Shown: positions 1 to 64,000 of the stretch, piece after piece
How the letters are laid out: every line of letters starts with the position of its first letter
How positions within the stretch are numbered: position 1 is the stretch's first letter
Assembly (NCBI RefSeq): GCF_042453785.1
Contig: NC_091674.1
Coordinates: 26,701,001-26,765,000 of the forward strand
Direction: 5' to 3'
Length of the DNA stretch: 64,000 bases
From: Malus domestica
Taxonomy: Eukaryota; Streptophyta; Magnoliopsida; Rosales; Rosaceae
The notes under the pieces: generated by a model
What the model saw: only the letters and a program-made list of their open reading frames with translations
Told to the model about the DNA's origin: nothing
The model's database searches: none
Made by a program: the position numbers and the translations under genes

Positions 1-233
1 TCTCTCCAATCCAAATTGTAAGCATTGGAAAACATGTTGTCTCATGATTGGCTATGGCCTTCATAACCCCAAACATCTTCATTTGCAGCGAATTGAGAAC
101 ATTGATGAGTTGGATATCCTTGCCCATAGGACACACCACATGTAGGGATACTTTGCATTGTGGTCCTTTCGGCTTATTGTGACAATTGAGAAGTAAGTTT
201 CGCCAATTGAGCTTGAATGGTAGCAAAATCCAT
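1..233 (-). pseudogene. degenerate gag-like start of retrotransposon ORF
   Basis: Minus-strand translation from the ATG at 233 begins MDFATIQAQLAKLTSQLSQ, then hits a stop. The same frame continues with a Cys-Gly-x-Ser-Tyr-Gly-x-Gly-x-Pro-Thr-His-x-Cys segment like a retroviral zinc knuckle, then a second stop, then an FSNAYN segment like the stretch after the knuckle in Tat-type gag proteins. Two in-frame stops in about 75 codons make this a broken copy. It is cut by the window edge. Confidence 0.55.
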
Positions 234-379
234 GTCTTACTTCTCTAGTACCTGAACTCAAGGAAACAAAACTAAATCAAATATCAAAAGTAAAAATAAA
301 AGATACAAACAAAAACAAAGTCAGTAACTAAAACAAAAGACATGTAAAAGAAACAATGGGGGATTAGCAAAGTTGCTAA

Positions 380-397
380 TCCCCGGCAACGGCGCCA
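380..397 (-). other. primer-binding site (tRNA-Asp type)
   Basis: The plus strand reads TCCCCGGCAACGGCGCCA, identical to the usual 3' end of plant tRNA-Asp including the CCA-adjacent bases. It sits six bases inside the LTR boundary at 404, where reverse transcription would be primed for an element oriented to the left. Confidence 0.8.
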
Positions 398-403
398 AAA
401 ACT

Positions 404-2581
404 TGATGCGAAAATTAACTTAACACACAAATTAAACTCTCTTGTTGTCAATTGTAGTAAAGAATGTAAGTAGGGATCGTTCCAGGCCGGGGATTATGAG
501 GGATTGCTAAAACACCTGAAACTGACTTAAAAATGTAGAATTAAGTTTAAAACACCAAACTAGACTCAAAAGATGCAATACAAACTAAAAAGACTCAAAA
601 CTAGTTTGAAAAACTCAAAACAGCTTAAAACAATGAATTAGACTCTAAACTGACTCTAGGGATGGGTTTGGACGATATTGGGTTCTAACTTGACTCAAGA
701 CACTTAAAAACACAAATCAAAACAGATTTTGACTAATAAAACACTTTAAAGTAAAGGGGGATTGGATTTTGACGAATTTGAAAATAAAACAAACAGATTG
801 TAAGCTAAAACAGATTTTGGACGAATTTGGGTAAACTATGGATGATAGGCTAATTAGAGGGTTCTTCTTCACACATGACACACTTGCACATAAACCAATT
901 TTCAGTTGTTCTTTCAATGAATCATGAAACTCAACACCCCAGATTAATTAAGTCCGCTTAAATTAACCTTCAAGTTCTCCTTAAGTTATTGAATTGGATG
1001 GGAAAGCGCATACAACAATTCAAGCATTCTTCAAAAGTCCTTTACGTGAACAGCACAATAAAGAAACAATCAAAGATCATTAAGCATTATGAAAACTATA
1101 AGTATTGACGAGGTATTCGTTACTATGATGAGTATGAAACTCCTGCCAAGAATTTATTTAACGCGATCATTTAGAAGCGACCTCCACTACTTGTGAATAT
1201 AAGTTTGTAACTATTAGGTGAAACTCCCTTATATTCTAGCATCATATTCATGCATGCAACTAAGTGTGCACTCTTAATAAACATACCCGAATAAGTTAAC
1301 AATCAAGCAGCTAAACAAATTGAAATCACAACTTATGAATCACAACTAAAAGTAATCAAATCATATTGCAAGCATGAACATGGTTTCGAATTCCCCCCTA
1401 GCTAAGTGGGGTTTAGTTACTCACAATTGCAACAAAATCAGAAAATAACATAGTAGACATTGAAAGCAAGAACGAAGTACACCTAAAAACGCTCCAAAGT
1501 TTCAAGCTTGAAACGCCAAGGACCTTCGTTTTCACCACCTTGTTGTAGCACAAGTGTCTAAGGATGTGTGTGGATATATGGAAAGTTATGAATGTATTTA
1601 GGATTGGTGAATGTCTCGGCCATGGGAATGGAGTGTATGGAGTTGTGAGATGTGAATGTAGTGTCTTTTTTTTTATGGATTTTTTCTGATCTCTTGTTAT
1701 GGTGAAGGGTGGATGTATTTATAGGCTAGGGAGAGGACCACCATCTAATTAAGGTGGTAGTGGTGTATGTTGTGGTAATGAGTGGATGTAATGGTGCAGT
1801 GGATGAGTGTTTGGTAATAAGTGGATGTAATGGGTGGAGTGGATGGATGTTTGGTAATGAGTGGATGTAATGGGTGTAGTGGATGAATGTTTGGTAATGA
1901 GTGGATGTATTGGGTGTAGTGGATGGATGTTTGGTAATGAGTGGATGGGTGTAGTGGATGAATGTTTGGTAATGAGTGGATGTAATGGGTGTAGTGGATG
2001 GATGTTTGGTAATGAGTGGATGTAATGGGTGTAGTGGATGAGTGTTTGGTAATGAGTGGATGTAATAGGTGTAGGTAATGAGTAGATGTAATGGGTGTAA
2101 TGGATAGATGTTTGGTAATGAGTGGATGTAATGGGTGTAGTGGATGGATGTTAGGTAATGAGTGGATGTAATGGGTGTAGTGGATGAGTGTTTGGTAATG
2201 AGTGGATGTAATGGGTGTAGTGGATGGATGTTAGGTAATGAGTGGATGTAATGGGTGTAGTGAATGAATGTTTGGTAATGAGTGGATGTAATGGGTGTAG
2301 TGGATGAGTGTTTGTAGTTGTAGGTCAACACACTTGCACACACACATGCTGATTTCTAGCCTTCTAATCTTCAAAAACGTCCATCATCATGTCTCCATGC
2401 TAGCACTATCCAATCTTGGCCCAAAAATGCTCCAAAATGCTCCAAATAGCACTTTGTTGCCAACTTTGTTATTTGAACCTACAAACACACGAAAATAACT
2501 TAAAGTACCAAAATAACTAGAATTAAACTAAGTAAATGCCAAGAAACAAGCTCACTAAGTTGCATAAATATGCTCCTATCA
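404..2581 (-). repeat. long terminal repeat, 2.18 kb
   Basis: The unit begins TGATGCGAAAATTAAC on the plus strand, directly next to the PBS, and ends at ATATGCTCCTATCA. Both ends therefore show the TG/CA signature. It is AT-rich and carries a 40-bp minisatellite in its 5' half as read in element orientation. There is no host coding sequence in it. Confidence 0.75.
1770..2315. repeat. 40-bp minisatellite inside the LTR
   Basis: About thirteen units of a 40-bp motif (core GTTTGGTAATGAGTGGATG, then TAATGGGTGTAGTGGATG) stand in tandem with few substitutions. One unit is missing six bases and one has lost about half its length. The array leaves a long minus-strand reading frame of His/Pro/Thr/Leu repeats only because 40-bp steps rotate through all frames without stops. 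That frame is not a gene. Confidence 0.9.
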
Positions 2582-4400
2582 TATTCTCTCTTCAATGCTT
2601 CAATCTATCATTCCAAATATTCCAATGATATGATAACAAATGAGTTTCAGACGTCAAGGGGGACAAAAGTGGCCAAGTAGCAACAAGAGATATGATTCCA
2701 TTCTCTATAAATGAAGGAGACGTAAGTGACCAAATAGCAACAAGAGATATGATTTCATTCTCTATAAATGAATATGATTTCATTCTCTATAAATGAAGGA
2801 GAAGAGCTAAGGAAAGAACACGGGAGGGAGAACAGCAACACCACCACACCAGTAAGAAGAATGTCTTCTTTCTCATACCACTCCCTCCTTCACTATCCAT
2901 TTCTTTCATATTATGTAAAGGCTCAAAGTCATCTCCATTGTACTTTGTAAATCTTCTTACATAGGGAAAACACAAATGCATATGCAACTCTAGTGGACGT
3001 AGCCGATTTGGTGAACCACTTAAATCTATGTGTTCATTATTACAAGCTGTAAAAAAGAAAAAGAGTGCGAAGCAAAAGCAAGAATGAAAAGGAATGAGAG
3101 AATGAGTAAGGACAGCTGGGGGTCGGTTTATAGAAAAGAGAGGAGAAGAATTTCAAAGGAAAAAGATTAAGCTAGCAGTGGTTATTGAGGGAAATGAAAA
3201 GAAGTAACAAAAAGATGATAAAAATACATTAAAAGAGTAAAATGTTGTGTGGAAGGAAAAGGAGAGACAAGTGAAAGAAGGTGATCAAGTTTGTGAGTGA
3301 GAACATAAGGGAAGTAAGATGAGAAGAAGTAGAAGTGGTGGACTAAAATAAAAATAAAAGATGATGTTTGGAAAGGGAAAAGTTAAAGACATGATTTCAT
3401 GCTTTGTGGCCTTTGACATATATTTCACTCTAACGATTCTCTTATCCAACATGGATGTCTATTCCTTTCTACTAAAAACAGGTTGCCGACCAAGATGGAC
3501 AAGACGATGGAAAAATAAATAGAGTGGTCAATGAGCAACACTTTATATGATGGATTATAAATTATTACCTTGCTTGTTAACTAGTTTGAATTATATGTTG
3601 ATTTAATGGGCACGTGATTTTTATATCTACATTGCATTATATATGTATATGCATTGCAAAGCAAGAAAAAGAGTCGTGTTGTGTGAAGTGCTCACTTAGA
3701 TAAAGTGTTTGAGTTGCGAGGATATGCAAGGGCTGGAGTTTGCATTGAATATAAAATAATGAACCTTGTATATGCTAGGCGTCGGGTGCAGGGCTTGAGT
3801 ATACAAATTGGTTGATTTTATAAATAATGAAATCTTGTATATGTCAGACGTCAGAGGAAGGGCTTGAATATACAATTGGGCGTCGGGAGAAGTGCTTGTA
3901 TAACAAAGTGGAAACTGAGAATTTAAATACAAAAATTGGGTTTAAGGGATGAACAGGAGTTAACTAATATTCTAAGGTATTTGGAGCCAAGTGGTATCAG
4001 CATGGTATAGGACGCGCAGGCTTGGATGCCTTAGGTATGTGTTAACGGGATTAGAAGGGAATGAGTACATTCATCCATCTCATTTGCATATATTTTATGC
4101 ATTTGAAAGAATTGTTACAATTTAATTGTTATCTAATTGGTAGTTTTTATTGTGAATTAATTTGTGTACTATTGTTATTTCCGCTGCGTATTCAATAAAT
4201 TATATGTGATAAACTCAAGTTTTATCATGTAAAACTTTGTGACGTGAATAGTGTTTCAATTATTAATCAATTTTATTTTAATTTTTCCACCATGTCTTGG
4301 TTGTAAAATTTATTTCTATAGCTAAGATATGGTTCACACCCTAGCTCGTGAATTGTCTTTATTCGCGGGTCAGGCATGACACCAAATGATATTACATACA

Positions 4401-4437
<37 letters not shown>

Positions 4438-6265
4438 GGCCCATGTATATTAAAAATAGTCTACCAATAAATTGGTACATTATTGTAACGTCATGTAATT
4501 CAAATGTGTGTGCAAATTAGTATTTTGATATGTTATTTATTTTTTGTTTAGATACGTGCCAGGTTATTGATATGTTTATGTTATCATAATTTTAGTATGT
4601 GAAAACCTAACGGCAAGTTATGTGTAACCTAAACTTACCGGTTCATTTCAAACTAATATGGGTACGTTCCAATTCAGCATGGGCAAATTGCAATTTAGTA
4701 AGCATACATTGTAATTCAATATGAATATGTTCTAAATTAGTATAGGTACGTTTCAATTTGAGAGTTGGTACATATCAATGTTTTTTTTTTAAGAACAATG
4801 GATCATATATACTTGAATTTCTAGATATGAAAAAAAAGAATGAGAAATAACCATTAAAACAATAGTTACAGTAATGAATAATAAAGGATGACACACCCGT
4901 TAATTTTAATTTTCTCATTTCTTAACGGGGTCTTAATGAGGGGTCATTTAACTTATTAATTTTAACGAGATGATACCCCTGTACCTATCAATGTGAATCA
5001 CGTACGTCCACAATTTGTATGGAAAGAACATTCCTATGGCCCATTATTGTTTCCTGATCTCTGACACAAATTTCCATCTTTTGTCTGTAGCGTCGTGATT
5101 TCTGCCTAAAACTTCAGCAATATCTTTGTCTCGTAACTGAAATCCGTCGATATGATGACTATTTAGATTGTTTAACTTGGGCTTGTTTTTTGTTTTAGTG
5201 TTCTTTTTGTTTGATCATCATTTGGATTTAATTCATGATTTTTTATTTAATGTTTGTATTTATAACGAAATCGTTATTATTTCCTAGAAAATTATAATTA
5301 GTTTCTAGTTCTAGAGTCTATAATTTAACTGAGCATTAAGATGATGATCTCATCAAACTCCAAAGGATAATGAATAACCAGCTCGTTATTTCTTCAACCT
5401 AACATGCATGACTTTGTCAAGATTTCGGAAAAAACAAGACATTGGCTCTCTACTAACCATATTATTGTCCTCCAACTTGTATTTTATCACCCACACATCA
5501 AACTTTCATCTTATCACATGCAGTGTGGACTCAAGATTTGATTCTTGGATGGTCTCAGTATTAAAGGTCTAAGCTTTTTAGATAGAAACAGTGTGTGAGG
5601 CGTGTAAAAAACAAATTCAGTTTATTCATTGAGACATTTGTTCGAACACTTGATGAGTAGTATCGAGAGAATTTGTCGAGTGTTGTCCATGCAACTTGTA
5701 TGGCTAACATGTATTACATTAAACACTTAGTAGGTACAAGAGGACTCGTAAAAAACATTTGGAGAGTCCAAGGAATACCTTGGTCCCGATGTGCATCTGC
5801 TTCTGACCGCATGCACATCACATCCATTCAGGCTTACATATCGTTCAACTAAATACCGCCTTTCAAAAGAACAAGTCAGCAGCTTACTACTAACTACGAC
5901 ATGTTGTCCTTAACTTGCATCTTATCACATGCACAACATGGCAATATGAAGGTTTCATTATAAAATAATAATAATAATATTATTAATGTAATCGAAAATA
6001 AAACCACTCAATATACCTATATGTCATAATTAAAAAAAAATCGATTGTATAAATCGATTCATTTATTCATGAACGGACTTTTCTTGCGACGTGTACAGTA
6101 TATATGTGTATTTGCTTGACTTCCTGGTGGTACTGCACTCGAATTCTTTCATCGAGCAAAAGCAGACATAGAAATTTCTTCTTCTTTTATTGACGACAAA
6201 GTGAAAACTCATTGCATAAATTGGTGGCTGGTGCAAGTACAACTAAGTTCCATAATACTCCCGGC
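2582..6265. other. intergenic, no gene recognised
   Basis: AT-rich spacer. It holds a roughly 60-bp imperfect direct repeat around 2690-2810 (shared core TTCTCTATAAATGAAGGAG). At 3740-3910 there are two or three imperfect 75-bp repeats with the words GGGCTTGA and TATACAA. At 3991 TGGTATCAG resembles the start of a tRNA-Met primer-binding site, so 3700-4000 may be a decayed Copia LTR edge. A dinucleotide repeat lies at 4403. Nothing else was recognised. Confidence 0.5.
4403..4434. repeat. (AT)16 microsatellite
   Basis: An uninterrupted run of AT dinucleotides in spacer DNA, likely length-polymorphic. Confidence 0.95.
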
Positions 6266-6582
6266 CCCCCAACCACACGGTGCGGCTAAAATTGGTACGG
6301 TGCGGCCAAAATACCAATTTTATTGTTTTTTTATCTAACATTGACTTAGTTAATATGAATTGACTTAGTTAAATATGAAGTGATACACGGATACAATTAT
6401 ATTAACAACACTCCCCCCCCCCCACCCAACCACACGGTGCGGCTAAAATTGGTACGGTGCGGCTAAAATTGGTACGGTGCGGCCAAAATACCAATTTTAT
6501 TGTTTTTTTATCTAACATTGACTTAGTTAATATGAATTGACTTAGTTAAATATGAAGTGATACACGGATACAATTATATTAA
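6266..6582. repeat. tandem duplication, about 150 bp unit
   Basis: The block starting AACCACACGGTGCGGC and ending ACGGATACAATTATATTAA occurs twice, at about 6270-6403 and 6425-6582. The second copy has an extra GGTACGGTGCGGC step and follows a run of C. The copies are nearly identical, so the duplication is recent. The second copy supplies the left flank of the MITE that follows. Confidence 0.85.
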
Positions 6583-6735
6583 GGAAAACTAATGAAAAGG
6601 GTTTGAAAACTTTGAGTTTTAATGATAAGGACAAAATAAAGGGTAAAGTGAATAGTACCAGGATTGACTTTTTAGTGTAAAAATGTGGTTTTTCGTTAAA
6701 GTAAACAGTACCGAGAGCTTTTCGTTAAAGTTCCC
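6583..6735 (+). mobile_element. 153-bp MULE-type MITE, copy 1
   Basis: It starts GGAAAACTAATGAAAAG and ends CTTTTCGTTAAAGTTCCC, which are imperfect inverted ends. It is flanked by ATTATATTAA on both sides, a 10-bp target duplication in the range of Mutator-type elements. An inverted sibling lies at 8364-8515. There is no coding capacity. Confidence 0.8.
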
Positions 6736-7316
6736 ATTATATTAACTAAACTCAATGTTGCACTTCGTCTTTTGAACGGTAAAGTCACATTATATATTTT
6801 TAAATCAAATTTGGTGAGTCAAGCTTATTAAATATTTTATTTCTAGTGGAGTTGAAATTGAGTATGTTGGGAAAGTTATAGTAAAAAAATTACAATAAAA
6901 AATGAAACGTTAATATTCTCTTTCAAGAAGCCCGTAGATAATTAGGCTGAGACATGAATACATATTCACTTTCTTCAAGGAGTGGTTTGACAAAGTTCAC
7001 GATCCGGCGAAATAGTATATCTCTTGACTTGTCCCTCCAAAATATAACAACCCAACTAAATTGTTGTATGGACTCAAACCTATCTGCACAACCAAAATAG
7101 TACAAAGCTCCACCACAAAAGAACAACCTTTTTGGCCAGTAAGAACACAATGAAAGATGGAGTAGAGAGGATGGTCGTAGGAGAAGTGGGATTCTAAGAT
7201 GATAGATTAAGCAAAATGATGGGAAAACGCTTTTACTTATTGGTCATCCCTTAGTTAAGGGTAATCAGCACAAAATATCAAAGATAAGTTACAAGAGAGA
7301 TAAAATGAAAAGCTAA

Positions 7317-7733
7317 GGCCATCTTCAGTGAAGAGGGTTAAAGGTCTAAAAGTAAAAAAAAAATAGCTATGTCTTCAACCAAAGACTGAGCTATAACTGT
7401 ACAAAACCCACCATGCCCTTTTTGGCCAAAGGGCATCAGGTTGGCCAAATATAGCCCCATTTTTAACCCTTTTTTTAGCCCAGCTACTCAGTTACAATAA
7501 TTTATTCAAATTTAACGGCTAGATTTGAAAACATCCAACGGTAGTTTATCTAAATGAACTAATAAATTAAAGTATAAACTTAAAACTAATAAACTATTGA
7601 TAGGCTATATTTAGCCATTTCAGTTGGAGAGGGTATATGAATATGAACTGACACTGGTCATTTGAAAACAATGTTTTACAGAGTTATAATTTTAGATAGA
7701 GCTATGTTTAGCCATTTCGATTGAAAATGGTCT
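7317..7733. mobile_element. probable MITE with diverged inverted ends
   Basis: The left end AGGCCATCTTCAGTGAAGAG and the reverse complement of the right end AGACCATTTTCAATCGAAAT match at about 60-65 percent. Inner repeats of AGCCATTT appear near 7612 and 7710. No clean target duplication was found, so the borders are approximate. Confidence 0.4.
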
Positions 7734-8363
7734 GATAGACTCTATCTTAATTTTCCAATAACAATGATAATTAACCTAATATTGAAAATGCTACAAGTGG
7801 TCATAGTCGCATTTAGCTGTGACGAGAACTCAATATGACCCTTTTATAAAACACTAATACAGAATATAAAAAAAAAAAGTTTGAAAAATATGAATCTGAA
7901 ATAAAAATAGTGACTAGAACAATGTGTTTTTCGCTTTGCATTCCAATTCTTCTCCTTACAATTTAGGTAAATTTACTACATCACATTGGCTGTAAAAAAA
8001 ATAAATAAATAAAATAAAATAAAAAACTCAAAACTAATTTGAAAACAAATAAACAAAATACAATAATCGGAGGTATTTGATCTGTGAATGCAAAATATAA
8101 ACTTGTTTCTTTTTTGAAAACAACCCTTGCAACAGAGACGCAGATACTTTTAAAATGTATTTAATTAGCATGAAAAGTGGACGGTGGAAGCGCGGGTTTC
8201 TCAGATAAGCAAGCAGTCAAAAGGTCAAGAGTCAGCAAATCAGCCCGCCTCTGCGGACACCTTAAATTACATATCGTTTTGGATCAAACAAAATCCAACG
8301 GATCCACGAGAACCAGAATGGGTCCTACCCAATTCAGATCCCGCCACGTACTCTTTTTTAATA

Positions 8364-8515
8364 GGGAACTTTAACGAAAAGTACCCGGTACTGTTCACTT
8401 TAACGAAAAACCACATTTTTACATTAAAAAATCAATCCTGGTACTATTCACTGTATCCTTTATTTTGTCCTTATCATTAAAACTCAAAGTTTTCAAGCCC
8501 TTTTCATTAGTTTCC
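8364..8515 (-). mobile_element. 152-bp MULE-type MITE, copy 2, in bHLH promoter
   Basis: This is an inverted copy of the element at 6583-6735 (starts GGGAACTTTAACGAAAAG, ends CTTTTCATTAGTTTCC). It has an imperfect 10-bp flank duplication, TTTTTTAATA versus TTTTTAAATA. It ends about 260 bp upstream of the bHLH start codon and about 115 bp upstream of its TATA box, so it lies in the proximal promoter. Confidence 0.8.
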
Positions 8516-8632
8516 TTTTTAAATATCCGCTAGGGCGGGCCCCAGTTGCCAGTAAGGTTAATGACATCGAAAGTTCACTGTATGTTCCCCTTACTCGTTT
8601 TTGCTTATATCGGCTGGACTAGTAGCTTCAAC

Positions 8633-8640
8633 TATATATA
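8633..8640 (+). promoter_or_regulatory. TATA box of bHLH gene
   Basis: TATATATA preceded by C lies 138 bp upstream of the start codon. That leaves room for a leader of roughly 110 bases which ends in an (AG) run immediately before the ATG. The position is typical for a plant core promoter. There is no experimental support. Confidence 0.55.
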
Positions 8641-8777
8641 AGCATCCAGGTTACAGTAAGCTCCTCCTTATTTCCAAAGTCTCTCCCTTAATTTGCTCTC
8701 TATTTCTTGCTTTTCATGCTTCCTTGGATTTTGGGTGTTGTGGCTTTTGCTTCTTTTTAGAGAGAGAGAGAGAGAGG

Positions 8778-9738
8778 ATGAAGGGGTGTAACAATGAGTC
8801 TTCTTCCAAACCGGACAGGAAGACAGTGGAGAGAAACAGAAGAATTCACATGAAAAGTCTCTGCTTCAAGCTTGCTTCACTTGTTCCTCCCCAACACTTC
8901 AAAACCACCAATTCCAAGGTATACAAATATAGTCATCACCCTCTCTAACTAGCTTTGAAAGATCAGTATCCCTTTACTTAAGAATGAAAAAATGATTCAT
9001 TGTATCATTTATGACATGTTATGTTGTAAGATGGTCAATCTGAATCATTCAATAATCTAATGACGTAACATATAAAGTATCTGGGATGAGTGAACGTTGA
9101 TCCTTAGTTAAACATATTTCAATAGAAATCAAATTTTATTATTGGCTTTACTAATTGCAATGTTCCTTTCCCCTATTGATCAGGGTACCATGTCACAGCA
9201 AAATCAGCTTGATACTGCGGCATCCTATATAAAGAAACTGAGAGAGAGAATCGAGAATCTGAAAGAGAGGAAGGAGAAAGCAATGAAGTCACAATTAGGC
9301 AGTTCTAAGTCTGACATTGGCTATATTGACCCAGAAAAAACCGCGATGATGGGCTCAAGATTGCCAGTTATTGAATTAAGAGACTCGGGTTCAAGCATAG
9401 AAGTGATGCTGATCAGTGGGTTGAATAAGAACTTCATGTTTTATGAAGTCATCAGTGTTCTTGAGGAAGAAGGAGCTGAAGTTGTCAGTGCTAGCTTTAC
9501 CACCATAGGCGATAAAGTTTTCCACTCGGTGCATGCTCAGGTACTAAAACATTTGTCCGAGAAGCTAATATCGTCTAACCCCTTATTTTAACCTTAAAAA
9601 AAATACTAAAACAATTAAGGTCATTTATGAAACGGAGTTAATTCATTTTATTTTGGTGATGATTCTTTGTAGGTCAAAATTTCTAGAGTTGGAGTAGATA
9701 CTTCAACGGTATTGCAGAGACTACAGGATTTGATGTAG
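8778..9738 (+). CDS. bHLH transcription factor, bHLH162-like
   Basis: Three exons, 8778-8918, 9184-9540 and 9673-9738, all joined in phase 0 with GT-AG introns, give a 187-residue protein. Exon 1 carries the basic region and first helix (residues about 11-47: RKTVERNRRIHMKSLCFKL followed by ASLVPP). It contains the plant bHLH signature Glu-Arg-x-Arg-Arg in the form ERNRR. Exon 2 supplies the second helix (QLDTAASYIKKLRERIENL) and a C-terminal ACT-like fold (LPVIELRDSGSSIEVMLISG). The size and the exon break inside the loop match the Arabidopsis bHLH162/36/118/125 subgroup of nuclear regulators. In the basic region, His at the usual E-box contact position is replaced by Thr/Val, so E-box binding may be altered; this is inference. 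The start is the first ATG after the AG-rich leader. The target genes are unknown. Confidence 0.88.
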
Positions 9739-10947
9739 CTAGCCAGCTTTACCTTTTGAAAACTGAAAATTTATAAATAAGGTTTTAGCAACTACATCAT
9801 GAAAGAGCACCGAAAGGAGAGAGATGCTTAATTAGGATAAACTAATGTTCCCAGTTGCTGGACGAGCCACTGAGCTAATGGTCAACAAATCAATTAATAT
9901 ATATACAGATGTCTGGAGTTACATTTTGTTTGTTGTTTTTCCCCTTTCTACATCGGTCCCAAAGTATATACTTAACCATCTTTATAAAAAATTAGAAAAT
10001 TTTATGTTTATATACAAGATTACACATAGAGGGTGTTGAATCCTTAATATTATGTTTTTACACATATTCATCCTCATGAAATCGATCACTAGAGAGATTT
10101 CAAGAAATAACATATTTATTCACTCTATCAGTAATTGAGCTGGATTTGGTGTATCATAAGGGATTTTCCTTTTCTATTGGATTGGATAAAAAACAATTCT
10201 TGAATGAGGTATATATTCAACTCCAGGGACAGGTCGCGATGAGTTGGGCTCATGCCATAACGTAATCGGTAGATCCAAGATGTACTCTTACAAGTAAAGG
10301 GGGTTCGGACAAATATTGGTTGTGTTTTGGAAGGTTATGAGTCAAGTGACAAGTTCAATCCCAATAAGGATTTTTTTTATAGGCATGAAATAAGGGTTAA
10401 ATGATCACAAACAAGTTTCAAACTCGCATCTATATATAGAGTCATTGCCTTACATTGATACAGGAAGTGAAGGTTAGGGTTTTCGGGGGAGGAACGTCGG
10501 TTTGCAGAGAAGAAAGGAAAGCTAGGGTTTTAGTGTTGTGAGGCAGAGGGCAAACTATACCATGTAGAATTATGTGTTCTTATGTAATTTTGTTGCAAAC
10601 GTCCATTTTATATAATTACAGCAAGACTAGATTTAGTAGCTAGGATTCTAGCAGTGATACATAAGTGAAGCTTAATTAAATAACAAGTCTTATATAAAAA
10701 TCTTAAAATTATGGACTTTTCTAACAAGAAGCGAAAGCGAAGGAAGAGAAACGAACATAGGATTTCGAATGCCAAAGTAAATACTTATAACTACTTGAAC
10801 TATATATATATAACATAACTATTTTTTTCTAGTAATATAGTTTGTGTAAAATTAATCAACGTTAATGTGCTAATCATATGAAACGGAGTATTCCCTGTCT
10901 ACCTTTAGGTTAATAAGTTTTTGTATAACTATTTTAGTATCATATAT
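9739..10947. other. intergenic, downstream of bHLH gene
   Basis: Holds the bHLH 3' untranslated region and AT-rich spacer. No open frame with family resemblance, RNA gene or clear repeat was seen. Confidence 0.5.
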
Positions 10948-12298
10948 GGGGATAAATCTGTGGCACCATATTTTTTACGCAAAATTTGACACAAGTTTTA
11001 AAACCATTAAATTATCCCACTATCAATGGTTAAGACTTAGTCTGATAGCTAATTAGTTATTATTAATTTCCCTTCGTAAGAAATTATTATTACTTTTTTT
11101 ATTACTTTTTTTAACTTATATGCAAAATAACAATTAAAATGCACAGTAATCAATCATGCCTCGTATGGTACGAATTTCAAAGGTTAATCAAGTAAGAAAA
11201 CTCTCAGTAGCTCTCCATCTCCAGTTTGTATTCACCACTAATTAATGATATTCTTACCATAATTTTATACCACATTTTTTTATCATTTTAGATGGCAGAT
11301 GGGTTGGACAAGCTACATCATTTAATTTCAGTCTTTTTATTAATTAAAACACTTAAATAATCTTAGGTGGAAGAATGAAACTCCTTGTATACCACAATCA
11401 TAATTTAATTAACAATTGTTTTATTAATTATTGATTAACATTTTGAAATTAAATGCTAATTAATTTAGATGATATGGCTGTCCACATCAAATGCCACCTA
11501 AGGTGGTATACAATTGTGGTACAAAAATATGATAAGAATAACATTATTGTTCACCACTGCAGGCCAAGGAAGAACATGCTCTCCCCTACGCAGGCACTCC
11601 TTCATATTGGATTTTCGAAGTTGTTCCGTCTCTTTTCCTTGTTCACATTGAGTGAAAGAACCTAAATTTTCTTTAAAAAAAAATTGACTATCTTCCAAAT
11701 ACAAAAGGTTCATTGCTCTTCTTTAGTTTTAATCCGGGTAATTTGGAAACTAAGGGTTCCTCTTTTTCGACATGAGTATCAAAAAAACAAAACTATTCTA
11801 TCAGCCAACGCTATTTCTTCCCTTCCTTGTTATTTATCTCTGGAATTCAAAAGAGTTCTGCAATGATTTGCATAAGAATTAATATTTAACATCGTTTAGT
11901 AGAAGCAAAAAAATTATCTCAAGTGAGGATGGATAGAGAAGAGAGATGGAAGATTATTTTTTTTTGTTTTTGTCAGCACTGTATGAAGTATGACCTTAAA
12001 GCTGGGGTTAACTTTCAATAAAATAGAGAACAGAAGAGATTGTTGGTGAAGACCAAGAGAAAAGAAAAGGAAAAAAATGGAAAGTTAATGGGGATTAGAA
12101 GAGATTGTTGGTGAAGAACAAGAGAAAAAAAGAAGAAGAAAGGTTTCATATTTTTACTTTCAATGTATGTTTTTATTTAAAAAAAACAAATTAATTAATT
12201 ATCATATTAGGTTAAATCTCAACTATTGATAGTGAGATAGTTTAATAGTTTAAAACTTGTGTTAAATTTATGTAAAATTATGGTGTAGGATTTACCCC
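10948..12298. mobile_element. 1.35-kb long-TIR element (MULE-like, non-autonomous)
   Basis: The first 110 or so bases (from GGGGATAAATCT, including ACACAAGTTTTAAAAC and CACTATCAATGGTTAAGA) are matched as an inverted copy by the last 110 or so bases (including ACTATTGATAGTGAGATAG, ending GGATTTACCCC). Long subterminal inverted repeats of this kind are usual for Mutator-like elements. A target duplication is not clear. The interior has a second, smaller foldback at about 11370-11530 (GTATACCACAATC inverted against GGTGGTATACAATTGTGG) and a roughly 60-bp AG-rich duplication near 12030-12140. No transposase frame is present. Confidence 0.65.
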
Positions 12299-12726
12299 AT
12301 TAATAATTATTTTTGTACGTCTAACTAGTTTGTTCTCCTAGCTATGTGCCAAAAATACTACCTATACATTCTTAACTTGTAAGGAAAAATTACAGATGTC
12401 CATATAACCCAAACACATTCTTTTCCAAAAATTTAAAAAAAATGATAAAGTGAAGCTTTTATCCTTTTATTGAATAAAAAGGTGAAAGGAATAATGAAAA
12501 TTTGACACCTGTTTTAGGGGTTAGTAAATTCATCACTTATATATTAAATATTACCGAGAATAAATATAATAATATATAGTTATGCTTTAGTAAGACATAT
12601 TTATAGTCAGTCTTATGTTCAGTTAAAAATTTTTCGTCATACTGTTATTTTCATTACGATTTATCTTCTAGTTACGATTCGGCATGGATCTACTTTGTAA
12701 TCATATATCTCGTCGGTTTTTGTGAC

Positions 12727-12856
12727 ACTAGCAATAATGTCGCTTTGAAAATGCGACATTACATTGTTTTATGTCGGATTTTTGCTAAATTTCCGACAGA
12801 AATCGGATTTCTCGTCGGTTTTTTCTCCGACGGTGATAGCATATATTGTAGTAGTG
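12727..12856. mobile_element. CACTA-type terminus fragment
   Basis: The right edge reads, on the minus strand, CACTACTACAATATATGC, like the terminal repeat of plant CACTA elements. It is followed by Cs and Gs in CGTCGG / CCGAC subterminal words that recur across the fragment. No matching left terminus with a 3-bp target duplication was found, so only a remnant is called. Confidence 0.4.
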
Positions 12857-12927
12857 ATATACCCATAAAGACTAACTGTTGTACAATCAAACATATATAA
12901 AATATCCTCCACAGTCCCAATCAATGT

Positions 12928-13448
12928 ATAAAATATCGATGATATCGGAAATATCGGTAGTCCAAAAACACGGAAATTTCGATGGAAATATCGGGATATT
13001 ATCGATATCGATAAAAATTAAATAAAAACCACGGAAATTGTTGGAAAAACTTGGAAATTTTTATTGAAACTTTGCAAGATGTTTATTTAGTCAATTATCT
13101 ATTAGTTTATCACAAAAAATTGGAAGGAAATGCATTGCATGATAGATATAACTGATTTAAGTTGATTATATAGCGAGCTGACAAACATTGTGAGTGTAAA
13201 AAATATGTAGTAATTAATGGAAGAAGTTTAAACACACCATAATCATTTATATATAATGAATTAGTACAATATTTTACACTTTATACATTGCATGGTAAGA
13301 TACATGAGTGACTTAGCAAGGTCTAAAATATCGATGATATCGGAAATATCGGTAGTTCCAAAAAATATCGATAGTCCCAAAAAATATCAGTAGTCCAAAA
13401 ACACGAAAATTTCGATGAAAATATCGAGATATTATGGATATTTTAGAC
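12928..13448. repeat. ATATCG-rich repeat pair, second copy a foldback MITE
   Basis: The words AAATATCGATGATATCGG and AATATCGGTAGT occur at 12929-12960 and again at 13324-13355. The block 13321-13448 starts GTCTAAAATATC and ends GATATTTTAGAC, a perfect 12-bp inverted end pair, so it is a 128-bp foldback unit. The earlier copy has lost its right end. Confidence 0.6.
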
Positions 13449-13831
13449 TATGGTCCCAATTACTCATGTTACTCACATATGATTTAGTCATCAAAACGCA
13501 TGCATTCACCAATGCATGTGTATGAGAAAATTTTAGAATATATTAAAGTGCCGATACTCAAGTTCATACACAGAGACTGCAGAAAGCCATGTGCAGGTTT
13601 ATAATAAGTACGGCGGATTTTCAAAGACCATTCGTACGGCCGCATGCATGAATAGTTTTTTAGGGGAACGGAAGAGTCAAATTTTATGTAGAAAATTAAT
13701 TTTGGAATTGAGCGTCAAACCAGCTAAAACACGCTTTAAGGTTTGGATACTCGTATTATTTGTATTTTAGGGATTCCGCCTATTCCTCACAAGGTCTCTA
13801 CTTTTCTTTTTGTGTTATGATATCCTTCTTG

Positions 13832-14195
13832 AGACTTTTGGATTAAACTTTATACGAATGGTTTGTCTAAAGGAAATTTTGGTCCTGTTACTTGTGGGGG
13901 CAGTTTCAAAGAATTTCGTGATTGGTTTTTTGGCGGTTTATGTCAGGATATTGGCCATTGAAATTCCTCTTTCGCAAAAATTTATGTCATTATTATTGGT
14001 GTGGAATTTGTTTTTTAGAAGGGTTACCGTTGTCTTTAATTAAAGTGACTCTTCTAGTATTATTTCCGTTTCTCTATTAGAATGATCTTGATCCTCCTTG
14101 TCTTCTTCTTGTCTCAGAAATGTTGTAGCCGATAGTTTTGCTAACATATGCATGTCTTCTACTAATTTGGTTTGGCACGATTCTCGGTTGTCCAT
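13832..14195 (+). pseudogene. LINE retrotransposon RNase H remnant
   Basis: Forward translation gives DFWIKLYTNGLSKGNFGPV followed by TCGGSFKEFRDWFFGG. This matches the start of the RNase H domain at the end of plant LINE ORF2 proteins (WIKLNTDG...GxxxCGG). Then come two in-frame stops (after CQDIGH and after GVEFVF). After a frame change the C-terminal motif appears as NVVADSFANICMSSTNLVWH (family form: REGNxVADxLAN). The copy is broken by stops and a frameshift. The 5' part of the LINE is absent. Confidence 0.65.
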
Positions 14196-14587
14196 ACTGC
14201 TTTGTTTACAGATTACGTGTGCTTGCATGGATTCCGCTTTACAAACTAATGCATATCCCATAATGATGTATTATTTTTTTTCTTTGTGGGTTTTGGCTTC
14301 GTCCCCCTTTACATTTATTCTTTAATGATCTTTATTATTTACTAAAATTATATACATGCGGGACAAGAGGTCAGTTTATTGTAGAGTTAGCCCTTTCTAA
14401 ACGCTCTGAGCAGGAAAGAAGTAACCTAATTTGCAGGTGATGGCTAAATTTCGGGGTCTTGATTCTTTCTGATTGTCATGTACTGGTTTAGACAGTATGA
14501 TTAATATGGTAGACCAATAACCAAGCCTTATATGTAGCTAACTTCCTTAATCAGTTATCATCCTTTTACTAAAAAACAACTAACACG

Positions 14588-15062
14588 CAGGGCCGGCCTT
14601 GAGAATAGGGGCCCTGTGCAAAATTTAGACAAGGGCCTTCATTTTCTAACGGTGTATTTTTTTATATTATTTCTTAACTTTCAATTTATTCAATAAAATT
14701 GAAATATTACAAATTAGGGAATCAAAAATAAGTTTGTTTTATAGGAGTTTTTTTTTTTCTACCTTCAAAAGGTCTTGAATTCAAAACAAGGTGAATGTTT
14801 TTGTGTAAATTTGTCTGCTCAATAAGTTATAACATGCAAAAAAAATTAAAATTCTAAAGCAAAGCCATAGGGAATTGAAACCCAGTCCTAGGTGAAGGAG
14901 TAGGAAGCCTAAACCACTACCGCTTGCAGATAACTTCGATATTCTCTTGCACATTTAGTATATTTATATGTATATGTGTACATGTAAAGAAATTTTGGGG
15001 GCCCTTCCGAATTGGGGGCCCTATGCGGTTGCACCTTTTGCACACTCTCAGGGCCGGCTCTG
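14588..15062. mobile_element. 475-bp non-autonomous hAT element
   Basis: Inverted ends CAGGGCCGGCCTTGAGA and (right end, reverse complement) CAGAGCCGGCCCTGAGA are flanked by a perfect 8-bp target duplication CTAACACG at 14580-14587 and 15063-15070. The GGGGCCCT words near both ends are subterminal. A TIR starting CA with an 8-bp TSD defines hAT. There is no transposase. Confidence 0.9.
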
Positions 15063-15626
15063 CTAACACGCTTAGCTTCATGATATTTTCAACTGATAAA
15101 TGCATGTCTAAAATTAGATGGAGCACACACACTATGCGTGCCTAAAATTTTCTTTCGGTTGAAATATTTGTGTGTAATTTAAAATGAGAATATAAAAGAA
15201 AATAAAAAAATCGTTGAAAATGGAAGTAACGTGAGAAAATGTAGAAAGTGGGGGAGAGAAAGTTGAAAAGTAAGATGGGTTGAATTTACTATCTTTGTTA
15301 TTTCACTATCTTTCAATTGATAAAGAGTATTCTTTTTAGTAATAGCGTGTGTGTGTGTTGGGGATTGAGGCGAAGGGTTGGCTCTTGGTTTCACAGCTGG
15401 GCGGAGACTAAAATTGAGTTTCAAACAGCCAAGAAAATTAGATTGGTACTTGACTACTGTGATTCACATGGTGATCAAAGATTGCATAATTTCCAACCTA
15501 ATAATCGTTGTGCATGTGTGCTATATGCATAATTTCAAACAAAACAAAATAAGTTTAATTTCTTGCAGGAGCGATTCAAAAATGACTTATAGGACGACAC
15601 AAATTTTGAAGAGAACATTAACCCAA

Positions 15627-15675
<49 letters not shown>

Positions 15676-16438
15676 TAAAATATCATCCCGAAGTTAGATC
15701 GTCTATGAGTACTGCGGTGTCGCCATTTTTCCATTAGTCAAAACTAATCAGAGGTGAGAGAATAACAACAGTACTTTGGAGTGGTTGACGAGGATTTGAA
15801 GCTTTTGATTTATTTAAAGAGCTTTGGTCAACCCTCACAAATATACTCCTCCCATGGCAATGACTTGGACTTTTAATCACATTTCGATAAGGAGAATCTC
15901 GTAAAGTGAGATTTTTTATGGACTTTCTATTACTTTATGTTTTTGAGATAATTTTCATGCTAACATTATAAAGTATTGTGAAGAAAAAAAAAACATGAGG
16001 TGGTGGAGAGTCCATGAAGAGTTCCATTTTTGTGAAAGTCTCTTTAACATTCCTCTTACTTACATAAGATGAAAACTAAATTATTCTTCTTTTTTATACA
16101 CTTGTGTTCATTAACACATGGATATCGAATTCATTCAAATTCCTTTTTTATGTATCTAACAACAAAACAATTGAAAACGATTAGACTAAGTATGTGTTTT
16201 AACTTTAAATTCGTAATACAATACTTGAAAAAATCAAGAATCAGATTGAGTAGCTCGAGAGAACTAATTGATCTCATTTATAATTTTTTTTCCTTATGCG
16301 ACGTGTTTACTTGGGGCTCTAAGTTTCTTGGACAAAGGGGCTATTCATTTATTAGATGCGTTGGGTCTAGATAAACCTTAACAAGAAAGGCACCATACAT
16401 TCACGTACAAGCTCAATATATTTATTTCTTGACTTGCT
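15063..16438. other. intergenic, no gene recognised
   Basis: AT-rich spacer with a (TA) run at 15629-15672. Short open frames here show no family resemblance. Confidence 0.5.
15629..15672. repeat. (TA)22 microsatellite
   Basis: An uninterrupted TA dinucleotide run, likely polymorphic in length. Confidence 0.95.
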
Positions 16439-16604
16439 TAGAAAACGACATTGTTGCCTCTCGGCCGTTGCCATATTCTCAACGTAAGACAACATTACAT
16501 AGTATTGACTATTCACATTATAGAAAACGACATTGTTGCCTCTTGGCCGTTGCCATATGGTCAACGTTAGACAACATTACATAGTGTTGACTATTCACAT
16601 TATA
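16439..16604. repeat. 83-bp tandem duplication
   Basis: Two adjacent copies of a unit starting AGAAAACGACATTGTTGCC and ending GACTATTCACATTAT, at 16439-16521 and 16522-16604. They differ at only a few bases (for example TCTCGG versus TCTTGG). Confidence 0.9.
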
Positions 16605-16713
16605 ATACGAAGTTCATTTTTTCTATACGTTAGAAGCACTACGTTCGATATTATTAGTCTCACAATTAAGTATGGAAGTCTTGTGTGTAATAAGTCAATT
16701 TGTAACTCATTTA

Positions 16714-16959
16714 GGGGCTATTTGATGGGCTGGTTGAGATAGGTTGTAGCAATTATAATGGACTTGAATCTAGTCCTTTGTTTGTAGCGTCAAAATATGA
16801 GCTGGACAGGACTGAAAATGATGGGTTATGAATTCACAATAAAGTGAGTTATCTAACATGTTCTTATACATACATAAGTAACAAGTCTTGTCTTACATAT
16901 GCATGCCAATACAATTGTATTCTTAAGACCCAATCTCATCCAACCCACCAAATGGACGC
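16714..16959. mobile_element. Tourist-like MITE (PIF/Harbinger)
   Basis: A 246-bp unit with inverted ends GGGGCTATTTGATGGGCTGG and (reverse complement of the right end) GCGTCCATTTGGTGGGTTGG. TTA is duplicated on both flanks (16711-16713 and 16960-16962). The TTA target duplication is the signature of PIF/Harbinger elements. Confidence 0.8.
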
Positions 16960-16962
16960 TTA

Positions 16963-19530
16963 AGATATGTGTAACTAACTAGGGACGGACCACAATGTAC
17001 CCACCTACCTCAATTCTTCAAACCACCTCAATTCTCAATTCTCATCTTAGTTTCATCCTCGGAATGTAATTAGGATTAAGTTACTTGTAAGTAACAACTA
17101 ACACTGCACTTAGTGCTGTGCTAATTAAGCTTAAGTGGATTGGGAAGAGGCCTAACTAGCGGGAGGGTGCATGTCAATTTGAAGTAGCTACTTGGATGGT
17201 TCAGTGTTTGGTGGCAAATCGGTGGTCGGTGGAGATATACATTCACATTGTATCATTACTGAAAACACAAAGCCAAGAACAAATATATCTACATATTATA
17301 TATATAGTCTCTTTTGGAGACATCACCATTCAATATCATGTCACGGTTGACATTCTTTGGACGTCTCCTCAATCTAGGCTTGGTCTATCTCTGCTCTTTA
17401 GATCAAAAATCACAGCTTATATATTATATATGCCTCATAAAATTGAGAATTTTTTTAGTAGGCTCAGATCATAGGGTGGTACATCACATGTCATTATATA
17501 AGTTAAAAAAAAGAATTTATTTTTCAAGTGTCTAACTATTTATATAATGACTCGTAGGGTAACAGTCTGTATTCCAACATACTCTTGACAAAATTAGTGT
17601 TGCTAATGACTCGTGGGGTAATGCTATCATCACATTATAATTATGCATGATTAAATATTAGTCATTGGAGACACTAGTTTTACAATCTAGCGGTACATAT
17701 AAACTGCGGGTTGAATTCCATGAACTGCGAATTTGAAATTTGATTATGACCGATCTATCCTGTGGCTTAACTAAAATTCCAGTGTCGTTCAATCATAAAC
17801 TTTAAAAAAAAATTAATATTAATTAATTCTTTGGAACCTAATGGGCTGGGCTGAGTCAATCTATTGACATCCGATTCCTTGCTCATGCTGCTATGTCGAC
17901 CCTAAAGTCGGGCAAGGTCTACAATAAGGCCCAGTCCCGCTTTAGACGAGACAAAATTCACTTGCTATTTTTTTTTATTTAACAATGAAATAATGACATC
18001 TAACAAAGCTCTTAAGACACATAATCTAACCGCTTGTTTAACGGTATTCAATTTCTACTTTGTTATATGTTGTTTCTAGTTGAAACCTCATAAACCACTA
18101 TTGTTAATTCAAAAACAAAATCGAGACCTCGCATGTATTTTTGTATCACCCAATCCGTTATTGTCACATACAATCGATCATACCCAAGAACCTTTCTTAT
18201 TTAGGACATTGTTTTAATCATGTTTGGCATTTAGTATTTGGATTAGTATCAATTGGCGATGGTGGTGGTCCAACTTCAAAGGGTTCGTGAACATATTGTA
18301 CACTTTCAATCCAACTTTTATACGTTTTTTGGATTCTGATATTTCAAACCTTACAAAGTGAAAAAGTCAAACAAACAAGAAGTAAACGATGCATAATTTG
18401 ATAAATCAACCTAAGACTGAAGACGAACAAGCAAGTTGGTTCGAGTTCGCCAATTTAAAGATTAGATTGTAGAAACTTCAAACTTTCACTTTCATATTTT
18501 TTTCTCTAATTCTTTTTTGGTGATGTGCTGTATTGAGTAATCAAAGCTCAAACGTCAAAATCAACTCTTTATTTTTTTTTAATCGATCATTTTAACTTTA
18601 TAAGATTTTTAAAAAATCTAAATACACTCCAAATTAACCAATGAATTTATATACACATTGATTTTTATTTTTTTATTAAAAAAAATGATAACTGGTGACA
18701 AACCACGATTATTTACCTCTTATGTCAAAAGTAATATTTTTCAATCAACGTGTATTTGATTGAAAAATATTTCTTTTGATGAATTGAACATGAAATTAAT
18801 GTTTTGGACGCTTCACCTGAGTTAAGATTTCATTTTTTTTTCATTGTTATAGTAATTTCAATGCAAATTAATTGATATCTTAATAGATATTCGCGATTGA
18901 GCCGCCTTCTAAATTCTAATCCAATTTAGTTACCCGAAGAAGAAAGGGGAGGACAAAAGGGTTCAAGGAATTTTTAATAAAATAATAAGAGTTGTGGTAA
19001 AATTACATACTTTGGTATATTTAAAAATTTTATGGAATTATTACATACTTTGGTAATAGTGTGACCAGTAAGCCATAAAATTACAAGTTTGATAAGTTAA
19101 AGAATCGACATCCTTTGTACCTAGTCTTTTCTTTTTAAACTTATTAGCTAATTTAGTTATGAAAAATATCATGTACCTAATTTTTATTGTGATGTAACAT
19201 ATGTTATTTGAAGTTGTGACATCAAAACAATTTCTTTTAAATTCGAGTTTGAATTTGTTTTTTTAATTTTTAAAGATTAAAGTAGTTTTTTTAACAAATA
19301 ATATCAAGAAAAGAGATTCAAGCCTGAACTTGAATTACATATTTTTTGCATAGATTAGAGTAGTTTAATTATCACTTTGCCATTAGAAAAAATTATAGAA
19401 AAATAAAAGTGGAAAGGCATATATGTAGCATAATATTTTCTAAATATAGTGACTTTTATTAACTTACCAACAAAAATAAAAATAAATAGGTGTGAATAAA
19501 AATGGGGAGAGGAGTTCAAAGAGAGGGGAG
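16963..19530. other. intergenic, no gene recognised
   Basis: AT-rich spacer with poly-A and poly-T runs. No reading frame with family resemblance and no RNA gene was seen. Confidence 0.5.
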
Positions 19531-19542
19531 GTTGGGACTAAG

Positions 19543-22065
19543 TGTCACAGCCCGTTCTGAATATTTAATTTTTGATGATGTGAAATGATAGTTTTACCCT
19601 TGAACGTTTCGTGGTATTGTGTGTTTGTATTTTGGGTTAAGAAATTGGGCCAATTAGTTCTATTCCTAACTAATTGGACCCAATTAGAACTAAAAGATTA
19701 AAGAGTTTTGATTGGTGTGCATTTTGGGACTACACACACACCCATACCCTTTCTCTCTCTTCTCTCTCGTACTCTCTCTTGGACTCTCACTCTCTCTCTC
19801 TCTTCTTCCTCGTACAGACCAAGCTCGAGGTGAGCTTCTCAGTCACAGATCGAAGATTCTAAAGGCACCATTGCACTCCTCGTGCCATTTCGAGTTGATT
19901 GGTACCCATTTCAGGTAAGAACTCGTCTGATATCACGTTGAAAACTCAAGCTCCGAGTTGAGCACTATTCATGAACTTTTGGAATGGTTATGTTTTAGGA
20001 CAATCCAAGCTCACGGCCAGCTCTAAGAGGTTCTTATGAAGCTCGGAGTGCTTCGTTGGCTCGGTTTTGACGTTGGGATCACGAGGTTAGAAGGTGGCCG
20101 GTTTTGGTAGGATTTTCCTGACAATTTTTCGAAGGATTTGAAGCTCCAAAGAGGTATAACCTTCTTCCTCTCGTAATTTGTGGCATTTTGGTGAAAATTT
20201 TGTGGAAAATGGTGCAAAAACGAGTGAGAAAAAGGCAGTTGCAGGTATGCCTAGAATCCGGTGTCGGTGACACTGTTCCGACGTCTAGAGGTTGAAGGTG
20301 ATGCGCGTGAGGCCGTGCCCTCCCCGGCGCGTAAGGGCGCGTGAGCCACAGAAAAATTATTTTAAAAATATCACGATGTTCGTGAGGTTGTGTAGGTCAT
20401 GTTGGTATATTCAAATACCAAAATTGAGTTTTGTATGAGAAGTTATTAGCTAGTTTTACCTATGTACTTTAAAATAACGTTTTTATAGTTAATTCGCATA
20501 TAGGTGAGACTTATCCCGAGGACGAGCGTATTCAAGGGTGACTCGGGGGCTACGACCCTTCGACATACCAGTGAGTGGGCTTTTGATTTTTAGTATATAT
20601 TATATACTTGATATTTTCCCAGAAATATGTGTTTAAATAATAATATGCCATAAATGCCATGCATATAAGTTATAATTCATACATGATTTGGTATGTAATG
20701 CTTTACATATATAAATGTGGTGATGTGGACGCTCAGGTAAGCTCAGGTAAGTTGTGTTTGGTTATGTGAATCATCGATGATGCGATATGTGATTGAATAA
20801 TGTTGAGCTCATAAAACTGCACTTAGGTTGATTATGATTTAGCCATAGATATGGCACATGCCTGTTTATTATGTCACCTCCCGCACCATATGCTCATATT
20901 GGATCCAATTTAGGTGCATAGTCTTGTCGTACAGACCTTATTTATGGTTCCGACTCGTAGGTGACTAGTGATTTATCGTCCAACGATTATGTGAGAGTAG
21001 TATTGAGCATGATTGTATTACACTCATTATTGTCGTACAGACCTTTTTGTTTGGTTCCGACTCTTGTGCAGTATATTGTCGTATAGGTCATAGTAGTGAC
21101 TCCGGCTAGAGTGACTTTTGAGCTATGACTTTCCAGCTCACATGTTATATTTCTATGAAATTATTCTTACCTGAATTACTTACTCTATTATATCTTGGCA
21201 TGGCATACATATGAAAATGATTATATGACGTATGAATTGAATTGAATTGATATGATTTCATATATATTTATGTATATACTTATATCTTGATTATGAGAAA
21301 AATTATACATGTTTTACAACAAGGGGTTAGATATGTTGTTAAATGAAATGGTTTTGTAAAACATTTGTTTTTGCCCACTCACGTTTTCTGTTCCCCTCTA
21401 GGTTTTAAGTAAGCTTGTTCTTGGTGGTTAGAGGACGTCAGCAGTTCTAACCTATGAATTCAGTTGTACAGACTACCATAGGATTCTAGCTCACATGTTA
21501 TATTTCTATGAAATTATTCTTACCTAATTACTTACTCTATTATATCTTGGCATGACATACATATGAAAATGATTATGTGAAGTATGAATTGAATTGATAT
21601 GATTTCATATATATTTATGTATATGCTTATATCTTGATTCTGGGAAAAATTATACATGTTTTACAACAAGGGGTTAGATATGTTGTTAAATGAAATAGTT
21701 TTGTAAAACATTTGTTTTTGCCCACTCACGTTTTATGTTTTGCGCCCCTCCAGGTTTTAAGTAAGCTTGCTGTTGGTGGTTTGAGGACGTCAATAGTTCT
21801 GACCTATCTAAATAATAGTAGGACATTTCTGGTACTGTATAACTAGTACTTGTCCTACTGGACTGCACCTAGACTTATTATGCTCTGATTAGGAGTGTTT
21901 ACTTTTGTAACTAACTCTTATCACTTCTTGTTTAGTAGTGCACTCTAGTAATTCGGTTTTTAATTATTCGTATATTTCTTATCTTTATTGCTTCCGCACT
22001 GTGCACATAGCTACGTCACTCTCACGTGACGGTCAACATGCCTTGATCTCAGTCGGGGTGTGTCA
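19543..22065 (+). repeat. solo LTR, 2.5 kb, copy A
   Basis: It begins TGTCACAGCCCGTTCTGAA and ends CGGGGTGTGTCA, and has the 5-bp target duplication CTAAG on both sides (19538-19542 and 22066-22070). One LTR with its own TSD and no internal region means a solo LTR left by recombination. An opposite-strand copy stands at 57193-59459. No open frame is conserved between the two. Confidence 0.85.
21135..21808. repeat. 353-bp tandem duplication inside solo LTR A
   Basis: The stretch from AGCTCACATGTTATATTTC through GGTTTTAAGTAAGCTTG and GAGGACGTCA occurs at 21135-21460 and again at 21488-21808. The copies have small differences, including a 10-bp loss in the ATTGAATTGAATTG stretch. The sister LTR at 57193 has the region once, so the duplication happened in this copy or its lineage. 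Confidence 0.85.
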
Positions 22066-23231
22066 CTAAGGATGGGCAAATACTCATCGGTTATGGGTAA
22101 CCACGGTTACCTGCCCATTTAAATTTCACGATTACGGTTATAGATAACCGTTTAGATAAATAAACGGTTATGGGTATAACCGTTTACCCGTAAAATTTAA
22201 ATGGACTGTTATGAGTATTAACTGCGGTTATAAACGGATAACCATTTACCCATTTATTTTATATATGTAAAATTAACACAAACCATGTTCCCTATCGGAC
22301 AAAACTTAGATCAATGCTATTGACTATAGTACATGATTTCTATAGCTAATATAATATAGTTTTCCTTAACCACTTTAAATTTCATGGTCCATTATATATA
22401 TTATGTTAATATTTTACATTTTGAGTTAAATAATCCAAGAATACTATCTTTTAACAGTTTTCGTAACCCCAGAATACTTAGCAAATTTTATATTACCTTC
22501 ATTGCTAACAGTTAAAAATATTGTCTGTAAATTATTATTTCAATTATTGGAATGGTATAAGGACTTAAAAAATTAAAATGCGGAAATGTATTATGAATGT
22601 ACCTATAACAGTGTTTAATTGTTAGAAAAAGAAAATTATGACAATTTTTTTTTAATTTTCAAGTTGTTAAAAAAACATGTAGACGGGTGAAAAATGAGTA
22701 AATGGTAAAAAAGAAAGGATAAACGGGTTTAAAAATGATAAATGGGTAAAAGGGTACTAAACGGTTACAGTTAAATGGGTACACGGTTATGAGTATGGTT
22801 AACCGTTTATAAACGGTTATGGATATGAATATAACCGTTTAGACAATTACCTAACGAGTAAACGGTTATGCGGGTATAAGAATAAACGGTTATGGATAAA
22901 TAATTACGGTTACTCGTCCAACATAACTGTTACTCATCCTAGTTGGGACTCAGGGGAGGAGGCCAAAGTGGGTCAGAAGACTCAGAGACACGTTGATTGT
23001 AGGTAGCACCATGTGCTCGCATGTCACATGCCCCTCTTCTGATTCATTCATTTCATTTCTTACCCCCTCCTCTCCTTTGCTCTCCTCTCTCCTCTCTCCT
23101 CCTCCTCCTCCATAGCCTCTCTCTCTCTCCTCAGTCGTAGTCAATACTCATCGTTTCCAAGTCAAAGGACAAAACGAAACAGAAGCCAACTCATTCAATT
23201 TCTAAGCTTCTGAAATCAGAAGCAGCAAAAA

Positions 23232-26200
23232 ATGAAGGAAAGCTCAGATGGGTTTGTGAGGGCAGATCAGATTGATCTGAAGAGCTTGGATGAGCAGCTG
23301 GAGAGGCATCTCAACAGGGTCTTGACTTTGGAGAAGAACAAGATCATGAGAGACCCCGAAACCAATTCCAACAGCATCCACCTCACAACCACCTCCACCT
23401 CCAATTCAACCGTCACAACCACCGCCACCTCCACTTCCTCCATGACCCTCTCCATCCCCAAACGCCACCGCCAGGAGTGGGAGATCGACCCCTCCAAGCT
23501 CCTCATCAAGTCCGTCATTGCTCGTGGCACCTTTGGCACCGTACACCGTGGCATCTACGACGGTCAAGACGTCGCCGGTATTCCCCTTCTGCCACTTGCT
23601 CTTCATCTTTCATTTGGGGGTCCTTTGAAAGTTGTCAAGTGTCTGCCCTTTGTGATTTTTTCCCAAAAATCCAATTTTTTCTTTCGATTTCGATGCCCAT
23701 TTCTTAAAAAAAATAATCTTTTTGTTGTATTTTGTTTCTGCTGTGTATTATGGATGTTTTTAGCAAAACCCAATTGGTTTTTACTTTAATTTTATTGAAT
23801 TTCGGGAGATAATTGAAGATCTTAGTAATTTCCACTTTGGTTTTTCTACTGTAAAATGTCGTTTAAGCACAAAAGTAAGGTTGCTTGTAGTGTTGTTTTA
23901 CAATTATTCACTTTGTTTAGTCGGTTCAAATGTTGGATTAGGTGTACTGTGTGGTTGATCTTGCAAGTCAATACAAGTTTCTTACTTTACATACATTTAG
24001 GTATTTATATATATTTGTGGCAAAATTCCAAATGTATATTATTCAAGGGACTGCAATGAAGGTTGCCGATTGTCCACTGTAATTGTACTCTTATGGAATC
24101 CGTGACTCTTACACGGGTTTGTGTTGAATTTTCTGTTGAGAGCAACAACTTGGATAATGTTGCTGTACTCCTCAACTCTCATGTGACTTCCCCACCCGTT
24201 AGTTGAAACCTATCCAACAACTGAATAGGAAAAATGCTCATACATACATATTTATGTTAGTGAAACTAAGATCCTTATTTGTCGACATATTATTGTAGTC
24301 GCTTTCGTCATCATCGTCTAATTCAACCAAATTATGACCCTTTCGATTCTTTGTATTTTCTCTTCCTTTTTCTTTTTATTGGTTCGTCATGATATACAAT
24401 CGGGTTGCAAGTTCTACCATTACAATGACGGCTCCTTTTTTTTAATGCCAGTTAAACTGCTTGACTGGGGTGAAGAGGGTCACAGGACAGACTCCGAGAT
24501 TGCTTCTCTAAGAGCAGCTTTTACTCAAGAAGTTGCCGTCTGGCATAAACTAGATCATCCTAATGTTACTAAGGTAACTTTCTACCTCTCTATTTTAAGA
24601 ATTTTTGTTAAGTGTCAATGGATTTGATCGATTCTTCTAACTTTTATGAATATCAAAACCCAAATGTCTTTGTTTTAAGGAAGCCTTTAGCATATGTAAC
24701 GTTAAAAACATTCACTACGTCACTTCACTAGGGTTGGTTTTTCTGGCGTTATCCATAATGTGTCCGCAGAGAGGTTTCTAACTTCCTAGTAATAGAATTG
24801 TTCTCTAGTCACCATATCATTAACCTCCTTGATGTATCACAGCCTAAGGTTGTAACCTTACCCGAGACAGTTGCCTTCCTTCTCTTTGGTATCCTTCAGT
24901 TGCATCTCTCACCACCTGAGTGAGGTAGAAGCATGAGTTTTTGTATCATGAATTTTCAGAATTTACTGAGCAATTTCAGGTAGCAAATAAGTTGGATAAC
25001 TTTTTAAATATCTGTACAGTAGTGAATACACTCTACATTTTCTTCTGTTTGGACGTCATAAATACGACAATTTTCTATGCTATTTAACAGGTTATAAGAA
25101 GTTCAAAACTTAAATGCTGCTTTAGTACATAAAATGCATGCATAAAATATTTTGTGATTATATTTTGATTTCCAGAAATATGATATACATTGCAATTAGT
25201 TTCTGGTAGTTTTTATTACAGATTGAATCTTGCTAAACTTCTAGTCTATTGATGTCCAGTTTATTGGGGCGACAATGGGTTCATCAGATCTACAAATACA
25301 GACAGAAAATGGTCAAATTGGCATGCCAACTAATATCTGTTGTGTCATCTGGACGTCATAAATACGACAATTTTCTATGCTATTTAACAGGCTATAAGAA
25401 GTTCAAAACTTAAATGCTGCTTTAGTACATAAAATGCATGCATAAAATATTTTGTGATTATATTTTGATTTCCAGAAATATGATATACATTGCAATTAGT
25501 TTCTAGTAGTTTTTATTACAGATTAAATCTTGCTAAACTTCCGGTCTATTGATGTCCAGTTTATTGGGGCGACAATGGGTTCATCAGATCTACAAATACA
25601 GACAGAAAATGGTCAAATTGGCATGCCAACTAATATCTGTTGTGTCGTCGTGGAATATCTTCCTGGGGGTGCTCTAAAATCATACCTCATAAAGAATAGG
25701 AGAAGGAAGCTAGCTTTTAAAGTCGTTGTCCAGCTGGCACTAGATCTTGCTAGAGGGTATCCTTTTTCAGTTCTTATACTATTTTTAATTTCCTTTTCCT
25801 TAGAGCATTGTAATTTGGTAGATAAAGAGTGAACTTCAGGCTGCGTTATTGTCAAGCCAAGCACTTAGACTCACTCGTGCTGTATTTTCCAGGTTGAGCT
25901 ACCTACACTCACAGAAAATTGTTCACAGAGATGTAAAGACGGAGAACATGCTGCTGGACAAGAGTCGTGTAGTCAAGATTGCAGATTTTGGTGTTGCTCG
26001 TGTTGAAGCTTCAAATCCCAATGACATGACTGGGGAGACTGGCACGCTTGGTTACATGGCTCCTGAGGTATTTGGTCTACTCTGGTTGCTAAAATTATTG
26101 TGGCTACGACTTCACCACCTTACCAGCTACGTTTCTTGAATCTTAGGTAGTTGGTAATCACATGTGTATGCGCATGTAGTTTCTTGAATCTTATTGCATG

Positions 26201-26785
26201 AAAATGAAACTTTGGCATTTCCAAACCCTGTTTCGCTTGACTTAAGGAGGGTGGTTTTGCTAATATTATGCTAAGAAAGGAAACGTACAATAAAATAATT
26301 GTTTACTGTATGTTTAGTGACTTGACAAATGGGTGGGTGACAGGTCCTCAATGGCAACCCGTATAACAGGAAATGTGATGTTTACAGTTTCGGCATCTGT
26401 TTATGGGAAATATATTGCTGTGACATGCCATATCCTGACCTTAGTTTCTCCGAAGTGACTTCAGCTGTGGTTCGCCAGGTAAACCATTTTCCTATCTCAA
26501 CCATCAGCCTAAGTTGTCATTTTTTGTTCCTCGAAATTAATCCTTTTATTGCTATCATGTGCCTCTTTCCAACCACAGAACTTGAGACCTGAGATACCTA
26601 GATGTTGTCCGAGTGCCCTTGCAAATGTAATGAAGCGATGCTGGGATGCGAACCCAGACAAGCGGCCGGAGATGGATGAGGTAGTCACAATGTTGGAGGC
26701 GATTGACACAACGAAAGGCGGAGGTATGATCCCTCAAGATCAGTCTCAGGGCTGTCTTTGCTTTCGAATGAAAAGAGGACCTTGA
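23232..26785 (+). CDS. Raf-like MAPKKK (group C, ATMRK1/STY13-like) protein kinase
   Basis: Six exons, 23232-23577, 24452-24573, 25560-25756, 25893-26067, 26344-26478 and 26579-26785, join cleanly to a 393-residue soluble Ser/Thr/Tyr-type kinase. The N-terminal 80 residues include a coiled KSLDEQLERHLNRVL segment and a Thr/Ser-rich linker. The kinase domain then runs from about residue 88: glycine loop ARGTFGTV (97-104), Lys117 in VAVK, HRD at 233-235 with Lys237 and Asn240, DFG at 253-255, GTLGYMAPE at the end of the activation loop. The tail ends in a Cys-rich GCLCFRMKRGP motif, usual in this family, perhaps for lipid attachment (inference). Every catalytic residue is present. Family members act in cytosolic signalling; the substrate is not known from sequence. 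A 300-bp tandem duplication covers the intron 2/exon 3 junction. Confidence 0.93.
25047..25646 (+). repeat. 300-bp tandem duplication across intron 2 / exon 3 of kinase
   Basis: The bases from GGACGTCATAAATACGAC to ATATCTGTTGTGTC occur twice at exactly 300-bp spacing, with about five substitutions. Each copy contains the same splice acceptor (ATTGATGTCCAG) and the first 87 or so bases of exon 3. Only the second copy continues into the rest of exon 3. Use of the first acceptor without a matching donor would add a stop codon shortly after NICCV. Confidence 0.95.
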
Positions 26786-27740
26786 AGATTTTATTCGTTA
26801 AGATACCAACTGGGATATGATTATTTCCAAGATCAAAAGAGTCCAATTTGTACTTAAGATAGCAAACAGAGAAACAGATATATGGGATATCAAAAGGAGA
26901 TGAACAGAAAGGTATAGATTGATGGAGCAATGCTATTTTTCTCATTTTCTTCGAGGATGTAAAGCTTTTATTAAATATTGTTACCCTTTTTTTTTTTCGT
27001 TAAACGAATGTGTATTTATTTGATTGGCACTACCAGCACCTTGTAAGATCCGTTATATACTAGTTATATTGACATGAATTTATGACTAAATTGACCATAT
27101 TTTTTTAATTTTTTTTGGTATGTGCCTGTTTGATGAATTATTTAGGTAATTGACTGCATGAAAGTGTTTATCCCAAAATAAAAATAAAAATAATTCAGCA
27201 CAGTGAATTTAAGAATACCCTTTTATGACCAATTAACATTGCAAATTGCAATAATATTTGAGAGCAAATTAATAAAAGAATAAATGAATAAAACTCAAGA
27301 ATTAGTTGGTCCTGAAAAAGATCAAGAATCTTGAAGCAGGAGTTCTAAACATCAGAGAGCTGAACTTGTTTTATTGGTTTTGGTATACCAAGAACAAAAG
27401 TTTGTGTTTTAGCTTTTCCCAAGGACAGAGAAATGGATAAAACTTATTCAAGAAGTAATAAGGATCAACCGAGCTAATTTGAGGTGATAGGACCGCTAAT
27501 ATACAAATAGCATTACCTCAACTGATACAGTTAATTACAGCAGTAATCCATCTAATGACTAACTCAACAGATAATTCAGGCAAAAACCTGCAAAAATTTT
27601 GAGGAACTAAATGGCACAAGAACTAGTTGGCCATAAAAAACAAAATAAAAAACAAATATTAATGCCTTAATTTCTCTCTAAGCAGTCAACCCTACTTAGT
27701 GGGATAAAAAAAAAATTGTTGTTTGTCAATTAGTTTCTCT
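26786..27740. other. tail-to-tail spacer between kinase and SWEET genes
   Basis: Contains the 3' untranslated regions of both convergent genes and AT-rich spacer. No other gene or repeat was recognised. Confidence 0.55.
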
Positions 27741-29735
27741 CTAAACATTGGACACTTGGACCTCCGACCGCGGTCTGACATCAACGTCGTCTTCCCATCG
27801 AGTGGTTTTGTAGAAGGCGGCGTACAAAATGAGCTGCAATGCGCCGGAAATCGTTCCCAAACCATTTGGAATCTGCCAAAGTTATTCAAACAAATATGTT
27901 AAAATTTTGCACTTTTGTATGGGAAAAGGTTCTTTTATTTACTAGTTGGCGCTCATATGGTCAATTAATATGTGTTGAAACTTAATTTGGTTCATAAAAT
28001 TACCAGAATATTGATATCCAGTTTGAGGAGTGAGTAGACCAGCCAAATAACTCCATTGAAGAAGTTAGCAAGTGAGAGGTAAAATGGCATATACTTTACG
28101 CTCTTTGTCTTGATCACTATACCCTACCAGTCAAAAGAAAAACACATAAATGTTTGGAACAGATTTTCTCATAGATCAACGAAAATATGAGAAACTTGGG
28201 TAGGGCAACAATAATCACGCATTCTCACAAAGTAATGGGTCTCATATTATTTGGCTATGATCCGGGAACCTTATAGAACTACAACTATCAGTGAACACCA
28301 TCAAAATCTCTATGCCCTACTTAAGTTCTTCTCTAGTGGAGAGATTGAATATTAGTTGAGAGTACTAATTAATTCATAGAAAAATATATACATACCATGA
28401 CTGTCAATGGTGATACATACATAAGGATGTTGAAGACAATGCAGATGATCCCAACTACCAGAGACCGCTCTTTAGTTGTACTGAAAACGTACATGGTAAC
28501 AAAAACCACAATAACAAAGAAGACAACTTCAACCACAAGTGCAATAAAGACCTTCAACTGCAACCCAAGAAAAGGAAAAACATTAGGATATAAGTTTTAC
28601 CACAACGACAAAGAAGATAACTTGAATCACAAAGAAATATTAATACTTGATGCATTTAACAACATGACGTATTTTGGCACACCAACTAATACATTTGTTA
28701 ATATACTTTTTAATAAGGGTGGATCGTATCATTGTGTGTCTAAATTATTTTACTTTTATTTCGTTAGCATAATATATACTTACATGTTGCAATATATACT
28801 TACGCGTTGTGAACCTGGAGAAAAGATTAAGAAGACGAAAATGTAGGCGAGTTCGGTGACAAATCCAATGCCATTGATTGTTATCACAAGAATGCTGTCA
28901 GGATGGACAAAGGGCATGCCATAGAAGAGCCATAAGGCACAATTCAGCAACGTTACTACGTAGGGATCCGGCTTGAAATCTGATACTGCTTTTTGCTTTA
29001 CTATTCTATAAAATGTTGGGCTGCAATGTTGGATTCATTATTCAACACAGCTAGATTAATTAGTTTTTTAATTGCAGATGAGAGAGAGAGAGAGAGAGAG
29101 AGAGAGGGAATTACATTGGGGAGAGAAATAAGCACAAAGAGATGACATTTCCTGGATGCAAGGTATATAGGGAACAAGAAAATCATTAGAAATGTAAAAG
29201 ATTTAACTGGAAAAGGTGAAAAAATATTAAATACTAGAAAAACCTAGATTAAAGAAGATTATGTTTAGATAATTTTGTCACAAGAAAACACATTCAGACA
29301 AAAATCAACATGGTAATTATGTTTAAATAATATATACAGTTTTATCAAAATGTAGAGAGCATTTCCGATGTATTTCTTCCACATTATACGTGCAATATCT
29401 GCAGGTCGTTTATCTTTGTGTACACATTCATGTTTGATTCTTTGTCAGCCATCAGTTCATGCAATTAACCAAAAGACGTCACACATTCTTTCTTGATAAA
29501 ACAGTCATTGGTTAATTAGTATTTTCGTTTAGTTTACGATTTTGACAAAGAAACCCTAAATCAAGTGTTCATGCATGGTAATTGCCATGCACAAGGTCAC
29601 CAAAAACTTCATATGTCGCTACTGATAAAAAATAAATTTGAAAACGTAGAAGTAAGAGGTAAAAAGCAAACACCAACACAATTTCACTGACCAATAATGC
29701 CAATAATCGTTCTGATTAAGCCTGTATCCACCATT
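27741..29735 (-). CDS. SWEET bidirectional sugar transporter, clade II (SWEET4/5/7-like)
   Basis: Six exons on the minus strand: 29693-29735, 29115-29151, 28804-29020, 28396-28557, 28004-28123 and 27741-27872. They give 236 residues, normal for the family. The protein starts [19 protein letters not shown]. It has the two MtN3 repeats: the first with [12 protein letters not shown] and [14 protein letters not shown] (TM1-3), the second with [19 protein letters not shown] and [21 protein letters not shown] (TM5-7). The conserved Pro of each repeat (SPIPT, SPLTV) and the Asn pocket residues (LLNC, LANF) are seen. SWEETs move sugars down their gradient across the plasma membrane or tonoplast. Clade II members mostly carry hexoses (family knowledge). 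The six-exon pattern with a 37-base exon 2 is the canonical SWEET structure. A TATA-like ATATATAG lies about 80 bp upstream on the minus strand. Confidence 0.93.
29081..29106. repeat. (AG)13 microsatellite in SWEET intron 2
   Basis: On the gene strand this is a CT run starting eight bases after the 5' splice site of the 37-base exon 2, inside an intron of only 94 bases. Length changes would alter more than a quarter of the intron. Confidence 0.95.
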
Positions 29736-30608
29736 TTTCCGTTTAAAGAGTGCTAGTTTAAGTACTTAATGTCTTAATGAATCCAATTTTTGATTATTTA
29801 AAGGGTCAACCTGCCTATATATGAACGGATGCATGAAGTTTTGGATCAAAACAAGATACCATCCACTAAATTTGGGGGGTCTCTAAATCTATTGACTAAA
29901 TTTTCGTCCTTAATTTTCTAATCAACCGCAATTAACATTTTCTTTTGTTAATTAATATATGGTTCTGGATAATTCACCGTTGAATTAGGAGTGGTGTGAG
30001 TCTGGTGAATCATCTCCTCACTATATATCCGTTTCAAGATAGTATAGAGCGGCGTTTCATGGATTAGGGTTCCACAAAAAAATGGAAAACAAAAAACCCC
30101 CGCAGTTCAGTAATTTCAGGTAGAGTATACAGCAGCCCCGGATTTCTCTCTCCTGTAATACGTTCCACATGTCCAGCTTCAAGCCGGTGTTTCAATTTCA
30201 ATATCAGGAATTGTTTTCGCTCACCATCTTCAGGTGATGATGATACTCAACACTTTATTTATAACTGTTAGATGAATTTAAATTTCAAGATCTAGTAAAT
30301 TCTAGATAGACACAAACTTCAAAATTTAAACTCATCAAATTATAATAAGTTGAATAGTGAGCAGTATCACCACTTCAGTGTGGTGACAAAAATTACATCC
30401 TTTCAGTATCAACGTGCGGAGAAATTTTTCTGGTGACTAGAATTCAAATAACATTAAGAAGACAATAGTTACTACACATCTGCAGCAACTGTCAATTAGT
30501 TGGTATGCTCAATGTTAATTAGTTGGTATGTTAATACTATCTACTCTTTTTTTTTTTGAAATAAATATAAACAACAAGCTCTTAATGTCAGATTTGTATC
30601 TAAAATAT

Positions 30609-30833
30609 AATCCGGATCCTCTTTATGAGGATTCCGGAGATCCGTGAATCGTGTTCGTTAATCGTACATTGTACGGTTAGAAATCATTTTAAATATTTTT
30701 ATTTAAAATTAAACACAAACAGTACCTGATAAAAACTGACCGTACGATATACGATAACGAACATGATTCACAGATCTCAAAGATCCTCACCAAAAGATCC
30801 TCATCAAAATGATCCGGAGAGGATCCTGTTGGC
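30609..30833. mobile_element. 225-bp MULE-type MITE
   Basis: Flanked by a perfect 9-bp target duplication CTAAAATAT at 30600-30608 and 30834-30842. The left half (GGATCCTC, GAGATCCGTGAATCGTGTTC, GTTAATCGTACA) is mirrored by the right half (GAACATGATTCACAGATCTC, GAGAGGATCC), so the unit folds back over most of its length. A 9-bp TSD points to Mutator-type transposition. Confidence 0.85.
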
Positions 30834-31472
30834 CTAAAATATTCCTACAAAATAGAGCGGAGCTGCTTTAACCCAAAAGAAATTAGGTCATCGATCTGCA
30901 CTATCTTATCTACTTGGTTTCCAAGCTTTGGCATTTTCTTTACCAAAAAGGCTTTTGCATTTTCAGAAAACCTTTAGGTTTTTATTAACAAGGAAATTAT
31001 TAAAATCAAATGGTTAAAAAAAAAAAAAACAAAAACAAAACAAAGAAACCCCCGTTAGGTGGCAAAGAGTTTACGAAGAATCACACTTTGAAGAGAGTCT
31101 CCGTATGATTTCTCATAAATCAAACATAGTAGTGTCATATACATCCTTTTATGTTGGAAAAATTCCTACAATAACTATAATATTGATTCTATTAATTGAA
31201 TAGAAATTGAAAGTGGTGCCTTTTGGTTTTAGATGTGTTTATTCTAATATGAAATTCAAATAAACGGTGGGAACTTTTGAGTCTTTATGAATAGTAACAT
31301 GCTTTTTGGAGACACATCTCTACTTCTGTAAATAGGCAAGTCCCCAAGTAATCATGAATAACTTTTTTATTATTCACATAATCATACATAGAATGTACTA
31401 AATATTATAGTCTCATTGAGTTCATATGAGAGAGTTTTCAATATAATCATGGTTTAGAGTGCTACTATTACA

Positions 31473-31955
31473 CAGGCAAAGCTACAGGGGGGTCCCATCG
31501 CTGAAAGTGAAGCCCATGAGCGACGGTCCGCCCTTTTGCTCTCTCGAAAAACCTGCAAGTCATGGAGCCCTTTCGTAATCGGCCATAAATTCGAAAAGCG
31601 CATTAGCGGACGCCTAGGAGGGAGTAGGAGGGACTAGGCGGAACTATACACTGCTCAAATCCTCCTTCCAGTGTTTCGGGTAATTGGTTTGATACTTATG
31701 AGTGGTTGAAGTATAGTATAACAAGAGATGTTGCATTTTGCTGTTATTGCTAATTTTTCAAATGTGATTTTGATAAAGCAGAAAATGTTGGCATTGATGT
31801 ATTTATTGAAAAAGGTTTTCAAATATAACTTATTTGTATTAATAGAATATAGACGACATTACTATATAAAAGGATTTGATTGTTGCATTTTTTTGAATCT
31901 TGCACTCCTTTAAATTCGCCCCACCCTATATAATTAATTCCTAATTTCGCCACTG
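31473..31955. mobile_element. probable hAT remnant
   Basis: The right end reads, on the minus strand, CAGTGGCGAAATTAGGAATT, and the left end CAGGCAAAGCTACAGGGGGG. Both resemble the CAGTGGCGGAGCCAGG-type hAT terminus common in plants. No 8-bp target duplication matches, so one border may be wrong or eroded. Confidence 0.4.
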
Positions 31956-32620
31956 ATAATGGGCCCCGATAAACTTGCCTCGACCATTATTAAGTTTTCT
32001 GATCTATTTTCATATGCATTTAGCATTGTTTTTCTATAATCTGTATGCATTAAATTATTTATTTAATTACAAGACTTCGTTTTATTTTATATATACTTAA
32101 TATAGCAATTAGATCCTATTTACCCTTTATTTATCCTTGTCAAACTTTTGATATTGCATGTAATTATCGACCCACTTTCGTACATGATTAAACATGATAA
32201 TTTGATAAAAATTATTAATAACTAGATTTAATTAAAAGTAAGGGGCATGTTTATATGAATTCTCCAATTACCACCATCTAAATTATTATTTCCGCCTAAA
32301 AGTTGGGCTAACTAACAAGCTTGCCTTACATTTTATATCTCTATTAATTAATGAAACTCTCTTTATCAATCAAAAGAGAGTGAAAAACTACTAGTGTTCT
32401 ATCACACAAAAATATGAAATAATGTAATTTCACAGGTCCAAATTTTAGTGTTTTTTATTGAAGGATCATCTACAAGTGATATTAAAATACCTCCACTATT
32501 AAAATAAAATAAAATAAAATAAAATAAAACCTCCCACTTCCCCCACGTTCTCTCTCTCCCTCTCTCCTTCTCATTTTCTAAAAAAATGTAAAGTGTGTAG
32601 GCCAATACTAGTATATATAT

Positions 32621-32630
32621 AGGGTTTAGG

Positions 32631-32671
<41 letters not shown>

Positions 32672-32699
32672 ATAGTATATATACAGGGTTTAGGGTTTA

Positions 32700-32735
<36 letters not shown>
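32621..32735. repeat. telomere-like motif plus (TG)n/(TA)n block, duplicated
   Basis: The order TATA run, AGGGTTTAGGGTTTAG, TG run, TA run is repeated at 32610-32670 and 32671-32735. GGGTTTA is the plant telomere unit, and its complement AAACCCTAA is the telo-box seen in plant promoters. Only two units stand together in each block, so this is not a telomere. Confidence 0.85.
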
Positions 32736-33700
32736 TATACGTAGGTGTCATTCTGGTGGTTGATATCATAATTATAAATCAAAATAAACATGCCCCTTGT
32801 TTAATTGAAAATGTCTAATTAGCAAACTCTTGTGTTGTACGAGTTTGGTTATAGAATCGACGTTTTAAGAACCTAATTTGTTGATGAGCAAAATCCAATT
32901 TCTTGAGCGTTTGTTTAAATTAATCGGTCAGATTAATGATAAGTTATGATCGTTAATAAATATATAGAGTCATTACTTTTTATATGCAAGTCACAATAAG
33001 ATATGAATGCAAAATTAGCTCTCTAAAACCATTAACATAAAAGTTTATGCACATATTTCAAACTCTAATTAGCATTTAGCCTGGCCTCAACTTTAAACGC
33101 AAAATTAACTCTCTCTGCCTCTCTCTCAATCAGAGAGCTTAACCTAATTTTCAATCTTTTTAACCATAGATTACTTCTTATTTTGGATGGATTAGTCTAA
33201 ATTTGAATAAAATCTTTCTGCCTCAATTCTCATGGCCTGGAATTTGTATCCTCTCTATCCATAATTTATTAGCGCAAAGGGACAGAAGCAGCCCACTTGT
33301 AACTACAAAACTGTCATGCACATAATTCAACCAAAACTCAAACCCCAAGACACACGTTATAAGCTTCTGTTCTTTCCTTCTGTTCCAGTTTCTTCATGCC
33401 ACCTGAACCGGTCTGTTCAAAACTGCGTTTTTTCAGATAAGATCGATGGTTTTGATGCATGAGGTGGCCTTCAAAAGCTTTCGGGCTCGTTTAGGTTGCT
33501 TCTCTAAAAAGTACTTCCGTTAGAAGCACGTTAGAAAGTTTTTAAAAATCCAATCACTTGGAAGAGAGCTTCCTGAATAAGTACATGGCAGATGCGAGTT
33601 ATTCTGTCAATTGCTGTTGGAAGTGCTTTAAGCCATTCCAGAAGCTTTCAGCTAATTGGGTTTGATCTCGGTTGTGTCACTTCTGTACAATATTTAGGGA

Positions 33701-34147
33701 ATGGAGATTTTAATCTCTGTGATCTTACTGTTCGTGGGGGTTGCTGTTTTAGTAGTAATTCATGTGTGTATCATTGGGAGAGCATTCAACAGAGGCAATG
33801 ATCAAGGTGTTAATCGGGTTCAAAGAAACAGCATTGTTGCGATAAAAAAGATGTCCAATGAGGAACTGAACATGCTGCCTTGCTTCGACTACACGGCAGA
33901 AGAGAAAGGGACCACGACCAACCACCCTGTGGATTGTGCAGTTTGCTTGGAAAGTTTCAAGGGAGGCGAAAAATGCAGGTTGTTGCCAAATTGCAGGCAC
34001 AGCTTCCATGCTCAATGCATAGACTCGTGGTTGCTGAAGACTCCGGTTTGTCCGGTGTGTCGGACTTGTGCTAGAACTCCAAAGATTGATGTGAGTTTGG
34101 GAGGGGCAAGTGGCGTTTCCGGCGATTTTCGAGTGGAAATGACCTAG
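33701..34147 (+). CDS. ATL-type RING-H2 E3 ubiquitin ligase
   Basis: A single exon of 148 codons, as is normal for the intronless ATL family. Residues 3-25 form one hydrophobic membrane segment (ISVILLFVGVAVLVVIHVC) followed by basic residues. The RING-H2 domain spans Cys79-Cys120 with spacing C-x2-C-x15-C-x-H-x2-H-x2-C-x10-C-x2-C (CAVC, CRHSFHAQC, CPVC). A Trp sits at the position that contacts the E2 enzyme (SWLL), and a Pro lies before the first Cys (HPVDCAVC). These are ATL hallmarks. The GLD motif usual between membrane segment and RING is not recognisable; the segment reads MSNEELNMLPCFDY instead, so it is an atypical member. It would attach ubiquitin to unknown targets at a cell membrane. 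The ATG chosen gives the membrane segment directly; upstream frames do not join it. Confidence 0.92.
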   Translation: MEILISVILLFVGVAVLVVIHVCIIGRAFNRGNDQGVNRVQRNSIVAIKKMSNEELNMLPCFDYTAEEKGTTTNHPVDCAVCLESFKGGEKCRLLPNCRHSFHAQCIDSWLLKTPVCPVCRTCARTPKIDVSLGGASGVSGDFRVEMT

Positions 34148-35038
34148 CAGGCAGGTTGCTCTAAGTTTTGTATTTCGCTGCCAATAATGATTTTTTTGTA
34201 AAATGTTTCTTTGCTTGCATCCTTTTTCATGAAGAATTCAATGCTGGTTCTGTTTAATGTGATCGCATTGGGAAGGGGGAAAAAATTTGGTTTCTGCCGA
34301 CGGTAGATTGGGATTTGAAGCCACAATAGATTGCAAAATTTGTTATGGTCGCCTTGCATTAGGGGGCAAAGGCTCAAGGTTCGCCCTGTTTGTTGATCTT
34401 GAGCCTCGAGGACTTACATAACCGGGGACACCAACTGGTAGTGTTTCAAACCAATAATGCAATCACATGTTACTAAAACATACGGCGATGCATGATATAA
34501 TTGGAACACCGCCACCTTAGCGTTCCGGTTTCACGGAGTTATGTAATCGCTTTGTGCAAGCCATGAAAACGCAAAGGATCAGTTAATTCAGAAGAACGCA
34601 CAGCAATGAAGATATGTGATAACTGTTTCACCATTCTTGGTAGATAGAATAGGCATGCCCCTCGGACATTAACGAGGGGTTTTCGGACAACAACGTCATG
34701 GTCACGCTATAGATACAAAAGCATCGCCATATAAATTTCAACTCACGAAGACCAGGACATCATCTACTAACATGTTAGCTTACAAAATTCGGATATTTAC
34801 GCGTACCTCTAGGAAAACACACAATGTAATGTGCTCTCAAGATTTCACATTCACAGATACAAGCTTAACCTTTGTGATTCGAAGCAAAACTAAAACTCAG
34901 CTCAAACCACTAAATCTTGAGGCTTTATAAAAAAAAAGTTCATTGGAAAGGTAAAAGCTAGTGTTTTGAAACGAAAGATAACAAGAAAACCCATCTCAAG
35001 TTCACAAAACAAAGAAAACTACCGACGTAGTCTGCAGA
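34148..35038. other. convergent spacer between ATL and DSS1 genes
   Basis: Holds the 3' untranslated regions of the two converging genes. No other gene, repeat or RNA was recognised. Confidence 0.55.
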
Positions 35039-35854
35039 CTAAGCTGAGCTCTTCTCAGTATTGTTCTCAAGTTCCCTCCTCAGCTGCAGAGAGAAGTCAT
35101 CGTTAACATCATCATCATCCCAGTCGTCTTCCCACTGCTGTGTCACTTCCTTGCCTTCCTCTTTGTCCTCCCATTCTGTCATTGTTCAAAAACAAAACAA
35201 GACGAAGTTAGAACGATGCATAACTCCTATCTGATCAGCATTGCAAGCGTACACACAACAGCATGAACCATAAGTAAAAGCAATGCAGGTACTCTAAACC
35301 TAAACCAGATATGCAGAGAATCACCGTGCTTACACAAATCAAGTCTACAAAACAATACCGAACACAACTAGAACGGCTCCTTCTCAAAGTAGTTACCCAA
35401 TTTGAATTCTTCGTCAAATTAACGAATATTCAAATAAGTTACCCAATTTGGGAAGCATGAGGCCCAGAAAAAGTTAACCAATTTGAATTCATAAGCAAAT
35501 TAACGAATTTCAACAGTTTTAGCATACCACAGTATCAAAACTAAGAGACCCAAAAACTTAAATCCACCTACTAAATGCTAATGCAGGCGAGACATTGCAA
35601 AAATCCCCAAATTAATTAAAAAAATACATACAATAAGTCAATAACAGTAAATTTCAAACATTTCCAATCAATTGAAACCCTAACAAATAAATAGCACAAA
35701 TTGAGATTGAATTGAAACTAAGGCTAAACGATTCAAACACGTATTGAAGCGCAGAATTCATACCTTCGTTGATATCAAACTCTTCGAACTCGTCGTCGTC
35801 TTCGAATAGATCCATCTTCGCGACCTCCGTCACCGCCTGGGGCTCCGCCGCCAT
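35039..35854 (-). CDS. DSS1: DSS1/SEM1, 26S proteasome lid subunit and BRCA2-binding protein
   Basis: Two exons, 35764-35854 and 35039-35175 (the intron is about 590 bp), give 75 residues, against 70-75 in the family. The acidic N-terminus MDLFEDDDEFEEF and the second acidic/Trp box QQWEDDWDDDDVNDDFSLQL are the two conserved ubiquitin- and partner-binding sites of DSS1. Both binding Trp residues are present (WED, WDDD). The C-terminal helix RRELEN is also conserved. DSS1 is an intrinsically disordered protein that sits in the proteasome lid, in the TREX-2 mRNA-export complex, and on BRCA2 during homologous recombination (family knowledge). Alanines and negative residues fill the rest. The start codon is the only ATG in frame before the first acidic box. 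It faces the 3' end of the PUB gene, 650 bp away, on the same strand. Confidence 0.95.
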
Positions 35855-36499
35855 ATCGATCCTCAAAGCGCACACACCTAATACAACAAAAAGCCGATTC
35901 AGCTTTCAAATTCCACGAAATCAGAATCAAAACATAGAGAAATTAAAGAATGAGTAGAACATACAGAGAGAGATTGGAGAAGCTGAGAAATTAGGAATTA
36001 GGGATTTCAGGTGGGAAACTTCTGGGTTTTCTACAAGCGTCAACGGTCAAAGAGGTAAAAGCCCAAGTGAGATTACATTCTTATATGTGGGCTTTTTATG
36101 GTTAAGCCTTGGGCCCATTTATTTGTTCTTGTTGATACTTAAGGACATATTTACCCAGGAATCTGATTTTAGTTACGGATTATTCTTGTGCTTTTGATAA
36201 AAGTTTAGATGAACAAAAAGTGAGTGCGGCTCACTACAAGTAATTGGGCCAAGTTAAAGCCTAAATAATATTTCTTACATTTGAATTTTAAAGGTAATTA
36301 CTTAAATTATATTTTGCAGATAATATAATGTCTAAAATCAATCGACCGCCTTTTTAGGTTATTTACAAAATATATTCTAAAATCATAATCTTTGTAGCAT
36401 TTTACAAATTTACAAAGTATAAAGCCTAACTAATGGTTGTTTTTAAATATTTACACCATCTATGAATGTATTTACATGCAAAATCGAGATGAATCACGG
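35855..36499. other. spacer between DSS1 promoter and PUB 3' end
   Basis: Includes the DSS1 leader and promoter (read leftwards) and the PUB 3' untranslated region. A GA-rich stretch near 35960 may be the DSS1 leader. Nothing else was recognised. Confidence 0.5.
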
Positions 36500-38557
36500 T
36501 TACCGAACGCTTTGTTTGCGCCGAACTGCAGTACTCATCCATCTCGGTGCGCTAGTTTCACCGAAGTTATGGAGAAATTTGATGAGGGAGGACGCTTCAT
36601 TGATCGAGTGAGATGTTCCATCAGTCAAGAGCGAAAACAGTCTAGGCATTAGAGATGGTTCCGTCGCCAAAACAGCAACAACTTCCGCCCCGCCATTGAT
36701 GCACAAAGACAGCAATGTTGAAACACAATACTTTTTCGCTCTTTGGGATGTCGAAGTTTGAAGAATGCGGATGATCAAATGCAGATCAATGGCGTAGAGG
36801 ATTTCATGTGATCCTACCGCATTCTCGGCCAAAATTGCGAGAATTGCTAATGCATCATCAACAAGCTGATCAGGGTTTTCTGATGATGAAGATATTATGT
36901 CAATTAGCAATGGAACAATGCCTGCGTCCAGCACTTTTTGTAGATTCTTGGCACGAAGGAGCAGCCCGAGAATTGCAACCACGGAGTTCTTTTTGCCACA
37001 CGTTGTTCCTTCCCTGATCAGCTCCACAAGAGCTGGGATGGCCTCAGGTAATTCTCCAATTAGTTTTCGATACTGGCTTGTCAAAGAGAGGTGAAATATC
37101 GTTGCAGCTGCGCATTGCCGGGCTTCTAAACTCAACCCATTTTTAAGAACAGCAACAACTGATGGTAGTCCTCCCCATGACATTATCAATTTCATTCCGC
37201 TTGCGTATTTCGCGAGCTTCAACAAGGCTGCGATTGCATTCACTTGCGTGGATGCATCCGCGGAATTCAGTAGTTTCAGCAGAGGAGGGATGGAGCCAGC
37301 CTTGATAAAACAAGACCTATTGAAAATGTTTGATTTGGCTAGCAGCCGAATCTCATAAGCAGCCTTGTTTTTCTGTTCGCTTGTTCCGCAAGCAACCCTT
37401 CCGCTGAGAAATCTCGAGAGAAACTTCATTGCTTGTTTAGCAACGGGGCTACCATGCGCGACCGTTTGATCTTTGTCGGAGCTTTGCGTTCCTGGCCTGC
37501 CAAGAGAAACGCCATTGTATTCACAAAGATTTTTTAGTAGCTTGCGAAGAATCGAATTCGGTACCAACTCTGTGTTTGTGATCACCTCTCCTGTTTTGGG
37601 GCAGAGCATGTTTCCGGCGCGGAGCCATTTCTGAATCGAACTTCGATCGTATGTCTGACCTGTAGATACAGTCACCGGATCAAGCATTAGCTCAAGAGAA
37701 ATCGGGCACTTGAAATCTTCAGGGTTTAAGCAACGAAACATCTCCACGTTGCACCTGGAATCGATTTGATTCGCAGCGTTTTGATGATCCAATGTTTCGA
37801 AGATCACTCCCCTGCTGTAGCTCAGGAACCCCACCAAGCTACTGAGAAAAGGAACCTCCCTCTCGTCGCGATCGGAACGCTTGAAAGCGATTTCTTCTTC
37901 CAAGAATTTGATCTCCATGTTGCAGTCGCTCCATCTTTTGACTCGAAGGTAATCGAGGACCCGCTTTACGGCATTCAAATCGGGCTCGATTCCCCTTTCG
38001 AATTGGCTCAGAATCGCAAGCAATCGTTTCGAAGCCAATTCGTCATCCGCTTCGAGCTCGATTTTGACCTTCCACGATTGCTTCGACACCAATTCAACCA
38101 ATTCCTTAACTTCATCGCCAACATCGATCAATTTCAACGGAAAAACATCAAGAGCCGTCGCCAAAGCTCGAATCAGCAGCCGAAATTGGGTAGCAAGAAA
38201 CTCGCATTTCGTCAGCATCAAAATCCGACCGCCTTCTCTCGTGCAGTCTTCCAACAAAAACCGGATTTTTTGGAAGACGAAATGAAGCTCGGAGAAGCAG
38301 AGGACAGCGGAAGATTTCGAAAGAGCCGAATTGCACTCGCATGCCTCCTCAAAGAACATGAGAAGAACACGAACTAGGCGAATTGCTTCCCGGCTATTCT
38401 TCCGTTGCGTCGCGAAGCATTTCGAGTGGAAATTGCAGATTGTGTGGGAGAGAGGGATCAGAGAGTCGAGAAGGGTCTCCGGAGAAATACATTCGCAAGG
38501 GCGCACCGCCGGAAACATGAGTATCCGGCGGTCGTCGCTATCAAATCTCCAATTCAT
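36500..38557 (-). CDS. U-box/ARM E3 ubiquitin ligase, PUB18/19-like
   Basis: A single exon of 685 residues, close to Arabidopsis PUB19 (686) and PUB18 (697). The start MNWRFDSDDRRILMFPAVRP was chosen because the conserved DRRIL-FPAVxPCE-ISPETLL opening follows at once. An in-frame ATG at 38620 would add 21 residues and cannot be excluded. Order of parts: a U-box N-terminal helical domain (UND) to about residue 265, the U-box at about 278-350 (DFKCPISLELMLDPVTVSTG, YDRSSIQKWL), then ARM repeats from about 395 to the end. The E2-contacting residues of the U-box (Cys-Pro-Ile and Pro-Val-Thr) are intact. PUB18/19 act redundantly in Arabidopsis to dampen ABA-triggered stomatal closure and drought response. 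Upstream sequence has an ABRE cluster that fits ABA control. Confidence 0.93.
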   Translation of the reverse strand: MNWRFDSDDRRILMFPAVRPCECISPETLLDSLIPLSHTICNFHSKCFATQRKNSREAIRLVRVLLMFFEEACECNSALSKSSAVLCFSELHFVFQKIRFLLEDCTREGGRILMLTKCEFLATQFRLLIRALATALDVFPLKLIDVGDEVKELVELVSKQSWKVKIELEADDELASKRLLAILSQFERGIEPDLNAVKRVLDYLRVKRWSDCNMEIKFLEEEIAFKRSDRDEREVPFLSSLVGFLSYSRGVIFETLDHQNAANQIDSRCNVEMFRCLNPEDFKCPISLELMLDPVTVSTGQTYDRSSIQKWLRAGNMLCPKTGEVITNTELVPNSILRKLLKNLCEYNGVSLGRPGTQSSDKDQTVAHGSPVAKQAMKFLSRFLSGRVACGTSEQKNKAAYEIRLLAKSNIFNRSCFIKAGSIPPLLKLLNSADASTQVNAIAALLKLAKYASGMKLIMSWGGLPSVVAVLKNGLSLEARQCAAATIFHLSLTSQYRKLIGELPEAIPALVELIREGTTCGKKNSVVAILGLLLRAKNLQKVLDAGIVPLLIDIISSSSENPDQLVDDALAILAILAENAVGSHEILYAIDLHLIIRILQTSTSQRAKKYCVSTLLSLCINGGAEVVAVLATEPSLMPRLFSLLTDGTSHSINEASSLIKFLHNFGETSAPRWMSTAVRRKQSVR

Positions 38558-38704
38558 TGATACAATTGTGTGTGGAGAAACAGAGTGGCTCTGTTTTTGT
38601 ACATAAAATTGGTGTAGCATTCGACTCAGAAGAGAAATGGTTCTCTGTTTTTGCTCTCTGTTTGTTTTCGGAATTAATGGGAGGAGCAGCGGCAAAAGTT
38701 GCAA

Positions 38705-38712
38705 CAATATAG
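38705..38712 (-). promoter_or_regulatory. TATA-like box of PUB gene
   Basis: On the minus strand CTATATTG lies about 150 bp upstream of the chosen ATG and about 90 bp upstream of the alternative one, a reasonable core promoter position. Confidence 0.5.
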
Positions 38713-38724
38713 GGAGATAACGGG

Positions 38725-38919
38725 CACGTGGCGGGATCCTAGTAGTCCACGTTCCTAAGTTGATTAGGATTAAAAACATAACTGGATAGGCTACCTGGAC
38801 ACGTGGGGAGGTGGGGTTCGCTAGTGATCGTGGGGACCACAAGCCGACTGGGACACGTGGACTCAGCTTTTGGGCGACGTGTTGCGGTGGCAATGGGGCA
38901 CCCAGAGGAACACGCGTGT
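38725..38919. promoter_or_regulatory. ABRE/G-box cluster upstream of PUB gene
   Basis: Three CACGTGG-type ABRE cores stand at 38725-38732 (CACGTGGC), 38800-38807 (CACGTGGG) and 38854-38860 (CACGTGG). A CE3-like coupling element ACGCGTGT is at 38912-38919. The whole array is 168-362 bp upstream of the start codon. Multiple ABREs, or an ABRE with a CE, are needed for strong ABA response (established for plant promoters). The array sits immediately upstream of the TATA-like box. Confidence 0.75.
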
Positions 38920-38989
38920 GTTTTCCTGTGTTTTGGGTCAATTTTAATTAGAGACAAAAGTCGATTGACTAAACAGAAAATTAGAGTTT

Positions 38990-40792
38990 AAAAGCATGGG
39001 CTAACGCATGCAAGTTCACGTTAAACCGACCAAAATTCTTGAGTGTAAACTGTTCATTACTAATTGTTTTATGTACAAAAACAGGTTTGATTTTAAAAGA
39101 ACGTAAGGTGTGACTTTTATTAGGTCGCTTCGATCACTAAGTAGAAGTAGTGCGTAAAATGATGGTGAATGAAAAACAAACACAAATGCAAGTGGTTCAC
39201 TTTAAGTTGAGTTACGTCAACCAGGGTAGTGGAGTTCTCATTAATAATGTAGAGCTTACATGATACAAAGGTTCAAGCATAATCATCAATAGTAAATTCT
39301 AATAATGGATTAAGGAATCTAAGATCATAAGAGGCTTAATTGTGGGAGAATGATCTTTTTATAATTGATGAGAGATCCTTGTTTTTGTCATCGGTCGATG
39401 TGGGACTCTAAGAGTTTTATTCTAGTGTTGACAAGTGTCAAAATATATTGATCTCTTAGTTCGAGAGAAACTCATGTGCTTCATCAGTTGTGCCTTAGCA
39501 TGACCCCTTAAGTAGGTCCCTGAACGAATATAGTGACCGGTACTCGGTAGTTTCAGGATAAATGAAGTATGGTTTTGAGATATAGACACAAATCTCAAAA
39601 TTTAAACTCATGTAATAATAATAAATAGGATGGTGAACAAAAATGCACACCATTATTCATGAAGAATGGGACTTGGCTACTGAAGAATCAACAACACCCC
39701 TGCTGATCACCAATCACGACTGGACACATGTCCAAGTTGTTGATTTTTTAATCCAACTTAAACACGTGTCCAGCTGTGATTGGTGATCAGCAGGGGGTGC
39801 TGCTGATTCTTTCAACAGCCAAGTTCTATCAATTCATGAATCATGATTCTTTGAATTGTGAATGAACTTCTCTGAATATGATTTTATAATACTTCTTTCA
39901 TTTTTTAATAAAACATATTTTCTAACAACAAACATACGTGGCATACTTGACGTCGAGAAAATAAATAATTATTTTAATCAGAATTCATTAATATATTAGA
40001 GAGATCTTATCTTAAACAATGTTTTAAGACTAATGAAACTGCTTTAGGTGTAGCGGTGAAGTAATTTCACCAGTTTTATTTCTCAAGCAATTTGGTCACT
40101 TAAGCAATAAGTTAATACATAAATAATCAGTTTTATTTCACCAATCAAATTCTTGTTTGTGGCCACAAAAGGGGTTTGACAAGTGGACCAACAACATTGC
40201 GCCAAGTTGACCGCGTCTATTTTTTGGAGATTAGTATATTAATATGCGTTCATTGGATTTTGGTTTATCCTATAATTGTGATTGGGATGTTAAAAAAAAA
40301 TGTCTTTGACATCATTCCCCATGGAAAGAGTAATTAGTCGATGCCCGATCAAGTGGCGTTACCGATTTATTAATATTATAGTATACGTTGTTGTTGAATA
40401 TCATCATACTCGGGAATTTAGATTAACGAGTTCTGATATATTATTTTATCGTCTACTTATATTATAAAATATGAGTTAATAACATTTCACTGCAGTGTTA
40501 AGTTAGAAGAAGAAGAAACATAGAGGAAAAACGAATCAATTTTTTTTTATTTATAAAAGACACTGTTACATTGACATATCGGGACAATTAAGTAACTATT
40601 TTTGACTAACTACATTTAGTTACATTCTAATCGGATAAGGATTGTCTACCCTCCTTGTTGTTTTGTATGATCACGGTTAAGCCACGTTAACACTTTATAT
40701 TATGTTTTTTATAAAGATAATAAGACAAAAATGAATAGTAATATAAAATATTGACGTTGTTTAACTGTGACCATACAAACAAAAAGATATGA
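38990..40792. other. intergenic, one MITE
   Basis: AT-rich spacer upstream of the PUB promoter with the foldback MITE at 39671. No gene was recognised. Confidence 0.5.
39671..39824. mobile_element. 154-bp foldback MITE
   Basis: The unit starts ACTTGGCT and ends AGCCAAGT. Its two halves are long inverted repeats of about 65 bp (for example GCTGATCACCAATCACGACT against the right-half GCTGTGATTGGTGATCAGC). The halves match over most bases, so it would form a near-complete hairpin. The target duplication is unclear. Confidence 0.75.
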
Positions 40793-41209
40793 GAGCAACT
40801 CCACCATTGGAACCCTTCCCCCTGGCAATCCACTATTGAATCCACCCTATTGAACAGTAACTGCCTTTAATGAATAGTAACTACCATTAATGAACAGTAA
40901 TTACATTTTACATCTCCACCCTTGGAGCCCTCCCCCTGGCAATAGGTAATAAAATAGTAGTTTTTTTTGTTTGTTTAAATAATATAAAATTAAAAAAACA
41001 TGGAAATGAGGCTGTAGGCCCACGGGCTGACACAAAAAAAAATAAAAAAATGCCTGGCCCTCGGGCTGCAGGCCTGTCAACTCCCCACCCCCCTTGTGCT
41101 CGGGCTCCCACCCTCACTTGGGCTCTCCAAGGCTGGAGGGTTGTCCACTGGGCCTCGGGCCCTTTCCTGATGCCTGTCCCCCGAGCAATCCACAAGGGTG
41201 GACTTGCTC
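40793..41209. mobile_element. GC-rich MITE with GAGCAACTCCACC ends
   Basis: The left end GAGCAACTCCACCATTGG and the reverse complement of the right end GAGCAAGTCCACCCTTGT match. Both flanks carry TGA. An internal second copy of the left-end words (CACCCTTGGAGCCCTCCCCC) lies near 40918. The GC-rich 41050-41200 part leaves open frames on both strands, which I regard as chance. Confidence 0.6.
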
Positions 41210-41399
41210 TGAGAGGGCACGGAAACAAGAAAGGCAAACAATCCTTGTCCATTCTAATCATCTCATCTAATGGCTGTTATCCAATTTGACGTGTGGCTGT
41301 CATTGAAATTTTTCTCAAAAAAACCTTCTGGTTTTTTGACATTTGACGTGCTTCGAAAAGTTTGACCCCACTCCTATATTATAATATTTTAGAAAGAAT

Positions 41400-41530
41400 C
41401 TCACATTAAAAAGTTGACATGGTTGGCTGCAATGGCAACAAAACCATCCCTTTTCAGCCGGTTGTGGGAGAGGAGGGATTCAAACCCCAACATAACCACG
41501 TGTTCTAATCCTTTGAGCTACAAATCTCGT
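41400..41530 (-). repeat. possible tRNA-derived SINE
   Basis: On the minus strand an A-box-like TAGCTCAAAGG (41520-41510) is followed by a B-box-like GGTTTGAATCC (41486-41476), spaced as in a tRNA. The sequence does not fold into a full tRNA, so a decayed SINE head is the better reading. No poly-A tail or target duplication was confirmed. Confidence 0.3.
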
Positions 41531-41911
41531 TCCGTCTACCTTGAATCTATTCCTGAAAGTGCCCTAAAAAAAACGAATCCTTTCCTCTCTAATCTTAAAA
41601 TTCGATAGAGATGAAATTGAATATTTTTTTTTTCTTTGGATTACGCAAGAATATATGAATATATCCGATTTAATCTTCTTGTTTCTATACTTTCAACAAC
41701 TTGGTACAAGATTGTAAATCTGTCTTGGTTATTTGTAATGAACGCCGAAAAGCACTAAATTTTGAAGGGATGAAACTTCTGAAGCATTCCCATATAACAG
41801 TACAACGTCTTTATGCTACCAGAAACTCGTCAAACTTCTTTGGATTCCAGACAGACTTTGTGTTTCTTTATTATTTGAAACCACATAAATCGGAGCATAT
41901 GGTTCGGTCTT

Positions 41912-44900
41912 CTACAACCATGCCGGATTCTTCAAAGGAGTGACAACAGCCTTCACCTGCAAGTAGTTATGAAGGCTGTAGATTCCCTTCTCTCTGCCTA
42001 TTCCACTCATCTTGTATCCACCAAAAGGAATTGCAGCATCAAACACGTCGAAGCAATTCACCCAGACTGTCCCAGCCCTCAATGCCCGTGTCAAGTAGTT
42101 GGCGGTGTCAATGTTTTTGGTGAAAACTCCGGCAGCTAGACCATAGCGTGTTGCATTTGCCCTTCGGACCACTTCGTCGAGCTCCCTGGTACACAACGTG
42201 AAATTATTAGGCATGTAAAAAATATTCCAATGCAAGAACCTGATGCAGAGTGACAGTTTTAACTTACTTGAATTTCAAAATTGATTGCACCGGGCCGAAG
42301 ATCTCATCCTTTGCTATCAACATATCGTCCTGATTGAAATGTTCAGGAATCGTGTTACGTGAAATGATATTTCAAGTGTATAAGTTGAAGCGGCTATCTT
42401 TGGACGAAGAAATAATATACCTTAACATTTGAGAAAACAGTAGGCTGGATGAAGTATCCCTTGGAGCCCAATCTTCCACCTCCACATTCGAGGGTAGCAT
42501 TGCTATCAATGCCAGCTCTTATGTATCTAAGGACCTTCTCAAACTGCTCATTGTCGATCTGTGAATTGTCGCAATGATTAGAAGCCTAACTTAAAAACTT
42601 AAATTCTTTATATCACAGATGAGTACATGAAACGAAAAGAACATCGTTGAAATGACAAATATTTGAGTACCTGAGGGCCTTGTTCAACGCCCTTCTTAAA
42701 GGGATCGCCAACAACACGCTTCACAGCACGTGCCTTTGCTTTCTCTATGAACTCATCATACACACGCTCATGTACAAAAGTACGAGACCCGGCACAGCAA
42801 CATTGCCCCTGCACGTCATCCAAGCATTCATTAATGATGTGTTCCGAACTTCTGATTGTACAGAACCCGGATTCGTGGAGAACTAATTGAACCAACCTGA
42901 TTAAAGAAGAGAGCAAAGTGCGCAAGCTCCACAGCATGATCAATGTCAGCGTCTTCACATATAATGAAAGGTGATTTCCCTCCGAGCTCTAATGTTACAG
43001 GCTTAAGATTGCTTCTTGCAGCCAATTCAAGAATAATCTTTCCAGTATCAGTTGATCCGGTGAAAGCTACCTGAAAAGGGACGCGGTAATGGTTTTAAGG
43101 AGCTGGCATATCCAGTGTACAGGGAGAGAGAAGGACCCAAAAATACCTTGTCCACATCCATATGACTGGCAAGAGCAGCACCAGCAGTTGGCCCATCTCC
43201 AGAAACTACGTTTAGAACACCCGGAGGAAGACCAGCCTGTCACAGAGGAAGCTGAGTATACTAGAAAATGAACTAGGACGGAAAAGAAATATAGAATGCA
43301 CACACTTCATGCTGATGCAGAATAATAATACTACAGATTTATTTTTATATATTTCTCTTGGCACGTAGATGTGTACTGAGCGAGGGAGAGTGAGGCGTCA
43401 CAGGCCTACCTCTTGGAATAGCTTTGCGACATAGAGGGCAGTCAGAGGCGTCTGCTCGGCGCTCTTTAGGACAATAGTGTTACCACAAGCCAGTGCAGGC
43501 CCAACTTTCCAGGCAAACATGAGTAGAGGAAAATTCCATGGAATAATCTGTCCTGCAACACCAATTGGTTCATGCAGCGTTTGCACATGATAAGGTCCAT
43601 CAGCCGGAACAGTTAGACCATGGATTTTGTCAGCCCATCCTGGATAATTTGAGGAAGAAATTGTATATAAAAACAATGTAAAACAATGTAATGAATGAAA
43701 AAGCAAAACAAAGCAGTTCATTTTAGTGTTCTAACCAGCATAGTAGTGAAATAGACGAGCCAACATTGGTACTTCGGCTGTCAGAGCTTGTTCATAAGGC
43801 TTCCCGTTATTCCATGTCTCTAGAGCTGCCAGCTCTTCACTGTTTTTCTCAACCAAATCAGCAAAGCGTAATAATATCCGTGATCTTTCCTGATAAAAAG
43901 AAGAAAAAAAAAAGATGAAGTCTCGGTGAAAATGCAGATCAATATCTTTATATCCCTCGTATACTAATCCAGCAGCGAAAGCACAACAGAATAATGTACT
44001 TTACAATCCAGACCAATGCGATGTACAAAAGTTCTTACATAAGCGCCCATCTTCGGCCACGGTCCCTCATCAAATGCCTTGCGAGCAGCAGCTACTGCAC
44101 GGTTAATATCTTCTGCGTCACCCTCAGCCACATGAGCAATCACTTCTCCTGTACGAGGATCGTATGTTGGAAATTTTTTTCCTGGCAAACAAGAATTTCA
44201 AACATTAGCTCCATTACATTGTTTTTCTATCCGGCAGCCACATCTTTTTGCAAGTTCCAATTAGCCAAACACAAGGGCATCAAATGAAAATCTTTTGCTC
44301 AATGAAGAAAAATATTACCTGACGCAGCGTCAACGAATTTCCCATTGATTAGGTGCTGAGTGTGACTAATTTGAACAGGTGGAATGATTAACTCCTCAGT
44401 TGCTACAGCAGTACTGCTAAACCTGCTAACACTTCCCCCTGAAGATCATAGGACGAATATTATTCGTCATATTAAATCAAAGAAAATTAAAATCAAAATG
44501 CCATCCTTGGTTGTATGATGGCATCTGAAGAAATCAATTTTGCATAAAATTCGATAGTCCCTCGATTCCTTCATTTTTCGTTCTGTAAATCGTTAGTTGA
44601 GTCATGTGATAAGTGTTTTTTGGTCATACTATTTCCACCACCCTCCAACACAAGAAGAAAGCCATCATTCAGAAATTCCACACACACACACAAAGAGAGA
44701 GACACCAAATCAAATACAGAAATTCATACAGATCGTCGTCGCATGAACTTTGTCAATCAACAACTAGCCTTTCTATTGATCTTGATTAGTTCCAGCTTGA
44801 ATTACTCGCAAATGTGAGTTAAGTCAGTTGGTCACGGACAGTGTGCCCAAAACTGAATTTTACTAAGTCATCTCTCTTTTCCAAATTACTTGCATGATCT

Positions 44901-45384
44901 CAGTTGGGTTGCACATCAACTGTAAGGTTTAACATCATTTTTGTCATCAGGGGATCTTACATCACTAAGTTTTCATTTCTGGGGGATTCAGCTAGCTTTT
45001 ATAAAGATCCAAGATGCTAGTCATATATTTATAATCCACAAACAAAAACAGTCAATGCCCTTTTTAATACTAGATCAAACTAGATTAACAACAGATTAAA
45101 TTTGGAATCTGATGATCAGAGAGAGACAATATCAGATCAAAACAGTAAAAGCATGCATGAAGATAAAAACCATGGAATCAAAAGAAGAAACCAAAGAAAG
45201 ATTCACAGAAGAAAAAGCGAAACAAAAGTAAAAAGGCAAAAAAGTAGAAAAGGACAAAGGTGGGAAGCAGGTGACCACCTCGAGAGCGAAGCAGAGAAGC
45301 TGCAGAACCAGAAGAAGAAGAAGAAGAAGAAGAAGCGGCTGAGAGGGAGCGAGAGAGTAAAGAGGAGAGTCTCCGAGCTGCCAT
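41912..45384 (-). CDS. mitochondrial aldehyde dehydrogenase, ALDH2 family (ALDH2B-like), frameshift in exon 9
   Basis: Eleven exons on the minus strand: 45279-45384, 44319-44438, 44039-44181, 43736-43889, 43410-43639, 43147-43236, 42897-43070, 42671-42808, 42421-42559, 42268-42329 and 41912-42185. All splice phases agree. The protein would be 542 residues (538 in Arabidopsis ALDH2B4) with an N-terminal mitochondrial targeting segment [19 protein letters not shown] and a poly-Ser run. The NAD-binding GxxxxG loop (FTGSTDTG), catalytic Glu309 (ELGGK) and catalytic Cys343 (GQCCCAG) are present. It oxidises acetaldehyde and other aldehydes to acids with NAD+, in mitochondria, as in the pyruvate-dehydrogenase bypass. 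Exon 9 has 139 bases where 138 are needed: an extra base at 42540-42541 (CTCCAAAC where the family frame needs CTCAAAC) shifts the frame and brings a stop four codons later. That leaves about 395 residues. This is either a real lesion or an assembly error. Confidence 0.9.
45310..45334. repeat. (GAA)n run encoding poly-Ser in ALDH2 transit peptide
   Basis: A GAA-type trinucleotide run in exon 1 gives eight or so serines in the targeting segment on the minus strand. It is length-variable by nature, in steps of one residue. Confidence 0.85.
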
Positions 45385-47374
45385 ATCCACCCACAGAGCT
45401 AGCTGCTGAGAAGAATACCTCTTATCTTTTGAGTTTTGATTCCAATCTTATAGAAAAACAGAGTCCTCTGTCTTCTGCCTCAAAAGTTTCAAGGAAGACA
45501 AATAGCGCTCTCTCTCTCTCTCTCTCTCTCTAACCCACTAGACGGCACAGACAAAGAGCACTGTATTTTTAAATTTAAATTGTTATAGTTTTTAAATTTA
45601 AATAATAAATTATGTTTGATCTTATAGTCTTTTGATTTTTGGTTAAAGATGATTTTTTGTGATAGGGCTAAAACAAGCCGTATAGCCATTTGGTCCTTGG
45701 TTGGAGATGAAAGCAAATATGATCATATATTGTTCATTAAAATATTAATTTCTTAAAGGACCAGAGGGTTAAAACGAATTTTCTAACCAGCCTTCGGTTA
45801 AGGATAATCTTAGTATAACACCAAAATCCAAATGAATTTAAAAATTAAATATTATAAAACAGCAGAGAATATTACTAAAAAGCTAAACGAATAAAGAGTA
45901 TGCTGTGAATTTTCAGTTAAACTTTTATAATTGGCCTAATTTTTTAGGCATTAGATTTTAAATTTTTTTTATTCAAATTTTTATGTATTTTAACCACGTG
46001 CACGACATATAGCAATTGTTTGTTAAAAAAGAAAGATAATTTTTTTCCTAGTATGGACACCATTTCTTCTTCTTTTCTTCTGTTAGTTTATTCCGTACAC
46101 TTTTGTTTGAATTTTAGAATTTAAGGAAAATTTGACTAATTGTAAAAAGTTCATAAATGTAATGAGTTAAAATTCAAGTTCAGTGGGAAATCGACAGACA
46201 CTCCAAGTTCGGTGGAAAAATCTGCCTAACCCTCTATCAACTAAACAAACCAGAAACTATCTATTCCATCAGAAAATAATCGATTATGCTCCGATTCTTA
46301 CACACTAATTTACAAATGAAAAATCTCTTACGAGTTTATTTAATATTCTTCTCATCACCAACCCCTATAATTTTATTGATATCTTTCCCACATCACAAAA
46401 TTTATGGGTCCAAACGTTATTAAGCTTTACAAGCACTGCTATTCTCTTGGTTTCATCGTCATCTTGGAGTATGTTTTTGAATGGAAAAATAGATGTCAAC
46501 TTTTAAGTTGTGTTTGGATTTTTTTTATGTCAGCGACACTAAATTTATATTATTCATTGAAGTGGATTCGAATTTAGATTCATATGGGAAACACAATGTC
46601 TTAGCCAATTTGATAAAGCTTTAGGTATGCAAGGTGTTCAAATTAGTCGTAGAAGATTAGTTATGAATGAAACTTATCATTTCTACTCACAAAAAATAAT
46701 AGGATTTGTGTTGAAGAATACAAATCTTCCATTAGAGATTTTAAAAATTAAACATGGCTTATATTGATTTTGTGATAAAATTATTACACTTATCGCCTTG
46801 CGCATGTAGTAAAATGTAAGTTGTGAGACAATATTTATGTTGTTAGTAGTGGATTTATGGTTCGACTTTTTAAAAGACTAACATATAAAATTAAAATTTG
46901 AACGTTGTCATTAATTTCTTGCTTCATCATACATTTTATTTTATCATCAATTTCTTGTCACAACACCTTTGATATTATTTTATATTAAAATTTGTGTTGC
47001 TAGTAGTGGGTTGATAGTTCTTTTTAAAAGATTAACATTTAAAATTAAAATTTGAACGTTGTCATTAATTTCTTGCTTCATCATACATATTATTTTATCA
47101 TCAATTTCTTGTCCCAACACCTTCGATATTATTTATATTAGCACATTTGAAAGCAAAATCGGCCGCAATTGTGTAATCTTTTTAGGGCACGACACCTTAG
47201 GAATTAATACAATATGAATATGGTTAAGTATCTTCAGCAATCTGACCGAATGGAAAAAGTTCCTAATCTACACTAATAGGTAAAAACTAGGAACGCAATA
47301 AATTAAAAAAAAGAAGATAGTTTTAACAACCAAAGCAATCTACCACTTATAAAGACGTTTAAAATGATAGCATT
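45385..47374. other. ALDH2 promoter side and spacer
   Basis: A (CT)12 run at 45508-45531 lies about 125 bp upstream of the ALDH2 ATG and would be a GA run in its leader or core promoter. A tandem duplication of about 155 bp stands at 46838-46980 and 46993-47133 (shared words AAATTTGAACGTTGTCATT and TTTATCATCAATTTCTTGTC). No gene was recognised. Confidence 0.6.
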
Positions 47375-47708
47375 TGTTAATGCACAAAGTCGGAGGTCTT
47401 GGTACAACGTAAATCCGACCGTGAATCTGCATGAAATGTAAATAACACAAGATGTATCGTGGTTCACCCAAGGTTTGGGCTACGTCCACACTGATTGTAT
47501 TATATTTCTCTATTGAAGAGGGAGAGAGAGCTTAGAGCTTAGGGGTGTGAGGAGGCTTAGGGTTTGTGAGGGTGAGGAAACCTTTTTATAGAATAAGGGC
47601 TCCTCCCCTAATTACATATTTGCCCATTCCTTTATTACATAATTACATTTAAGTCCCCTGAGTATTTATACGAGGTCTAAATACGAGGCCCTAAATATGG
47701 TATAAACA
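47375..47708 (-). repeat. 3' LTR of the gene-carrying element
   Basis: The 334-bp left repeat has ends TGTTAATGCACAAAG and TATAAACA. It shares the words GGAGGTCTTGGTACAACG, GATGTATCGTGGTTCACC and GGCTACGTCCACACT with the right repeat. Confidence 0.88.
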
Positions 47709-47927
47709 GTAGTCCCCCAAGTCTTCAGTCAAGAGAGTCTTTTTGGCTGGAGACTTAAAATTCAGTTCATGTGTGGGCCGAAGTAACTAGATGATGTCTT
47801 GAACTGATGCTCGATATGAGGCAGTGCTCAATCTGAAATAACGGTTAACTAGAAGTAGCACACGCTGCGAGACTGCTCGGCTCGTGGCTTATGTTGCCTT
47901 GGTTGGCTCGGCTTGCAGCATTTGAAG

Positions 47928-48390
47928 GTGAAGGAGTCCATTTTATAGAATAAGGGCTCGCTTCTCAATCCATGAATGATGGGCTAGAGTTGATGCTCTC
48001 TAATGATGGTGAGGGAGTCTCTTTTATAGAATAAGGGCTCGCTCCTCAATACATGAGTGATGGGTTATGAGTGATGCTCGCAGCGAGGCGGTTGCTCAGC
48101 TGGCGGCGTTGCTCTCTAATGATGGTAAGGGAGTCCCTTTTATAAAATAAGGGTTTGCTCCTCAATACATGAATAATGGGTTAGAGTTGATGCTCTCTAA
48201 TGATGGTGAGGGAGTCCCTTTTATAAAATAAGGGCTCGTTCCTCAATACATAAATGATGGGCTAGAGTTGATGCTCGCGACGAGGCGGTTGCTCAGTAGG
48301 CGGTGATGCTCTCTAATGGTGGTGAGGGAGTCCCTTTTATAGAATAGGGGCTCGCTCCTTAATACATAAATAATGGGTTAAGTCCTTCAA
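47928..48390. repeat. LTR-derived tandem repeat array
   Basis: Five units of 81 or about 117 bp, each with GGTGAGGGAGTCCCTTTTAT, AATAAGGG and CTCCTCAATACAT. The long units add GAGGCGGTTGCTCAG. The core resembles the LTR's own segment GGTGAGG...TTTTATAGAATAAGGG, so the array probably grew from an LTR piece. Confidence 0.85.
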
Positions 48391-48544
48391 GTATTTTTCA
48401 TGAGGCCCAGTTGAGGCCCAATATATGGTACATAATGTAGTCCCCCAAGTCTTCGGTCAATAGAGTCTGTTGGCTGGAAACTTCAAATTGAATCCATGTA
48501 TGGGCCAAAGTGGTGGTTGTTCAGAGGCGGTATTTGTATACCCT

Positions 48545-48905
48545 GCACTGAAGCTTTGTAGGTGAAGCTTTGCAAGTGAAGCTTTGAAGCTAGAGCTCTG
48601 TAAATGAAGCTTTCGAAGCTGGAGCTTTTGTAAATGAAGCTTTTGAAGCTAAAACTCTGTAAATGAAGCTTTTGAAGCTAGAGCTCTGTAAATGACGCTT
48701 TTGAAGTTGATTGACATGAGTGATGCTCATGAATGTTTATGTTGATTGACATGAGTGATGCTCATGGATGTTGTTATGAGTGATGCTCATGGATGTTGTC
48801 ATGAGTGATGCTCATGAATGTTGACATAAATGTTTATGTATGATTGTCATGAGTGATGCTCATGAATGTTTATGTATGAATGACATGAGTAGTGCTCATG
48901 TATAA
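48545..48905. repeat. two short tandem repeat blocks
   Basis: At 48545-48710 variants of GCTCTGTAAATGAAGCTTTT repeat. At 48715-48905 the palindromic word CATGAGTGATGCTCATG repeats about seven times with spacer ATGTT. Confidence 0.85.
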
Positions 48906-49135
48906 TTTGGAAGTATTGGGCGTACTTTTGATCACCTGGTTGGTGGTAATAGCGGCAGGTTGCTGAATAATTTTGGAGTACTGGGCATACTTTTAATCAC
49001 CTGGTTGGTGGTAATAGCGGCATGTTGCCGAATAATTGTGGAGTACTGGGCGTACTTTTGATCACTTGGTTGGTGGTAATAGCGGCAGGTTGTCGAATAA
49101 TTGTGGAGTACTGGGCGTACTTTTGATCACCTGGT
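48905..49135. repeat. 65-bp tandem repeat, 3.5 units
   Basis: Units start GGAGTACTGGGCGTACTTTT, continue TGATCACCTGGTTGGTGG, and end near CGAATAATTGT. Substitutions between units are few. Confidence 0.9.
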
Positions 49136-49635
49136 TTGAGCTATTTTGGGCTTATGGGCCTTCGCCCTCTACACAACATTCCAGCCCATTTTTTTTGGGC
49201 TTTTGCCCTTTTTTTTTTTTTTTTGGTATTATTACCTTCTGATGGGGTTTATACAGATGTCTCCGAAAGATAAAATAAATTACATCATTCAGAAATAACA
49301 AAAGTAAATCATATATGGGATGTTTATTCCTCACTTTTGCTTTCTCTTTTCTGTTTTGTTCCTCACTGCTTTCCTGCTTTCCTTTTGCTTTCTCTTTTCC
49401 ACTGCTTTCCTGATTTCTTGAGTATGAGGGCCTGGCTCGAGCACATTCTCACCACATTCGAGACATAGCAGATAATCCCTTAGAATATATGCACAATGTC
49501 ACACACAACTTTTAAACTTTAATCACCGACAGAAGCACTTGAGTACGAGATAATCATGCGAAGATGGCTAAGGTAGATGAGGCCCGCGCGGACCCCATTG
49601 GAAACCACCTCTCAGATTCAATTTCCTCGTGTGCT

Positions 49636-50007
49636 TCACGTCTGGTTCAATTTCTTCTTTTCCAAAATTTGCTTCACAGATTCAACAAACTTAGTGCGCC
49701 CATTCATCAACTTCGGCGTCTCTTCCAGCAGAGACTCGAGATGTTTGTCAATGGAAGACACTTCATTTCGAATTGCGACCAACACGTCGGAAGCAGCAAT
49801 GAAAGCTCGGTAATTGGCCACTGCCATCTCCTGCATTTGCCTCTGTATTCGTTCCGCATCGACCCGGAGAAGCTCCGGTTCCTTATGAAGGCGATCGAGG
49901 GTGAAAGAAAGGAGCTCGGAGACGTAGGGTTGCTGGGAGACGGAGGCCAACAGGAGGAGGTTTGCCACTGCGGATGAGTCGTCGGCAGCATTTCCAGACT
50001 CCATCAT
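49636..50007 (-). pseudogene. COG8 first-exon fragment captured in LTR element
   Basis: An open stretch of 123 codons: after a short unmatched start it reads [75 protein letters not shown], and ends KLNQT. This is the N-terminus of COG8 (Dor1 family), a subunit of the conserved oligomeric Golgi tethering complex. Full COG8 is several hundred residues longer; here it stops at KLNQT followed by TGA. The bases after CAGAC are GTGAAG, a fair splice donor, which suggests that unspliced genomic DNA was captured and the rest of the gene left behind. It has no chance of making a working COG8. It is on the sense strand of the host element, and the frame is still open. Confidence 0.8.
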
Positions 50008-50282
50008 CGGATGGTGGAGCTCTGAACTGGATGGAGGTTTCGGATTTCAGACCCTTCGGTTAGGGGTTTGGACGTATCGGAGGGAAATGCTGATTTTCAG
50101 ATATGTTGCTGCTGCTATGCAGATTTTCTATTCCGTTCCCACTGCTTCTGTCGATGCGGATTTCGGCATCCATATAGTACGTCCTTAGTGGGACCGCCTC
50201 AAGTTAGTCCACTTTAGACGATGACGATGACGGAACTGGAAGGAAGAGGTCAGAGATGGCGACTGCTTCGCCCACTGGTTCT

Positions 50283-50610
50283 GAAATTCATCTCTTCTTG
50301 CTGATTGTTCTGAAACTTGTTGGTGGCTTGTTCCAACTCATTCAAAACCTCAATTTCGCTGTACAAATTCGAAGTTGTACTCATATACCTCTCCATTTTT
50401 CTCACCATGCTCTCCATGTCTTTTACTAAAAACCCTAACTCCTTCATATGGATAACCCCATTAACGAGGTCGGCATAGACGTGCTCGAACCCCTGTAGAG
50501 CAGGCTCGGCGCACCGCTTCCCGAGCCTCCCCACGATGACAGCGACCCCGTTCAGCTCCTCCAGTTTCGTGACTCGGACTCCGATGAGTTGGCGGATCGA
50601 GTCAGCAACA
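50283..50610 (-). pseudogene. DUF668/PSK-SIMULATOR-like gene fragment captured in LTR element
   Basis: Minus-strand translation gives KLEELNGVAVIVGRLGKRCA, EPALQGFEHVYADLVNGV, LGFLVKDMESMVRKMERYM, and LYSEIEVLNELEQATNKFQ. This matches the region between DUF3475 and DUF668 in plant PSK SIMULATOR-type proteins (family form: SRLGKKCxEPALQGFEHVY, NLYxEMEVLNELEQA). Only about 110 residues are present and the frame runs into unrelated sequence on both sides. The source gene would be elsewhere in the genome. Further minus-strand frames up to 50990 are open but were not recognised. Confidence 0.75.
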
Positions 50611-51186
50611 GAGACGTCGAGCAGAGGATGGGCGAATGAGGAACTTTTGGCGAACGGGTTTCTGGTCTTGGCGAACAGGTTTCTGGTCCTGGTGAACAGA
50701 ATTGTTAGGTCAACGTGTCAGGAGAGCGAGGTCCGCGAGAGGATAACCGTCAACTACTAGCATGGTTGCCGTTGATTCTAGTGAGGACACTTCTGCCGAG
50801 ATCCGTCGCAGCCTCCACTCCTTCACGCTCCCCTACCATCTTCCTTGTCTTCGCGCGACTACCAGGCTCGCTCCTACTTCCTACCTCCGTAGGAATTGGG
50901 AACTGGCAGGTGAGATGAATTTGGAGGTGACTCGATCTCAAAATCGCCTTGGACACGAAGTCCCCCACCATGTTTTGGATCGCTTGAGGAGAGAAAAAAG
51001 CGAGAGCCAGACAGAAAGAGAAAAAGTTTAGTTTAGAGAGGGATATCTTCTGAATCTGGAGTTTTTTTATAGAGAAAGCAAGAGGGATGGACGAACGGTG
51101 GAGTGTGGTGAGGTTCTGGGTTTCTGTCGATTCATGGTGGATGTGAAAAAATTGAAAGATAACCGACATAACTTTTCGTATCGATT

Positions 51187-51204
51187 CCCACAAATGGCGC
51201 CAAA
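51187..51204 (-). other. primer-binding site of the gene-carrying element
   Basis: The minus strand reads TTTGGCGCCATTTGTGGG right after the right LTR. TGGCGCC matches tRNA-Asp perfectly; the following bases match only in part. Confidence 0.65.
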
Positions 51205-51542
51205 TGTTGATGCATAAAACCGGAGGTCTTGGTACAACGTAAATCCGACCGTGAATCTGCATGAAATGTGAATAACACAAGATGTATCGTGGTTCACCCC
51301 AAGGTTTGGGCTACGTCCACACTAATTATATTATATTTCTCTCTTGAAGAGGGAGAGAGAGAGCTTAGAGCTTAGGGGGTGTGAGGAGGCTTAGGGTTTG
51401 TGAGGGTGAGGGGGCCCTTTTATAGAATAAGGGCTCCTCCTCTAATTACATATTTGCCCCTTCCTTTATTACATAATTGCATTTAAGTCCCCCGAGTATT
51501 TATACAAGGTCTAAATACGAGGCCCTAAATATGGTATAAACA
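51205..51542 (-). repeat. 5' LTR of the gene-carrying element
   Basis: The 338-bp right repeat starts TGTTGATGCATAAAACC and ends TATAAACA, directly followed by the target duplication GCATT. A TATA-like run CTTTTATAGAATAAGGG lies within it. Confidence 0.88.
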
Positions 51543-51572
51543 GCATTATTATGAGAATAATTTGTTTTTTTT

Positions 51573-52397
51573 GGGTAAAATACTATTTACTACCCTTATT
51601 CCCCTTCTTCTCCTTCTTCCTTCTTCTTCCTCCGAATTTGAGGAAGATTTTTTTTTTCTTCCTCCTTCTTCTCCTTCTTCTCCTTCTTCCTTTCTCCTTC
51701 TTCCTTTCTCCTTCTTCCTTCCCCTTCTTCTCCTTCTTCCTTCTTCTTCCTCCGAATCTGGAGAAGATGAAGGTTTTTTTTTTTTTCTTCCTTCTTCTTC
51801 TTCCTTCTTCTTCCTTCCTCCTTCTTCCTTCCCCTTCTTCTCCTTCTTCCTTCTTCCTTCTTCCTTCTTCTTCATCTTCCTCAAAAAAAAAAAAAAAAAA
51901 ACCTTCATCTTCCCCAGATTCGGAGGAAGAAGAAGAAGGAATAAGGAGAAGAAGGAAGAAAAAAAAAGAAAAAAAAAGGTTGTAGTCGGAGGAAGAAGAA
52001 GAAGAAGAAAGAATAAGAAAGAAGAAGGAGGAAGAAGGAAGAAGAAAAAAAAAAACTTCCCCAGGTTCGGAGGAAGAAGAAGAAGGAGAAGGAGAAGGAA
52101 GAAGAAGGAATAAGGAGAAGAAGGGGAAGGAAAAAGGAGGAAGGAAGAAAAGAAAAAAAGTTGCAAAAGAAGGAAGAAAAGAAAAAAAAGAAAAAAAAAT
52201 GTGGATGACACGTGGCGCCCAGTCATTGTCTACGTGGGCGTCACGTCACAATTAACGGTAGATTTAACAGTTTGACTAACATATGTATGAGACTGTCCCA
52301 AAATTTACACTTTAGGTATGAATCTGAAATGAAAAAAAATTGATGTACTAAATGTTGAAAACCACAAAACATGAGGGTAGTAAACAGTCTTTTACCC
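51573..52397. mobile_element. 825-bp foldback element with purine/pyrimidine arms
   Basis: Ends GGGTAAAATACTATTTACTA and (reverse complement of the right end) GGGTAAAAGACTGTTTACTA form inverted termini. Inside, 51590-51880 is a CTT/CCT-rich pyrimidine arm and 51935-52190 a GAA/GGA-rich purine arm, with a poly-A stretch at the turn. The single-copy words CCGAATCTGGAGAAGATGAA and CTTCCCCAGATTCGGAGG pair across the turn. Long frames on both strands are a by-product of low complexity. A target duplication is not clear. Confidence 0.75.
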
Positions 52398-53764
52398 TTA
52401 TTTTTTTAACAACATTATGAGGAGAATTAAACGGTCACAATTGATAAGGAATTACAATAAAATTAAATTAAAATAAAGTACCACATAAATGACAAGTGTT
52501 TAAAAGCTCGTTTGATAGTGCTTTTAAAGTAGCTGAAAGCGTTTTTTGTGAAAATATTTTTGAGACAATTCTTAATAAAAATGCAAGTGAAACCTGAAAA
52601 AACGCTTAAAGTACTTCCTACAAGAAGCACATAATTGGTACTTCTTGCATGAAGTACTTTAAGTACTTTTTGCAAAAAGTACTTTAAGTGTTTTAAGTAC
52701 TTTTTGCAAAAAGTACTTTAAGTGTTTTAAGTAATTCTTACAAAAAGTACTTTAAGTACTTTTGGAATTCAATAATATTTTTTCTAAAACTAATTTTAAT
52801 CATTTTAAAAATGTTTCCAAACAAACCCTAACTTGGTATAAAAAAGGATGGTTGGTGGCATCTGTTAAGGATAAACAAAAAGAGGAGGGAAATATTGGTA
52901 TAGCATCCAAAAATAAGGGACGTTCCAGGATAATCATGATTGTGCAGGCCCCAAAATCCTTTACATAATGTAGTTCCAAAGAAAATGTCATTGTCATTTG
53001 GTGGGTAATGAGTTGGTCTGGCAAATTGGCAATGGTGAAAGTCATTATCATACTTTTTTTTAATTCGGTTTTTTAATTGAAGTAGAAAGAAACGAACTTT
53101 GAACTTTTCATATTTCTTAACCAATTACGGCTAAATTAATCTCTTTCTTTCTTTCATTGTTGCTAGTGTTTTCTTCGAGTTAATTTCTTATAAATCTTTG
53201 AGAAAAGCAAAACATGTAAGTTAGACGGTTGTTATATGGCGTTTTCAAAGTTTAATTGTACTAATACGACCAAAGACATTATGATCATCACATAAATCAA
53301 AGAAAATTATTAAAGAGATCATAACTAAAATTTGGTCAAGAAAAAGAGTACCACAATATTTCATTAACGCAACACAGAGTTAACCAAACTATATATACAG
53401 CAATAATAAGAAAAGGGGTCAAACAACTAGGGTTCCTCTTCAATCCACTCGACAAAATTCATTCGTAGCATAAATTGAGCTATTTTACGATCCACGCATT
53501 GCAGGATCTGGGTTGCAATGACAAGTGAAAACTCTTAAACTCCACCACGTTGTAGGATCTAGGACTCCATCAACACCATTACATTACACTCTTCATTTGA
53601 AGCAAGTGCATTTACCACCAGGACATCCCACTTCGGTGTTATTGCGGCCGGGATTTGCAGGAGTGAAAACAGAGGAAAACAAATATGTGGAAGAACTCAA
53701 TTAAGCATCAAGTGTAATGCATGGCATCATAGCGTAAGGCACCCAAAAAATAATGAAGTAACAG
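52398..53764. other. intergenic, one MITE-like palindromic block
   Basis: At 52500-52830 a block opens with GTTTGATAGTGCTTTTAAA and closes with the inverted form of GTTTGGAAACATTTTTAAAA. Its centre repeats AAAAAGTACTTTAAGTGTTT about three times, so it looks like a decayed MITE. The rest is AT-rich spacer without a recognised gene. Confidence 0.5.
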
Positions 53765-55082
53765 TGTTTGGATCAAAACTTGAACTTTGGGCTCAGAAGA
53801 GGGGGCTGGCCCAAAGGGATGCTTAAAGGAAGAATCGGCCTAAGCCCAGCCAAAGCCCAAGAAACAGAAAAGGGCTTTTCTGACTTGGTGCAGCTCATGA
53901 AGACCACTTGCTCACCTACCCAAAGGCCAAGTGGTATAGACTGACCAGCTATACAGCCCATAAAGTACTTTATAATGGCAGAACAAGTAAAATAGCTGAT
54001 GAGTCACTGCCTCTCAAATTGCATTCGGGCAAGGCTGCTGCTACAAGAGGCCAAGCTGAGTTGTCTATAAAAGAAGAAAGAGAAATCAGGATTAGGGACA
54101 CTCAAACAAACAAACAAATGGAAGCACAAACTCTGCTCAAAGCCAGATTTGCCTTCAAAACGAAGCTGTAGTCAGCCCAAGCCTTCATCCCTCTCGGGAC
54201 AAGCCTTCACTCAAACCCTTGTAATAACTCTGCTACCCTGTTCAACCTTGCTGTAGTATCGATTTCTCTTTGTAAACTCATCTCCTTACCTCTCCCTAAA
54301 AGCTCTCAGACCCTTGATAAGCCACAAAGATAGGAACCTGCAAGATGGCCAGGCTTGCCCGACAAGGTTAAACCTTGCCCGACCCTCTTTGTTTTTGTCT
54401 TTTCATTCATTAGCCTAGCAATATGTTGTATACTTCCAGTTGTATTCAAGTTATTTCTAGTAAGATGACTATTAAAAGAATCTTGAATCTCGTAGTACTT
54501 GGATCCAATTTGAATATATCTTCATTGTTCAAACCAGATCTAAGTTCTAAGCCCTCGGGCATGTAAATTTGATCAGTTGAAAGTCCTTGGCCTCAAGGCA
54601 TAAAAAAGAACCTTATGTGGACTTAACACATCCACGATAGTCCTTGATAAACAAGAAGTCTGAAGTTACTTGAGGCGCAAGTAATCGACCTACCCCTTAG
54701 TTTTATTTCTATTATATTATGATTATCATAGAACGCTTAAGCATGAAATGGATTCTGATAGGAAGCCTCAAGGCCTACACCTAAGGCCCCACAAAGGCAT
54801 TTATTTGGATTCATTCCATTCCGCGGTCTAGAACGTTTGAGTATAAGAACGAATTCTGATAGGAAGCCTCAATGCCTATACCTAAGGCCCCACAAAGGCA
54901 CCTATTTGGGTTCATTCTATCTCTCAGATTCGGGTAATCAAAAGTATAATAATTGTAAGGCTCCTGCAATCAATGGAACAAATATTATATGTTCGAGCAC
55001 TGGTTTAGTTATTGATGGGAAGCCTCAAGGCCTACACCTAAGGCCCCACAAAGGCACATGTTATAACTAACACGGTTTCTCG

Positions 55083-55128
<46 letters not shown>

Positions 55129-55465
55129 ACTAAAACTTGACATCCATTTTACATCTGCCATACTAAAGATGGCAGTGGCACGCCTGAGTACTTAGAAGTT
55201 AATCTTGATTGTGAGCCTCAAGGCCTACACCTAATGCCCCACAAAGGCACCTCTCAAAGTTAACGTTGTCCTTCTCTTCCAGCCTTGCCCAACAAGCCGT
55301 GCCTGATGAGTCTTGCCCGATAAGCTTTGCCCGACGAGCCTTGCCCGACAAAGCCCGACAGTGAAGCAGAAGCCCGATAGCAGCCCTCAACCGGTGCCAA
55401 CCTCCCGGGAAGCTGTGCGCTCGTCGGCCAGGAAACGTCCCCGACGGAAATTCCTGACGCGAACA
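53765..55465 (+). repeat. solo LTR, 1.7 kb
   Basis: It starts TGTTTGGATCAAAACTTGAA and ends TGACGCGAACA, with the 5-bp target duplication AACAG at 53760-53764 and 55466-55470. A TATA-like TCTATAAAAG at about 54065 on the plus strand suggests the element's transcription start. The interior has the repeats described separately and words such as TTGCCCGAC in several places. There is no internal region or coding sequence. Confidence 0.75.
54762..55250 (+). repeat. dispersed 38-bp repeat, four copies, in solo LTR
   Basis: GGAAGCCTCAAGGCCTACAC plus CTAAGGCCCCACAAAGGC recurs at about 54762, 54862, 55019 and 55214. The copies are separated by unrelated spacer of 60-150 bp, except that the first two also share flanking words (GATTCTGATA, TTCATTC). 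An (AT) run at 55086-55126 lies between the third and fourth. Confidence 0.9.
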
Positions 55466-55470
55466 AACAG

Positions 55471-56467
55471 AAATTTTATTATTAGGCCAAAAGCAATGTC
55501 TTTGTAAGCTACAACACCACCGAGAAGTAGTTGGACTGCGGCGGAGGATGAGAAGGTCATCACCACCAAGTAGCAGGGCTGCGGGGATTCGAGATCTTAG
55601 TAGAATGACTAATGAATAAGCGATGGATCTATATATCTATATCTCTAGAAGTATTTTCAGGCTGTAATTGCAGTGAACTATCAATGAAACTTATATTTTA
55701 ATTATGTGTTGTATTGTTGGACTTACATAATAATTAGTTTGATTTTTATTTTATTTTATACCGATCACACGTTAGTGAGCGTTAACTATTTAGTACAAAT
55801 CTTACCTAGTTAATGAATTGAGATCATTTCCAAATCTCTGCATGGGAGCCGGCAGACTGAAAGATCCGGACCTTTCATATAAAATCTATAGCTCTTATTT
55901 TTCCATCTCACTGACTCATCTCATACAAATCAAGAGTTCGAATCTCTCTATCCTTCTTTTGAACAGTCCAAATTTTTTGGTATGTGGGCTCTGAACTTGA
56001 AAATCTAGAAAGGATCTCGATTCCTAGTGAATCAACCATATTTATAATTTTGTCTGGGAAATGTTTCCGCATCTAATGTAGTTTCGCTCATAGACTACTA
56101 CGTTCAGATTTCGGGGTTAATCATTCAGTGTGTTGTTCATGATTTTTTATGAGATGTAATTTCAAATTCATTGTCAGAAGATAGTCCAACTGCGCGTGCG
56201 TATCTATATAATGGCACTTTAAGGAAATTGATTTTCATTTTTCTTTTAAAATGGGGGATTAGTTGTTGAACTTATTATACATCGAACTTCAAAATTTTGA
56301 ATTGTCTATTTTGTAAGTCTCAATTCATATATCATCCTTACAAAAATTCAATTCAATCCGAAATCATTTGCCTATTTAATTATCACAATGAAATTTTATT
56401 GTTTCTTATAGAACATAAGTGTTCGTCAATTCCTTTGAACTTAATTAGATGTCTCAAATATTTATAA
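55471..56467. other. intergenic, no gene recognised
   Basis: AT-rich spacer. AGTTCGAATCT at 55931 looks like a pol III B box, but no A box or tRNA fold goes with it. Nothing else was recognised. Confidence 0.45.
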
Positions 56468-59400
56468 GGGAAATTTTATTTGAACCCGTGTAACCTATCT
56501 CTACACCCAACTTATTCTTTGCACTCATTTGATTTTTAACTAAACTATTAACATCTCTTTAAACCCAAATTTATTACCTAATATACCCCTACAAATCCAA
56601 TTCAATATGTGAATTTATTTTTACACCCATTTGATTTATAACTTTTATCTTTACACCGTTTGGAAATGGACAATAAGAATTGAGGTGTGAATTCAGTCAT
56701 GGCTGACAACAAGACTGACACTTCTGTAGATGTTGACAAAAATCATGCATCACCATCTCTCACTATGTGGTCTCTGTTTCGTGAGCATATGTGTCTGCTA
56801 CCATACCTTTTCATAAGAATCTTTCTATAGGCTTCATGAAGTGCATGGAGCACTAGTAATCAAATTAGGTTTGTTCGAAAACATTATTGTTTGTTTGACA
56901 AGATAATATCTCTGTAATTTCGAAATTGCACACTCGCATATCAATTGCAAATTTTGCTTATGAAATTCCTACCGATCCAGTACCACTGTACAAGTCTAAC
57001 CAACGGCCAGGCCTTAAAGATGCGGGACAACCACCACCAGCCTAAGATTTGTGGCACACATATTAATTTACAAGCACAAATGTCGAATTTACAAGCACAT
57101 ATGTTGTAGACACAAGACTTACTTACCTGCAGGATATCAAAGGCTGCAAATTATATTGAATTATATTGTATTTCAAGATGCATCTTGGTTAGTGACACAC
57201 CCCGACCAAGATCAAAGCATGCTGGCCATCACGTGAGAGTGACGTAGCCATGTGTACAGTGCTGAAGCAATAAAGATAGGAACTATGAATAATTAAGAAC
57301 CAAATTACTAGAGTGCACTACTAAACAGAAGGTGATAGGAGTTAGTTACAACAGTAAACACTCCTAATCAGAGCATAATAAGTCTAGGTGCAGTCCAGCA
57401 TGACAAGTACTAGTTACACAGTACCAGGAATGTCCTACTATTAATCAAATAGGTTAGAACAGCCGACAATCCCGAGTCACCAACAGCAAGCTTACTTAGA
57501 ACCTGGAGTGGCACAAAACAGAAAACGTGAGTGGGCAAAAACAAATGTTTTACAAAATCATTTCATTTATCAATATATTAACCCCTCGCTGTAAAACATG
57601 TATAATTTTTCCAGAATCAAGATATAAGTATATACATAGATATATATATATATATCTGAAATCATAACAATTCAATTCATGCTTCACATAATCATATTTA
57701 TATGTACGCCATGCCAAAATATAACAAAGTAAACAATTCAGGTAAAATGATTTCATAAAAACATGATATGTTAGCCGGAACCCCTGAGGTAGTCTGTATG
57801 GTTGAATAGCTCAAAAGTCAATCTGGCCGGAGTCACTACAATGACCTATACGAAAATATACTGCACATAAGTCAGAACCACTAAAGAGGGTCTGTACGAC
57901 AAGATTGGGTGAAATATAATTATGCTTAACTCTATTCTCTTATAATAGCCGGGCGATAAATCGATAGTCACTTACGAGTCGGAACCATGAATAAGGTCTG
58001 TACGACAAGACTGTGCACTTAAGTTGGATCCAATATGAGCATATAATGCGGGATGTGACGTAAATAAATAGGCATGTATCTCATATCTCTGGCTAAATCA
58101 CAATTACCCTAGGTGCAGTTTTATAAGCTCAACATTATTCAATCACATATCACATCATCGATGATTCACATAACCAAACATAACTTACCTACACTTACAT
58201 GTGCCTCCACAAGACCACATTTATATATATATGCAACCATGAAATGCATATTCAGAATAACAAAGCAATTGGCATATTATTTCAAAGCATACTTTACTAA
58301 AAATGCATTTCTGGGAAATATATCAAGTATATAGATATACACTGAAAACAAAAGCCCACTCACTGGTATGTCGAAGGGTCGTAGCCCCCGAGTCGCCCGT
58401 GGATACGCTCGTCCTCGGGATAGGCCTTACCTATATGTGAATTAACTATAAAAATGTTATTTTAAAGCATATATACAAAACTAGCTAATAACTTCTCATA
58501 CATTGCTCAATTTGGGTATATGAATATACCACAGTGATCTACACAACTCCATGAACCTACCCAAATTTTCAAAATAATTTTCTGACCCCGCACTTGCCGG
58601 CCAAGGCGCTGCAATACACGCCGCCACGCGCAAGGGATCCTGACGGATCTTTCAACGGCGTCAGGAATATTCCGTTAAATCCTAACGGTAACCGTCAATC
58701 ATAACTGACGGTGTGAGAATATTCTGTCATACTTGACAGAATATTCCTTCACCTCCTACCTCCAGCTTCGGCGACCGTCACCGGCGTCGGAAACTGGGCA
58801 AAACTTCAAACTCACTATTCTCCTTCGTTTCTTCACCATTTTCATGCAATTGGTACCAAAATGAAGCTAATAACATGTAGAATCATTTTATACTACTTTT
58901 AAGCCTTGAGTTCCACTAGAATCTACCTGAGGAAGCTCGATTATCCGGTCGACTTTGAAAAGCTTCGATCTCGGCCCTCCGATGTCCAAACTCTTCTAAC
59001 GAACTACCCCAAGGCTCGTGATGACCTCCTTAAGCCTTCTATGTACTTAGAATTCCCTAAAATGCAAGGTTTTATGTGTGCATGAACAGTGCACAAAATC
59101 GGGGTTAGTGTTTCTCGGGTTTCCGACGCATTCCCATCCAAACAAGGGCATCAATAGACTCAGAAGGTTACAATGAACATGGACCTTACCTTTAAAGCTT
59201 CGATCCGTGCTCGATGGGGGGAGCTTTGTGTCTTGTCCGTATGTAAGGGAATGAGAGAGAGAGTCTGAGAGAGATGAGAGGATACGGGAGAGGAGAAAGA
59301 GTGAGTATTATGTGTGTGAGTTCCACGTGGTCACTAACCAACCAAGGAAAAATATCAAGTCTCCAAAACAAGTCACACACACACTACAGCTTAACGTTCA

Positions 59401-60658
59401 AAGGTTAGAACCATCATTTCGCACTGTCGGAAATCAATTATTCGGGACGGGCTGTGATAGTTAGTCTCTGGTGTTTGAATGTCAGAAATATTACTGTTTG
59501 TGTGAAATCGTAAATACTAATTTAGTACATGAAAATTTAAGAATGTACATGTAAAATTTAAAATACTCATCTTCTAAACTCTAAAAAATTGAAATCAAAC
59601 GAACATAAAATTCATAAATTGAGTCATACATGTGGATGCAAATTTCTTCCTCTTTGATCTTGGACAAAATTGCACCTACAAAATAAATAACATCTTTGGT
59701 TATGGCCACAAGCCTCACGAGCCCACGATGAATGAGGGGACTTTGGCCGAAGAACCTCCGATGCCAAAGTTAGAATTTAGAGAGAAAGAGTTTTTAGAGA
59801 ATTTTGGGATTTTTTCCAAGAGTCTTGGAATTACTTTTTGGTGAGAATAGGTACCTATTTATAGTTTTAAGCTTACCCATTTTTCCCCTTGGTGTGGTCG
59901 GCCTTGATGGTTTTTGTGGTTATGATTTTGGCTTAATTAGCCAATTTATTGGCTAATTAAGTATGAAAGAAGTAAATGGGAGGTTATAAAATTATTTATT
60001 TGTATAAATGGGGTAGTAAAATGGGGAAAGGTAAGAAAGACTAAGAAGAATGTGAGGTGGCCGGCCACTACCTATTTTTAGGGTGAATGAGATATATTTT
60101 GTGATTAATTGGGTAATTTAATTGATGTTTAATGGATTAATTGGGTAATTAATCCATTAATTAACCAATTAACATTATTTTGTAGGTTACCTTGCAAAAG
60201 GGAATTTTATGAAATGGACTTTGAATTGGTTACCTCTTTTGGAGCATTTTTTATTTTGTTGAAAGATGATTCTCCACTACTCGTGCGTAGGAATCTCAAT
60301 ATGCCTCAAGTGTATTCTTGTCCTTTTTTATCCAAAGATCCACGTGTCGCCTTGTGATTATTTTTGGCTCCACAATACCTTGGTTGGAGGATTCAAAACT
60401 TCAAAATCACCATTCATCAATAAAAAAAAATTGTTTTTCTCTATGCTATTAGAGTTTTAGCCGGAATAAACGTAGGATAAACAAAGAGTGATCGTAAGGT
60501 TTAATTATAGTGTTTGGGTTTATTGATAAATTTGAGTTTTATTATTAATTTCATTTTGTACTTAATAGTAATTATGTAATAGGGTAAAATAGATAATTAA
60601 CATTTAAAATTTAAATTGGGTGTAGAAATACGTTATATAGATTTAAATAAAATTTCCC
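56468..60658. mobile_element. MULE-like TIR element with nested LTR
   Basis: The ends match as inverted repeats over about 50 bp: left GGGAAATTTTATTTGAACCC then CTCTACACCCAACTT; right, reverse complement, GGGAAATTTTATTTAAATCT then TTCTACACCCAATTT. The flanks carry a perfect 9-bp duplication TATTTATAA at 56459-56467 and 60659-60667, the Mutator signature. Removing the nested LTR and its TSD leaves about 1.9 kb with no recognisable transposase, so the element is non-autonomous. A 70-codon frame at 59632 is unrecognised and probably chance. Confidence 0.82.
57193..59459 (-). repeat. solo LTR, 2.27 kb, copy B
   Basis: In plus orientation it begins TGACACACCCCGACC and ends CGGGCTGTGATA, with target duplication GTTAG at 57188-57192 and 59460-59464. 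It is the same family as copy A at 19543 but inverted: shared words include GTGACGTAGC, GGTCTGTACGACAAGA and CGAGTCGCCC in the matching order. The terminal base pattern TGTGATA instead of TGTGACA is a point change. Confidence 0.85.
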
Positions 60659-62000
60659 TATTTATAATTTGGTTAATATTTTGCAAAAATGATCTAAAAA
60701 ATGCAATTTAAAAATGAACTATTCAAATCGTTAAAATTCAATATAATATGAACATACGCTTAATCTCTATTTTTTATAAATAGAATCTCTTTCCTCCTGT
60801 ATATGCATGTTAGTGTGTGATACTTATTTTATCTTTTCCTTTTTTTTATTGGACCCTAATTTTAAACACTTGTTCCTTGTCAGATCTTTTGCTAATTTCA
60901 AAGACAATATCCATCTTTATTTCAATGAGAGATGGGGACTCAGAACCAAGTGGGGGAGGAGTCGGCAGGCCCCCTCTTCCCCCTCCTAAAACTTTTTCTT
61001 TTCGTATATATGTATGAATCTGAGAGATCTTTATTTCAATGAGAGATGGGGACTCGGAACCAAGTGAGGGAGTAGTCAGCAGGCCCCCTCTTCCCCCTCC
61101 TAAGACCTTTTCTTTTCGTATATGTGTATGAATCTGTGAGAGAGAGAGAGAGAGTCTTCTTCTTGGTTGAGATCCGAGCTATACAGAGTGTCACTGGTTT
61201 TTTTTTTCCTTTAACCGGGTTAAAAGAATCGAGTCACAATCTCGATGGCAGCGTTTACACCCTGCTTTGTCGGTTTTGTGAGGGATTATATTTGTTTGCC
61301 GCGGTGCTTTTTTTATCTCGATGGCGGTGTCAACCCCGTAATTGACAACGTGTTCGGGCCACTCCAAAATTTGTCAAATATTCCTGAGACTCACAGAGTC
61401 GGGTTTGGAACATGGCTCTTTCTGGTCCAACCTTTTTAGTAGATAAATGGATGGTACATCACGTATTTTTATATAAATTATAAGAAATTTTATTTTTTAA
61501 GTTATTAATATTTTAATACATATAACTTACCATTTATATAATAACACGTAGTATCACTTAATACTTATGTGACACTGAAAAATCTCTACTTTTGGCGGTC
61601 CATCTCTTTGGAGCAATCTTAGTGGTCCATCTCTTTGGAACCACGTTTGTGTTAACTTGGCGGTCCATCTCTTTGGAGCAATCTTAATGGAACTCTCCTT
61701 TTGAGAAATCACTGTTGTATTTTTATATATTTTGTCTTCTGTGCTTAATTGTTTTCTTTACATTTTGTTTTACCCCCGAGGATGGCTGCCTTCGCTGAAG
61801 AACACTATCAAACTCTGGTTGTAGTGGACTGACTCACTGGTCAATCACTACTCATCTATCTATCTTGTTTAATCCATTGCATATTTCCTTACATTTTAGA
61901 AACTGGTAAATGATGAAAATATATAGTAATACAAACTGTGTATATATATATATATATCTGTAACTGGTCACTCAAAGGATTCTGATTATTATATACTCAA
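60659..62000. other. spacer downstream of CNGC gene
   Basis: Contains a 112-bp tandem duplication at 60918-61029 and 61030-61140 (TTTCAATGAGAGATGGGGAC, AGGCCCCCTCTTCCCCCTCC). A triple repeat of GGTCCATCTCTTTGGA at 61597-61675 and an (AT) run near 61940 also lie here. The CNGC 3' untranslated region lies at its right end. No further gene was recognised. Confidence 0.6.
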
Positions 62001-63888
62001 CTAATCTGCTGAAAAATCAGGTTCAATTGGCTTGAACAATTTTTTGGGCATACTAGAGCTGGTTTCATCATGTTGAATAACCGATGCCACCTTCTGAATC
62101 CCTCTTCTGGTGGTTGCAGCAAATTTGGAAGCCAATATCGCCGGCCCAAGCGGAATATTCTGCTGCCTATTCGCCTCGGACGATGACCTCTCAGCACCTC
62201 CTATACCATCATAATCTCTACTAGTTCCTACTCTAGATTCATGGCCATTGCCAAGCTCTTCTTGCTCCAAAACATGTGCGTAATAGTACTCCTCCTCTAT
62301 TGCCAACTCCATTGCCAACTTTCTCTTCCTAAACCTTCTCCAAGCAACTTGTATAAAACAAGCCCCCCAAGTTCTCCACTGGTGTGAATAGTACCGAAAA
62401 GCATGCTGCAGTCTTTTGCTGTGAAGGCGCTTGAATTGAGTGGCAACGAACTTGAGGTCTTCAGCTCTCAGTGCAAATGCCTCAACTTCGGTTAGGGACC
62501 TCACCGTACGCGTCGAGCATGGAAGGTTGAGGCTTGATGTAGGCATCAAGGCCCATGTGAGCAACTCTTCGCCGCAGAAATCGCCCGCCCTGAGGGTAGT
62601 TGAGTTGTAGAACCCTGTCCTTCCACCATCAGTTGTGGAGCTCTCAAGTTGCCCTCTGATGATGAAAAGCATCTCATTCACAGGATCACCTTCCCTGATG
62701 ATGTATGTGTTCCTGGTATTCAGGGATGACTCGAGACGTTCACATATGGCGTCTAGAAGCTGATCGTCCATTTGTGCGAAAAAGGGTACCTGAGAATTGA
62801 AGAAATTATACCACCAGTAAACGATCAGTGCCAACAACTTATAAACTCAGCTGCATTGCGCTTATCAGCAAGCGTCAGCATGTGAGCAATGGTTTAGATT
62901 GACAGTCTCCCAAACATAATGCTTACACGGCGAACAAGGGCAAGGCATAAATGCCTTTGGATCTGGCGGCGGAGATCCGCAGGCAAGGATTGCAAAATGT
63001 TTTTCTCATCTACACCTCTTGTGGCAATCCACTTATATTGAACAAACCGACGAACACGCTCTTGCAGCTCCGCAGGGAGCTGACGGTGCCTCATCCACTC
63101 CTCTGTGTCTCTCCTTTTTACCCGCCATTCTTCAAGTCTAATCGTTGCAGATTGCAGATAGGTCTTGAAGAAATCAGAAAATTTATAAAAATAAGTAACC
63201 AATGTATCAAAAATTCAACCATGTGAGGGAAAAATTAGACCTAGATTAATAAATTAAGACATTTTCTTGTATGTAGTAGATGCCTTGAGCAAATTATACC
63301 TGCATCTGGCTCATGAGATGTGAGAAGAGAACTAGACCAAGAACAGCAATGAGAATGCAAAATGAGGTTTCACTGATAAAAGTGCTTGTCTTAATATCTT
63401 GTCCGTATGAACTGCGTATCGCGAAATGAGTACAAGACATGAATTAGCACAAATAGCTTGCTTAATTTTTAACTGTTTTCATTCCTTGACGGACAAGTAA
63501 CTATTATTATATGATCCAAATGTAACAGCAGAAAAATGCATTTTGGCTTGAGCTAGTAACAGCAAAGCATACCATAAATTTCTCATACCCCACCAAAGGC
63601 AGTAGAAATATTTTTCAATGATGTATGCAGAAGCAACCTCATTAGTGAAAGCCTCCGCAAACATTCCAAACTCAAATTCGTCCTTACCAGCTGCATCACA
63701 ACTAGTCTGAACTTTTGTGATTTGCAGATAAAGTTTTCGTTCGGGGTTATCGGCACTGCCACAATCCAGAAACGAAATTTTACAGGATGGAGAATGTGTG
63801 TTATTCACCTCCTTTTTACATTCTCCCGTCCAGCACTCGTACTGCCGTCTAATGGACATCACATACCATGAAGCTCCAACAATCTGCA
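62001..63888 (-). CDS. cyclic nucleotide-gated ion channel (CNGC), 3' part
   Basis: Four exons on the minus strand, 63573-63888, 63300-63411, 62927-63163 and 62001-62789, phases consistent. The 5' exons lie beyond the window. The visible part starts in TM5 (VQIVGASWYVMSIRRQYECW). It passes the pore helix and filter region (KYFYCLWWGMRNLCSYGQD) and TM6 (FCILIAVLGLVLFSHLMSQM). Next come the C-linker (TYLQSATIRLEEWRVKRRD), the cyclic-nucleotide-binding domain with the phosphate-binding cassette (AGDFCGEELLTWAL), and a calmodulin-binding IQ motif (FIQVAWRRFRKRK). The end is PIEPDFSAD. Plant CNGCs are calcium-permeable plasma-membrane or nuclear-envelope channels gated by cNMP and calmodulin. The CNBD and C-terminus look most like group III (CNGC14-18), but the exact member is not certain. 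NLCSYG carries Cys where NLSS is usual. Confidence 0.92.
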
Positions 63889-64000
63889 CTGAAGAACAAC
63901 AACCATCCTAACAATCAAACCAAATAAATAAGGCGCGGTATAGTAAATCGCTGGATCAATTATTATTATCTCGCATTTTATGTTGTCAGAACACCAATTT

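Follow-up and report, generated by a model that had tools for sequence, protein, structure and literature searches.

An apple family of LTR retrotransposons that probably gathers and reshuffles pieces of host mRNA

The stretch of Malus domestica DNA analyzed here (64,000 nt, hereafter the window; all coordinates without a locus prefix are positions within it) carries a minus-strand LTR element at 47375-51542, recognized by LTR comparison and domain scan, which is a non-autonomous LTR retrotransposon without gag or pol. Its family has conserved ends and differing middles, with host gene pieces in the window copy and in six other copies; one piece, from COG8, was derived from spliced mRNA, and one join between two host pieces lies at a sequence common to both parents. 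We infer a mechanism, with intron loss established for one captured gene (COG8), in which a helper-dependent, Ty3/gypsy-like apple family probably gathers and reshuffles host mRNA by template switching. The features of the window element, from its 5' end, are as follows:

51543-51547, no strand: target-site duplication GCATT, right copy (sequence)
51205-51542, minus: 5' LTR (TGTTTATACC...GCATCAACA), 338 bp (sequence)
51130-51204, minus: PBS-like TTTGGCGCCATTTGTGGG and leader, common to the family copies compared (copy comparison)
50565-50719, minus: possible further host piece, 71% to C3:1821241 and 70% to C11:2483212
50291-50568, minus: captured DUF3475/DUF668 (PSK-SIMULATOR-type) gene piece, C16:19393249-19393526 (94%)
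50124-50298, minus: stretch present, whole or in part, in copies without a DUF668 or COG8 match (L017, L018, L021)
49638-50122, minus: captured COG8 mRNA piece (5'UTR, exons 1 and 2, and part of exon 3), parent C15:3749111-3749793
49636-50007, minus: 123-codon open frame (with stop) within the COG8 piece (ORF list and Pfam)
49549-49610, minus: 62-bp host gene piece with GGSQWAPRGPHLPQPSSYDYP reading frame, C15:6133660 (92%) and C8:9024217 (87%)
47709-49363, minus: family 3' half, A-tract and tandem repeats (repeat analysis and copy comparison)
47709-47723, minus: polypurine tract adjoining the 3' LTR (direct reading)
47375-47708, minus: 3' LTR, 334 bp (sequence)
47370-47374, no strand: target-site duplication GCATT, left copy (sequence)

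The first-pass annotation had described a complete LTR element without gag or pol, and both statements hold: the paired TG..CA LTRs (17 differences over 334 aligned sites, K2P 0.053), the 5-bp GCATT duplication, the PBS-like site and the purine tract were all located, and no retroelement domain was found in five frames of the element (four on the minus strand, two of which overlap, and one on the plus strand). The putative PBS, called by sequence, is the TTTGGCGCCATTTGTGGG directly after the 5' LTR, of a type that we take to be that of Retand/Tat, and the purine tract beside the 3' LTR reads GACTTGGGGGACTAC. The 3' half contains tandem repeat units of 81/197, 29, 25-36, and 65 bp, and its start differs among copies (about 49165-49363). 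Plasmid megablast and Rfam searches returned nothing informative.

Twenty family loci were fetched, and the 16 with two LTRs make up the copy comparison set, leaving out L027, L031, L032, and L043, which gave no clean LTR pair with the window LTR as query; the sample is non-random, as it consists of the LTR matches that ranked closest when 40 of 3,707 first-look candidates were scored, with 21 further matching rows left out. The LTR ends are the same as those of the window in 15 of these 16 copies (in L044, the 5' LTR match begins at LTR position 34), a perfect 5-bp target duplication flanks 14 (chance about 0.001 per copy, base frequencies assumed), and TTTGGCGCCGTCTGTGGG stands at the PBS-like site in 12. 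LTR divergence (K2P) spans 0 to 0.134 and is about 0.006 or less in six of the 16, indicating that the family was recently active.

While all 16 copies have the ends and the repeat-rich 3' half in common, they diverge from about the end of the leader (~51130) onward, and in 15 of them a middle of 1.4-2.4 kb essentially differs from that of the window, with at most 119 bp in common. Because the middle was defined as the part unmatched by the window element, this unlikeness is partly by construction; the middles were also compared pairwise with one another, however, and the 15 unlike ones are nearly unrelated (biggest overlap 265 bp). The variable slot lies at about the same position across the 16 copies compared. 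No retroelement domains were found in 51 frames of the 15 other middles. Recognizable host domains, all in sense, were found in six of the 15, and no Pfam domain in the scanned frames of the other nine. Host domains (Pfam, E<=0.001) occurred in 7/31 sense and 0/20 antisense frames of the 15 middles, five of the seven passing the curated cut-off, in an uneven comparison: the sense frames were more numerous and longer, and ten had been chosen after their translations were read (without those ten, 4/21 versus 0/20). Runs of at least ten A occur in 6/17 middles (that of L042 being the family A-tract) and of at least ten T in 1/17, which is only suggestive.

What the COG8 piece lacks points to its source. 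Its frame matches Pfam Dor1 (E 2.6e-21) and shares 88% identity with the COG8 protein P0114 of Malus baccata, and the parent on C15 consists of three exon blocks split by two 99-bp GT..AG introns, both of which are missing from the window piece as well as from the family copy on C1. Independent support for the intron positions comes from 113 COG8 database matches on rose COG8, 65 of which end at residue 95 and a further 12 at residue 43, coinciding with the intron sites. Since both introns are absent, the piece was copied from spliced RNA; among the captured pieces, this is found for COG8 only. The host pieces in maize Bs1 are not known to contain introns. The first-pass annotation took the piece for a first exon that seemed to stop where the genomic gene has its splice donor; it instead spans the 5'UTR to part of exon 3, and at its end the parent continues inside exon 3, reading CAGACGT/TGCTAGCC. 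A PDB sequence search with the piece gave nothing informative.

The same result bears on capture at the DNA level, in which fragments of genomic genes, such as a COG8 first exon, would be copied in through the repair of breaks or through gene conversion, the route suggested for Pack-MULEs and Helitrons. The presence of several short pieces per element would fit such a process, as would the stretch at 50565-50719, which is possibly a further (fourth) host piece and whose C3 locus shows no clear coding frame. The loss of both introns nevertheless contradicts this explanation for COG8, and all 10 pieces with a determinable strand are in sense, though mainly sense frames were scanned; we consider it unlikely for the family.

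Genome mapping covered three middles, those of the window, L025, and L034. The L034 middle has an ANTH piece that joins a RING piece at the 13-nt ACTCCATGGATAT, where the parents agree at 12 of 13 nt (C16 reads ACTGCATGGATAT, C11 reads ACTCCATGGATAT); such a join at a short common sequence is as expected of a template switch. Relative to the parents, L034 is missing 97 bp of the ANTH parent (C16) and ~145 bp of the RING gene. The 97 bp are coding sequence in C16, so that the gap is not a lost intron; they begin with GT and end with AG, and cryptic splicing could conceivably have produced the gap. The C11 parent is an intronless RING gene by its DNA, not another family copy. Because both gaps are missing coding sequence, L034 gives no test of splicing, and this want of a testable intron leaves it compatible with DNA-level capture as well. 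The short blocks of L025 may be matching further family copies instead of parents.

The slot and the join also weigh on a second alternative: that processed pseudogenes made by LINE machinery landed in elements already in place, which then took them along. It would explain the spliced COG8 piece, the A18 tract just before that piece in the C1 copy and the A23 tract in L026, but not a slot at about equal position in the 16 copies compared, nor ANTH and RING pieces meeting at a common sequence, and we regard it as very unlikely.

The DUF668 piece is identified by its best protein match, the Malus baccata DUF3475/DUF668 protein P0234 (E 1.6e-44), and by parent DNA on C16 (94% over 278 bp; a second locus, C13:19076149-19076426, is 89% identical), a Pfam scan of the piece having given no DUF668 match. 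Both pieces lie on the minus strand, that is, the element's own sense strand, as had been noticed at the outset, and host coding pieces are thus found inside an LTR element, as in the Bs1 type. The proposal that two genes had been captured stands for both, and the 62-bp piece at 49549-49610, from what is presumably a KH-type protein gene, has to be added. The suggested search of related copies and alignment to parents, besides locating the C15 and C16 parents, recovered COG8 in the C1 copy and, shortened to 77 bp, in one on C7, and DUF668 in a copy on C2. COG8 shows 13 derived changes common to the window and C1 copies, indicating one capture that afterwards spread. In L016, DUF668 is joined to the 3' half and COG8 is absent; L044 has COG8 and no DUF668. 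Since, among the copies seen, only the window copy has both, the pair appears to have arisen when two lineages recombined, not by one double capture. The first-pass annotation was therefore right about one element with unrelated host genes, but the COG8 source is spliced RNA and the pair itself looks recombinant.

Among 36 changes in COG8, 25 are C>T or G>A, as is expected of methylated silent DNA. In several apple assemblies the 123-aa frame carries a "hypothetical protein" annotation, and a shorter, frame-changing version (P0017) is present in others. We find it highly improbable that the host has retained a chimeric gene yielding a useful COG8-derived protein or RNA, as the open, annotated frame and its mild synonymous excess might suggest, and reject the idea that the open frame signals function, given that a neutral simulation with the observed mutation types keeps it open in 32% of copies, that the C1 copy has a stop, that P0017 changes frame, and that C>T and G>A changes predominate. 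The synonymous excess in the window copy (14 seen versus 8.5 expected, P 0.017) is not predicted by neutrality; the C1 copy shows none.

In the reading that we favor, the family keeps only its transcription, priming, and integration signals and the repeat-rich 3' half; between the leader and that half lies the slot, whose middles differ among copies and consist, at least partly, of sense host pieces. In the proposed template switching, host mRNAs would be packaged with element RNA in particles from a related gag-pol element; reverse transcriptase would leave the element RNA for one mRNA or several and then return to it, and later jumps among co-packaged element RNAs would reshuffle the pieces, which would afterwards drift neutrally. 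The window copy would then be a recombinant of DUF668-bearing and COG8-bearing lineages, with its junction at 50122/50124. A candidate helper is the gag-pol element at L031, which has gag, RVT_1, and RNase H domains and resembles the family in its LTR ends, in a motif inside the LTR, and in the 27 nt that start at the PBS (L025 has the identical 27 nt), an assignment by common ends for an element known from one LTR.

In plants, accounts of host gene capture by LTR elements usually concern single events. If our reading is true, a recently active family with differing middles in almost every copy examined would make capture measurable—its rate, junctions, messages, and effect on parent genes—and would account for some short apple "hypothetical proteins" such as the COG8-like one. 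We are evenly divided on a larger picture: a large family with a free cargo slot, in which nearly each insertion would be a string of spliced host mRNA pieces, either newly captured or reshuffled, and gypsy helper particles would form a standing exon-shuffling machine that makes new mosaic loci from the messages of many genes, as frequently as Pack-MULEs and Helitrons do at the DNA level. We found no description of such a family in searches of open-access papers.

Pack-MULEs and gene-carrying Helitrons, whose copies can also carry different host pieces, are DNA transposons that take up genomic sequence together with its introns; the apple family is set apart by its LTR structure and by the intron loss of COG8, a piece taken from spliced RNA. 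Nor are these TRIMs, which are very short in element and interior, as the copies measure 3.4-6.3 kb. LARDs are likewise LTR elements without coding genes, but are described as defined by a large conserved non-coding interior (PMC4668562), whereas the apple middle is variable, being unlike that of the window in 15/16 copies. The TGTT and AACA subfamilies, LTR elements of apple and relatives in Rosaceae, are described as copia-like or TRIM with atypical ends, in contrast to the TG..CA ends here (PMC5659011). Retand/Tat Ty3/gypsy elements, as described, also have tandem repeats before the 3' LTR, but the apple element is without gag-pol (PMC11963269). In Arabidopsis, ONSEN family members recombine during transposition, as proposed for apple, although the abstract does not mention host mRNA (PMC5668417). 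Host genes inside LTR elements are reported in numbers for rice (672) and sorghum (1,343), in a description that counts annotated genes within elements and presents no family of swappable mosaics (PMC3726574). Finally, Bs1 of maize, described as an LTR element holding pieces of three host genes, resembles the apple family in carrying several unrelated host gene pieces, but is one element turned chimeric gene (PMC13317346), whereas the apple copies carry differing middles in one slot.

The window is C14:26701001-26765000 of an apple assembly (651 Mb in 19 contigs, each labelled C plus a number). As the first-pass annotation had claimed, the element in it has an LTR pair, a GCATT duplication, a PBS-like site and a purine tract; its statement that gag and pol are lacking agrees with our finding no retroelement domain in the five frames tested. 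Comparison of the LTR pair shows 17 differences over 334 sites (K2P 0.053). The element is laid out as follows:

51205-51542, minus strand: 5' LTR
immediately behind the 5' LTR, minus strand: PBS-like site
50565-50719: stretch resembling one C3 and one C11 locus at 70-71%
50291-50568: DUF3475/DUF668 gene piece (C16, 94%; C13, 89%)
49549-49610, sense: piece matching C15:6133660 and C8:9024217 in reading frame GGSQWAPRGPHLPQPSSYDYP
ahead of the 3' LTR, minus strand: purine tract
47375-47708, minus strand: 3' LTR
flanking both sides of the element: target duplication GCATT

Within it, the end of the 3' LTR together with the purine-tract region (47632-47784) recurs at 77% in 48359-48511, and family copies match both stretches alike. 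A polypurine/polypyrimidine block with many inverted repeats (51594-52186) directly adjoins the element, and elsewhere in the window the minus strand carries an open frame of 815 aa for a U-box/ARM-repeat protein (36503-38947) and a 281-aa frame with a cyclic-nucleotide-binding domain (62004-62846).

With 49560-50260 as a DNA query against the whole genome, the COG8 parent was located on C15, where the match falls into three blocks (at window positions 50122-49881, 49883-49729 and 49729-49638; 90, 96 and 92%). The blocks are separated there by introns of 99 bp each, GTTCTC..TTTTAG and GTAGTA..TGGTAG, neither of which is present in the window element; a C8 locus, presumably the homoeologous gene, gives the same three-block match (86, 91 and 89%). 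When COG8-like protein matches were compared with rose COG8, 65 of 113 ended at residue 95 and 12 of 113 at residue 43, the sites of the two C15 introns, and the piece itself begins 115 bp upstream of the ATG and ends within exon 3. Since both introns are absent, the protein match ends agree and the piece runs from 5' of the ATG into exon 3, it is a sense copy of a spliced mRNA. Capture of host pieces at the DNA level, which the loss of both introns contradicts for COG8, could still apply to the other pieces.

Alignment to the parents thus upheld the earlier assignments of COG8 (C15) and DUF668 (C16, 94%), both in sense, but not the reading of a COG8 first exon ending at its splice donor: the apparent donor is really the junction with the next stretch. 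Nor are the host fragments only two, given the third piece at 49549-49610, which we take to be KH-type. The match of the DUF3475/DUF668 piece to its parent breaks off abruptly at both edges. The 123-aa COG8-like frame has near-identical Malus domestica hypothetical proteins (database entries P0003, 99%, and P0004, 97%); another entry, P0001, a 196-aa protein predicted in Cichorium intybus, contains the N-terminal part of COG8 twice, one directly after the other.

These pieces have spread and been reshuffled. The genome search that the first-pass annotation had proposed turned up COG8 on C1 (locus L010/L044) and on C7 (L014, last 77 bp only), and DUF668 on C2 (L016), where it abuts the 3' half without COG8. 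Thirteen derived COG8 changes are common to the window and C1 copies (18 are private to the window, 17 to C1), and therefore point to one capture with later spread. Among copies seen, the window element alone has both genes, so the best reading makes it a recombinant joined at 50122/50124. When the observed mutation types were applied to the COG8 parent sequence in simulation, the frame was still open in 32% of simulated copies; the C1 copy has a stop in it. Changes of C>T or G>A make up 25 of 36 in the window and 24 of 35 in the C1 copy. Codon changes were 14 synonymous and 11 non-synonymous in the window (expected 8.5 and 13.8; P 0.017) and 8 and 18 in C1 (expected 9.0 and 15.9). We read the captured frame as decaying neutrally, the synonymous excess in the window being one mild result against this.

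The family has conserved ends and different middles, the middle being the interior slot between the leader and the 3' half. Of 42 listed LTR matches, 20 were fetched, each with about 10 kb; 16 had two LTRs (lengths 3.4-6.3 kb), 14 of these with a perfect 5-bp duplication, and all 16 share the LTRs, the PBS, a leader of ~80 bp and a 3' half with tandem repeats. In 15 of the 16 the middle has no match to that of the window, strong overlap (879 bp) being confined to L044. Taken as the first unmatched stretch, middles measure 1.4-2.4 kb (GC 0.43-0.50), with L042 extended to 4.3 kb for pairwise comparison; L029 and L042 have additional unmatched stretches. Pairwise overlap among the 15 is at most 265 bp, and with the window middle at most 119 bp. 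L025 has an LTR K2P of 0, and five other copies have values of about 0.006 or below, so these insertions are young. L025 also holds a third LTR-like copy (oriented 7862-8243, 79% identical) between its two identical LTRs. Sense runs of A18 (L044, element position 627, just ahead of the COG8 piece) and A23 (L026, position 1708, within the middle) are possibly tails of captured mRNAs.

A Pfam scan (E<=0.001) of stop-to-stop frames from the 15 middles matched host domains in 7/31 sense and 0/20 antisense frames, or 4/21 against 0/20 without ten sense frames chosen after the translations were read. The matches, in six middles (the frames scanned in the other nine gave none), were AAA (L025), Biotin_lipoyl (L028), HD-ZIP_N (L029), ANTH and RING-H2 (L034) and, under the curated cut-off, kinase (L036) and DUF642 (L041). 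Frames of at least 60 aa number 131 sense and 100 antisense, those of at least 120 aa 25 and 13. Besides that of the window, two middles were mapped to the genome:

L034, query 191-918: piece of an ANTH gene (on C16 at 93 and 89%, with another locus on C13)
L034, query 895-1512: RING gene piece (C11, 96 and 93%)
L025: AAA region (C7, 90%; C1, 87%)

Joins lie within exons, and one falls at common sequence: the L034 ANTH/RING junction is ACTCCATGGATAT, exact in the RING parent and ACTGCATGGATAT in the ANTH parent. The ANTH piece lacks 97 bp (middle position 760) that are coding in the parent, bordered by GT..AG and between two CAGs; the RING piece lacks about 145 coding bp (middle position about 1092) of its C11 parent, an intronless frame beginning MDIDTHKRTHYALNG. 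Relatives of the RING piece's 3' part lie on C15 (88%) and C8 (86%). Jumps of the reverse transcriptase may have caused these losses, or else deletions at a later time or cryptic splicing; together with the join they fit a jumping reverse transcriptase, but this copy is uninformative on splicing. Downstream of the AAA region, L025 has three short blocks, each with locus pairs elsewhere that may be parents or additional family copies. Much of the L025 middle is present as well at C2:27761990, C3:4124987-4126336 and C15:46357352, which look like other copies of the family, and cargo is therefore inherited as well as replaced.

We suggest that host mRNA would be packaged together with element RNA, with template switching during reverse transcription and a helper supplying functions in trans. 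From its shared ends, a reasonable candidate helper is the opposite-direction element at L031, which carries gag and RT/RNase H, a 516-bp LTR with family LTR ends and the same TTTGGCGCCGTCTGTGGGAAACGACAC site (one LTR was seen, the other lying outside the locus). Insertion of LINE pseudogenes into existing elements is unlikely, because the slot lies at about the same place across copies and the pieces abut one another.

Host genes inside individual LTR elements are already known, from Bs1 (PMC13317346) and from hundreds of cases in rice and sorghum (PMC3726574). LARDs have a conserved interior (PMC4668562), whereas the middle of the apple family differs in most copies. In the open-access literature we found no family with middles that are made of host gene pieces and vary between most copies.
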